DNA of 42,422 nucleotides from Methylobacter sp. GTDB taxonomy: Bacteria > Pseudomonadota > Gammaproteobacteria > Methylococcales > Methylomonadaceae. This document shows, in pieces, positions 1 to 42,422 of the stretch (its first letter is position 1; each line of letters opens with the position of its first letter). The notes under the pieces were generated by a model. It was given only the letters and a program-made list of their open reading frames with translations. It had not been told where the DNA came from and made no database searches. The DNA lies in the NCBI GenBank assembly GCA_030653175.1, contig JAURZV010000107.1, positions 1 through 42,422 on the forward strand, written 5' to 3'. A program made the position numbers and the translations under genes.

Positions 1-218
1 CTTTATAACCCCGGTTACTTTTTTTTTCGTGGGCGCTAATTTATTCGCGCTTTTTAGCACCTGTTGCGCTAATAATTTCGCGCCCACGATATTCAACCAT
101 AACTATTTTCGGCTTAACTTATAGATAATCAAGCTAATTAAACAACATTCCGGCCCTCTTTTCTCTCGAAGAGAGTTTGATTGAAAAGAGCAAATGATTC
201 TTTATAACCTCGGTTACC
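1..218. repeat. direct repeat pair flanking about 180 bp
   Basis: Two near-identical copies of CTTTATAACCYCGGTTAC lie at 1-18 and 200-217, with 17 of 18 bases matching. Each copy is itself partly palindromic (TAACC/GGTTA). The DNA between them holds the inverted repeat at 28-88 and no gene. Duplicated ends of this kind could mark an inserted element, but the window starts at the first copy, so its context cannot be seen. Confidence 0.4.
28..88. repeat. imperfect inverted repeat, 23-base arms
   Basis: The arms at 28-50 and 66-88 pair over 20 of 23 positions. The outer 9 bases are perfect (CGTGGGCGC against GCGCCCACG) and the loop is 15 bases. There is no coding capacity and no T-run typical of a terminator. 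It is probably one of the extragenic palindromes common in this genome. Confidence 0.55.
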
Positions 219-266
219 TATACTAAGGCGATTTCCAGGAAAGAATATCCAGAGTTATGCATTTTT

Positions 267-335
267 ATTCACCACGAAGACACGAAGAAAAACATAAACT
301 TCGTGTCTTCGTGTCTTCGTGTCTTCGTGGCGAAT
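267..335. repeat. palindromic element family A (CCACGAAG type), copy 1
   Basis: The left arm at 267-287 pairs with the right arm at 315-335 (CCACGAAGACACGAAG against its complement). The right half has expanded to four consecutive 8-base units: CTTCGTGT at 299-306, 307-314 and 315-322, and CTTCGTGG at 323-330. It lies in the 3' flank of the esterase gene. A second copy of the family is at 3665-3813. Confidence 0.75.
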
Positions 336-393
336 AATAGAGTCGATATGCATCGGTACATTTACCGGGTATCCGCCTAAGTAATTATGTTTA

Positions 394-1167
394 TTAAAGA
401 TCTAAAAAATCTTCAACCAGTGCAGTAAAAACATCCGGTTGTTGTACATGCAGCCAATGTCCGGCGTCGGCTATGGTGTTGAAAGCCGCCTCCGGGAATA
501 ATGAGTTTATATCTTCCGGCTTAACGAAGTCTGAATCGCCTCCGGCAATAAACAAGGCCTTACCGGTAAAAGGCGCTAAATGATCGGCATTGGGAAAAGC
601 TGCAATATTGGGCGCCATCCGCTGAAAAATATCCAGATCGAGTCGCCAGCAATATTTGCCGTTGTTTAGGATCAGATTCTGCAACAGAAACTGGCGATAC
701 CCCAGTTCAGGTATACGTGACGCCAGCAGCGTTTCGGCCTGTTTGCGGTTGCTGATTTCAGCCAGCGGCAGCGCTTTTAATGCCATGACCGTGTTGTCGA
801 AACTGTGTTTATAGCTGACTGGTGCAATATCGGCCACAATCAGTTTATTGACCCTGTCTGGATTTGTAAGCGCCAACCACATGGCTACTTTACCGCCCAT
901 GCTGTGCCCCAGAAAACTGGCTGTTTCCAAGCCGCGTTCATCAATAAACCGCAATAGATCAGCAGTCATGGACGGATAATCCATTAACGGATGATGCCCC
1001 GATGCACCGTGATTGCGCATGTCCGGCACATAAACATGAAACCGGTCAGCCAGTCTTTGAGCTATTTGCCGCCAGTTACGCGACGAGGCAAAAAAGCCAT
1101 GCAGGATAATTAACGGATGGTTATCCGGATTGCCGAATTCCTCAAAAGCCAGTTGCATCGTTTCCAT
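394..1167 (-). CDS. ybfF: alpha/beta hydrolase, YbfF-like esterase
   Basis: This is a cytoplasmic serine hydrolase of the alpha/beta-hydrolase fold, 257 residues, matching the E. coli YbfF esterase in length and along the whole chain (oxyanion HGF near residue 23, DMRNHG near 49-54, nucleophile elbow GHSMGG with Ser89, GHW with His237). The third triad member is probably Asp113 in VADIAP or an acid near 211. YbfF-type enzymes hydrolyse short acyl esters and acyl-CoA-like thioesters; the natural substrate is unknown. I chose the ATG at 1167 because it shares a base with the stop of the DUF445 gene (TGATG), which suggests translational coupling; ATG at 1158 is the alternative. The longer frame to 1218 runs into the upstream gene and is unlikely. 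It is the last gene of the lpd-DUF445 group. Confidence 0.85.
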   Translation of the reverse strand: METMQLAFEEFGNPDNHPLIILHGFFASSRNWRQIAQRLADRFHVYVPDMRNHGASGHHPLMDYPSMTADLLRFIDERGLETASFLGHSMGGKVAMWLALTNPDRVNKLIVADIAPVSYKHSFDNTVMALKALPLAEISNRKQAETLLASRIPELGYRQFLLQNLILNNGKYCWRLDLDIFQRMAPNIAAFPNADHLAPFTGKALFIAGGDSDFVKPEDINSLFPEAAFNTIADAGHWLHVQQPDVFTALVEDFLDL

Positions 1168-1892
1168 CAGGCGAAAATAAATAATGCGCCCATCAAACCG
1201 CCGAATATACCCCCCCAAACAACCAGCCAGCCAAGGTGCTGACGGATGATAGCCTGAACCATTTCTTTGACCAGTTGCGGGGTTAATTCACTCAGGCGTT
1301 TATCGATCACTGTTTCAATTTTGCCGACAATATCGCCGCCGATTTTGTGCGCATCCAGCCCCTGCTTTAATGCGGATTTAAACCGGTCGGACTCGACCAT
1401 TTCGGTCAGGGTGATTTTCATTTTTTCGGTAAACGGCTCTTTTAACGGCGCCAGCGCTTCTTCGCCGCCCATCATCATTAACATGCCGCCAAAAGAAGAG
1501 CCCATGATCGAAGATACCAGTCCTTCGTAAACTTTGTCATAATCGACTGCATTCAACAAAGGTTCCAGGTTAAGCAGGTCTTTACCCTGCTGTTCCTCGT
1601 TTTCAATAAACTGCTCAATGTTTTTTGCGGTAAAAAATTGCTGCATCATCAGCTGCTTGATCGACAGTTTAAATTCTTCAAACCGGGCGGGTATAACGCC
1701 GGAACCGTATAAAAAAGGCACTTTCTCAAACAGCATGTAAATAGCCAGCCAGTTGGTAATGGCTCCTGACAGGGCAAAAAAACCGATAGATTTAATTAAT
1801 TCCGGTTGCACAGGGCTAACATAGCCGATAGCAATAATGACAATGGAGAGAAAATTGGTAATAAAGCTTTTGTTCAATAATTGTTCTTTCAT
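1167..1892 (-). CDS. DUF445 family membrane protein
   Basis: A 241-residue protein of the DUF445 (YheB/YjiN-like) family. Hydrophobic segments lie near residues 10-27 and 35-55 and at the extreme C terminus (about 222-240). Between them is a long amphipathic helical region rich in Lys, Glu and Met, followed by the LTPQLVKEMVQ helix. The motif AITNWLAIYMLFEKVP, with its NWLAI core, is characteristic of the family. No enzymatic role is established. The ATG overlaps the lpd stop by four bases (ATGA) and its own stop overlaps the esterase start by one, so lpd, this gene and the esterase are probably one transcript. It is probably an inner-membrane protein with an unknown envelope role. Confidence 0.8.
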   Translation of the reverse strand: MKEQLLNKSFITNFLSIVIIAIGYVSPVQPELIKSIGFFALSGAITNWLAIYMLFEKVPFLYGSGVIPARFEEFKLSIKQLMMQQFFTAKNIEQFIENEEQQGKDLLNLEPLLNAVDYDKVYEGLVSSIMGSSFGGMLMMMGGEEALAPLKEPFTEKMKITLTEMVESDRFKSALKQGLDAHKIGGDIVGKIETVIDKRLSELTPQLVKEMVQAIIRQHLGWLVVWGGIFGGLMGALFIFA

Positions 1893-3349
1893 CGTTTCTT
1901 GATAAATAAATCAGTGATAGTGCCTTCGATCATTTCCGCCGAAAAGCCCAGGGTTTCGGCCAAAGTTGGATGCGCGTGCACCGTTAATGCCAAGTCTTCA
2001 ACGCCTGCACCCATCTCCAAAGCCAATACGGCTTCTGCAATCAATTCCCCGGCATGAGTACCGGCGATGCCTGCTCCGAGAATACGTCCGGTTTGTTTGT
2101 CGCTAAGCAATTTGGTCACGCCTTCTTTACGCCCGATGCTTAATGACCGACCACTTGCCGCCCACGGGAAAGCGGCTTTTTCATAAGCAATGCCTTGCGC
2201 TTTGGCGGCATTTTCAGTCAAGCCCATCCAGGCTATTTCAGGATCGGTATAAGCTACGGAAGGAATGGTCAACGCTCGCCACTCGGTTGCCAACCCGGCA
2301 ATTACTTCGGCCGCTATCTTGCCTTCGTGCGACGCTTTATGCGCCAGCATCGGGTTGCCCACTACATCGCCGATCGCAAAGATATGTTTCACATTGCTGC
2401 GTTGCTGTTTATCGACGCTGATAAATCCGCGCTCATCGACATTAACCCCGGCTTTATCGGCATCGATTAAATGACCGTTGGGCTGTCTGCCGATTGCGAC
2501 CAGTACTTTATCGAATACATCGGTATCGGGTGCGTCTTTTCCGGTATCGCCGGGGATGGTGTGTATGCCGCTAGCCAGCCGGGAGTTGGCGCGGTCGAAG
2601 CTGACTTTCAAGCCTTCCGGCAACGCTTCAATATTTTTTACCTGGGTTTCCAGAAAAATATTGTCGTATTGCTTTTTGATCCGCTGCATTAGCGGCCTGA
2701 CCAGATCCTTGTCGCAACCGGGAATAATCTGATCCTGCATTTCAACCACGGTGATTTTGCTGCCCAGCGCATTATAAACGGTCGCCATTTCCAGGCCTAT
2801 GATACCGCCGCCGATAATCAACAGTTTTTTCGGGATACTCTCAAGATTTAGCGCATCGGTGGAATCCATCAGTCGGGGATCGTCATTGGGAAACAACGGT
2901 ATTTTTACCGGTTGGGAGCCGGCGGCGATAATGGCCTGTGCAAACTCTATAGTCTGAGTGTCGTCACCGTCTTCAACCAACACCTGCGTGTCGGAAACAA
3001 AACGCCCGATGCCTTTAACAATCGTAACATTGCGCTGCTTTGCCAACGCCGCCAAGCCCGCAGTTAGCTGGGAACTGATGTTGTTTTTCCAGCCGCGCAG
3101 TTTTTCCAGGTCAATGTCAGGCTCGGCAAAGCTGATCCCGGCCGGATTGATTTCTTTGGCTTCATTTAGCACCGCCGCCACATGCAGCAGGGTTTTTGAG
3201 GGAATACAACCGACATTTAAACAAACCCCGCCCAAAACCGGATAGCGCTCAACCAAAGTGACTTGCTTACCTAAATCGGCCGCACGAAATGCCGCCGTGT
3301 AGCCTCCAGGGCCACCGCCCAGCACCAGAACTTCTGTTTTCAATTGCAC
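1889..3349 (-). CDS. lpd: dihydrolipoyl dehydrogenase (E3)
   Basis: FAD-dependent E3 subunit that reoxidises dihydrolipoamide in pyruvate and 2-oxoglutarate dehydrogenase complexes, passing electrons to NAD+. The 486 residues show the FAD-binding GGGPGG near residue 11, the redox disulfide GGVCLNVGCIPSK (Cys44 and Cys49 approximately), the NAD-binding GGGIIGLE near 180, the second FAD motif IFAIGDVVG, and the C-terminal HAHPTLAE with the catalytic His-Glu pair. It is very close to E. coli Lpd. The first codon of this frame is GTG; a TTG two codons later (3343) has a better-spaced AAGG, so the exact start is unsure. No E1 or E2 gene is beside it, unlike the usual aceEF-lpd order, so this E3 stands apart from its partners here. 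Confidence 0.93.
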   Translation of the reverse strand: MQLKTEVLVLGGGPGGYTAAFRAADLGKQVTLVERYPVLGGVCLNVGCIPSKTLLHVAAVLNEAKEINPAGISFAEPDIDLEKLRGWKNNISSQLTAGLAALAKQRNVTIVKGIGRFVSDTQVLVEDGDDTQTIEFAQAIIAAGSQPVKIPLFPNDDPRLMDSTDALNLESIPKKLLIIGGGIIGLEMATVYNALGSKITVVEMQDQIIPGCDKDLVRPLMQRIKKQYDNIFLETQVKNIEALPEGLKVSFDRANSRLASGIHTIPGDTGKDAPDTDVFDKVLVAIGRQPNGHLIDADKAGVNVDERGFISVDKQQRSNVKHIFAIGDVVGNPMLAHKASHEGKIAAEVIAGLATEWRALTIPSVAYTDPEIAWMGLTENAAKAQGIAYEKAAFPWAASGRSLSIGRKEGVTKLLSDKQTGRILGAGIAGTHAGELIAEAVLALEMGAGVEDLALTVHAHPTLAETLGFSAEMIEGTITDLFIKKR

Positions 3350-3408
3350 ACCTTCAATTAGAGTAATGAGAATTTATCGGCATCTGAAAGACAGATAACC
3401 ATGACGTC

Positions 3409-3639
3409 TTATTTGAGCTTTTTGATACTGACAAATTTGTTTTCAGGCGTTAATTCCATTTCAAAATAACCGTTGATGCCTTGCTTGGTCAAAAAAGATT
3501 GAATCCTGCCTGCCGGAAAAGCGACTCTTCTGCCATCATCGGCGACGACGGAAACATTTTTGGCAATGCCTTGATAGACCTTAAAGTATTGATCGTATGA
3601 CAATTTTAGCGCAAAGCGGATGTATTGATGTTGGGTCAT
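3409..3639 (-). CDS. DUF2835 family protein
   Basis: A 76-residue protein of the DUF2835 family, small proteins found widely in Gammaproteobacteria with no known function. The family pattern is visible: a start of the kind YIRFALKLSYDQ, then YYQG-like KVYQGIAKNV, then DDGRRVAFPAGRIQ, and a final NKFVSIKK. I chose the ATG at 3639 because the longer open frame to 3783 is encoded by the palindromic repeat at 3665-3813 and shows no family similarity. It lies between htpX and lpd on the same strand. Confidence 0.8.
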   Translation of the reverse strand: MTQHQYIRFALKLSYDQYFKVYQGIAKNVSVVADDGRRVAFPAGRIQSFLTKQGINGYFEMELTPENKFVSIKKLK

Positions 3640-3664
3640 GATGATATAAGCATAAAAATGATTC

Positions 3665-3813
3665 ACCACGAAGAGCACGAACGACTGCACGGACAGATAT
3701 TTGCTCCTGCAATATCTGCATTCACCACATCCATGTGGATTATGCAGGAGGTAGAGCAATGCAGGAGCAATTGCCGAGGACACGAAGTTTTATTTCTTCG
3801 TGCTCTTCGTGGT
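3665..3813. repeat. palindromic element family A, copy 2, carrying a nested element
   Basis: The 17-base perfect arms (CCACGAAGAGCACGAA and its complement) lie at 3665-3681 and 3797-3813. In copy 1 (267-335) the arms are separated by less than 30 bases. Here they are pushed apart by a 96-base element of another family at 3682-3777. The whole structure fills the gap between htpX and the DUF2835 gene. Confidence 0.8.
3682..3777 (+). repeat. palindromic element family B, copy 1
   Basis: A 96-base unit almost identical to 29011-29106 (5 differences) and related to 38375-38510 on the other strand. It contains TTGCTCCTGCA and its complement TGCAGGAGCAA as an inverted pair, plus a central CCACATCCATGTGG palindrome. 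It has no coding potential and sits exactly inside the family A palindrome. Such units resemble REP/MITE-like non-autonomous elements; what mobilises it is unknown. Confidence 0.8.
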
Positions 3814-3830
3814 TTTATGCTTTTAGTTAA

Positions 3831-4706
3831 TTAACGGTTGTTTTGTAACGCTGCGATACGTTCTTCCAATGGAGGATGGCTCATAAACAGCTTGCTCACG
3901 CCACCGCCGTTGATGCCGAACGCCGCCAACTGTCCCGGCAGGTCTTCCGCTTCGTGTCCGCGCTGCAATGCACGCAGAGCGCCGATCATTTTTTCACGTC
4001 CGGCCAGCTTTGCGCCACCGGCATCCGCCTTAAATTCCCGGTAACGGGAGAACCACATGACCAGCATAGAGGCCAGAATCCCCAAAACGACTTGAGCCGC
4101 CATCTGGGTGATGTAATAGGCCGGGCCGTAACCGCGCTCGGTTTTAAACACAACACGGTCGACAAGATGACCGACGATAGTGGCAAAAAAGTAAACAAAG
4201 GTATTTACCACGCCCTGCATTAATGCCATCGTCACCATATCGCCGTTGGCAACATGGCTGATTTCATGGCCGACCACCGCTTCAACTTCATCGGCATTCA
4301 TGTTCTGCAGCAAGCCGGTGCTGACCGCTACCAACGCACTGTTTTTGCTCATGCCGGTAGCAAAGGCATTGGACTCGGGGGTCTGGAATATGCCGACTTC
4401 CGGCATGCCGATTCCCGCTTGTCCGGCTTGTCTAGCCACGATGTCGATCAGCCATTGCTCGGTTTGATTTTGGGGTCTTTCGATAACGTGTACACCCATC
4501 GCCCTTTTTGCCGACCATTTAGACATCGCCAAGGAAATAACGGAACCGGTCATGCCGATGATGGCAGACATGACTAAAAGAGCATTCAGGTTAAGGTCGA
4601 TGCCTTGAGCATCCAGAGTGCCGCTTAAACCTAAGACATTAAAAATAATACTGACCACAACCAATATCGCCGCATTGGTCGCAAGAAAAAGAAAAATACG
4701 CATCAT
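3831..4706 (-). CDS. htpX: membrane zinc metalloprotease HtpX
   Basis: An M48-family inner-membrane endopeptidase that takes part in quality control of misfolded membrane proteins with FtsH. It is 291 residues, the usual length. The zinc site HEISH is at residues 147-151 and the third ligand Glu224 is in the helix FSRYREFKAD. Hydrophobic segments lie near 5-25 and 40-60 at the N terminus, and near 162-182 and 200-220 flanking the catalytic core. The start MMRIFLFL matches E. coli HtpX. In many bacteria htpX is induced by envelope stress (CpxR, sigma32); no such site could be assigned here. It diverges from the sugar dehydrogenase-like gene across a 113-base gap. Confidence 0.93.
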   Translation of the reverse strand: MMRIFLFLATNAAILVVVSIIFNVLGLSGTLDAQGIDLNLNALLVMSAIIGMTGSVISLAMSKWSAKRAMGVHVIERPQNQTEQWLIDIVARQAGQAGIGMPEVGIFQTPESNAFATGMSKNSALVAVSTGLLQNMNADEVEAVVGHEISHVANGDMVTMALMQGVVNTFVYFFATIVGHLVDRVVFKTERGYGPAYYITQMAAQVVLGILASMLVMWFSRYREFKADAGGAKLAGREKMIGALRALQRGHEAEDLPGQLAAFGINGGGVSKLFMSHPPLEERIAALQNNR

Positions 4707-4819
4707 ATGTTTGAGCCTTTTGTAAGTTAAGGTTTAATCTATATGGGGGTTGAATAACACATTCCAACCCTCCTAAGAATGCTAATATAACTTAAAGTTT
4801 ATTAATGGAGGGTATTGTC

Positions 4820-5947
4820 ATGAATATTATAAAAGTAATATTGTTTGCCTTGTTTTTAATTAATCCTTGTTTAACCTATGCGCTGCAAGAAAGTCATCAG
4901 GACATTTTAAAACAACTGCATGTGCCCGCAGGCTTCACCCTGTCTATTTTTGCCGATAACCTGCCCAATGCCCGCAGCTTGGCCTTGGGCGATAACGGCG
5001 TGGTGTTTGTAGGAACGGGGTCTGAAGGTGCGATTTACGCCGTACAGGATAGCAATAACGATGGCGTAGCGGATCAGCGTTATGTCATCGCCAGCCATTT
5101 ATACATGCCTAACGGCGTTGCTTACAAGGACGGTTCGCTGTACGTGGCGGAAGTTAATCGCATTATTCGGTTTGACCGCATCACGGAGCAGTTAGCCAAT
5201 CCGCCTAAACCCGCTGTAGTTTACGATCAATTTCCATCAGAGCAGCATCACGGTTGGAAGTATCTGCGCTTTGGTCCCGATAATAAGCTGTACACTACCG
5301 TCGGAGCGCCATGTAATATTTGCGAACCCGAAAAACCAATCTATTCTTCGCTGGTCAGGTTAAATGCCGACGGTAGCGGCTTTGAGATTCTTGCTAGAGG
5401 CATCAGAAGTTCGGTGGGTTTTGACTGGCAACCGGAAACCAATGCCTTGTTTTTTACCGATAATGGCCGCGATTACATGGGCGATGATCTGCCGCCCGAT
5501 GAGCTTAATCAGTGGACAACTAACGGAGAACATTTTGGTTTTCCTTATTGTCATGGCGGTGACATACCTGATCCCGAGTTTGCAACAGCTAAAAAATGCC
5601 ATAAATTTACCGCACCGGTATGGAAGTTTAAGGCGCATATGGCTCCGTTAGGGCTGCATTTTTATCGAGGCAAGCAATTTCCGATCGAATTCCGGAATCA
5701 GTTATTTGTAGCGGAGCATGGCTCATGGAACCGGTCTGAACCGCAAGGTTATCGTGTTGCCATGGTAAAATTTAATCAGGGTAAACCAATTGCTGAACAG
5801 GTTTTTATCGACGGCTGGCTAAGCAAAGACGGCACTGTGCTTGGACGCCCCGTCGATATTCTGGAAATGCCGGACGGTAGCCTGCTGATTAGCGACGATA
5901 AGCTCGGGATCATTTATAAAGTTGAGTACAAAGGCAACCATGGATAA
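4820..5947 (+). CDS. secreted PQQ-dependent sugar (sorbosone) dehydrogenase-like beta-propeller
   Basis: A 375-residue secreted protein of the soluble quinoprotein glucose/sorbosone dehydrogenase family, which uses PQQ on a six-bladed propeller to oxidise sugars or aldoses in the periplasm. It has a signal peptide (MNIIKVILFALFLI... ending near TYA) and blade motifs such as LPNARSLALGDNGVVFVGT, MPNGVAYKDGSLYVAEVNRI, HHGWKYLRFGPDNKLY, NALFFTDNGRDYMGDDLPPDELN and the late LFVAEHGSWNRS. Paired cysteines (CNIC, YCHGG, KKCHK) suggest disulfides. The start is the ATG at 4820, 7 bases after GGAGGG; the ATG at 4805 lies in that ribosome site. The substrate cannot be told. Its stop overlaps the next gene by 8 bases. 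Confidence 0.83.
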   Translation: MNIIKVILFALFLINPCLTYALQESHQDILKQLHVPAGFTLSIFADNLPNARSLALGDNGVVFVGTGSEGAIYAVQDSNNDGVADQRYVIASHLYMPNGVAYKDGSLYVAEVNRIIRFDRITEQLANPPKPAVVYDQFPSEQHHGWKYLRFGPDNKLYTTVGAPCNICEPEKPIYSSLVRLNADGSGFEILARGIRSSVGFDWQPETNALFFTDNGRDYMGDDLPPDELNQWTTNGEHFGFPYCHGGDIPDPEFATAKKCHKFTAPVWKFKAHMAPLGLHFYRGKQFPIEFRNQLFVAEHGSWNRSEPQGYRVAMVKFNQGKPIAEQVFIDGWLSKDGTVLGRPVDILEMPDGSLLISDDKLGIIYKVEYKGNHG

Positions 5948-6539
5948 ACAATTTGAAATTTTAAACAAGGAAATCGTTTATCAAGGATTTTTCCGCGTGG
6001 AAAAATATCGCCTTAAACACACGATGTTTGGCGGTGGGTGGAGCTCTGAAATAACTCGCGAGTTATTCATGCGCGGCAGCTGCGTTGCGGTTTTGTTATA
6101 TGATCCTCATGCCGACAAGGTGGTATTGATCGAGCAATTCAGGACAGGCGCAATTTTAAACCCTGATAAAGTCTGGCTCGTGGAGATTGTTGCAGGAGCA
6201 ATTGAGGAAGGTGAAACCGCCGAGGAAGTTGCTTATCGGGAGTCTCTGGAAGAAGCGGGCTGTGAAATTCAGCAATTGATGGTCATCAATGAGTTTTATA
6301 CCACGCCGGGTGGTTCGTCCGAATGGATCACCCTGTTTTGCGGTAAAGTGGACAGCACTCAAGTGGGCGGTATTTATGGCTTAGACCATGAAGACGAAGA
6401 TATATTGGTACGTGCCGTTGATTTTGATGAAGCGTATCTAATGCTGGAAAATGGCGATATAGAATCGGCAATACCCATTATTGCGATTCAATGGCTGGCA
6501 TTGAACAGGAAAAAACTTAAACTGAAATGGGGGATATAA
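5940..6539 (+). CDS. nudF: ADP-ribose pyrophosphatase (Nudix hydrolase)
   Basis: A 199-residue Nudix enzyme that hydrolyses ADP-ribose to AMP and ribose-5-phosphate. The Nudix box is complete near residues 82-105: GAIEEGETAEEVAYRES followed by LEEAGC. The family features RFEVEKY-like RVEKYRLKH near 19, VVLIEQFRTGA near 63, and FYTTPGGSSE after the box, typical of NudF/YqiE, are present. The ATG at 5940 lies inside the end of the preceding gene and fits NudF starts (MDKQFEILNKE). The frame could extend upstream to 5922 but without family similarity. Confidence 0.9.
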   Translation: MDKQFEILNKEIVYQGFFRVEKYRLKHTMFGGGWSSEITRELFMRGSCVAVLLYDPHADKVVLIEQFRTGAILNPDKVWLVEIVAGAIEEGETAEEVAYRESLEEAGCEIQQLMVINEFYTTPGGSSEWITLFCGKVDSTQVGGIYGLDHEDEDILVRAVDFDEAYLMLENGDIESAIPIIAIQWLALNRKKLKLKWGI

Positions 6540-6591
6540 AAAAGGAAGGGGTAAAGACTTTAACGCTTTTTACTCAAAAATTATAACATTA

Positions 6592-6618
6592 AAGCTCTGC
6601 GTAAGTTTTACAGAGCTT
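6592..6618 (-). terminator. hairpin downstream of ihfB
   Basis: Arms AAGCTCTG (6592-6599) and CAGAGCTT (6611-6618) form a perfect 8-bp stem 15 bases beyond the ihfB stop. On the minus strand it is followed by a loose U-rich run (TAATGTTATAATTTTTG). It is probably the 3' end of the supraoperon transcript. Confidence 0.55.
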
Positions 6619-6632
6619 CAACGCACTAACTA

Positions 6633-6938
6633 TTAGTCAACTATCTTGCATTTTTCCCGTGAAGCATCTACTCGATCGCGCAGTTCTTTACCAGGCTTAA
6701 AATGCGGTACATGTTTTTTTGATAATGCTACAGATTCACCTGTTTTAGGGTTACGCCCCATACGAGGAGGACGCAAATGTAGTGAAAAACTACCAAACCC
6801 CCTAATCTCGATTCTTTCACCGGAAGATAACGCCTGATTCATTTGTTCAATGATGCATTTGACCGCTATTTCTACATCTTTCTGTGCCAGATGCGGCTGA
6901 TGTTTGGCAAGTGCTTCAATTAATTCTGATTTTGTCAC
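6633..6938 (-). CDS. ihfB: integration host factor subunit beta
   Basis: The DNA-bending beta subunit that pairs with IhfA (not in this window). It acts in nucleoid organisation, sigma54 promoter activation and site-specific recombination. The 101 residues align throughout with E. coli IhfB: start [44 protein letters not shown] with the intercalating Pro in the beta-arm, and [16 protein letters not shown]. The start is GTG, preceded by AGGA at 6-base spacing; an ATG overlapping it reads ATGTGA and cannot serve. It is last in the gyrA-to-ihfB order, after the rpsA terminator, so it probably also has a promoter of its own. Confidence 0.95.
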
Positions 6939-6968
6939 ATTCTATCCTGCGAAAACAAATAAAATTAA

Positions 6969-6994
6969 AGGGGCATGCATGAATGCATACCCCT
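6969..6994 (-). terminator. intrinsic terminator after rpsA
   Basis: A 12-bp stem (6969-6980 with 6983-6994, 2-base loop) lies 8 bases after the rpsA stop and is followed on the minus strand by TTTAATTTTATTTG. One position reads C-A on the plus strand but U-G on the minus-strand RNA, so the stem is fully paired only in the minus direction, which fixes its strand. Confidence 0.75.
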
Positions 6995-7002
6995 CATGAT
7001 TT

Positions 7003-8664
7003 TTATTTTTCCATCTGCTTAAAGATATCAGCGAAGGTAGGTGCGCCAATTGATTGCTGAGAATGATCTTTAATGGTATGAGACTCTTCATCGCTATCTT
7101 TAGCTTTAATAGATAAAGAAATTGATTTGCTTTTCTTATCTACGCCGATGAATTTGGCTTCAAGTTCATCACCTTCTTTTAACAAGGTTCTGGCATCTTC
7201 AACGCGATCACGTTGAATTTCAGAAGCTCGTAAGTAGCCTTCAACATTATCAGCTAAAGTAATAACCGCACCCTTGGCATCAACTTCTTTAACCGTTCCT
7301 TTTACCAAACTACCTTTTTCATGAGTAGCCAGGAAGTTTTGGAATGGATCTTGTTCAAGTTGCTTGATACCTAAAGAGATACGCTCACGCTCAGAATCAA
7401 CCGCTAAAATAACAGTTTCCAGCTCATCGCCTTTCTTGAATTCACGAACCGAAGCTTCGCCTTCATCTGCCCAGGAAATATCGGACATATGAACCAGACC
7501 GTCGATACCGCCATCCAAGCCGATGAAAATACCAAAATCAGTAATTGATTTGATTTTTCCTGAGATTTTATCGCCTTTGTTGTGTGTTGCAGCAAATTCA
7601 TCCCAAGGATTGGTTTTGCATTGTTTCATGCCTAAAGAAATACGACGACGCTCTTCATCGATTTCCAGAACCATGACTTCGACTTCATCGCCTAGTTGAA
7701 CGAGTTTGGAAGGATTAACGTTTTTGTTGGTCCAATCCATTTCAGAAACGTGAACCAAACCTTCTACGCCTTCTTCAATTTCAACAAAACAACCGTAATC
7801 AGTCAGGTTGTTTACTTTACCGAATACGCGTGTACCTGCTGGGTAGCGACGGGCGATGTTTTGCCATGGATCTTCACCCATTTGCTTCATGCCTAATGAA
7901 ACGCGATTTTTATCTTTGTCGTATTTCAGGACCTTAACTTTAATTTCCTGGCCGATTTCCACACACTCGGACGGATGACGCACGCGTCTCCATGCCATAT
8001 CTGTGATGTGTAACAAGCCATCAATACCGCCAAGATCGATAAACGCGCCGTAATCGGTCAGGTTTTTAACCACACCGGTAACAACTGCGCCTTCTTCCAG
8101 CGTTTTCAGTAATTCTTCTCTTTCTGCGCTGTATTCTTTTTCCACAACAGCACGACGAGACAGAACCACGTTGTTACGTTTTTGATCGATTTTTATAACT
8201 TTGAATTCCAGATCACGATTTTCCAGGAAAGTCGTGTCTCTGATCGGGCGAACATCAACCAATGAACCAGGCAAGAAAGCACGTAATGCGCCAACGGCCA
8301 CGGTGAAACCACCGCGAACTTTACCGGTAATACGACCGATAATAGTTGCTTCTTTTTCAAAAGCATTTTCAAGTTCGGACCAAGCTTTATTTTTCTTCGC
8401 TTTATCACGAGAAAGAAGTGTAGCACCCAGGCCGTCTTCAAATAAATCAAGGGCAACCTCGACTTCGTCGCCAATGGCAACTTCTAACTCGCCATCGTTA
8501 TTTAGAAACTGCCATTTTGGAATGACACCTTCTGATTTTGAATGTGTACTGACGATGACCATATCGTTTTCGATATCAACAACCGTACCCATTAACATGG
8601 CCCCAGGACGCATTTCCGTCTTGATTAGACTTTCTTCAAATAATTCAGCAAAGCTTTCGCTCAT
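7003..8664 (-). CDS. rpsA: 30S ribosomal protein S1
   Basis: The mRNA-binding ribosomal protein needed for initiation on structured leaders. It is 553 residues, very near the E. coli 557. Six S1 domains follow one another; clear anchors are [18 protein letters not shown] (domain 2), [27 protein letters not shown] (domain 3), [28 protein letters not shown] (domain 4), [28 protein letters not shown] (domain 5) and [25 protein letters not shown] (domain 6). I chose the ATG at 8664 ([13 protein letters not shown]) by match to E. coli MTESFAQLFEESL; the longer frame begins with TTG. It follows cmk as in E. coli. S1 usually represses its own translation through its leader; the 98-base leader here could serve this, but I cannot show it. 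Confidence 0.96.
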
Positions 8665-8762
8665 TTTCCATTCCCAAGCCTGTCGAAACACGAACAAGCC
8701 TTTTCTTTATCAAAGTTAAAAAAAATCACACCCAAATACTGAGGTGACCACGTAAAAAACCC

Positions 8763-9419
8763 TTAACGGATTAAATTCAGTACTTCTTCAATAACAGATT
8801 CCAGTGTCATATCGGAAGAATCGATATAAAGCGCGTCACTGGCCATAGCTAACGGAGCGGTCTTACGCCCCATATCCCGGCGATCACGTTCTTCTATCTC
8901 GTTTGTTATCTGTGCTAGGTTAGCATCAATCCCTTTTTCTATCAACTGTTTATATCGCCTCTTAGCTCTTTCGGCGGCGGTGGCGGTTAAATACACCTTA
9001 TATTCGGCGTCAGGAAAAACAACAGTTCCCATGTCACGTCCGTCTGCAACCAGTCCCGGCAACTGTTTAAAATCTTTCTGTTTTTGCAATAAAACGTTTC
9101 TGACTTTCGGGAGCGCGGCAACGATGGAGGCCGCATTACCTGTACTTTCAAGGCCTAGTTGGGCGGTTATGTCTTCACCGTCCAGCCTAACGACCAATTC
9201 ATCACCGCAATCAAACTCCAGCATCATCGCCTGGGCTATATTGACAATGCCTGCTTCATCTTCCAGATCAACTTGCTGCTTTAACGCCGCAACGGCCAAT
9301 GAACGGTAGATAGAGCCGCTATCCAGATAGTTCCAGCCCAGTTTTTTCGCTACCGCCCTGCTGACCGTGCCTTTTCCGGCACCGCTAGGGCCGTCAATAG
9401 TCAATACAGGAACAGTCAC
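8763..9419 (-). CDS. cmk: cytidylate kinase
   Basis: Phosphorylates CMP and dCMP with ATP. 218 residues. The P-loop GPSGAGKG begins near residue 9, followed by the CMP-binding segments LDSGSIYRS and DGRDMGTVVFPDAEYKVYLTA, then the lid-region helix RRYKQL and the RDRRDMGRKTAPL stretch. I chose GTG at 9419 because it overlaps the aroA stop (TAGTG), has AGGGAAG upstream and gives a start like E. coli Cmk (MTAIAPVITIDGPSG); a TTG at 9434 is the alternative. It is coupled to aroA and lies before rpsA, the normal gammaproteobacterial order. Confidence 0.95.
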   Translation of the reverse strand: MTVPVLTIDGPSGAGKGTVSRAVAKKLGWNYLDSGSIYRSLAVAALKQQVDLEDEAGIVNIAQAMMLEFDCGDELVVRLDGEDITAQLGLESTGNAASIVAALPKVRNVLLQKQKDFKQLPGLVADGRDMGTVVFPDAEYKVYLTATAAERAKRRYKQLIEKGIDANLAQITNEIEERDRRDMGRKTAPLAMASDALYIDSSDMTLESVIEEVLNLIR

Positions 9420-10738
9420 TATTCTTCCCTGCAAACAAGATCAAGACCCAAGCGCTTGGCCAAGTCTCTAAACTCGGGGAACGATGTATTCACATTTTCA
9501 CAATCACGAATGGTAATCGGCGCATTAGCACGCAACCCGGCAATTGAAAACGACATGGCAATCCTGTGGTCGCCATGCGAAACAACCTCACCGCCACCAA
9601 TCGAGCCACCCTGAATAATCATGCCATCCTCGGTCGACTGAGCATCCACGCCCAATATCTGTAAACCGTCCGCCATTACCTGAATACGATCCGATTCTTT
9701 TACCCTGAGCTCTTCCGCGCCGGTTAACCGTGTTTGACCTTCCGCACAAGCTGCAGCAACAAACAATACCGGGAACTCATCAATAGCCAGCGGCACCAGA
9801 TGCTCTGGAATATCTATACCTTTAAGCGGGCTGTAAACCACATGCAGGTCGGCTACCGGTTCGCCGCCGACAGTGCGCTCATTAAGGACTTCAATGTTGG
9901 CGCCCATCAACCTGAGGATATCGATGACTCCGGTACGCGTAGGATTAATGCCGACATGCTTTAACAGCAGATCGGAACCCGGCGCAATCGATGCCCCGAC
10001 CAGAAAAAATGCCGCCGATGAAATATCGCTGGGTACGTCAATATCGGTTGCCGTTAATCGGCCTTCGGCGGTGATACTGATCTTATTGCCTTCTTGCTTC
10101 ACCGGATAATTAAAGCCGGACAGCATGCGCTCGGTATGATCGCGGGTAGGCGCAGGCTCGGTAACGCTGGTTACGCCTTGCGCGTACATGCCTGCCAGCA
10201 ACAGGCAGGATTTGACCTGGGCGCTGGCTATCGGCATCGCGTAATCAATACCGGTCAACTGCCCTGCCCTGCCGGTAATATAGAGAGGAGCCGTGCCGCG
10301 CTCAGTGGTTTTTATATCGGCGCCCATTGCCGCCAATGGCTCCGTGACTCTTTTCATCGGCCTGCCGGACAATGATTTATCGCCGGTTAATACCGAGTTG
10401 AATGACTGACCCGCCAATAAACCGCTCAATAAACGCATTGATGTCCCTGAGTTGCCCAGATACAAATCATTTTTAGGCGCTTTTAAGCCGTGCTTGCCGA
10501 CGCCGTGTATGGTTAATTCGCCATTGACAGGGCCTTCAATTTCAACGCCCATATCGCGAAAAGCCTGCAAGGTTGCCAGAGCATCTTCCGCTTCGAGAAA
10601 GCCTTTTACATGAGTAACGCCGATCGCCAGCGAACCCAGCATGATTGAACGGTGCGACATGGATTTATCGCCGGGCACACGTGCCTCGCCTTGTAACACA
10701 CCACCTGGTTGAACCTGAAATGTTATTGATTTTGACAT
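9419..10738 (-). CDS. aroA: 3-phosphoshikimate 1-carboxyvinyltransferase (EPSP synthase)
   Basis: Sixth step of the shikimate pathway: joins shikimate-3-phosphate and phosphoenolpyruvate. 439 residues. Visible motifs are PGDKSMSHRSIMLGSLA (phosphate-binding Lys-Ser near residue 22), LYLGNSGTSMRLLSGLLAGQ (near 90-110), SAQVKSCLLLAGMYA, ELRVKESDRI and GDHRIAMSFSIAGLRA. The LGNSGT and RPMKRVTEPL arrangement resembles the class II-like enzymes of some other bacteria more than the E. coli type. The ATG at 10738 follows the tyrA stop by one base. In Pseudomonas tyrA and aroA are fused; here they are separate but adjacent. Confidence 0.95.
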   Translation of the reverse strand: MSKSITFQVQPGGVLQGEARVPGDKSMSHRSIMLGSLAIGVTHVKGFLEAEDALATLQAFRDMGVEIEGPVNGELTIHGVGKHGLKAPKNDLYLGNSGTSMRLLSGLLAGQSFNSVLTGDKSLSGRPMKRVTEPLAAMGADIKTTERGTAPLYITGRAGQLTGIDYAMPIASAQVKSCLLLAGMYAQGVTSVTEPAPTRDHTERMLSGFNYPVKQEGNKISITAEGRLTATDIDVPSDISSAAFFLVGASIAPGSDLLLKHVGINPTRTGVIDILRLMGANIEVLNERTVGGEPVADLHVVYSPLKGIDIPEHLVPLAIDEFPVLFVAAACAEGQTRLTGAEELRVKESDRIQVMADGLQILGVDAQSTEDGMIIQGGSIGGGEVVSHGDHRIAMSFSIAGLRANAPITIRDCENVNTSFPEFRDLAKRLGLDLVCREE

Positions 10739-10739
10739 A

Positions 10740-11618
10740 TTAATTATTATCGAACTGGTCAAGAAAGCGTTGCCGTGCGTTTCTGGCATACGTAAAGGTT
10801 TCAAAAAGTTGCCGGGTATCGTTACTTTCCAGCAAGCGTTGTATTTTATCCAATTCTCCCTTTAACTGCTCGATTAAAGGGATGATTTCGTCTTTATTGG
10901 CGGCGCAAATATCTTTCCACATAGTCGGATCGCTGGAAGCAATCCGGGTAAAATCCTTGAAGCCGCCGGCCGCATATTGAAAAATCTCGCTCTGTTCGTC
11001 TTTATGGCCGAGCATATCGACCAAAGCAAAGGCCAGAATATGCGGCAAATGGCTGGTTGCCGCCAACACGCCGTCATGATGACTCACATCCATCACCGAC
11101 ACCAACGACCCCAGCTGTTCCCAGAAACATTGGATTTTCTGCATAGCTTCCGGATTGGTATTGCCGACCGGCGTGATAATCAGGCGTTTATTCAGAAACA
11201 AATCGTCTACCGATGCTGTCACGCCGCTTTGTTCGGCTCCGGCAATGGGATGGGCAGGAACCAGATTCTCCGGGACAGCACCGAAAACACGCTCTGCAGC
11301 GGCAATAACGCTGCCCTTGGTGCTGCCGACATCGGTATAAATCGCGTTATCCGACCATAACGGCTTAAGCAGAACAAAAATGCTTTCGATGCTCGCAACA
11401 GGCGTGGCAATCACAACGCAATCGGCACCTTGAACGGCTTCCGCCAGATCCAGGGTATAATCATCAATAACACCCAAGCATTTTGCCGTTTGCAGATTTT
11501 GCTCATCGAGCTTTCGACCGTATCCGACTATGTTATTGCACAAGCCGTGCTGTCGTGCTGCGCGGGCAATAGAACCGCCAATCAAACCGACGCCGATAAT
11601 GCACAGCCGGTTAAACAT
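10740..11618 (-). CDS. tyrA: prephenate/arogenate dehydrogenase
   Basis: Oxidative decarboxylation of prephenate (or arogenate) to the tyrosine precursor, with NAD(P)+. 292 residues. The Rossmann motif GVGLIGGSIA is near residue 8; VIATPVASI, TDVGSTKGSV, PAHPIAGAEQSGV and TSHLPHILAFALVD are the family signatures with the catalytic His in HPIAG and SHLPH. It has no chorismate-mutase domain and no C-terminal ACT domain, so it is the monofunctional form. The ATG at 11618 is the first ATG; the longer frame starts with TTG. It lies between hisC (with a palindrome in the gap) and aroA. Confidence 0.93.
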   Translation of the reverse strand: MFNRLCIIGVGLIGGSIARAARQHGLCNNIVGYGRKLDEQNLQTAKCLGVIDDYTLDLAEAVQGADCVVIATPVASIESIFVLLKPLWSDNAIYTDVGSTKGSVIAAAERVFGAVPENLVPAHPIAGAEQSGVTASVDDLFLNKRLIITPVGNTNPEAMQKIQCFWEQLGSLVSVMDVSHHDGVLAATSHLPHILAFALVDMLGHKDEQSEIFQYAAGGFKDFTRIASSDPTMWKDICAANKDEIIPLIEQLKGELDKIQRLLESNDTRQLFETFTYARNARQRFLDQFDNN

Positions 11619-11634
11619 TATTACCGGCAACCGC

Positions 11635-11682
11635 TGTAGGGGCGACTTTAGTCGCCCAAGGGCGACTAAAGTCGCCCCTACA
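11635..11682. repeat. perfect 23-bp inverted repeat in the hisC-tyrA gap
   Basis: Arms 11635-11657 and 11660-11682 are exact complements with a 2-base loop. Each arm is itself a hairpin (GGGCGACT-TT-AGTCGCCC), so the RNA could fold as one long hairpin or two short ones. It fills most of the 78-base gap between hisC and tyrA inside the supraoperon. It is of the extragenic palindrome type; there is no U-tail on the minus strand. Confidence 0.85.
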
Positions 11683-11696
11683 ATTCTTTGATCTGC

Positions 11697-12890
11697 TCAT
11701 GGCGTTTGTATAACTTCAGTCAATGCCTGTAAAAACAGCTGATTTTCCGTCTGCGTGCCTATGGTAATGCGCAGATGATTGGGTAATTCATAAACGCCGA
11801 CCGGCCTGACGATAACTCCTTTACGTAACAAAGCCTCGTAAATCGGCATAGCAGGCTGTTTGAGATCGACCAACACAAAATTACCCGCCGATGGAATCCA
11901 TTCCAGCTCTATGCTTTTAAAGCCTTCGGTTATAAACTGCATGCCTTGGGCATTAACGGCAATGGTATTTTGCAAATGCTCAATATCTGTTAACGCCGCT
12001 TCGGCGGCAGCTAAAGCCAGCATATTATTATTAAAGGGCTGGCGCACCCGATTCAGGATATCGGCCAGTTGCGGACTGGATAAACCATATCCGACGCGTA
12101 ATCCGGCCAGCCCATAGGCCTTGGAAAAGGTACGGGTAATTAACAAATTAGGATATTTTTCCAGCCAAGCGATTGAATTGTCAGCGCTTTGATCACCAAC
12201 AAATTCACAATAGGCTTCATCAAGTACGCACACGCAAGTGTCCGGCAGCGCCTGGATAAATGACTCCAAACTGGCATGATCCAGCAGTGTGCCGGTAGGA
12301 TTATTGGGATTCGCTATAAAGACCAGTCGCGTTTTATCGGTCACTCTTTGCAGCATGGCATCCAGATCGTGACCGTAATTCAACGCGGGAGCTACAACTG
12401 CCGTAGCGCCAACTGCTTGAGTTACTATTGGATATACAGCAAAGGCATGCTGCGAAAAAACCACTTCAAGCCCAGGCGTCAAAAACGCCCTTGCCACCAG
12501 CTCCAGAATTTCATTGGAACCATTACCCAGCGTAATCTGACTCATATCGACAGCATATTTATCAGCTAGCGCGAGTTTTAAATTAAAACCGTTGCCATCC
12601 GGGTACAAGGCCAAATCCTTCAAAGTCGCCTGTATCGCTGCCAAGGCTTTTTTCCCCGGCCCTAAAGGATTTTCATTGGATGCAAGCTTTATGAGTCGCA
12701 TCGGTTCCCTACCGATTGCGACACTTCCGCCATCCCTGGCAGTCGTCTGAGTAAGCCCCAACTCGCGCTCAAGCTCTTCAATAGGTTTGCCGGGCGTATA
12801 AGGGACAAGCTTTTGCACACCAGTCACGGCAAGGCTGTAAATTTTATCAGTGTTGTTCATGGAGTTTGTTTGAGAGTGTTTAAAACTCAT
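11697..12890 (-). CDS. hisC: histidinol-phosphate aminotransferase
   Basis: PLP enzyme that converts imidazole acetol-phosphate to histidinol-phosphate; in this gene order the enzyme often also transaminates aromatic keto acids, which its place between pheA and tyrA suggests. About 397 residues. Motifs: KLASNENPLGPGKKALAAI near the N terminus, LGNGSNEILELVARAFL, IANPNNPTGTLL, LDEAYCEF, the PLP-lysine segment TRTFSKAYGLAGLRVGYG, and LPNHLRITIGT. Two ATGs are possible (12890 and 12860), neither with a strong ribosome site; I keep the longer. Confidence 0.93.
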   Translation of the reverse strand: MSFKHSQTNSMNNTDKIYSLAVTGVQKLVPYTPGKPIEELERELGLTQTTARDGGSVAIGREPMRLIKLASNENPLGPGKKALAAIQATLKDLALYPDGNGFNLKLALADKYAVDMSQITLGNGSNEILELVARAFLTPGLEVVFSQHAFAVYPIVTQAVGATAVVAPALNYGHDLDAMLQRVTDKTRLVFIANPNNPTGTLLDHASLESFIQALPDTCVCVLDEAYCEFVGDQSADNSIAWLEKYPNLLITRTFSKAYGLAGLRVGYGLSSPQLADILNRVRQPFNNNMLALAAAEAALTDIEHLQNTIAVNAQGMQFITEGFKSIELEWIPSAGNFVLVDLKQPAMPIYEALLRKGVIVRPVGVYELPNHLRITIGTQTENQLFLQALTEVIQTP

Positions 12891-12916
12891 ACCGAAAGAA
12901 GGATGAGAAAGAAATG

Positions 12917-14002
12917 TTAGAGTACGGCTTTAGGATAAGAACCCAAAAGCTTGAGCATGTTAACGTTGCCATTCAATAGTGCCAGAGCCTGAGCGACATC
13001 GTCATCTTCACAGTGGCCTTCAATATCGATAAAAAACACATAATCCCATAATCCCTGACGTGAAGGCCTGGATTCAATATGCACCATACCAATATTCAAT
13101 CTCGCAAAAGGCTCAAGTATCCTGTGCAACGCACCGGGCTGATTGCCTGTAGAAACAACCAGCGAGGTTTTATCGTTACCCGTGGAAGAAGATATTTGCT
13201 GCCCGATAATGATAAAACGGGTGGTATTATTGGGTTCGTCTTCGATATTTTTTTCGATGACATTTAATTTATAAATTTCAGCTGCAACAATGCCGGCTAT
13301 CGCAACAGCCTGTTTATTGGCTGATGCTAATCTTGCGGCCTCGGTGTTACTGTTGACCGCAGTTCGTTTGGCATTCGGCAGATGGTTATCCAGCCATTGC
13401 CGACACTGCGCCAGAGATTGCTGATGCGAAAACACCTCGGTTACTTCATCCAGGCTATCCACCAGACCCAACAAGTTTTGATGCACCCTGATTTCAACTT
13501 CGCCGCATATTTTCAGCGGTGAATTCAAAAATCTGTCCAGCGTATGGCTAATGACACCCTCGGTAGAGTTTTCGACAGGTACGACGCCGAACTGGCAGTT
13601 GCCGTTTTCCACCGCATTAAAAATATCGTTAATGGTTGCAGCCGGTATGGTTTTAACCGCTGAGCCGAAATGTTTAATGACGGCTTGCTGGGTAAATGTA
13701 CCCTCGGGACCTAAATACGCCACATCCAGTGGTTTTTCCAGTGCTAAACATGCCGACATCAATTCCCTGAAAAAGTGGGCCGCCGTATCATCGGATAAAG
13801 GCCCCTGATTTAAGTCTTTTATGCGCCGCAATACCAATGACTCGCGATCCGGGCGGTAAAATGTTCCTTGCTCACCCTGTGCAATCTTGGTCTTGGCAAC
13901 CTCCACTGCGTAAGACGCGCGTTGATTAATCAATTGCAGAATCTGCTTATCGATTGCATCAATTTTGTCTCTTAATTCAGAAAGGGGTGTGACGGATGAC
14001 AT
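12917..14002 (-). CDS. pheA: bifunctional chorismate mutase / prephenate dehydratase (P-protein)
   Basis: Makes phenylpyruvate from chorismate in two steps. 361 residues, domains in order: chorismate mutase helix bundle (residues about 5-90, LRDKIDAIDKQILQLINQRA), prephenate dehydratase (about 95-270, YLGPEGTFTQQA, GVVPVENSTEGVI, and the NNTTRF catalytic motif), ACT regulatory domain (about 280-360, TGNQPGALHRIL and ESRPSRQGLWDY), which is the phenylalanine feedback site in this family. The ATG at 14002 is used; the frame also has a TTG at 14017. No leader-peptide attenuator is visible upstream, and the 166 bases before it hold a repeat. Confidence 0.95.
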   Translation of the reverse strand: MSSVTPLSELRDKIDAIDKQILQLINQRASYAVEVAKTKIAQGEQGTFYRPDRESLVLRRIKDLNQGPLSDDTAAHFFRELMSACLALEKPLDVAYLGPEGTFTQQAVIKHFGSAVKTIPAATINDIFNAVENGNCQFGVVPVENSTEGVISHTLDRFLNSPLKICGEVEIRVHQNLLGLVDSLDEVTEVFSHQQSLAQCRQWLDNHLPNAKRTAVNSNTEAARLASANKQAVAIAGIVAAEIYKLNVIEKNIEDEPNNTTRFIIIGQQISSSTGNDKTSLVVSTGNQPGALHRILEPFARLNIGMVHIESRPSRQGLWDYVFFIDIEGHCEDDDVAQALALLNGNVNMLKLLGSYPKAVL

Positions 14003-14056
14003 GGCGGCCTGATTCAATTATTTAGGTTTTCGGTACTACCCAGCAGTTGGAAAGAT

Positions 14057-14146
14057 GGAACGCTGATGACGCTGATCGTTAAGATCAAATAAGATTTTTC
14101 TTGAGTTATCCGTGTTTATCATATTCATCTGCGTCATCCGCGTTCT
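14057..14146. repeat. imperfect inverted repeat between serC and pheA
   Basis: Arms at 14057-14076 (GGAACGCTGATGACGCTGAT) and 14127-14146 pair at about 17 of 20 positions. This type, built from GATGAC and GCTGAT words, is found dispersed in many proteobacterial intergenic gaps. It interrupts the otherwise tight supraoperon. Confidence 0.65.
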
Positions 14147-14168
14147 ATTTTTCTAACTCGGCCTTCGA

Positions 14169-15248
14169 TTAATGGGTACGTTCAAACTCAGCCATAAAAT
14201 CGATCAAGGCCTGCACACCGGCTTCCGGCATCGCATTATAAATACTCGCCCGCATACCGCCCACTGAACGATGACCTTTCAACTCAAACAGGCCATTGGC
14301 TTCCGCTGCCGCCAAAAAAGGTTTATCCAGATTTTCGTCGGCCAGAATAAACGGCACGTTCATACGTGAACGGGACGCAACTTCTACAGGATTGGAATAC
14401 AAAGCCGACTGGTCTATGGCCTGATACAGTTTCGCCGCTTTAGCGATATTGCGTTGCTCAATAGCCTCGACACCGCCCTGCTCTTTTAACCACTTAAGTA
14501 CCAATCCGGCCAGATACCAGCTATAGGTTGCCGGTGTATTCAGCATGGATTGGTTTTTTGCCTGCTCTGCATAGTTAAAAACCGAAGGCACCGTTTTAGA
14601 TGCATGGCCGACTAAATCGTCCCTGACGATTACCACGGTGACGCCTGCCGGACCCATGTTTTTCTGCGTTCCGGCATAGATCAGGCCGTACTGACTGACA
14701 TCGATCTTGCGCGATAAAATATTCGATGACATGTCCGACACCAGCGGCAAGCCCTTGCTGTCCGGGCAAGACTGGAACTCCACGCCGTGTATGGTTTCAT
14801 TGGAGGTATAGTGCAGATAAGCCGCCTGACTATCGATTGCCCAACTTGAAGCCTCAGGAATCGTGGTGAATTTTGTGTCCTCCGAACTGGCGCTGACCGC
14901 TACATCGCAATAAGCCCTCGCATCCTTGATGGCTTTTTCCGACCAGGCGCCGGTATTCAGGTAACAGGCTTTGGTTTTGCCGTTCAGGATATTCTGAGGT
15001 ATCAGCGAAAACTGCGCCGATGCACCGCCTTGCAGAAACAAAACCTTATAGTTTTCAGGAACAGCCAGCAGCGTTCTCAGATCGCTTTCCAGCTCTTCGG
15101 CAATCATAGAGAAATGCTTGCCGCGATGACTCATCTCCATGACCGACATGCCGCTGTCGCGCCACTCCAGCATTTCTTGCTGCGCTTGCCGCAATACCGA
15201 CTCAGGGAATGCAGACGGGCCTGCGCTAAAATTATAAACTCTGGACAT
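14169..15248 (-). CDS. serC: phosphoserine aminotransferase
   Basis: PLP enzyme that converts 3-phosphohydroxypyruvate to phosphoserine, and also acts in pyridoxal phosphate synthesis. 359 residues. Family signatures: VYNFSAGPSAFPESVL at the start, VMEMSHRGKHF, LFLQGGASAQF, VSDMSSNILSRKID and the PLP-lysine region YAGTQKNMGPAGVTVVIVR, then HRSVGGMRASIYNAMP at the end. Its ATG shares one base with the gyrA stop (TAATG). This gyrA-serC-pheA order is conserved in pseudomonads and methanotrophs. Confidence 0.96.
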   Translation of the reverse strand: MSRVYNFSAGPSAFPESVLRQAQQEMLEWRDSGMSVMEMSHRGKHFSMIAEELESDLRTLLAVPENYKVLFLQGGASAQFSLIPQNILNGKTKACYLNTGAWSEKAIKDARAYCDVAVSASSEDTKFTTIPEASSWAIDSQAAYLHYTSNETIHGVEFQSCPDSKGLPLVSDMSSNILSRKIDVSQYGLIYAGTQKNMGPAGVTVVIVRDDLVGHASKTVPSVFNYAEQAKNQSMLNTPATYSWYLAGLVLKWLKEQGGVEAIEQRNIAKAAKLYQAIDQSALYSNPVEVASRSRMNVPFILADENLDKPFLAAAEANGLFELKGHRSVGGMRASIYNAMPEAGVQALIDFMAEFERTH

Positions 15249-17881
15249 TACGATTCTTCTCCTGATTCAATATCATCATTTGTTGTTTCTTCCGATGCGC
15301 CCTGTTCTGATTCGGCATCATCCAAAAGATCATCTTCATCGGCGTCGTCCACTCCTGCCAAGCCTTCGATACGATCAACGCCGATCACTTTTTCTTTTTT
15401 ATCCAGCCGGATAATCGTCACACCCTGAGTATTTCTGCCGACCACCGAAATGCCGTCAACACGGGTACGCACCAACGTGCCGCCATCGGTAATCAGCATG
15501 ATTTCGTCATTGTCATTGACCAGTACAGCACCAACCACAGCGCCGTTACGCGCGGACGTTTGTATCGCGATCAGACCCTGTCCGCCGCGTTTATGGCAGG
15601 TAAACTCTTCCAGCTTGGTGCGCTTGCCGTAGCCGTTCTCGGTAATATTCAGCACCGTACCTTCGGTCGAGATAATCAGGGAAATGACTTTTTGCCCTTC
15701 CTGCAAACGAATTCCGCGCACACCGGACGCCGTTCTGCCCATAGAGCGTACATCCGCTTCATTAAAGCAGACTGCTTTGCCGGTGCTGCTGAACAGTAGC
15801 ACGTTTTGCTGACCGTCGGTCACCGCAACGCCGACCAGCGTATCGTCTTCCCTTAAATCGATCGCGATTTTGCCGTTAGCGCGTTGGTTCTCGAATTCTT
15901 TTAGCGGAGTCTTTTTAACGGTACCCGCCGTTGTAGCCATAAAGATGAACTTACTGTCGGTAAATTCGCGAATCGGCAATATCGCATTGATTTTTTCGCC
16001 TTGCTCCAGCGGCAGCAGATTGACGAAAGGTTTGCCTCTGGCCGCCCGGCTCGCAACCGGCAATTGATAAACCTTAAGCCAGTAAACCTTGCCCCGCGAG
16101 GAGAAGCACAAAATAGTGTCGTGGGTATTGGCCACAATCAGTTTGTCGACATAATCCAGCTCTTTAGTGGCTGTTGCCGATTTGCCTCGACCGCCGCGAC
16201 GTTGCGCCTTGTAGTCGCTCAAGGGCTGAGACTTGACATAGCCTTCGTGCGACATGGTCACCACCATATCTTCTTCGGTAATCAAATCTTCATCGGACAA
16301 ATCCGAATGATTTTGTAAAATTTCCGTGCGCCGTTCGTCGGAATACTGCTCTTTGATAGCCACCAGCTCTTCCCTGATGATTTCCATCAGGCGGACATCG
16401 CTACCCAAAATAAACAGGTACTCGTCAATCTGTTCAAGCAGTTGCTTGTATTCATTAACTATTTTATCCTGCTCCAGACCGGTCAAGCGATGTAGACGCA
16501 AATCGAGAATAGCCTGAGCCTGGGTTTCAGACAGGCGATAAATCCCTGCATGAATACCGAAAGCCACCGGCAAATCTTCCGGCCGGGAACGATCCGCATC
16601 GGCACGTTCCAGCAGTGCAGAAACCAGTCCTGCATCCCAGTTTTTTTCCAACAATCCGACTTTAGCCTCGGCCGGATTGGCAGCCGCTTTAATCAGCGCA
16701 ATCATCTCGTCGATATTGGCTAAAGCAACCGCAAGTCCTTCTAAAATATGCGCTCTTTCCCTGGCCCTGCGCAGATTATAAATCGTTCTGCGGGTGACGA
16801 TTTCCCGTCTGTGATTAATAAAGGCACTGATAATCTCGCGGAGATTCATGCAATGCGGACGGCCATCCAGCAGGGCAACCATATTGATGCCGAACACGGT
16901 CTGGAATTGCGTCTGCTTGTACAGATTATTTAACACCACCTCGGGCATTTCGCCGCGACGCAGCTCAATGACCATGCGCATGCCATCCTTGTCCGATTCG
17001 TCGCGCAGACCGGAAATGCCTTCAAGTTTGCCTTCTTTAACCAGTTCGGCAATCTTCTCCAGCAGTCTGGCCTTGTTGACCTGATAGGGTAATTCAGTGG
17101 TAATAATCGCTTGCCGACTGCTGTCGCCGATGTCTTCAAAATGGCATCGTGCGCGTAGATAGATTTTGCCGCGGCCGGTGGTATAGGCATTGTAAATACC
17201 GGAAGCACCGTTAATAATGGCCGCCGTAGGAAAGTCAGGCCCTGGGATATGAGCCATCAAGTCATGTACGGTGAGATCGGGTTGGTCAATCATCGCCAGA
17301 CAGGCGCTGATCACTTCAGTTAAATTATGCGGCGGAATATTGGTCGCCATACCCACAGCAATACCGGATGAACCGTTAATCAATAAAGTCGGTACGCGTG
17401 TCGGCAATACTTTCGGCTCGGACTCCGATTCGTCATAGTTGGGCGCAAAATCGACGGTTTCCTTGTCCAGATCGGCCAGCAATTCATGGGCAATCTTCGA
17501 CATGCGCACTTCGGTATAACGCATCGCCGCCGGCGAATCGCCGTCAACCGAACCGAAATTGCCCTGTCCGTCGATCAGCATATAGCGCATGGAGAAATTC
17601 TGAGCCATCCGCACCATAGTGTCGTAAACCGCCGTATCGCCATGAGGGTGATATTTACCGATCACGTCACCGACTACACGCGCCGATTTTTTATAAGGTT
17701 TGTTCCAGTCGTTGCCTAACTCGCTCATCGCATATAACACACGGCGATGTACCGGCTTAAGGCCGTCTCTGACATCCGGAAGGGCTCGACCGACGATAAC
17801 GCTCATAGCGTAATCGAGATAGGACTGCTTCATCTCGTCTTCGAGATTAACAGGTATTATTTCTTTAGCGAAGTTTGACAT
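15248..17881 (-). CDS. gyrA: DNA gyrase subunit A
   Basis: The breakage-reunion subunit of DNA gyrase; works with GyrB (not in this window) to supercoil DNA. 877 residues. Catalytic Tyr122 is in AAMRYTE; the quinolone region [17 protein letters not shown] has Thr83 and Asp87 (E. coli numbering applies directly). The C-terminal beta-pinwheel (from about residue 520) holds the GyrA box QRRGGRGK that wraps DNA, and later blades such as [16 protein letters not shown] and CHKRGGQGL. The tail is acidic (about residues 845-877, Asp/Glu/Ser-rich), as in E. coli. It is first in the supraoperon, with a good promoter about 115 bases upstream. Confidence 0.98.
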
Positions 17882-18001
17882 TGATCCCTATATACAGTGT
17901 GCCGTTAATACATACCGGCATGGTTTCGTGACTAAGTATGAACACACTTTTCCTGATTTTTTTCGTTTAAGTGTAACTACATGACATGAAATAAGCGTCA
18001 G

Positions 18002-18030
18002 ATTATAGCAAATTGTCTCGATAGTGTCGA
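18002..18030 (-). promoter_or_regulatory. sigma70 promoter for the gyrA supraoperon
   Basis: On the minus strand TCGACA (18030-18025, 5 of 6 to TTGACA) is followed after 17 bases by TATAAT (18007-18002, perfect). Transcription would begin near 17995, giving a leader of about 115 bases before gyrA. No other promoter this strong is obvious in the 238-base gap. The rest of the gap shows nothing else I can name. Confidence 0.7.
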
Positions 18031-18119
18031 AGCTGATAGTGTTTTATATCAAGGCGACTTATTGGTGAATGCAATCCACATTTGTCGATATTAAATTTCT
18101 GTTCTTCCGGCACTTATTG

Positions 18120-18839
18120 TCAGGCGAATATTTCCGTCAAAAAGTTTTGCATCGCTATCCATGAACGTCTGTCTGCAGCGGGCTGATAGACAGCGCCGAA
18201 TGCCGGATCATTGGCGAGCGGATTGGTGAATCCATGCATGGTATGGCCGTATGTATGCAACTGCCAGTCCGTGCCTGCTTCGGTCATTTCCTGCTCAAAG
18301 GCAAGCACTTGTTCAGTCGGAACCAACGGGTCATCCCGACCATGTAAAGCCAGAATTTTTGCTTTAACAGCATTGCCCTGCGTATTGCCGGGTGCTGCCA
18401 GCAAACCATGAAAACTGACCACACCCTTGATATCAACGCCAGTCCTGGCCAGATCAAGCGAACACAAGCCGCCAAAACAAAATCCGATCGCTGCGATTTT
18501 GCTATCGTCAACCCAGGGCATCAATTTCACAGCGGACAAAGCCGCTTTCATGCGTTTTTGCAGCATTGCCCGATCAGCCATAAAAGGCTGCATGAGCTTC
18601 ATATTTTCTTCCGGACTCGCGCCTAAAACACCTTTGCCATACATATCAACCGCAAAACCGACATAGCCCAAAGCGGCGAGTTTTTTAGCTTTCTCGGCAA
18701 CAAAATCATCCCGACCGGCCCAGGTATGATTGATTAAAACAGTCGGCCTGCGGCCTGAAAGCGCATCATCAAATGCAAAAAAAGCTTCCAGGACCACATC
18801 ACCATCCAGATAAGCTACGGTATTCGATACTATTGCCAT
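18120..18839 (-). CDS. dienelactone hydrolase family protein
   Basis: An alpha/beta hydrolase of the dienelactone hydrolase family, 239 residues. The nucleophile is Cys in GFCFGG (near residue 120), with Asp in LHGRDDPLVP and His in TYGHTMHGFTNP completing the triad. Early conserved segment VLINHTWAGRDDFVAEKAKKLAALGYVGFAVDMYGKG is typical of the subgroup annotated as general dienelactone hydrolases rather than ClcD. No aromatic ring-cleavage genes are near, so a carbohydrate or lactone substrate is as likely; the true substrate is unknown. It is followed closely by, and downstream of, the phosphatase gene (13-base gap). Confidence 0.85.
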   Translation of the reverse strand: MAIVSNTVAYLDGDVVLEAFFAFDDALSGRRPTVLINHTWAGRDDFVAEKAKKLAALGYVGFAVDMYGKGVLGASPEENMKLMQPFMADRAMLQKRMKAALSAVKLMPWVDDSKIAAIGFCFGGLCSLDLARTGVDIKGVVSFHGLLAAPGNTQGNAVKAKILALHGRDDPLVPTEQVLAFEQEMTEAGTDWQLHTYGHTMHGFTNPLANDPAFGAVYQPAADRRSWIAMQNFLTEIFA

Positions 18840-18852
18840 GATGTTATCCTCT

Positions 18853-19338
18853 TTATTTAATGTTGCCTGATTCCCGAAAGGCTTTTAAAAAGCCGATGGA
18901 GGCCTCTTCTATCATATCCAGCACCCGCTCAAAACCGTATGAGCCGCCATAATAAGGGTCAGGCACCTGACGTTCATTTAAATGCGGCGCGTAATCGAGA
19001 AAATATTTGATTTTGTCTTTATATTGCTCGGGACAGGCATTGACCAGTATTGAATAATTATCATCATCCATCGCCAACAAAAAATCGAAATCCTCAAAAT
19101 CCCCGTTAATGACTTTTCTGCCCCGCAAACCGGACAAATCAATGCCCCGCTCAAGAGCTGCCGCTTGTGAACGCAAGTCAGGCGCATTACCGACATGATA
19201 AGCATGAGTACCGGCTGAATCGATAGTAAAATTCGCTTCCAAATTATGATCCCTGACCAGTTTTGTAAAAACGCCTTCAGCCGTGGGTGACCGACAAATA
19301 TTGCCCATACAGACGAAAAGAACCTTTATTTTTTTCAT
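18853..19338 (-). CDS. low-molecular-weight protein tyrosine phosphatase
   Basis: A cytoplasmic phosphatase of the LMW-PTP family, 161 residues. The signature loop VCMGNICRSPTAEG gives nucleophile Cys10 and Arg16; the general-acid motif DPYYGG lies near residue 125. In some bacteria these enzymes control capsule synthesis by dephosphorylating tyrosine kinases, but no kinase or polysaccharide gene is adjacent, so the partner is unknown. ATG at 19338 is the natural start, and the next gene begins 13 bases after its stop, suggesting cotranscription. Confidence 0.9.
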   Translation of the reverse strand: MKKIKVLFVCMGNICRSPTAEGVFTKLVRDHNLEANFTIDSAGTHAYHVGNAPDLRSQAAALERGIDLSGLRGRKVINGDFEDFDFLLAMDDDNYSILVNACPEQYKDKIKYFLDYAPHLNERQVPDPYYGGSYGFERVLDMIEEASIGFLKAFRESGNIK

Positions 19339-19460
19339 ATTGAATAAGACCGATGAGTTAACCGTAATGGCGCATATTGTAACCGCCTGAATCTAAAAAA
19401 TCAGTTAGCGTATCGTATGACGTGGGTATTATTGCCCTTGGGTGCTGACTTAAGCCGTAG

Positions 19461-19820
19461 TCAATCTTTATTGCCATGCCCCACCGTTATCAGCGTTATC
19501 ACCAATAAAATAATAACCAGCACAGGCCAGAAGTAAGGCGCCATGATAAAAATCCCCACCAATGCAACAAACATCGCGAACAGCAACATAAACACGCCGA
19601 CGCCTAAAAACAGCAGCACCATCAGTACGCCGGTGATAATCATGATCAACAAAAATGTGGGGCCGGCGGCAAAGCGAACCAACGGTTCTGCGACCGGTTC
19701 ACCGTTGAGCATAACACTGAGTTGCCCGACGCCGGGATGAAACAAATAGCTCAGAATGGCGATGACTGCGCCGACTGTCAGCACTTTTACGATCAGTTTT
19801 TTATTGTGTTTTTTCTGCAT
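19461..19820 (-). CDS. small hydrophobic membrane protein, unknown
   Basis: A 119-residue protein I do not recognise. A basic start (MQKKHNKKL) is followed by a membrane segment (about residues 10-27), a short soluble stretch (GVGQLSVMLNGEPVAEPLVR), and then a long run of hydrophobic residues from about 50 to 113 that would make two or three more segments; it ends GHGNKD. Phe-Leu-Met-Val-rich text such as FLGVGVFMLLFAMFVALVGIFIM is typical of small inner-membrane proteins. It starts 20 bases after the stop of the HdeD-like gene and is probably in the same transcript. Confidence 0.65.
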   Translation of the reverse strand: MQKKHNKKLIVKVLTVGAVIAILSYLFHPGVGQLSVMLNGEPVAEPLVRFAAGPTFLLIMIITGVLMVLLFLGVGVFMLLFAMFVALVGIFIMAPYFWPVLVIILLVITLITVGHGNKD

Positions 19821-19840
19821 AAGCAATCGCCTTAAAAAAC

Positions 19841-20419
19841 TTAATTCGGCTTATGATGCAGGCTTATTTTAACCAGTGACCAACCCAGAAAAATCATATT
19901 AATACCTAAAAACAAACCTAACAGCCACTGCGCCGATTCAGCCCAACTAATCCAGATGATGAGCGCAAAAACCAAAGCTGTAACGCCGCTGAACATAATC
20001 AACCCCCAATTAGCCAAAGGTCGCATCATCAATGCCAGGGAAATTTTGGCAACACCCTCCAGGGCAAAAAACACTGTCAACAGCATCGTCAGTGTCACTG
20101 CACCGGCAACCGGCTTGATGATAAACAAGTAGCCGATGATAATCTGCAAAATGCCCATGAATAACCACCAGCCAAAGCCCGGCATACTGGAAAACATAAA
20201 GGCCCTGCTAATGTGAACTATCCCGCCAAACAGCAAAATCCAGCCCAAAAATATGACTGTCGCCACCGTAAAAAACTGTGGTATCACTATGGCGCAAAGC
20301 CCAAGGAAAATGAAGAAAATACCTTCTGCTAGAAACAGCCGCCAATGCGTTTGCAAATAATTCTGCATTTGCTGCTGCATATGTTGTATTTCAATATTGA
20401 TGTTGTCTATTTTGTTCAT
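19841..20419 (-). CDS. HdeD family (DUF308) membrane protein
   Basis: A 192-residue integral membrane protein of the HdeD/DUF308 family, with six predicted hydrophobic segments arranged as repeated helix pairs (WRLFLAEGIFFIFLGLCAIVIP, TVATVIFLGWILLFGGIVHI, WWLFMGILQIIIGYLFIIKP, TLTMLLTVFFALEGVAKI, WGLIMFSGVTALVFALIIW, WLLGLFLGINMIFLGWSLV). HdeD in E. coli is linked to acid resistance; the function elsewhere is unclear. The ATG at 20419 has GGAG 7 bases upstream; the longer frame to 20497 is not supported by the family. An amphipathic, Gln-rich N-terminal stretch (IQHMQQQMQNYL) precedes the first helix. Confidence 0.82.
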   Translation of the reverse strand: MNKIDNINIEIQHMQQQMQNYLQTHWRLFLAEGIFFIFLGLCAIVIPQFFTVATVIFLGWILLFGGIVHISRAFMFSSMPGFGWWLFMGILQIIIGYLFIIKPVAGAVTLTMLLTVFFALEGVAKISLALMMRPLANWGLIMFSGVTALVFALIIWISWAESAQWLLGLFLGINMIFLGWSLVKISLHHKPN

Positions 20420-20890
20420 AGTTTTTCTCCTGTCATATTTGAAAAGATACCGGCAGCCTAATCTGTAGACCTTCTTTAAAACCTTAACGATGAGCAATAA
20501 GTCAAAACCATAATCCGGAACGCCGGTTTATCGACCAGCAACCTAATGACAGTATCATGCATCAATATTGATTTGAAATAATAACTATATTTTTTGGTTA
20601 ACTTTTGACCAAAATCCCGGCTGCTTTATTTTTCCGCCGACTCAAAATCAGCTGTCGGGTTGAGCATGTGTTCGCTAAAACTCCAACTCGACTCATGGGT
20701 CTCACCATGGAGCGGTAAAATGCCTTATTAAGAGCTAATTAAATCTATGGTTTGGGATGCTTTTTACCGGCAATACCAGCTTCAAAAAACCTGGAATATC
20801 TTCTTAACCGTCTACTATAGTTACGATACAGCTACGGCAACTAACGTTTCATAAGAGACATTCGGCAATACAGCATCATTTTGGCTTGGC
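20420..20890. other. 471-base non-coding gap
   Basis: No open frame with family similarity. The DNA is AT-rich on the side facing the HdeD-like gene and should hold that gene's promoter on the minus strand, but no clear -35/-10 pair can be chosen. I see no palindromic repeat, terminator or RNA gene. Confidence 0.4.
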
Positions 20891-23092
20891 TTATTTCTGT
20901 TGTTCTGCTGTTTCCCGTAATTTTTGTCGAGTTTGTTCGAACAGTGCGGTTAAGCCTGCGCAGGGGTTTGGTGTATCCAGCGCTTTAAGTAAGGCTGCTG
21001 CCAGGCCAAAATCGGGGTCATTGTTCATGGATTTATTGACGCCGCGTCTTGCAATGCCTGCGGCAATTGCCGCATCCGAACAAGCCAGTTCGATCAGCTT
21101 CGGATGTAGCACGTCAGTACGGTAAGCATCCAGTTGCAACAGATTACGATATTCGCATTGCAGTAAGGTTGGATTGTCGCTGTAGCAACCTGTTTGGCTG
21201 ATCGGTTTTCCTGACGGTAATGCCGTACTGGCAGAGCTCATACGCGTCTGAAATGCGCTGAATTTTTCACTATCCAGTATCGGCTTAAGTGTTGATTCCA
21301 GCTTGCGCTGTTGCTGCTCGTTCCAATCCGATATTAAGCTTTGGGCAATAAATATGCCATCGAGATTGGCTTGTGACCAGTCAACCCCCAGCAATTCCGC
21401 ATCGCGCAATTCTGCACCCTGTAGTCCGGCCAAGGTCAAGTCCGAACCTTGCAGTTTCGCATAGACCAGACTCGCACCTTGAAAATTCGTCTCGCGCAAG
21501 TTCGCACCCTGCAATTTTGCTCCGCGCAGGTCCGCGCCCTGAAGCTTCGCCCCGTTCAGGTCTGCGCCCTGCAAATCCGCTCCGCGTAGATCCGCACTCT
21601 GCAATTTTGTCCAACCTAAGGCAGCGCCCTGCAGATTCGCCCCTCGCAAATCCGCGCCTTGCAGATCAGCCTCGATCAGTCCCGCGCCCTGTAGCTGAGT
21701 CCCACCCAAAATCGCTCCCTGCAATTGTGTTTTGTCCCAACCGACTACGCCTTGCAGCTTTGCTTTTAACAGAATCGCACCCTGCAACTGGACGTGGCGA
21801 AGATCGGCTTTAGGTAACACGGCCCCAAAAAAATTGGCAAAGCGCAGATCGCGATTTTGTAAATTAAGTCCATCGAATTCCTTGAAGGCAGCATCACGTA
21901 CCTGTTTATCAGGATCTATTGCTCGGATCAATAGCGATAAAGACACCTCTTTGGGTACCAGCCTGGCTTCTCTGAGACTTAAGTTACGCGGAAATAAGCC
22001 CAAATTGAACCATGAGCAGGGGCCGAGCATTACCTTAAGAATAGATGCTTCCGACTTTTCAGCCACTGCTAGCGAGGTGCAGGAAACAACATCATACTTA
22101 TGGACGGCAACACTCAGCCATGCCTCAGGTACCCTGCGGATCAACCAATCTTCGAAGTAGTTGGGAGTATCCTCAGACATGCCATGTTGAGATTTGTCTT
22201 TATCCGGAGCGTAATAAGTTTGTACAGTAATACTGCCAGGTATGACTGCGATAATACTGATAAAAACAATCACCGGCACAGATACTAACAAGAACATCAT
22301 GCCCTTAGGTTCAACTCCAGATCGCAACATAGGCCGATGGGCAATTTCACGCGCGGGCAGGTTCGGCCAACGACGTTGAATTGATCGCGTTAACCGGTTC
22401 CATCCATGAGCACTCAAATATCGGAGCCAGGCAGGCCAATAACCAAGCAAGCGAACGCCAAAGTTCCGCCACCATTCCCGTGCTCGATCCTGGGGTGAGG
22501 CGATCAACGGCCACAAGGTAATCAGCATAATTGCATCAATCCAAACCGCGAGGCGTTGCGACCAAGTGATGAATTCGTCGTGAAACGGTAGAAAGCGGAT
22601 TTGTGCTGCCAGCAACATTAATAAAGGCAGGGCGATGACAGTAATGCCAACCACCAACGATAGCAGCCAGCGGATCAGCCAGACTTCAGAGCGTCCTGCT
22701 ATGAGGTGAGTGAAGGGGAAGATGAACAAGCGGTCGCGCACTTGTTGCCCGGCCGGCGTATCAGGAAGGTCGCGGTCCAGATTCCAAAGTTTGCAAGACA
22801 GCAACTCCAATTGCATGAGCAGGTTGAAATGCAGTAGGACTACCATCCACGGCACGAAGCAGTAAAAAGTAGTAAGCGGCAGCTCCACATCCAGGATCGG
22901 CAGTTTGACCGGACTGATGCGCAGCAGGTCATCGTGCGTTGTGCCCCAGACGATGACGCCGAGATACGTGACGAACGCCAAAAATGCGACATGCAGCGCC
23001 GCCACCGACTGAGATGCAGAGTTGGCTGCTTCCAGAAGCTTCTCGATATGCGATGAGAGTTCGTCGTTGATTTTCGGTACCGGATCAGACAT
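20891..23092 (-). CDS. membrane-anchored pentapeptide-repeat protein
   Basis: A 733-residue protein of two parts. Residues 1-295 hold membrane segments near 33-50, 74-97, 138-163, 182-197 and 265-288, with a basic, Trp-rich loop near 200-245. Residues about 406-580 are a pentapeptide-repeat right-handed quadrilateral helix. Its period is strikingly regular: LQGA recurs every ten residues for more than 120 residues (for example ADLQGADLRGANLQGA), so the DNA shows a 30-base tandem pattern near 21,380-21,800. A helical tail (600-733) with several Cys follows. The repeats would form a rod placed by the membrane part. No function is known; it is not a Qnr-type protein, which lacks membrane segments and is about 220 residues. 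It is a single-gene unit. Confidence 0.8.
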   Translation of the reverse strand: MSDPVPKINDELSSHIEKLLEAANSASQSVAALHVAFLAFVTYLGVIVWGTTHDDLLRISPVKLPILDVELPLTTFYCFVPWMVVLLHFNLLMQLELLSCKLWNLDRDLPDTPAGQQVRDRLFIFPFTHLIAGRSEVWLIRWLLSLVVGITVIALPLLMLLAAQIRFLPFHDEFITWSQRLAVWIDAIMLITLWPLIASPQDRAREWWRNFGVRLLGYWPAWLRYLSAHGWNRLTRSIQRRWPNLPAREIAHRPMLRSGVEPKGMMFLLVSVPVIVFISIIAVIPGSITVQTYYAPDKDKSQHGMSEDTPNYFEDWLIRRVPEAWLSVAVHKYDVVSCTSLAVAEKSEASILKVMLGPCSWFNLGLFPRNLSLREARLVPKEVSLSLLIRAIDPDKQVRDAAFKEFDGLNLQNRDLRFANFFGAVLPKADLRHVQLQGAILLKAKLQGVVGWDKTQLQGAILGGTQLQGAGLIEADLQGADLRGANLQGAALGWTKLQSADLRGADLQGADLNGAKLQGADLRGAKLQGANLRETNFQGASLVYAKLQGSDLTLAGLQGAELRDAELLGVDWSQANLDGIFIAQSLISDWNEQQQRKLESTLKPILDSEKFSAFQTRMSSASTALPSGKPISQTGCYSDNPTLLQCEYRNLLQLDAYRTDVLHPKLIELACSDAAIAAGIARRGVNKSMNNDPDFGLAAALLKALDTPNPCAGLTALFEQTRQKLRETAEQQK

Positions 23093-23153
23093 GGCGGTTG
23101 AGCTGGTTATTGGGGATGCTTAATTTTATTTTATGAAGTATAAATTAAATGAG

Positions 23154-23170
23154 GAATTCATTATGAATTC
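23154..23170. promoter_or_regulatory. 17-base palindrome upstream of the pentapeptide-repeat gene
   Basis: GAATTCAT-T-ATGAATTC is a perfect palindrome around one central base, 62 bases upstream of the pentapeptide-repeat gene start in an AT-rich stretch. It could be an operator for that gene, but nothing shows which protein would bind. Confidence 0.3.
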
Positions 23171-23369
23171 AGCGCAGCTATCATTTGTGTAACCTGCAAA
23201 CCTCCTATCAATCAAAACCCTCATTCATTCCAATCGTTTGTGTATTCCATGCCAAAGCCCAAAGCTAAACCGACCGTCTTCTATTGGCCGAACTGTGTGT
23301 CATTCGCGAAATGACCAAGTTTGACTCAAAATCACTCGCTGAATATTTTTTGAGCTTAATAACATTTCC

Positions 23370-23554
23370 TGATTAGCAAGATGCTTCAGCCAGAGACAAA
23401 ATATTCGACATACCAACACAGCCAGCTCCAAAAAATACGCCCCGTAGAGACGCGATTTATCGCGTCTGCTATCCAGTTCGATCAAAAGGGCAACGATTAG
23501 AGACGCGATAAATCGCGTCTCTACGGCTGACCGGCTGAAGCATCTTGCTAATCA
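23370..23554. mobile_element. compound palindromic (MITE-like) element of 185 bp
   Basis: The outer arms TGATTAGCAAGATGCTTCAG+CC (23370-23391) and 23533-23554 are exact 22-base complements. Inside them lies a second perfect pair of 26 bases (23442-23467 and 23501-23526), and each inner arm is itself a hairpin (AGACGCGAT-TT-ATCGCGTCT). There is no transposase. It stands in the 700-base gap between the pentapeptide-repeat gene and the TPR lipoprotein gene; the rest of this gap (23171-23369, 23555-23792) shows no gene I can support. Confidence 0.75.
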
Positions 23555-23792
23555 TGTAACATTTTCAATACGGTAAGATGTTGCTTTAGGACGGATTAAC
23601 GCTAGCAGAATTCCAAAAATGCATTGGTACAACATGGGCGTGATGACACCCTGCTTTGGTATGAGCGACCGTTGGTTCTTGCTGACAAATCGTCTTCGAC
23701 CGAGGGTGTGACCCTATCGAAAATAATTTCTTTTTGTGTGAAAAAATTGCTCGTATCAATAAGCTGATACTGCCGTTTATAGCAAAAACCTA

Positions 23793-24476
23793 TTAAAAAC
23801 TATCAGCCTTTGCCCGCGCTTCTTTTGCTCCTGCAAAATTCTGCTGTATTTCTCTGGCGTGAGCTATCAATAACCAACAGTGTTTTTTCAACGTATTATC
23901 TGTAGAAGCCAATAACGCGGATTTTTTTGCCAGATCTTCCGCTAAACGGGGTTTTGACTGTTGCAACCTTAATAATGCCAACTTATAAAACAAAGTCGCA
24001 TTTCTGGGTTCAATTCTGATGGCTCGTTCAATGGAGGCGGCCGCCGAATCAAGATCACCGGCTTTACTGTTTTGATTGGCCGCTGAAACTAGAGCGCCTA
24101 CTACAGGCGACAACCGAACCGTAGCCTCTATTGGCTGAAACGGCGTTAATTCCGAAGGAGACGGAGGGAGTGGTGATGACGGCTCCAGTGCGTCTAACGT
24201 AGCAGGCCCTGCAGGCGTCGGTTCTGAAAGCGGTAGCTCTGAAGGAGCCAATGGTTCGGACTTTATTGCCGAGAAGTCTTTAAGCGGCTGCGTTTTAACA
24301 ATTTCTTTAGATGCAGAGCCGGGCGACATGGCTTTTTTTTGTGAACCGGGCGAAGGTTTTTGACTCTTCGGTTGGCCGCCGTACACTGGGGCAGGAGGCT
24401 GCGAACCATAGAATTCAGCACAACCGGCGAGAACAGACGGCAGTGTGCAAATTATAACTAATCGTTTAAGTAACAT
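23793..24476 (-). CDS. TPR-containing lipoprotein
   Basis: A 227-residue predicted lipoprotein. The signal peptide MLLKRLVIICTLPSVLAGC has a lipobox LAGC with lipidated Cys19; the residue after it is Ala, so outer-membrane sorting is likely. A Pro/Ser/Glu-rich linker (about 25-115) leads to one or two tetratricopeptide repeats (about 130-220: NQNSKAGDLDSAAASIERAI, NATLFYKLALLRLQQSKPRLAEDLAKKSALL). TPR domains bind partner proteins, often in envelope assembly or secretion. The start codon is 3 bases after the stop of the CheZ-like gene, so the two are surely cotranscribed and may work together. Confidence 0.8.
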   Translation of the reverse strand: MLLKRLVIICTLPSVLAGCAEFYGSQPPAPVYGGQPKSQKPSPGSQKKAMSPGSASKEIVKTQPLKDFSAIKSEPLAPSELPLSEPTPAGPATLDALEPSSPLPPSPSELTPFQPIEATVRLSPVVGALVSAANQNSKAGDLDSAAASIERAIRIEPRNATLFYKLALLRLQQSKPRLAEDLAKKSALLASTDNTLKKHCWLLIAHAREIQQNFAGAKEARAKADSF

Positions 24477-24479
24477 TGT

Positions 24480-25019
24480 TTAAAAAAGCTCTATATTGTC
24501 GGACTGATCTTCTTCCTGGTGCGTATTTTTTATCGCAAGCGCTTCATCCACAGACTTACCTTCTACAATGGCGTCGAACATCAGTTTTTCAGATTCCATC
24601 GTGTATCGGGAACGGATTTGATACTGGAATTGCCGCCATTCAGCCGGGTTATAAAGGCGATTTTGATCTTCCACCAGTTCAGATAAGCCCTTTAGATTTG
24701 AAGTGACGTGCTGCAAACATTGCTGCATTCGATCGTAAAACTGGAAAGCAATAATGGAGGCCTGAATTTTGTCAGTTGTTTCAGAGCAACAAACTATTGC
24801 TTCATCCCTTACTTTACAAGAATCAAGGGAGAGCAGATGCGTATTAATGGCCTGCATATGTTCAACGATGGAAGTAAACGATTCTGTCAGCGTATTGACC
24901 GACAAATCCGCTTCATTCAGCATATCTTCTACTTGAATAGCCGATAAAATGAGCATTTTGGACGTTTCCCTTACTTGGGTCCAATCAAGATCAGGATTGT
25001 ACGAGTTCGAATTAGACAT
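24480..25019 (-). CDS. CheZ-like helical protein, function uncertain
   Basis: A 179-residue soluble, mostly helical protein. I see no full match to a named family. The segment ASIIAFQFYDRMQQCLQHVTSNLKGLSEL (here in parts: FQFYDRMQQ and CLQHV) resembles the F-Q-x-x-D-R-x-x-Q-x-L-x-H-V pattern of CheZ phosphatase and of some chemoreceptor-like proteins; helices before it (residues about 20-75) could pair with it in a four-helix bundle. The C terminus is acidic (HQEEDQSDNIELF), similar in kind to the CheY-binding tail of CheZ. No chemotaxis gene is nearby. It is the first gene of a two-gene unit with the TPR lipoprotein. Confidence 0.55.
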   Translation of the reverse strand: MSNSNSYNPDLDWTQVRETSKMLILSAIQVEDMLNEADLSVNTLTESFTSIVEHMQAINTHLLSLDSCKVRDEAIVCCSETTDKIQASIIAFQFYDRMQQCLQHVTSNLKGLSELVEDQNRLYNPAEWRQFQYQIRSRYTMESEKLMFDAIVEGKSVDEALAIKNTHQEEDQSDNIELF

Positions 25020-25282
25020 GCTTTAATACCAAGTAAAGATTTGTATAAGTATAGGCTGAAAAAGATTGACGCTTTTATATCACTAAGAGAAGCCCACCTT
25101 ATAAACATAAAAATTTGGCGGAATTATAGCAAGTTTAATGCCCTACGGTGCTATTTAAAATAACCTGGAACATCCGGAAGATGATTAAATATACTGATAC
25201 TTCGTTATGTTTACCCTATCCATCATTGCTCTTCGCATGAAAGGGACCTTTGCAGCATTTAAAAATGCGCCTAGGTTTTAAC

Positions 25283-25311
25283 TTGGCAGCCATTTACAAT
25301 AGCTGTACTTT
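25283..25311 (+). promoter_or_regulatory. candidate sigma70 promoter for the copper-protein pair
   Basis: TTGGCA (25283-25288, 5 of 6) and TACTTT (25306-25311, 4 of 6) are 17 bases apart, ending 21 bases before the multicopper oxidase ATG. This is a moderate match in a 313-base gap (25020-25332) that otherwise shows no gene or clear palindrome; no CueR-type or other copper operator was recognised. Confidence 0.4.
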
Positions 25312-25332
25312 GTAGAAATTTTCTGTCGTTAT

Positions 25333-26994
25333 ATGTCCAAAAGATCCCTCTTTCTATTAATGCTGTCAATCCCTGCATTAGTCACCGTTGCCGTTTATTT
25401 TTTACCGACCGCGCTACAAAAAGCCGATATTACGCCGCCTGCGACCGTTTTTAACCGGTCAGCAGAAACTGTCGCAGTGGAAAAGCCTTGTTCTAACGAA
25501 CATCCCGAATGGCGGCAAGCGCAAGTTATCGATGGCGTAAAAATCGATGAGGCGTTGGCGTGCGAGCCGGATAATCCTTACGACATTGCGGTTGCGGTTA
25601 AAGGCGCCAACAACGTGTCGATGCAGACTTTGATGCAGACACATCTGGCTCAGGATGCCTTGACCATGACCGATGATCTGGATGGCGATGGCGATCCCGA
25701 CATCATTCGCATCAAACTGGAAATCGCGGAGCTTAACGGCGCAAGTCCCGATGGTGATTTTCTGATTAACACGTTCGACATTGCCCCCGGCATCCAGCCG
25801 GGGCTTTGGGTTTTCGCGCCCAAATCCAGCGGCATGGCGCTTAAAAATTTCAACTCGGCAGTCGCCAATCCGTTGCTGCGTGCGCCATCGCCGGTGATTC
25901 GGGTCGAACAGGGCGACAAGGTTTATATTACGCTGGAAAACACCCATTATTTACCGCACACCATCCATCTTCATGGTGTTGATCATTCCTGGGAAACCAC
26001 TGCCGGTGTCGATAATGACGGCATGGAGGAGCACCCGGTGTTCCCCGGCAAAAGCCATACCTATGAAATCCAGCCACGGCATGCCGGAACTATGTTTTAT
26101 CATTGCCACGTACAAACCGCCCAGCATTATATGATGGGCTTGAACGGCATGTTCATCGTCGAAGAAAACCGGCCTGATAATTGGGTGCAGACCTTTAATA
26201 TCGGCGCGGGGCAGGTGCGTCACCCGGCGGCTGCGGTGAAGGAATCCTACAGTCAGGAATATGATTTATATTATCAGTCCGTCGATAAAAAACTGGCGCA
26301 AATCATACAGGGCGCAAATGATCCAAGACTGATTGTACACCGGATGAGCCGCGAATACAACATGACCGAATCGTTTGAAAACTATTTTATGCTGAACGGT
26401 CACTCCTTCCCCTACACGCTGAGGGATGCGGTGATCGTCGCCAATGAAAATGAAGATATAAAACTGCATGTCGCCAACGCCCAGCGTTCTTTGGTAGCGC
26501 TTCATATCCACGGACATAAAGCCACCATCACTGCTTTCGACGGTGTTGAGCAACCGGCCGGATTGCAGATAACGCGGGATGTATTCGACATCGCTCCGGC
26601 GCAACGTCTTGATTTGCGGCTGCGAACCCAAAACAACGGTTTGGACAGTTACGGCCCCGGCCTGTGGATGTTTCATGACCATGTACCGCCCGGCACCACC
26701 ACCGATGGCATGGAGCCGGGCGGTAACATGGCTATCCTTGCCTACAAGCCGTTGCTTGATGAGCAAGGCATGCCGAAAATGCACGATGCGTTGCTCGATC
26801 AGGTATTTAACAAAGATTACTATGCCAAAAAACAGGCAGTCTGGGGAGAAGGCGATTTTGCGCCGTTACTCGGAGAAGCCGGGTTAATTGCGCCCGACTA
26901 TGTTCGCATCATCGTTTTTGGCTTGGCGGCCGGGTTAGCCATAGGGCTGCTTGTTTTTGTGGTGCTGATTTATAAACGGAAACAAAAGCTATGA
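25333..26994 (+). CDS. membrane-anchored two-domain multicopper oxidase
   Basis: A 553-residue copper oxidase that would couple one-electron substrate oxidation to a trinuclear copper site. A start-transfer segment (about 4-24) and a C-terminal membrane helix (about 526-547, followed by KRKQK) anchor it to the inner membrane, domain outside. The first cupredoxin domain has HTIHLHG and FYHCHVQTAQHYMMG with Cys258, so it carries the type 1 copper; the second has LHIHGHK and LWMFHDHVPPG, with HDH but no Cys. One type 1 site, in domain 1, is the type C arrangement of two-domain oxidases, like the blue copper oxidase of Nitrosomonas. An extra ~150-residue N-terminal region (with Asp-rich DDLDGDGDPD) precedes the first domain. 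Its stop overlaps the cupredoxin start by 4 bases (ATGA). The substrate is unknown; copper, nitrite-related and phenolic roles are all open. Confidence 0.8.
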   Translation: MSKRSLFLLMLSIPALVTVAVYFLPTALQKADITPPATVFNRSAETVAVEKPCSNEHPEWRQAQVIDGVKIDEALACEPDNPYDIAVAVKGANNVSMQTLMQTHLAQDALTMTDDLDGDGDPDIIRIKLEIAELNGASPDGDFLINTFDIAPGIQPGLWVFAPKSSGMALKNFNSAVANPLLRAPSPVIRVEQGDKVYITLENTHYLPHTIHLHGVDHSWETTAGVDNDGMEEHPVFPGKSHTYEIQPRHAGTMFYHCHVQTAQHYMMGLNGMFIVEENRPDNWVQTFNIGAGQVRHPAAAVKESYSQEYDLYYQSVDKKLAQIIQGANDPRLIVHRMSREYNMTESFENYFMLNGHSFPYTLRDAVIVANENEDIKLHVANAQRSLVALHIHGHKATITAFDGVEQPAGLQITRDVFDIAPAQRLDLRLRTQNNGLDSYGPGLWMFHDHVPPGTTTDGMEPGGNMAILAYKPLLDEQGMPKMHDALLDQVFNKDYYAKKQAVWGEGDFAPLLGEAGLIAPDYVRIIVFGLAAGLAIGLLVFVVLIYKRKQKL

Positions 26995-27647
26995 AATGTT
27001 TAATGACACTCTTGATAATGCTGGGCTTGCATTCCCACGCGGCACTTGGGGACGAGCCCATGGCGATGATGCATCACGGCAGCATGATGATGGACGAAAA
27101 AGGCATGATCATGAATGCCAACAGCGATAATCTTCCCAAGGACTGCCCGAAGATTTCAGGCGATGTCAACATCACCATCCATGCCGGCCAGAAACACGCG
27201 CTGAAATTTCCCGGCAAAATGTTTGCCTTCGACAACCAGGAATGGGATGTTGCGCCCTGCTCCCGGATCAACATCACCTTCATCAATGACGACCCGATAC
27301 GCCATCAATTAATGATTCACGGCTTGCCGGGCTATTTATACCCTCAGGGCATGTTCCACCTGGAGCTCTACGGCCAAGGCGAATTGAAGGCTTCGCTGAT
27401 CGTGCCCAGCCAGAAAAAAACCTACCTGGTGCATTGCGAATTGGCGCAACATATGGAAAAAGGCATGAAGGCACAATTAAAAGTCGATGGCGGTGATGGA
27501 GATTTGCCCAGCATTCCCGGCATCAGCAAGCCGGTCAAAGCCGATGTTTATCCGGTAGATTGGGGGCAAACAGCTTGGGCGGTCTTGGTTCTTTGTGTAT
27601 TGATAGGTTGTATTATCCCGTTTTTTATTATAAAAAATAAATTCTAA
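26991..27647 (+). CDS. membrane-anchored cupredoxin
   Basis: A 218-residue secreted blue-copper-type protein. The signal peptide MKCLMTLLIMLGLHSHAALG is followed by a Met/His-rich stretch (MAMMHHGSMMMDEKGMIM) of the kind that binds Cu(I), then a cupredoxin fold (about 55-165) with His105 or His110 in RHQLMIHG and the loop HCELAQHMEKGM, giving Cys149-x4-His154-x4-Met159, a complete type 1 site. A C-terminal membrane helix (about 193-213) ends in KNKF. It is translationally coupled to the oxidase before it, so it is probably that enzyme's electron-transfer partner or copper donor. Confidence 0.82.
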   Translation: MKCLMTLLIMLGLHSHAALGDEPMAMMHHGSMMMDEKGMIMNANSDNLPKDCPKISGDVNITIHAGQKHALKFPGKMFAFDNQEWDVAPCSRINITFINDDPIRHQLMIHGLPGYLYPQGMFHLELYGQGELKASLIVPSQKKTYLVHCELAQHMEKGMKAQLKVDGGDGDLPSIPGISKPVKADVYPVDWGQTAWAVLVLCVLIGCIIPFFIIKNKF

Positions 27648-27670
27648 GAATAAACCCACGGCCCTCCTGT

Positions 27671-27741
27671 AGGGCGTGCCGTGCGCGCCAAAGAATTGGA
27701 AAATTATTTCAGCACAGGAAAAGGCGCGCGTGGCACGCCCT
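27671..27741. repeat. GC-rich inverted repeat (AGGGCGTGCC type)
   Basis: Arms AGGGCGTGCCGTGCGCGCC (27671-27689) and its near-complement (27723-27741) match at 17 of 19 positions. A related single arm is at 39299-39319. It lies between the cupredoxin and GH17 genes and probably ends or separates their transcripts. Confidence 0.7.
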
Positions 27742-27779
27742 GCTTCCTGCCCCACATAATCATTGCTGTCGAGGGTCTT

Positions 27780-28760
27780 ATGAAACAGTTATTGTCATTC
27801 ATTATAATTTCCATGATGTTAGTTGTTTGCCAGAACGCATCAGCGCGCGAAAAAACAACAAAACCCGTTAAAAAAGACGCATTGCAGTGCGCCGCCTTCA
27901 GCCCCTATGTAGGCAAGCTCAACCCCGATTACGGCGCGCATCCGTCCAAAGAGTTAATTGACCGGCTGCTGGACAAATTAATCAAAGACACCCCTTTCCG
28001 CTGCATCATGACCTACGGAGTCATGAATGGCCTGGAATACACTTTCGCCGCCGCCGAGGCACGGCATATCAAAGTCATTGCGATCATCTGGCTGGATGAC
28101 GACATAGCCGTAAACTCGCGCTCCATAATCAGCGGTATTGAAGTGGCAAAAGCCTTCCCCAAAACCATCATAAAATTAAGCTGCGGTTCCGAAGTCAGAA
28201 CCCGTCACGATTATGCCTTTGATGGCGAAATCACCCGTTGTATAGACAGCTTGCGCAAAGCAGGCGTATCCCAACCCATCACCACCATAGATACCTGGTG
28301 GGAATGGTGCAACCGGGTTTCACCCTGCCACCAAACCAGTTTTGGGGTGCAAGTCGATTGGATAGGAACCAACGTTTTTCCTTGGTGGGAAAATAAACAT
28401 TCCGGGGTTTTTTCCTGCACCCCGGCCAAAAAAGCGGCTGATTTCCATATAGCCAGACTGGAAGATATTCGTCGAACTTATCCCGGCAAAGAAGTGATCC
28501 TGACTGAATTCGGCTGGCCGAACGGCCCCGAAGGCGGCATTGAAATCAATAAACTTACCAAGCAGCAGTGCGGTGTTGCAGGCAAGAAAAATCAAGCGCT
28601 GGTCGTTAAATCAACCTTCAAAAAATTGGCTGCAAAAGGCTGGTCGGGCGTAGTATTCGAGGCGTTTTCAGAGAACTGGAAGCCCAGCGAAGAAGGTGAC
28701 TTCGGCAGTTTCTGGGGGATTTGCCAAGGAGAGCCGCCTTATACTTGCATAAATTTTTAG
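27780..28760 (+). CDS. secreted GH17-like glycoside hydrolase
   Basis: A 326-residue secreted protein with the (beta/alpha)8 pattern of glycoside hydrolase family 17 (beta-1,3-glucanases and transglycosylases). A signal peptide (about 1-23, MKQLLSFIIISMM) leads to FSPYVGKLNPDYG (strand 1), IIWLDDD, KLSCGSEVRTR with the expected acid/base Glu138, and LTEFGWPNGPEGG with the expected nucleophile Glu243. The usual GNE of the family is GSE here. At least seven Cys in the mature part (near 37, 75, 135, 154, 177, 183, 213) suggest disulfides. The ATG at 27780 has GAGGGT upstream; the open frame upstream of it comes from repeat DNA. The substrate is unknown; beta-glucan trimming in the periplasm is likely. 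Confidence 0.75.
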   Translation: MKQLLSFIIISMMLVVCQNASAREKTTKPVKKDALQCAAFSPYVGKLNPDYGAHPSKELIDRLLDKLIKDTPFRCIMTYGVMNGLEYTFAAAEARHIKVIAIIWLDDDIAVNSRSIISGIEVAKAFPKTIIKLSCGSEVRTRHDYAFDGEITRCIDSLRKAGVSQPITTIDTWWEWCNRVSPCHQTSFGVQVDWIGTNVFPWWENKHSGVFSCTPAKKAADFHIARLEDIRRTYPGKEVILTEFGWPNGPEGGIEINKLTKQQCGVAGKKNQALVVKSTFKKLAAKGWSGVVFEAFSENWKPSEEGDFGSFWGICQGEPPYTCINF

Positions 28761-28836
28761 CACGCGGATGTGCTGAAAACGCAGTGAAGCGCATTAATAT
28801 CAAACATCTATCACAAACGATGCGCCTCGTGCTTCG

Positions 28837-28940
28837 GCGCGTCCTACGCCCCTGATCACTGAAAACTAAAATTCGATTATTCATTACAATCATCGCAGTT
28901 TATAATCTGTGTTTTGAATCTTACTGTGCGTAGGATGCGC
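28837..28940. repeat. loose inverted repeat in the gap after the GH17 gene
   Basis: GCGCGTCCTACGC (28837-28849) pairs with GCGTAGGATGCGC (28928-28940) at 12 of 13 positions across a 78-base spacer. With the family B unit at 29011-29106 it accounts for much of the 440-base gap 28761-29200, in which I see no gene. Confidence 0.5.
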
Positions 28941-29010
28941 TTTGTTCCCGTGCATACCCTATTGCATTAAATATTAACCCTTGAGATACGTGGCGTGACC
29001 GTGTCGCCTA

Positions 29011-29106
29011 CGACTGCATGGACAGATATTTGCTCCTGCAATATCTGCATTCCCCACGTCCATGTGGATTATGCAGGAGGTAGAGTAATGCAGGAGCAAT
29101 TACCGA
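29011..29106 (+). repeat. palindromic element family B, copy 2
   Basis: A 96-base unit with only 5 differences from 3682-3777. It has the same inverted pair TTGCTCCTGCA / TGCAGGAGCAA and central CCATGTGG palindrome. Unlike copy 1 it is not obviously inside another palindrome. Confidence 0.8.
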
Positions 29107-29200
29107 AAGCGCCTGCTTTTGGTGCTCGGACAATCATGGTGGACGAATGAATCCGGCGCTCGTACTTTTGATTATCGATTTTTTTTGAGAACAGTTTTAA

Positions 29201-30388
29201 ATGACTAAAGTTAAACTAACGCTACTTATTTTAAATGCCGTATGGTTATTTGCAGTGTCCGAAGTCAGTTATGGTCGCCATGCCGCCATTATTATCGACG
29301 CGGACAACGGCAATGTCTTGCATGAAGTAGACGCAACACAGTCATGGTATCCTGCCTCGCTCACAAAACTGATGACGCTGTACATGACATTTGATGCGTT
29401 GAAAGCGGGTCAAATTCATCTACACGACACCTTAACCGCATCAACTCACGCGTCACAACAACCCAATAGTAAACTGGGTTTAAGACGCGGCGAGCATTTA
29501 ACCGTCGAAGATGCTGTTTTAGCCATTATTACCCGTTCTGCGAATGATGCGTCTGTGGTTCTTGCCGAACATCTGGGTAACACGGAGCAGAATTTTGCCG
29601 TTAATATGACGACAAAAGCGCATTCATTGGGCATGTACAACACCCATTTCATGAACGCGACCGGCCTTCCCAACAACTGGCAAGTGACCACATCCAGAGA
29701 TATGGCCGTTCTGGCATGGAAAGCACAGCGCAATTTTCCCGAGTATTATCACTACTTTGCTGCGCACAGCTTTAATTTCAAAGGAACAGAGCTGCGGGGC
29801 ATCAACAAATTCACAGCCAACTATCCCGGCGCGGAAGGCATGAAAACAGGGTTCACCTGCGGCTCCGGTTTCAACCTGATCGGCGCGGCGCATCAGAACG
29901 GCAAACATCTGATCGGTGTGGTGATGGGCGGCATGACCAGCAAAGAACGCTATCAGTTAATGATGCAAAAAATGGATGCAAGTTTCGCTAACCTAACCAG
30001 CGTCGATCCAGTCACAAACATCAACACTATGCTTACAAGCTCAGCAGGCAGCCCGCCCTACCAGCTTGATTGCGGTAATGGAACCGCTACGCATTCAATA
30101 CCAACCTCTAATCGCGTTAGCTATATGCCTAAGCACAAGCATATCAGCCGAACCCGAACTAATATCAGAGGCATTAACACGGTTCGGCCTAAGACTGTCA
30201 TTTGGGCCAAGACCGGCATCAAGCCCATTAACAAGAGCAAGATTTTGCCTAAAGCTATCATACAGACCAGGGCCATTATAAAACCTGCCAGCAAGCTCCC
30301 TGCTAAAAGTAAAAACTTTCATAAACCCAAAGCCGACACTAAAGCGTCCGGCAAAACAAAGAGTACGCAAAAAGTTGCACTTCATTAA
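29201..30388 (+). CDS. D-alanyl-D-alanine carboxypeptidase (peptidase S11) with basic tail
   Basis: A 395-residue penicillin-binding protein of the DacA/DacC type that trims the fifth D-alanine of peptidoglycan stems in the periplasm. The signal peptide ends near residue 25 (SYG). The active-site motifs are all present: SLTK (Ser53, Lys56), SAN (113-115) and KTG (215-217), with the YPGAEGMKTGFT context of S11 enzymes. After the catalytic domain (to about 280) there is no PBP5 C-terminal beta domain or amphipathic anchor; instead a tail of about 100 residues is rich in Lys, Arg, Thr, Ile and Pro, with loosely repeated IKP/KT units. This tail could bind acidic polymers or be disordered. Single gene. 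Confidence 0.88.
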   Translation: MTKVKLTLLILNAVWLFAVSEVSYGRHAAIIIDADNGNVLHEVDATQSWYPASLTKLMTLYMTFDALKAGQIHLHDTLTASTHASQQPNSKLGLRRGEHLTVEDAVLAIITRSANDASVVLAEHLGNTEQNFAVNMTTKAHSLGMYNTHFMNATGLPNNWQVTTSRDMAVLAWKAQRNFPEYYHYFAAHSFNFKGTELRGINKFTANYPGAEGMKTGFTCGSGFNLIGAAHQNGKHLIGVVMGGMTSKERYQLMMQKMDASFANLTSVDPVTNINTMLTSSAGSPPYQLDCGNGTATHSIPTSNRVSYMPKHKHISRTRTNIRGINTVRPKTVIWAKTGIKPINKSKILPKAIIQTRAIIKPASKLPAKSKNFHKPKADTKASGKTKSTQKVALH

Positions 30389-30501
30389 GTCAAACCGTTC
30401 GTGATGGGCTGGCTTCATCTAAATGTATTTACTTATCGCATTTCACAAGCCGGCAATACAACTCCCTCACTATATACAAACAACTCGTCATCCCGGTAGG
30501 T

Positions 30502-30613
30502 ATTCGCTTTGTGCTCTGTCGGGTCACGTCTGACTTCCTGCCTGACCCCTTCGGGTTAATGCAAGTCTGTTCCGGACAGATTTGTGCCGGACCCGTCAGA
30601 GCACAAAGTGAAT
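30502..30613. mobile_element. 112-bp element with 24-bp terminal inverted repeats
   Basis: Arms 30502-30525 (ATTCGCTTTGTGCTCTG...) and 30590-30613 match at 22 of 24 positions; no transposase. It lies between the carboxypeptidase gene and the distal end of the cassette array, 42 bases from the DUF3616 stop. It is MITE-like in size and form. The rest of the gap 30389-30654 shows nothing else. Confidence 0.65.
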
Positions 30614-30654
30614 CCAATAGCCATGAATAGCAGTTTTGTCTGAGTCAAAGCATA

Positions 30655-31809
30655 TCAAAATAACCGTGGTCTTTCCCCCATTCTACCAGGCAGGAGGAAA
30701 ACGTCTGCCGCCGCCGTGCTCTCTCCCAATTGCCGGCTCTCGGACGCGGAATCGTAAACAACAAGGAGCGAGCGGGCTGTGCCGCCATCCGGGGAGAATA
30801 ACGTCATGCCTTCGGCATGATCTACACCCTGGCCGTAGGGCACATCCAGAACACGCTCCAAATCGTCGGCCAGAACCACACTCTCGCCTTTTGGCTTTGT
30901 ACCACCCGGCCACCGGAAGATGGTGATCGGGCCGTCCAGATCCATGGTCGGACCTCCCAGGATCAACAGATCTGAGCCCTGTGCGCAAACGTCGCGGATG
31001 CCGAGACCGCCTAGCTGGAGGAAATGCTTTCGGTAAGGGCGCTGTTTCGGTCCAATTGGCTTCATCCTCAGCATAGACGGCTTCTTGTTATCCTCCTTTA
31101 GCTCCACTTCCAGGATCACCGCCCAGCCACGCAGGACCGGTCCGCGCAGCCCAAGGAAGAGGCGCTTGCCCGCCACGGCCAACCCCTCAATATCAAACCC
31201 ATTGTCCTTGCCCGGGATCGCGAGGAACGATCCCAGATGCTTGTCCCCTCTCAATGCCTCAGTCAAGTCGTTACCCTGGGCGTTACCACGCAGTTGGGCG
31301 GCGATGCGCTTTTTTCCCTTCTTCGTAACTTCTTTCGTCAAGGTGTACGTCCCGTCGCCTTCCACCACGGGGATGCGGGCCAGCAGGTAACGGTTGCCGT
31401 CCGTGCTCACCTTGGCCAATTGCTTATGGGCCCCCTTGGCCCCATCCTTCAGCGTCGGCTTTTTGCGCTTCAGGCTGTGTGACCCCACCAACCAGAGGTA
31501 GCCGTCTTCGTAGTCCAGCCCTTCCACGTCCACCTCTTCCAGGTCCGCGGGATCATTGGGAGGCGCAACTGGCAGCTGAAGATAATCATCGAGAGAGAAT
31601 TGCTTGTGATGTCGGCCATATCTGTAGTTGCCGGTGTTACCTCCCTCGATGAGAGAGAGCCGTTCCAGGCTGTTCGATTCATCGTTGGCGACCCAGAGGC
31701 TGTCCCCGATCTGCAGGGCAACGGACAGTCCATCTCTAAGCTCTTTATCCTTGCCCAGATCATCGCGTTCAGGATTGAACTCCAGGTCAACGGTACTTGT
31801 CGGATTCAT
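30655..31809 (-). CDS. DUF3616 family protein, in a gene cassette
   Basis: A 384-residue protein of the DUF3616 family, predicted soluble beta-propeller-like proteins of unknown function. Blade-like motifs recur: GLSVALQIGDSLWVANDES, VDVEGLDYEDGYLWLVGSHS, FDIEGLAVAGKRLFLGLRGP, GIRDVCAQGSDLLILGGPT, DHAEGMTLFSPDG. There is no signal peptide. Its base composition is clearly more GC-rich than the flanking chromosome, with CTG, GCC and GGC codons favoured, as expected of transferred DNA. The start is 62 bases after the attC at 31871-31930. No attC was found after its stop, so it is the last, apparently broken-ended, cassette of the array. Confidence 0.8.
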   Translation of the reverse strand: MNPTSTVDLEFNPERDDLGKDKELRDGLSVALQIGDSLWVANDESNSLERLSLIEGGNTGNYRYGRHHKQFSLDDYLQLPVAPPNDPADLEEVDVEGLDYEDGYLWLVGSHSLKRKKPTLKDGAKGAHKQLAKVSTDGNRYLLARIPVVEGDGTYTLTKEVTKKGKKRIAAQLRGNAQGNDLTEALRGDKHLGSFLAIPGKDNGFDIEGLAVAGKRLFLGLRGPVLRGWAVILEVELKEDNKKPSMLRMKPIGPKQRPYRKHFLQLGGLGIRDVCAQGSDLLILGGPTMDLDGPITIFRWPGGTKPKGESVVLADDLERVLDVPYGQGVDHAEGMTLFSPDGGTARSLLVVYDSASESRQLGESTAAADVFLLPGRMGERPRLF

Positions 31810-31870
31810 GATTATGCCCTCTGCTCAATTAGTAATTTCGTGCACTCGCCCCGGCTTTTTCTTCCACGCC

Positions 31871-31930
31871 GCCTAACGCAGAGCTAAGCGGGCCGACGTT
31901 AAAAGGCTCCGCTTGAGCGTCTTGCTAGGG
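31871..31930 (-). repeat. attC-like recombination site, 60 bp (after DUF2269)
   Basis: Read on the minus strand: a degenerate outer core CCCTAGC (31930-31924), an inner arm CGCTCAAGCGG, a complementary arm CCGCTTAGC, and the outer core GTTAGGC (31877-31871). The inner arms pair except for an extra base, the unpaired-base signature that lets IntI pick the strand. The DUF2269 stop lies just before it. Confidence 0.75.
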
Positions 31931-31931
31931 C

Positions 31932-32531
31932 TCAATGGGGTTCCTTGGCTTCACTTCGCCTCGTATCCCAAGGGTATAGTTTGGGGATGTAGATTGTGAG
32001 AAGAGCCGCGATCAGTATGGCGGCCACCGCACCAACAATAAACAGTGTCCAAGTATCTGGCTTGATGGTACCTAGAGCTATAATCAGGAACAACATGGGA
32101 AGGTCAAGAAAGTGAGTAAAGGTAGGAATATTCTCTGCGCGCGCCCTCTCTAGCTCAGGGGTGAAACCGCCGGTGTTTACTGCTTCTTTCGCCAAGCGGC
32201 GCAACCGCATGAAATAAAGCCTCGTGACGGTATTCCCCTCGATGAATTCAAACGCAAACAGAAACACCATCCCCGCGAGCCACGGAATATTGATGAAGTT
32301 CCAGCCGCCGAATTGTTCAACAATCAGCCAGGTTCCCGAGATGAGCAGAAGCACTGCGCCGGGCACTACAACACCGTCGTAGAACACTGCAATATTTCTT
32401 ACCGCTTCGGAAAACTGGGGCAACTCGCGCAGTTGACGTGACCGCAAATCGGAGAGCCAGACGCTGATTAGTCCTCCGCCGATGAGTATGGCGCCGAGCA
32501 CGTGAGCAAACTTGAGGAGCGTGTATGTCAT
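31932..32531 (-). CDS. DUF2269 family membrane protein, in a gene cassette
   Basis: A 199-residue inner-membrane protein of the DUF2269 family (unknown function). About five hydrophobic segments can be seen: YTLLKFAHVLGAILIGGGLI, GVVVPGAVLLLISGTWLI, WLAGMVFLFAFEF, LPMLFLIIALGTI and LFIVGAVAAILIAALLTIY. The early KFAHVLGAI and the NTVTRLYFMRLRRLAKEA stretch are family-like. The ATG at 32531 is just downstream of the degenerate core site at 32544-32551, and the open frame upstream of it is attC DNA. Cassette genes coding for membrane proteins of unknown role are common in chromosomal integrons. Confidence 0.78.
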   Translation of the reverse strand: MTYTLLKFAHVLGAILIGGGLISVWLSDLRSRQLRELPQFSEAVRNIAVFYDGVVVPGAVLLLISGTWLIVEQFGGWNFINIPWLAGMVFLFAFEFIEGNTVTRLYFMRLRRLAKEAVNTGGFTPELERARAENIPTFTHFLDLPMLFLIIALGTIKPDTWTLFIVGAVAAILIAALLTIYIPKLYPWDTRRSEAKEPH

Positions 32532-32542
32532 ATTTTTATTGA

Positions 32543-32633
32543 GCCCCAATGTAAAGCTAACCAGGCGCGGCACTGGGAAGCTGAGCAATAAAAACGTACT
32601 ATGACCGCGCTCTGGTTGAGCGCCATGTTAGGC
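32543..32633 (-). repeat. attC-like recombination site, 91 bp (after hicB)
   Basis: Read on the minus strand: core GCCTAAC (32633-32627), inner arm CGCTCAACCAGAGCGCGG, then after a long spacer the complementary CCGCGCCTGGTTAGC, and a degenerate far core ATTGGGG near 32544-32550 in place of GTTRRRY. The near core overlaps the hicB stop codon. The decayed far core may make it inactive. Confidence 0.75.
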
Positions 32634-32840
32634 TTGAACCTCAACGAACGAGCTTGCAGAATGCGGCATCGGAATACGCTGGCCTTCTTCTTTAAGCCCC
32701 TCAATGTGAAACTCGATAGCTTCTTGAATAAGTTGCAGAGCTTCTTGCGATGACTCGCCTACAGCTATGCAACCGGGGAGATCAGGGACATAGGCACCAA
32801 AGCTTGTTGGGCCTTCTTCAATAACAACCATATAACGCAT
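32628..32840 (-). CDS. hicB: HicB family antitoxin
   Basis: A 70-residue antitoxin of the HicB family that blocks HicA. It has the partial RNase-H-like fold with YMVVIEEGPTSFGAYVPDLPGCIAVGESSQEALQLIQEAIEFHIEGLKEEG, the standard N-terminal HicB text. It lacks an obvious C-terminal DNA-binding domain, as in short HicB proteins. Its TAA lies within the core site of the attC that follows (32627-32633), typical of compact cassettes. The gene begins 11 bases after the hicA stop. Confidence 0.92.
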   Translation of the reverse strand: MRYMVVIEEGPTSFGAYVPDLPGCIAVGESSQEALQLIQEAIEFHIEGLKEEGQRIPMPHSASSFVEVQA

Positions 32841-32851
32841 ATAAACCTCTA

Positions 32852-33037
32852 CTACTTAAGTCCCGCTTGTTTCAAAACGTTGATAAGCGTTCCAGGCGGG
32901 ACATCCACGCTGGGTTTTCCAGCAACTGTGACCGTACCGGATTTGATGGGATGGTGGAACTGACGATGGCTTCCTTTTTGCTGTACTTGCAGCCAACCAT
33001 CCAACTCAATTATTGCGATAAGGTCTTTAATTTTCAT
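32852..33037 (-). CDS. hicA: HicA family mRNA interferase toxin
   Basis: A 61-residue toxin that cleaves mRNA through a dsRBD-like fold. The family pattern is complete: KIKDLIAIIELDGWLQVQQKGSHRQF with the catalytic His in KGSH, then HHPIKSGTVTVAGKPSVDVPPGTLINVLKQAGL. Toxin-before-antitoxin order and 11-base gap are normal. It begins 47 bases after the attC at 33084-33207, so hicA-hicB form one two-gene cassette that can stabilise the array. Confidence 0.92.
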   Translation of the reverse strand: MKIKDLIAIIELDGWLQVQQKGSHRQFHHPIKSGTVTVAGKPSVDVPPGTLINVLKQAGLK

Positions 33038-33083
33038 GCTGTGAGTTTAGCACAGCTTTTTCTTGATACTCAACTGGGAACAT

Positions 33084-33207
33084 GCCTAACGTTACGGTAA
33101 GGGGCGCGCCGCCTCTGAGGACTTAAACGAAGCCGCCGAACCTTGATAAAAACAAAACCGCCAAAACCGCCAACGGGCGGTGCGTCCCTTTGACTGACTT
33201 GTTAGGC
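33084..33207 (-). repeat. attC-like recombination site, 124 bp (upstream of hicA)
   Basis: The most complete site of the array. Minus strand: core GCCTAAC (33207-33201), arm AAGTCAGTCAAAGGGACGC, a long GC-rich palindromic middle with CCGCC/GGCGG words, arm GCGCGCCCCTTACCGTAAC, and core GTTAGGC (33090-33084). The two cores are exact complements. It is closely similar to the site at 34843-34959, including the ACGCnCCGCC and GGCTTCGTTTAA segments. Confidence 0.9.
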
Positions 33208-33296
33208 CGGATGCGTGATTGCAAGACCTCATTCTTTCAAAGTTCCGACAGCAGCGGGCCGGCGCTCAGCGCATGCCTTGGTATGAAGAACATCGG

Positions 33297-33369
33297 AAAG
33301 CCGCGTGCGGGAAAACTGCATGCACGGTTTGATGAGGGAGGACAGGTGAGAACCTGTTCTCTACTCTAC
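33297..33369 (+). ncRNA. group II intron 3' fragment (domains V and VI)
   Basis: Domain V is at about 33299-33329: it opens AGCCG, contains the catalytic AGC, pairs GTGC with GCAC, has a GAAA loop and closes CGGTT. Domain VI follows (33331-33369): an AGGGAGGACAGGT / ACCTGTTCTCT hairpin ending CTACTCTAC. This is the standard 3' end of bacterial group II introns, most like class C. No domain I or reverse-transcriptase gene exists here: only about 90 bases separate it from the attC, so it is a 5'-deleted remnant. It lies on the strand opposite to the cassette genes, as group IIC-attC introns do. Confidence 0.8.
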
Positions 33370-33423
33370 CCCGTGTGCCGTGCGCGCGACTTTAGTGGAC
33401 GCTTTACGCGGCGGTCAAACATC

Positions 33424-34167
33424 TTACTTTGATTTTCGGTTGAATGAGAGCAAGCGCTCATACTCAACTTTAACCACCGAATAGCACTCACACGCTCGCT
33501 TTTCAAGTTTGCGGCGATTCAACACTGTAATGCGACCGCGTGCCCGTGCAATCAATCCATCTTTTTGTAACTGACCGAGAATCAGGGTCACGCTCTCCCG
33601 GCGTACACCCAATAATTTCCCAATTGTTTCTTGCGTTATCACCACTTCATTGTCATGTAATCTATCCATAGTCATCAACAGCCATCGGCAGATTTGCTGA
33701 TCCAGTAAATGATGTTGGTTGCATACTGCAGCTTGAGATGTCTGAACAATTAGCCCCTGCGTGAAAAGCAATGCTGCGCGTTGCAGTTCACCTCCTAACG
33801 AGAATTCTTGTTTCATCACTTTCCGGCTGAGTCGATAAGCATTGCCTGCGCTTTGCACTTCCGTGCTGGTAGGCATACTCTCGCCCCCCATAAAAATGGA
33901 TATACCGACTATACCCTCGTTACCAACCAGAGCGGTTTCGCTTGAGGAACCGTCTTCCAGAGAATAAATCAGCGAGACAATGCCAGAGGTCAGAAAATGC
34001 ACAAATTTTTCATGGTCGCCTGACTCTGACATCGTCCATCCCAATGGCATCTCAACGAATTCAAGATCGGGTAACAGGCGCTCGTAATCCTTGGCGGGAA
34101 GGGCTGCAAGTATGCAATTTTGCTTTGGATCTGAGGGCAAAACGTTTGCTATTATCGTTTTTGACAT
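33424..34167 (-). CDS. Crp/Fnr family transcriptional regulator, in a gene cassette
   Basis: A 247-residue regulator: N-terminal cyclic-nucleotide-like beta-barrel (residues about 20-130, with FVHFLTSGIVSLIYSLEDGSSSETALVGNEGIVGISIFMGG), a dimerisation helix (about 130-160), and a C-terminal winged helix-turn-helix (about 175-230, VITQETIGKLLGVRRESVTLILGQLQKDGLI). The cysteine pattern of oxygen-sensing FNR is absent, and the cAMP-binding RxS segment of CRP is not clear, so the ligand is unknown. It has its own 5' region of about 200 bases after the attC at 34373, longer than usual in cassettes and possibly with its own promoter. The group II intron remnant separates its stop from the next attC. 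Confidence 0.88.
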   Translation of the reverse strand: MSKTIIANVLPSDPKQNCILAALPAKDYERLLPDLEFVEMPLGWTMSESGDHEKFVHFLTSGIVSLIYSLEDGSSSETALVGNEGIVGISIFMGGESMPTSTEVQSAGNAYRLSRKVMKQEFSLGGELQRAALLFTQGLIVQTSQAAVCNQHHLLDQQICRWLLMTMDRLHDNEVVITQETIGKLLGVRRESVTLILGQLQKDGLIARARGRITVLNRRKLEKRACECYSVVKVEYERLLSFNRKSK

Positions 34168-34372
34168 ATCTGGGTTCCTTCAAGTATGAAATTCGTTGAA
34201 TTAGCGTAAGTCAAGGCGTGATTGTGCATTATTTCTTACAATTTGGCTTGCTCCACTTAAATGGGCACTTTCAGGCGCATAGCCTTTCATGTTTCAGGGC
34301 GCCGTTTAGCCAAGGGCGGAATGCAGGCGTTCACGACTCAAGAGCTCTTTTGGAGATTGCGTTCATATAAAA

Positions 34373-34461
34373 GCCTAACGCAGCGTTAACCGGGCGCGGT
34401 GCAGAGAATGAAGATTAACAACCGCCATGATTCCGCGCTCCGGTTGAGCGTTGGGTTAGGT
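34373..34461 (-). repeat. attC-like recombination site, 89 bp (after DUF1640)
   Basis: Minus strand: core ACCTAAC (34461-34455), arm CAACGCTCAACCGGAGCGCGG, a spacer, the complementary arm CGCGCCCGGTTAACGCTG, and core GTTAGGC (34379-34373). The arms pair with an extra unpaired base. It is of the same subtype as 32543-32633 and 31871-31930 (CGCTCAA-x-CGGAGC). The DUF1640 stop is 12 bases upstream of it. Confidence 0.88.
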
Positions 34462-34472
34462 GTTGATGATAC

Positions 34473-34754
34473 TCAAAGCAGCTTGACTAGAGCGGCAACT
34501 ATGCCAATAGACAGAGCCATGAGGCCGCCAAGCTTAATGACTAAACGCTGCTCAACCTGGATAAATCCAGAGTGCATTTCTCGCCGAAGAGACTCGATTT
34601 CACGGTGCAAATCTTCCTTGGTGACCAGTTCCTTGAGATTAACCTCAAGAGCTTCTGATAGTGCTTCGGCCTCGGCTTCCGCTTGTTTGTCGGGAACTCC
34701 GGCAGATTTAAGCCTGTTGGCATATTTTAATGTATCAAACGTAATTGCAGCCAT
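34473..34754 (-). CDS. DUF1640 (CCDC90-like) coiled-coil membrane protein, in a gene cassette
   Basis: A 93-residue protein resembling the short bacterial DUF1640/CCDC90 family: an N-terminal ITFDTLKYANRLKSAGVPDKQAEAEAEAL, a Glu/Lys/Arg-rich coiled coil (about 33-68), and a C-terminal membrane helix (about 72-92, KLGGLMALSIGIVAALVKLL). The family's bacterial role is unknown; mitochondrial relatives regulate calcium uptake. It is preceded by a good ribosome site (CAGGAGGTGG) and lies between attC sites at 34373 and 34843, forming a complete cassette. Confidence 0.8.
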   Translation of the reverse strand: MAAITFDTLKYANRLKSAGVPDKQAEAEAEALSEALEVNLKELVTKEDLHREIESLRREMHSGFIQVEQRLVIKLGGLMALSIGIVAALVKLL

Positions 34755-34842
34755 AGTGCCACCTCCTGAATTTAGTTTACCACGCTTGACAGTCGCCGCA
34801 AACCTCGCACAGGCCGTACAATTTCTTTGCTGTAGTTGATTT

Positions 34843-34959
34843 CCCTAACGTAAAGTTGAGGGGGCGCCGCTCACAGAATTTAAACGAAGCCGTCGAACCA
34901 AAAAACAAAACTTCAAAACCGCCAACTGGCGGCGCGTCCCTTTGACCGACTTGTTATGC
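34843..34959 (-). repeat. attC-like recombination site, 117 bp (proximal end of array)
   Basis: Minus strand: core GCATAAC (34959-34953), arm AAGTCGGTCAAAGGGACGC, GCCGCC/GGCGG palindromic middle, arm GCGGCGCCCCCTCAAC, core GTTAGGG (34849-34843). It is the same subtype as 33084-33207. No cassette gene that I trust lies on its far side, and no integrase gene is found between it and the kinase gene at 35216. Confidence 0.85.
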
Positions 34960-35215
34960 TTTTTTCTATTTCCATACCACATTAATAAAATAAAGATAAA
35001 TAAATTAGCTCCAATCGGATACAGGCCAAAGCCAACGCTGTAAGGTGGATTCACCGTTAGGCAATCCACCGCAACTTGGACAGGCTGTCGTCGGCGTTGT
35101 GCGTGTGTGGCAGTTTGCTGCTGCGAAACTGCCCTACGGCCGGGGATGTATTTACAGCGGTTTTTTGATTAATAGGGGTAATGTCTTAGTCTGTCCACAG
35201 AATCGTGCTACAGGT
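34960..35215. other. 256-base gap between attC and kinase gene, with palindromes
   Basis: Holds GGTGGATT (35044-35051) / AATCCACC (35063-35070), an extragenic palindrome, and a GGCAGTTT / AAACTGCC pair near 35110-35132. The GTTAGGC at 35056-35062 belongs to this palindrome, not to an attC. This is the chromosomal edge of the cassette array; I see no integrase or primary attI site. Confidence 0.5.
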
Positions 35216-35797
35216 TTAAGTCAACAGTACTGAGAGGTCATCCTCCCAACTTTGTACATTAATAATCTGTATTTTAAAGGCAGCTTGCGCGACAAAATCA
35301 TAAAATGCTTTATCGACTATGTTTTGTTCGGCGAGTTGTTGCGGGCTCAAGTTGGTATCAATAGCGGCTGACTTTATCAGGATAAGTTCGGTTGCCGAAA
35401 GCGTCTTGGCCAGCCATGCCGCGAGGCTGTCTGAGGTTATATCCCAGCTTGCCTGTATGCCTGCGTTATCCAGTTCAATAATATCCGGCGACCAAATGAC
35501 GGTTTTTTGCCGGTCTAGTTGCTCTTGAATCGCCTCGACAGTATGGGCGATAGCAAAACCCGGTTTAAGCCCGTTAAACATCAAGGCCATTTGCTGCATG
35601 GCTAAGAGGGCCATGTGGTGTGCGGTGTTATCGTCAAATTGCCAGTGCTGTTGCGCTAATCTGACCTGATCGGCAAACGCGCCGCCGCCGGGGACAATAA
35701 CCACTGCCCTGCCCTGATAGTTTTTTTCTACAGTATTTAGGCATTTAATAAGGGCATCCGAGCGGGACAGACTGCCGCCCAGTTTGATAATAATCAT
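35216..35797 (-). CDS. amino-acid kinase family protein, MfnE-like
   Basis: A 193-residue protein of the amino-acid kinase fold, shorter than aspartokinase or glutamate kinase. N-terminal IIIKLGGSLSRSDALIKCL and VVIVPGGGAFADQVR are the phosphate-binding glycine loops; later WDITSDSLAAWLAKTLSATELILIKSA matches the nucleotide-binding region of MfnE, which phosphorylates aminomethylfuran in methanofuran synthesis. Methylotrophs carry such genes in their C1-cofactor clusters. It follows pabB by 30 bases, and PabB makes the p-aminobenzoate used in folate and tetrahydromethanopterin. The C1-cofactor role is inferred. Confidence 0.65.
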   Translation of the reverse strand: MIIIKLGGSLSRSDALIKCLNTVEKNYQGRAVVIVPGGGAFADQVRLAQQHWQFDDNTAHHMALLAMQQMALMFNGLKPGFAIAHTVEAIQEQLDRQKTVIWSPDIIELDNAGIQASWDITSDSLAAWLAKTLSATELILIKSAAIDTNLSPQQLAEQNIVDKAFYDFVAQAAFKIQIINVQSWEDDLSVLLT

Positions 35798-35827
35798 GTT
35801 ACATTCGCACGATGATTAAATTGCGCA

Positions 35828-37216
35828 TTACCTTACCGTAAATTGCTGCAACAAATCGAGCATGGCCGCCGCCTTGTCAAAACTTTCCTGATATTCTTCT
35901 TCAGCGACGGAATCATTGACGATACCGCCACCGGCCCAGAAACGGATGGTGTTTTCCGAATGCACCAGCGTTCTGATTGCAATATTGGTATCCATATTGC
36001 CGTTGAAACCGATGTATCCGATAGCCCCGCAATAAACGCCGCGCCGGTTGGGTTCGAGTTCTTCTATGATTTCCATGGACCTGATCTTCGGTGCGCCGGT
36101 AATCGATCCGCCCGGAAAGCAGCTTTTTAACAAATCCAGTGCGTGCTGGTTATCCGCCAGTATGCCGGTTACGGTACTGACCAGATGATGCACGGTGGCG
36201 TAACTTTCCACATCGAATAGCACCGGCACTTTGACTGAACCGCTCTTGCAGGTTTTACTGATGTCATTGCGGAGTAAATCGACGATCATCAGGTTTTCCG
36301 CCCGGTCTTTGGTGCTGGCTTCCAGGTTTTTTATTTGTTGCTGATCTTCCGCGTAATCGGGTTTTCTCGGCCGCGTTCCTTTAATGGGCTTGGTCTCGAC
36401 CACACCATCGGTGAGCTTTAAAAAACGCTCCGGGGATGAGCTTAAAATCTGCACTTCGGGCAAATTAAGATAGCAACTGAACGGGGCGGCATTTAATTTG
36501 CGCAAGATTTGATACGCCGTCCACGGATCGCCCTCGCAATCGGCTACAAACCGCTGCGCCAGATTCACCTGATAACAATCGCCTTCCTTGAGATAATGCT
36601 TGATCCGGTTAAAGGCATGAACATAGGCATCCTTGTCCATATTGGACGTAATCTCGCTGACGACATTAAACGCATGATAATCCGGCCTTACCGGTAATCG
36701 GCTGAACTGACTGATCAAATCTTGCCGTTTTTGCTGATCGCAATTTCCTACCAGATAACTTTTTTGCCGATGATGATCGACGATGACGGCCCACTCGTAA
36801 ATCCCTACCGCCATCTCGGCAATATGCTCTGCATCTTCGGCCATAGCCGGCAGCGCTTCCAGTCGACGGGCTAAATCATAGGCAAAATAACCGATGGCAC
36901 CGCCGTTGAACGGCAAATCGTCAAGGCCTGCTTCCAGCTTAAAGCATGGGAACGAACAAAGCTGTTGCTTGACTAAATCAAACGGATTTTCAGTTGATTT
37001 TAGCGTCGTGCCGTTACGGGTAATCTCGGTAATCTCGCCATGCGTGACCAAAGTACACACCGGCTCAGCCGCAATAATATCGTATCGACCCTGATTGCTG
37101 TGAGGAAAACCGCTATCCAGAAAAACAGCCCAAGCTTTATCTACGCAGGCGGAAAACAGTTCTGCACTGTCGGAAAAATAAGGTAGGGGAGCGATAAGTT
37201 GATTCGGTGACGGCAT
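35828..37216 (-). CDS. pabB: aminodeoxychorismate synthase component I
   Basis: Turns chorismate, with ammonia from PabA, into 4-amino-4-deoxychorismate. 462 residues of the chorismate-binding enzyme fold. The PIKGTRPR motif with Lys is the mark of PabB (anthranilate synthase has PIAGT), and other family blocks are present: YQVNLAQRF, SSSPERFLK, ENLMIVDLLRNDI, GGSITGAPKIRSMEIIEELEPNRRGVYCGAIGYIG and AGGGIVNDS near the end. No PabA or PabC domain is fused. With the kinase gene it makes a two-gene unit that may serve tetrahydromethanopterin as well as folate. Confidence 0.94.
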   Translation of the reverse strand: MPSPNQLIAPLPYFSDSAELFSACVDKAWAVFLDSGFPHSNQGRYDIIAAEPVCTLVTHGEITEITRNGTTLKSTENPFDLVKQQLCSFPCFKLEAGLDDLPFNGGAIGYFAYDLARRLEALPAMAEDAEHIAEMAVGIYEWAVIVDHHRQKSYLVGNCDQQKRQDLISQFSRLPVRPDYHAFNVVSEITSNMDKDAYVHAFNRIKHYLKEGDCYQVNLAQRFVADCEGDPWTAYQILRKLNAAPFSCYLNLPEVQILSSSPERFLKLTDGVVETKPIKGTRPRKPDYAEDQQQIKNLEASTKDRAENLMIVDLLRNDISKTCKSGSVKVPVLFDVESYATVHHLVSTVTGILADNQHALDLLKSCFPGGSITGAPKIRSMEIIEELEPNRRGVYCGAIGYIGFNGNMDTNIAIRTLVHSENTIRFWAGGGIVNDSVAEEEYQESFDKAAAMLDLLQQFTVR

Positions 37217-37290
37217 TTATATTGGGGGACTTGTGATGCGTTTTGCATTAACAATGCGAAATAAATCGGGATTGTTCAAATAGTTAGGCT

Positions 37291-37320
37291 GTAGGGAGGG
37301 CTATCCTTAATCCCTCCTAC
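37291..37320. terminator. short hairpin upstream of pabB and downstream of the YVTN gene
   Basis: GTAGGGAGGG (37291-37300) pairs with CCCTCCTAC (37312-37320), with one bulged G. It lies 16 bases after the YVTN-gene stop on the minus strand, but no U-run follows, so it may be a repeat rather than a terminator. Confidence 0.35.
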
Positions 37321-37336
37321 AAAAAATTATTTATTA

Positions 37337-38305
37337 CTATTTGCCCATAAACTGCCCAAATGCACGGCTGCCTTCACCGGTTTGAATGGTATCAATCACT
37401 TTCAGGGTTCTGGCGTCGATCACCGAAACATTGCCGTCAAACCAGTTAGCCACATAGACATGCCGGTCATCAGGATGGGTGCTGATACCTTCGGGTTTGG
37501 TGCCCACGGTAATCAGGGCGATTTCCTTTAGGGTTTCCGTATCGATAACAGAAACCGAACCGTCATCCTGATTAGTCACCAACAGGCGGCTGTCGTTAAG
37601 CGCCAGCGCTGTTGCGTAAGGCAGCATATTGACCTTTACGGTAGCAATAGGCTTCATCCGTGCCGTTTCCACAACCGTTACATCATCGCTTTTTACGTTG
37701 GCGACATAAATGCGTTCGCCTCTGGCATCAATGGTGAGTCCAAAGGGGTGTGTTCCAACCTGGGCGGTTTTCTTAACAGTCAGTGTCTTCAAGTCGATCT
37801 GGGAAACTGAATTACTGATCCGGTTGGCGGCATATAACCAGCGATTATCAGGACTGACAACCAGGCCTGATGGCGATTCGCCGACACCAATCGTTTTAAT
37901 TATCTGTAGACTGTCCGCATCAATAACCGAAACATTATTCTTGTACCAGTCCGCCACATAAATCCGCTTGCCGTCAGGGCCCACAGCGATACCCAGTGTG
38001 CCGTCATTTACAGCAACGTTGGCGATAACTTCGCGTTTTTTTGTATCGACAACGGCAAAGCCTTTGGCCTCGGGCGTACTGACATAAACTTTATTGCCGT
38101 CAGGTGCAACCGCAACCCCGGCCGGTTTGCCGGCAACAGCAATTGTATCGACTACGCTGCCCGTTGCTGTATCGATAACAGACACGCTATCGGCCAATTG
38201 ATTGCTGATGTAGGCAAAAGGCTGGGCCGCGAGCGGTGTAGATAAAAAGGCTGTAGCGATGCAAATCGCTACAGCACTGTAGGTTGGGTTTACCCTAAAG
38301 GGCAT
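37337..38305 (-). CDS. secreted YVTN-repeat beta-propeller protein
   Basis: A 322-residue secreted protein with about seven YVTN-type blades of about 42 residues (DSVSVIDTATGSVVDTIAV, KVYVSTPEAKG, RIYVADWYKNNVSVIDADS, WLYAANRISNSVSQIDLKT, RIYVANVKSDDVTVVETA, SRLLVTNQDDGSVSVIDTET, HVYVANWFDGNVSVIDART). The ATG at 38305 gives a signal peptide ending near LAAQ. The frame upstream (to 38539) is repeat DNA. Methylotrophs carry YVTN proteins near methanol-oxidation genes, where they may assist or regulate methanol dehydrogenase; here the MxaD-like gene lies next to it on the same strand, upstream. The gap between them is the repeat block 38306-38549. Confidence 0.82.
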   Translation of the reverse strand: MPFRVNPTYSAVAICIATAFLSTPLAAQPFAYISNQLADSVSVIDTATGSVVDTIAVAGKPAGVAVAPDGNKVYVSTPEAKGFAVVDTKKREVIANVAVNDGTLGIAVGPDGKRIYVADWYKNNVSVIDADSLQIIKTIGVGESPSGLVVSPDNRWLYAANRISNSVSQIDLKTLTVKKTAQVGTHPFGLTIDARGERIYVANVKSDDVTVVETARMKPIATVKVNMLPYATALALNDSRLLVTNQDDGSVSVIDTETLKEIALITVGTKPEGISTHPDDRHVYVANWFDGNVSVIDARTLKVIDTIQTGEGSRAFGQFMGK

Positions 38306-38516
38306 AAAAGGCTTTAGCCGTAACCCAACACATCGAAGCCGAAAATGTTGGGTTACGCTCACGCTCGGCACACCGCTTCGCTGCTCCTGCATAACCCACA
38401 AGGATGTGGGGAATGCAGATTTTGCATTAACGCCATGGATGGCGTGTAGTAGGGTAATGCAGGAGCAATTACCGAGGAGCAAAAATCTGCCCATGCAAGT
38501 CGTAACCCAACCTACG
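38251..38516. repeat. composite block of nested palindromic repeats
   Basis: Three families overlap here. (i) A perfect 10-bp hairpin CTGTAGCGAT-GCAA-ATCGCTACAG at 38251-38274, inside the YVTN coding region. (ii) GTAGGTTGGGTT-type arms at 38279-38290, 38319-38330 / 38346-38357 and 38500-38516. (iii) A family B unit on the minus strand at about 38375-38510 (TGCATGGGCAGATTTTTGC, then TCTGCATTCCCCACATCC), itself carrying an extra insert of about 55 bases. The order implies successive insertions. Confidence 0.7.
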
Positions 38517-38549
38517 GACTTATAGTTCAATGAGAACACTCGCTAAACC

Positions 38550-39113
38550 TTATTTTTCAGCCAATTTTTTCAGGTTAATCAATCCTGTTTCCAAAACGGC
38601 TTTCACTGCTGTGTTAGCGGCTTCTTCGTTCATTTCTTCCGGTGGATTGTTGTTCATGTAGGCGCGGTAGTAACCGGCTTTCCAGATAACTTCAGTCTTA
38701 CCGCCTTTATCCGCTAATTCAATGCTTGCTGCGTAATCATTTACAGGTAACGCAGGGACTTTTTCTTCAGCACCGGCATGAGTGATAGTTTTAGATGAAC
38801 TCATATCGGTAATTTTGTAGGCATAAGACATTTTCTTGTCGTCATACTTTTTTAACTCTTCGGTAATTGTACCGCCATCTTTTAAGGTCAGAACACGGAC
38901 CGCGCCTTTTGTATTGTCGCCCTTAATGGTTGTGTTAAAAATATCGGGATGCCAGGACATATCACCAAAGTCTTTAATAAGAGCCCAGACTTTTTCAGCA
39001 GGCGCATTGATGGTGATTTTCTCTTCGGCTTTTTGACGCACCGGGCCATGAGCGCTGGCTATTGAGGTAAAAAAGAACAGCAAAACTGAAACAAACAAAA
39101 TGATTTTCTTCAT
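38550..39113 (-). CDS. mxaD: MxaD-like periplasmic SRPBCC protein
   Basis: A 187-residue secreted protein of the SRPBCC/START fold, resembling MxaD, which in methylotrophs assists electron transfer from methanol dehydrogenase to cytochrome cL. A signal peptide (about 1-21, MKKIILFVSVLLFFFTSIASA) is followed by HGPVRQKAEEKITINAPAEKVWALIKDFGDMSWHPDIF, LTLKDGGTITEELKKYDDKKMSYAYKITDMS, and AYMNNNPPEEMNEEAA, all strongly MxaD-like. ATG at 39113 has AAGGAAAG upstream. No other mxa or xox gene is near, so this is a stand-alone copy; it is more secure as a family member than as the mxaD of this cell. Confidence 0.82.
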   Translation of the reverse strand: MKKIILFVSVLLFFFTSIASAHGPVRQKAEEKITINAPAEKVWALIKDFGDMSWHPDIFNTTIKGDNTKGAVRVLTLKDGGTITEELKKYDDKKMSYAYKITDMSSSKTITHAGAEEKVPALPVNDYAASIELADKGGKTEVIWKAGYYRAYMNNNPPEEMNEEAANTAVKAVLETGLINLKKLAEK

Positions 39114-39524
39114 ATTAACTTTCCTTATGGGAACATAAAAACTAAAACGCGCATTATATGCCAACCAAGCGCTGCAAGCATCAGCTTAGCTAACTTAAAA
39201 TACAATATTAGTAACTATTCAGCCACAGATCAGCACAGATCAAACAGATTTACTGCATTCCCACGCAGCGCGTGGGAACGAGAAATAACTCCTTTCTGGC
39301 GCGCGCAGCACGCCCTACGTTAAATATTGCCATCCATGGGCTCTGGATGCCGGCATCCATGCAGGTATGACGGTGCCGGCTGAGGTTCCGTGCTAATCAG
39401 GTTTGCTCTTACTGACGACTACAGCTAGTGATGATTAACGGCGAGGTTTTCATTAAAGCGGAGTGATCTATAAGTTGATCTTTAAATACCCTGTAGTCTC
39501 ACAAAGACTACAGGGTGGCTTTGA
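39114..39524. repeat. 411-base gap with four kinds of short palindromes
   Basis: Contains TTCCCACGC (39258-39266) / GCGTGGGAA (39270-39278), an arm of the GGCGCGCGCAGCACGCCC type (39299-39316), a perfect GGATGCCGGCATCC (39345-39358), and the hairpin at 39488-39516. I see no gene. The upstream part (39114-39230) should hold the promoter of the MxaD-like gene. Confidence 0.6.
39488..39516 (-). terminator. perfect 12-bp hairpin after rnd
   Basis: ACCCTGTAGTCT (39488-39499) and AGACTACAGGGT (39505-39516) pair perfectly across a 5-base loop, 8 bases after the rnd stop. The base composition after it on the minus strand (ATTTAAAG) is only weakly U-rich, so termination is likely but not sure. Confidence 0.55.
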
Positions 39525-40715
39525 TTACGCCAGGGATTGCTTTTCAATAATATCCAGCTTGTCAGATTCAATCCCGAGCAATAACTCCCCTTTTAACAAG
39601 CCGACTAATTCCCTGCCGGCCATTTTAAAACGCCAGCCATGCAATAGCGGACACTCATCATCGTCATTGAACAACAGCACTTCCAAATCCTTACGTGTCG
39701 CAAGAATAATTGGATTTAGCGAGTTTTCTTCAGCACGTATTCTGACCAGTGCGGTCAAAATATCCAGTATCGCTTCCTGTTGTTGAGTTTTTTTAGCGGG
39801 TCGACCTTTTTCATTCAAGGGTATCGGCGCGCGATTTTTGGCAGCCGTAATGAGTTGACACAATTCTGCGCCATAACGATTAACCGCACGCTCATTAATG
39901 CCGCGAACATTGGCTAATTCACTCACTGTTTCCGGTTGCAGCTTGGCTAAATCGAACAGCATCTCATCACGCAACAGCCAACTCTTGGGTCGATCTTCAG
40001 ACTGCGCAGTTTTTTCCCGCCATTCGGCCAAGGCTTGAACAATTGATAATTGCCTGCCGGTTAGTTTGTTTTTACCCTTAATTTTCAGCCAGGCTTTTTC
40101 AGGCTTTACCTCATAAAGATCCGGATTTGTCAGCTCGGCAAAGTCACGTTCCAGCCAATCGATCCGTCCCAGTTCGGCTAATTTCTGCAACATCATTTGA
40201 TAAATCTTGCATAGATAAATCACATCATCCGCAGCATATTGAATTTCTGCATTTATCAGTGGTCGTTTGCTCCAATCTGCCCGTGTATGCGCTTTGTTTA
40301 AATTCACATTCAACAGACTGGAGACCAGCATCGCGTAACCCGGATTCTCCTGAAAACCGAGCAACGGCGCGGCGATTTGGGTATCAAAAAGCGGCTCAGG
40401 TAATTTCCCGGTTAATTGATAAAAGATTTCCAAATCCTGTCTACTGGAATGAAATACTTTTACAATGGATGGGCTGTATATCACTTCAAAAAGGATGTCC
40501 AAGGAGGGTAATGCTATGGGATCAACACATGCCACCCATTCCGGTGTTGCTATTTGCAGCAGGCAAAACTTCGGGTAATAAGTTTTTTCCCGTAAAAACT
40601 CCGTATCAAGAGCTAGCCAGGGTTCTTTCTTTATCTGTTCACACAATTTAGCCAGCTGATCTGGGGTATTTATATATTGTATGTTTGTTCTTACATTGAT
40701 TGCTTTATGTAGCAT
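39525..40715 (-). CDS. rnd: ribonuclease D
   Basis: A 3'-to-5' exoribonuclease for tRNA and other RNA maturation. 396 residues: DEDD nuclease domain (about 1-190) with LALDTEFLR (Asp37, Glu39), HSSRQDLEIFYQL, and QYAADDVIYLCKIYQ giving the remaining acids and the Tyr-type exonuclease III motif; then an HRDC domain (about 215-290, LTGRQLSIVQALAEWREKTAQ) and a second HRDC-like C-terminal part. I chose the ATG at 40715; the frame reaches GTG at 40760 but without similarity. Single-gene unit with a hairpin after it. Confidence 0.93.
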   Translation of the reverse strand: MLHKAINVRTNIQYINTPDQLAKLCEQIKKEPWLALDTEFLREKTYYPKFCLLQIATPEWVACVDPIALPSLDILFEVIYSPSIVKVFHSSRQDLEIFYQLTGKLPEPLFDTQIAAPLLGFQENPGYAMLVSSLLNVNLNKAHTRADWSKRPLINAEIQYAADDVIYLCKIYQMMLQKLAELGRIDWLERDFAELTNPDLYEVKPEKAWLKIKGKNKLTGRQLSIVQALAEWREKTAQSEDRPKSWLLRDEMLFDLAKLQPETVSELANVRGINERAVNRYGAELCQLITAAKNRAPIPLNEKGRPAKKTQQQEAILDILTALVRIRAEENSLNPIILATRKDLEVLLFNDDDECPLLHGWRFKMAGRELVGLLKGELLLGIESDKLDIIEKQSLA

Positions 40716-41011
40716 GGTCTGTAGATAGTTTAGGCAAATCGCTAAAAATATTGTGTACACATATATGTACGCAAATGAATTTCTGGTTAATACTGAATTG
40801 TTATTTTGCTACATCCCTTTGTTTCTCTGGCTTTCAGAGCTTTTAAATTATCATTCATTAAAAATATGCACTCAATTATGTACGCAATGTGAAAGTTACC
40901 CAATAGAAACCCATCAGCGAATATTAGTAGATAACCGAGGGTGGCGTGTTATTATCTCAACTCTAAAGCTTTCCCTTAGGGCACTACTAAACCCTTCATA
41001 TGCTGAATTGG
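40716..41011. other. 296-base gap at the rnd-BREX junction
   Basis: AT-rich DNA with repeated GTACGCAA words (TATGTACGCAAATG near 40765 and TATGTACGCAATG near 40877). A plus-strand open frame of 90 codons covers it but has no recognisable similarity, begins with GTG and ends beyond the brxB break. It marks a deletion or recombination boundary of the BREX remnant. It should also hold the rnd promoter. Confidence 0.35.
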
Positions 41012-41236
41012 CTAAATTCCTATAATTTTCGATGACGTTATAGATTGAAGAAGCTCCATTGCTTGCAGTAGATGATGTATCGACAATCCAGTTGATGCTC
41101 TAACCACCAGTTCCTGTTTGGCTGGATAGTCAAAAATCCAAAAGCCAATTTCATTGCCCAAGCCATCATTGTTAAGAAACCGAGGATTTTCTATTCTTTC
41201 CAGAATCAAATCGAGTCTACTTTGTAGCGCTTTCAT
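41012..41236 (-). pseudogene. brxB: truncated brxB (DUF1788) of a BREX system
   Basis: The first part of a BrxB protein, 74 codons where the family has about 200. The start MKALQSRLDLILERIENPRFLNNDGLGNEIGFWIFDYPAKQELVVRAS matches the family's RFL-x-GxGLGNE-x-x-F-x-IFDY-x-x-x-EL-x-x-R pattern. The match fails at about residue 60, after which the frame reads on a few codons to a stop. Its ATG overlaps the brxA stop by 4 bases (ATGA). The missing C-terminal two thirds, and all of brxC, pglX, pglZ and brxL, are absent, as rnd follows. Confidence 0.8.
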
Positions 41237-41853
41237 AGCGTGCATTCCATAACGGGTTCGAGATCTTCTCTATTGAGCTTTTTTAACCAAGCGCGGGTTT
41301 CCGGTAACAAATAGACCGGCTGCAAGCGGCGATTCTTATTGTTGTCCAGGTAATCGGCTTCAACCAATGAGCGAATAACGTTGTTTCCGCTTTTTTTGAG
41401 CGTTGATTCTGATAAGTCATTCAAGCCTGGTAATGTTCGAGATCGATCCGGTAAAAAAGATTCCCAGGCATCAGACGCTAAATTAGGCCGGTAAATCCGT
41501 TTTGTTTCCGCAACAACGTGTTGCATAAAGTCAGGCAGCACAGGGGTATGAATTATTAAGGCAAGCATGAGCAGCTGTTTGTAATGTGATTCCGGCGCAT
41601 GAATCACGGCTTCTATGAACGTTTCACCTAATGGTTCAAGCCTTCTTCTGACGGCTCTGGCATAACGGATGGCGGTATGCTGGGATCTTTTTTTGAGTAT
41701 ATTTTCTTCAATAAATAAGCGATTCCACTCGGGTTCAGGTAACGCTTGCAAGAGGGTTTCAGCGACCAACCGACTTTCTGCAATCAGCAAACTACCGCCG
41801 GTTAAGTCACGGATATATTGCTTTGCTTTGTTTAATTCTACGGCGTTATTCAA
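41233..41853 (-). CDS. brxA: BREX protein BrxA (DUF1819)
   Basis: A 206-residue BrxA-family protein, full length. Family text: YIRDLTGGSLLIAESRLVAETLL, ENILKKRSQHTAIRYARAVRRRLEPLG, LLMLALIIHTPVLPDFMQHVVAETKRIY, and SESTLKKSGNNVIRSLVEADYLDNNKNRRLQPVYLLPETRAWL near the end. BrxA is a small DNA-binding component of BREX phage defence, needed in some systems. The likely start is TTG at 41853, with GGGAAG 7 bases upstream, overlapping the brxR stop by 8 bases. With its partners gone it cannot give BREX defence on its own. Confidence 0.85.
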   Translation of the reverse strand: MNNAVELNKAKQYIRDLTGGSLLIAESRLVAETLLQALPEPEWNRLFIEENILKKRSQHTAIRYARAVRRRLEPLGETFIEAVIHAPESHYKQLLMLALIIHTPVLPDFMQHVVAETKRIYRPNLASDAWESFLPDRSRTLPGLNDLSESTLKKSGNNVIRSLVEADYLDNNKNRRLQPVYLLPETRAWLKKLNREDLEPVMECTL

Positions 41854-42283
41854 TGGCGGACTTCCCTTTTGCTTCGGAAGAATAACCTGGCGTTAAAACG
41901 AAGTTTTCCACCCCGTTTAAGGCTTGATTATTCTTAAGCCAAAGGTGGTGTTCGGCACTTGTCAGCCCATGGTTTTCTGAACAATCCACATTCCATCGTC
42001 TTAACACATAACCGGCAACGGCTGCTCGTACCTTGATAGTCAGTGATCCGTTAACCATGCCATATTCATGTTCGATGGTCTCAGGATGTTGCAGAGCCGG
42101 ATGTGGAATAAGATGTAGATCAATCATGCGGTGCCATTGAAGGTCGGCAACTTTGGTTTCGGTTTCAGTAATTAAGTTTCCAGTGAGCAAGCTGGGCTTA
42201 TCGATGCGATTGATAACAAAATCAGAGAACTTTTTTAGATGTCGATCAAAGCCCCGCACATGCCAGCGTAAGCCGTTATCCAC
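41846..42283 (-). pseudogene. brxR: 5'-truncated WYL-domain regulator (BrxR-like)
   Basis: The C-terminal half (145 codons) of a WYL-domain regulator that usually heads BREX operons and represses them. LRWHVRGFDRHLKKFSDFVINRI is a WYL core, followed by the WCX-type tail (ATVKADLQW-like KVADLQWHRMIDLHLIPHPAL, SLTIKVRAAVAGYVLRRWNVDC). The family is about 290 residues with an N-terminal winged helix, which is missing here. The frame continues upstream only to a stop 5 codons before the GTG, where an inverted-repeat-like sequence (42285-42300) begins. It abuts brxA directly. Confidence 0.75.
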
Positions 42284-42284
42284 T

Positions 42285-42422
42285 AGGAGGCTGTCGGATT
42301 ATGCCTCACTAAAAATACTAAGTCATTGAAATATATATAAACTATTTTTTATAACGAAAAGCAATAAAAAATTAATTTATTTTAAAATCAATATGTTATG
42401 TGGCTGTGATTTTTAAATCCGA
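42285..42422. mobile_element. insertion end at the brxR break, possibly a MITE
   Basis: AT-rich DNA that starts GGAGGCTGTCGGATT at the point where brxR similarity stops, and closes at the window end with AAATCCGA, the complement of TCGGATTT. If the complement continues past the window, this is a MITE of about 140 bases with 14-base terminal repeats; otherwise it is the end of an insertion sequence. No transposase is visible. Confidence 0.45.

Follow-up and report, generated by a model that had tools for sequence, protein, structure and literature searches.

How does a string of attC sites and small genes come to lie between a carboxypeptidase gene and an amino acid kinase gene in a Methylobacter genome, on a contig in which no integron integrase was found? 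The stretch of DNA analyzed here, referred to as the window, is a 42.4-kb contig (C11) of a draft assembly of 109 contigs, and it was compared with the remainder of that genome and with relatives that include G002, G006, G012, G019 and G020. The reading that we favor, to which we assign a probability of about 0.8, is that the array in the window is an integrase-less cassette array (CALIN) of the genus cassette pool, situated at the breakpoint of a chromosome inversion.

Five attC sites without a detected integrase

Candidate sites were sought with a self-made covariance model (R1), trained on 16 attC of the integron on another contig, C46, and on none from the window. All five matches are minus-strand hits, scoring 41-71 bits with E values from 2.5e-8 to 7e-16, and fall at the same five places that the original prediction had proposed, which is thus borne out by an independent training set:

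31871..31930, minus strand: attC site 1, 60 nt, CGCTCAAGCGGAGC type, degenerate core site at one end (R1 50.4 bits, E 1.1e-10)
32543..32633, minus strand: attC site 2, about 90 nt, degenerate core site at one end (R1 64.2 bits at 32544-32633)
33084..33207, minus strand: attC site 3, 124 nt, AAGTCnGTCAAAGGGACGC type (R1 41.2 bits, E 2.5e-8)
34373..34461, minus strand: attC site 4, 89 nt (R1 70.6 bits, E 7e-16; DNA fold z -3.72)
34843..34959, minus strand: attC site 5, 117 nt, AAGTCnGTCAAAGGGACGC type (R1 45.6 bits, E 1.9e-9; DNA fold z +0.34)

Each match covers the full model, with inverted core sites and a hairpin carrying unpaired bases in one arm. The only remaining window match at E<=1 is the plus strand of site 4, which scores 23.1 bits (E 0.0011) against 70.6 bits on the minus strand; none of the other four sites has a plus-strand match at this threshold. 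Site 3 is 91% identical to an attC (L263) of the relative G006. Across an alignment of 150 attC of the pool, 91.8% of hairpin cells are paired and 17 of 22 hairpin pairs show changes on both sides, a result equaled by 0 of 500 shuffles, although these statistics lean towards the model to which the alignment was fitted. When the bottom strand is simply folded as DNA, the score is strong at site 4 only, the other z values being -1.84, -1.31, -1.48 and +0.34, so that the attC assignment is carried by the covariance model rather than by folding energy. A scan that combined a pattern with arm scores recovered two of the five sites among 10 window matches (shuffled mean 1.6) and was set aside in favor of the covariance model.

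The five attC are packed within 3.1 kb. When the C46 IntI was used as a tblastn query, there was no match in the window at E<=1e-3, and all matches of the genome to TIGR02249 and PF00589 are on contigs other than C11. Since two or more attC near each other are sufficient for a CALIN (PMC9024848), a cluster of this kind without a detected integrase is classified as one; with no adjacent intI found, it does not qualify as a complete integron. The attC scan and the integrase searches therefore agree with the view that this is an array without a nearby intI in a genome whose integrases are located elsewhere, and a covariance scan of the kind that had been put forward as a check, performed here with R1 on window and genome, hits the five sites and finds further attC elsewhere, the integrase searches placing intI on other contigs.

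Cassette genes and the genus pool

Small minus-strand genes had also been anticipated between the sites, and five minus-strand open reading frames do reside there; a sixth gene lies at the terminal position.

30655..31809, minus strand: DUF3616 gene, terminal cassette without its attC (PF12275 E 5.8e-127)
31932..32540, minus strand: DUF2269 predicted membrane protein cassette (PF10027 E 2.2e-29)
32628..32840, minus strand: HicB-like antitoxin (PF15919 E 9.8e-15)
32852..33037, minus strand: HicA toxin, in one cassette with HicB (PF07927 E 5e-18)
33208..33232, plus strand: pre-attC tail, also in a cassette of the C46 integron (96% over 25 bases to C46:24165-24189)
33424..34167, minus strand: Crp/FNR-type regulator cassette (PF13545 and PF00027)
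34473..34754, minus strand: CCDC90-like coiled-coil protein cassette (PF07798 31.9 bits, just below the cut-off of 33.5)

With R1, no attC was found behind the DUF3616 gene, beyond the last attC of the array; a homologue that is 92% identical (L148) is followed by one. Relatives of the CCDC90-like cassette occur on C46 (71% over 443 bases) and C82 (76% over 366 bases).

Contig C46 holds a complete-looking integron, with an open IntI frame (464.7 bits versus a cut-off of 265) and 19 attC on the 5′ side of intI. Its IntI is 92.7% identical to that of G019, and genes of both flanks are common to the two genomes, a comparison consistent with vertical descent of this integron. Outside C46, R1 finds 11 attC in the genome, five in the window, three on C67, and one each on C82, C104 and C107. 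In the genus as a whole, attC are widely scattered, and many genomes have attC with no detected integrase.

The two attC subtypes in the window had been taken to mean that its cassettes came from at least two sources. The C46 integron contains the two together (one at L016:16108-16230, the other at L016:6858-6946 among further places), and for each of them nearest matches are present in other species as well, so this assumption is not needed. The nearest neighbor is in another species for 15 of 19 C46 attC and for four of five window attC (about 120 of the 150 rows come from relatives, which favors them), indicating that the likeness among attC is genus-wide. For this reason, we rejected the notion that attC likeness proves the resident integron to be the donor.

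That the whole array was captured from an outside donor, as originally proposed on the grounds of a differing base composition, appears improbable. The DUF3616 gene has 58.0% G+C, and at E<=1e-30 its homologues are present in just 5 of 201 genomes of an order sample, in which at least 10 genomes belong to the genus and only this one has the gene; given this rarity, the DUF3616 cassette was probably acquired. The proposal holds to that extent, but the G+C of positions 31810-34959 is an ordinary 49.6%, as compared with 47.5 +/- 2.1% (42.6-51.2) for 3150-bp windows over positions 1-29650, and the window attC belong to the genus pool.

Reciprocal junctions on two contigs

The genes that bound the array are as follows:

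29201..30388, plus strand: left flank, D-Ala-D-Ala carboxypeptidase (CPase; PF00768)
35216..35797, minus strand: right flank, amino acid kinase family gene (AAK, MfnE-like; PF00696; NF040622 87 bits, cut-off 300)

Among relatives, 6 of 20 CPase loci have pntA downstream, and 5 of 20 AAK loci have uvrA no more than 9 kb further downstream, with no attC found in those five; G020 and G012 show both neighborhoods. Neither CPase nor its neighbor at 27681 was found in 20 AAK loci of relatives, and neither AAK nor pabB in 20 CPase loci; likewise, there was no match to pntA in the former or to uvrA in the latter. In the present genome, pntA and uvrA instead flank the three-attC array on C67. The junctions are thus reciprocal (CPase, five attC and AAK on C11; pntA, three attC and uvrA on C67), their arrays are oppositely oriented, and the pair matches the two new junctions, in inverted orientation, expected of a chromosome inversion. 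No other genome compared showed these derived junctions. In the relatives, none of the 20 AAK-side loci has an R1 match at E<=1, and the 20 CPase-side loci have three in total, all from G006.

Both junctions are marked by short repeats:

30637..30681, plus strand: L repeat, an inverted duplication with its other copy on the pntA side of the C67 array (24 bases exact within a 45-column alignment)
35141..35196, plus strand: R repeat, likewise an inverted duplication, next to AAK and derived in degenerate form from the 3′ end of uvrA, the intact copy being on C67 (56-column alignment)

Within this genome, the L repeat matches below E 1e-3 at these two places only; beyond it, there is a 43-base, 84% match on contig C100 of G006 (E 2.2e-5). 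There is a further copy of the 3′ end of uvrA in G006 too (77 bp, 80.5%), located 4 kb inside the interval between AAK and uvrA. A crossover inside the DUF3616 cassette, which would leave the gene on C11 and its attC on C67, was considered and discarded, because in L148 the tail after DUF3616 is a different one and the attC that follows belongs to the other subtype, and because the pieces are joined by the L repeat rather than at a cassette boundary. On C67, one transposase-like remnant was noticed by eye; a complete insertion sequence was noticed at neither junction.

An assembly artefact, in which unrelated stretches were joined via attC repeats, has to be considered for a draft genome of so many contigs, particularly as the similarity of attC to one another is a known obstacle to assembly (PMC9024848). 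The C11 and C67 arrays have no exact match above 24 bases (the L repeat), and against the other loci fetched from this genome the maximum is 31; repeat-driven misassembly is unlikely with matches so short, and the array is at least 7 kb from either end of its contig. We regard this explanation as extremely improbable. Scarcely more credible is the proposal that the window array was split from the C46 integron through rearrangement. The two do have attC subtypes and one cassette family (CCDC90-like) in common, but the attC likeness is not specific to C46, whose two flanks retain the conserved genes also seen in G019, while the flanks on C11 and C67 derive from the CPase/pntA and AAK/uvrA loci. 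On the basis of these flanks, a split from C46 was rejected.

Both sites are plastic among the relatives, since uvrA was not found in the fetched stretch in 15 of 20 AAK loci, nor pntA in 14 of 20 CPase loci (some of which end at contig ends), and several events may be superimposed. In G012 and G006, the AAK-uvrA interval contains HicA/HicB-like genes (36-46% identical) and no attC, and CCDC90-like genes lie near AAK in G002 (33%) and near CPase in G009 (43%). Some of these genes may accordingly be older at these sites, as judged from their homologues. In a member of the family, G031, a CPase-like match (59%) is located on the 5′ side of AAK. An SBF-type transporter gene resides beside AAK in 10 of 20 relatives and has no match in this genome.

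Origin of the two arrays

In the inversion reading, the cassettes with the five attC would have been drawn from a genus-wide pool that the sedentary integron on C46 also uses. The bottom strand of each attC is expected to fold into a hairpin recognized by an integron integrase, and the C46 integrase could act on the window attC in trans. The ancestral order would have been CPase→ pntA→ and AAK→ ←uvrA, giving rise to CPase→ [5 attC] ←AAK on C11 and ←pntA [3 attC] ←uvrA on C67. Before the flip, cassettes had presumably moved into the intergenic sites, and the exchange would have taken place inside or beside cassette arrays, which at the breakpoints run in opposite directions, as exchange between inverted copies requires. 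A more specific version, which we consider doubtful, is that the integrase itself recombined attC of two opposed arrays, or one such attC with a genomic site, flipping the segment and leaving two CALINs as a scar. If true, integrase-driven flips could be a general route in the genus to CALINs and to chromosome reshuffling, with arrays serving as portable inversion endpoints.

Alternatively, the inversion may have had another cause and come earlier, with the resident integrase later placing arrays into attG-type genomic sites at two existing junctions. The layout of L repeat, array and R repeat at both junctions also fits cassettes that arrived after the flip. In addition, C82, C104 and C107 each carry a lone attC, cassette insertion at non-classical sites has been described (Loot et al. 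2024, as cited in PMC12444791), and the uvrA 3′ end, to judge from its copy in G006, is a repeated insertion place. Yet this order of events requires two independent insertions precisely at both reciprocal junctions and does not by itself account for the abrupt end of DUF3616 without an attC, and we consider it possible but unlikely. It overlaps in part with the inversion reading, so the odds of the two do not sum to one.

A third scenario is a special case of the inversion reading, in which a former integron between CPase and pntA lost its integrase and left cassettes behind that the inversion then split. In G019, a frame-broken integrase-like relic lies between these genes (L125:5949-6319, tblastn E 1.6e-8), oriented such that its cassettes would face CPase, and G006 has three attC after CPase that point the same way. 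Together, these suggest from comparative evidence that the CPase-pntA interval is probably an old integron site, and the authors of IntegronFinder recall a proposal that CALINs are degraded integrons (PMC9024848). Against this, no integrase relic was found on C11 or the fetched stretch of C67, in G002 and G008 CPase is separated from pntA by no more than about 0.5 kb, without an insert, and the involvement of the AAK-uvrA site as well is evident from the R repeat. We hold this scenario only tentatively, with somewhat greater confidence than a later insertion.

Relation to known integron systems

With five attC, no integrase found on its contig and a complete integron elsewhere, the array resembles other members of the CALIN class of IntegronFinder, which in one survey were about as numerous as complete integrons (2961 versus 2760; PMC9024848). 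Unlike a typical CALIN, it is one of two at the apparent ends of a single inversion, and its terminal gene has lost its attC. Xanthomonas likewise has a sedentary integron at one conserved site, with CALINs elsewhere in about half of genomes (PMC12444791), comparable to the scattered CALINs beside a sedentary integron here, but in Xanthomonas the positions of CALINs are reported to be relatively well conserved from one species to another (PMC12444791), in contrast to the derived junctions of this one genome. Cassette arrays are also involved in an inversion in the Vibrio cholerae chromosomal integron, where recombination of two IS3 copies inverted an internal segment (PMC11023631); that exchange was between insertion sequences within one array, whereas here two loci are joined.

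Among the literature matches listed, no title concerned CALINs at inversion ends or the integrons of such a genus; a listed article about Methylococcus genomes contains the word integron 13 times. What appears to be new, from gene order, is a CALIN at a synteny break with apparent reciprocal inversion junctions and a sister array on C67. The original prediction had covered neither this break nor the sister array, nor the C46 integron, the intron remnant or the missing attC of DUF3616. Gene order in relatives links one CALIN to a particular kind of event, in which a chromosome segment is inverted reciprocally and a second array marks the opposite junction. Should this be confirmed, it would be a concrete case of scattered arrays marking rearrangement breakpoints, testable in a genus with many sequenced genomes.

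A group II intron remnant within the array

One further element of the array lies between the Crp/FNR-type gene and attC site 3:

33238..33371, plus strand: group II intron 3′ end, remnant (RF00029 50 bits, cut-off 40, at 33296-33369)

The RF00029 match corresponds to the catalytic RNA domain V and does not distinguish intron subclass. Like group IIC-attC introns (PMC7923331), the piece runs against the cassette genes and lies near an attC, starting about 30 bases past its end. It differs from them in consisting of some 134 bases of the 3′ end, placed between gene and attC rather than at the attC TTGT/T; there is no long plus-strand open reading frame at 33208-33423, and hence no class IIC maturase gene. 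Copies that are 84% identical to it are found at contig ends of C80, C107 and C109. In a plasmid search with this piece, matches among the best 15 of 54 records cover at most about one-third of the query, and some of these fall under group II intron genes.

Cassette array and attC sites

The original prediction placed five attC sites in the array region, and all five are recovered by R1, a covariance model trained without the window sequence on 16 attC that were read from contig C46, where they adjoin a TIGR02249 integrase, and then aligned, with a hand-written hairpin. These are the only right-strand matches in the window at E<=1, a sixth line being the opposite strand of the attC at 34373. 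Both-side changes occur at 17 of 22 hairpin pairs among the 150 attC used for pairing analysis (154 found), a result biased in favor of the model because the alignment was fitted to R1; by folding energy alone, four of the five window sites score weakly. No local integrase was found, and the cassettes follow one another on the minus strand:

34843-34959 (-): attC at the start of the array, no clear gene ahead
attC at 34373 (-): cassette with a CCDC90-like gene
attC at 33084 (-): cassette with a Crp/FNR gene and a group II intron piece
attC at 32543 (-): HicA-HicB cassette
attC at 31871 (-): DUF2269 cassette
Final gene (-): DUF3616, without an attC

The nearest relative of the DUF3616 gene (92%) resides in the Methylococcales MAG STA_49 and has an attC behind it. 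The likeness between the two copies ends about ten codons ahead of the window stop and is followed by the L repeat (30637-30681, +), which suggests that the cassette end was lost from the window copy. R1 finds one attC across 21 DUF3616 loci (17 of the 80 named loci and four from other genomes), immediately behind this nearest homologue.

Integrases and attC elsewhere in the genome and genus

The window is one entire contig (C11) of a 4.0-Mb draft in 109 contigs (completeness 99.97). With R1 in place of IntegronFinder's model, this genome yields 30 attC at E<=1e-4, distributed as 19 on C46 (16 of them the R1 training set), five on C11, three on C67, and one each on C82, C104, and C107. An integrase and additional sites, which the original prediction proposed to look for in the whole genome, are thus present: 25 attC lie outside the window, and the open integrase frame on C46 is complete (TIGR02249, 464.7 bits). 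The only other match above the cut-off is partial (C60:1420-2058, locus L018; 268.5 bits) and consists of the C-terminal part alone (model positions 102-313, open frame of 227 aa). The C46 integron has genes on both flanks conserved with the relative G019, and the IntI proteins are 92.7% identical. A lone strong attC on C104 (41799-41887, locus L145; 96.7 bits) is separated by about 160 bases from a tyrosine recombinase whose frame is broken and whose match to the integron integrase model is weak.

Of 22 further genus genomes, half match an integrase at E<=1e-60; among the 11 that do not, 10 contain one or more attC at E<=1e-4, several genomes being incomplete. Five genomes without an integrase match at E<=1e-60 (G020, G001, G005, G013, and G017) carry 15 to 22 attC each; G020 is assembled in just 3 contigs.

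Both attC subtypes of the window are also present in C46, and the nearest neighbors of four of the five C11 sites and 15 of the 19 C46 sites are in other species, though relatives make up about 120 of the 150 rows compared. Therefore, neither the proposal that the cassettes came from at least two sources nor that of capture of the whole array from an outside donor is needed.

Exchanged neighborhoods at the array flanks

The left flank genes (26991, 27681, and the D-Ala-D-Ala carboxypeptidase gene, CPase) tend to stay together in the genus, as do those of the right flank: the amino acid kinase family gene (AAK; likeness to MfnE 87 bits, below the cut-off of 300), pabB, and 37337. In 40 relative loci, the two groups are never neighbors. 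AAK is instead followed within 9 kb by a facing uvrA in 5 of 20 loci (G004, G020, G012, G006, and G011), and pntA comes after CPase in 6 of 20 (G020, G012, G019, G002, G008, and G022), the expected neighbor in the remaining loci being outside the stretch examined, in some due to a contig end. In the genome under study, uvrA and pntA both reside on C67, with three attC in between. Compared with the relatives, CPase and pntA reading in one direction and AAK and uvrA converging have become CPase and AAK converging and pntA and uvrA both reading in one direction, with uvrA pointing at pntA, which in gene order is the pattern of an inversion; the rearranged junctions thus fit such an event. The cassettes of the two arrays point in opposite directions, those on C11 to CPase and those on C67 to uvrA. 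On C67, what by eye resembles a transposase remnant (L144:12263-12508) separates pntA from the array, and two small frames at L144:14871-15478 likewise resemble a HigB/HigA toxin-antitoxin cassette.

Junction repeats and insertion places

The L inverted repeat, shared by the CPase and pntA ends, spans 45 columns with 24 bases exact; no third copy below E 1e-3 exists in this genome, and an L-like match occurs on contig C100 of G006 (84% over 43 bases). The R inverted repeat (35141-35196, +), shared by the AAK and uvrA ends, spans 56 columns and equals the uvrA end, so that a degenerated uvrA tail sits next to AAK on C11. In G006, this end is present a second time (77 bp, 80.5%), 4 kb into the AAK-uvrA interval; the uvrA end is therefore an insertion place independently of the inversion and looks like a hotspot, and R may have an origin other than the inversion. 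The 4-kb insert between uvrA and this copy (L052:8949-12923) contains ORFs that by eye look like methylase, ParB, and HicB. A short repeat at window 35034-35120 (GTAAGGTGGATTCACCGTTAGGCAATCCACC) recurs close to CPase in two relatives (G010 and G013) and partly on C82.

The CPase-pntA interval of G019 contains a frame-broken integron-integrase-like stretch (L125:5949-6319; tblastn E 1.6e-8). R1 finds three attC in the CPase-side set (20 loci, all from the genus), every one in G006, and none in the AAK-side set (20 loci, 19 from the genus and one from the family). Based on the G019 relic and the G006 sites, the CPase-pntA interval is probably an old integron site.

Proposed history of the array

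Cassettes would have entered two places, the uvrA end and the probable old integron site in the CPase-pntA interval, and a flip would have joined these cassette-bearing places; the C46 integrase could move the window cassettes in trans. Against this history, HicA/HicB-like genes occur at these sites in G012 and G006, and CCDC90-like genes in G002 and G009, without detected attC. The exchange may have been made either by integrase or by repair across short repeats, and either before or after the cassettes arrived. CALINs alongside an ancestral integron are already known (excerpts of PMC9024848 and PMC12444791), as is inversion of arrays by insertion sequences (excerpt of PMC11023631); among these kinds, the window is a case whose history is unusually legible.

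Group II intron piece

Inside the Crp/FNR cassette, between the gene and the attC, lies a group II intron 3′ end (window 33238-33371) that is directed opposite to the cassettes. Introns within arrays have been proposed as intermediates in cassette formation (Leon and Roy, as reported in an excerpt of PMC7923331), a picture with which this piece is loosely compatible. Other members of this intron family occur in the genome under study at contig ends (C80, C107, and C109; 84%) and in G006 (91%).
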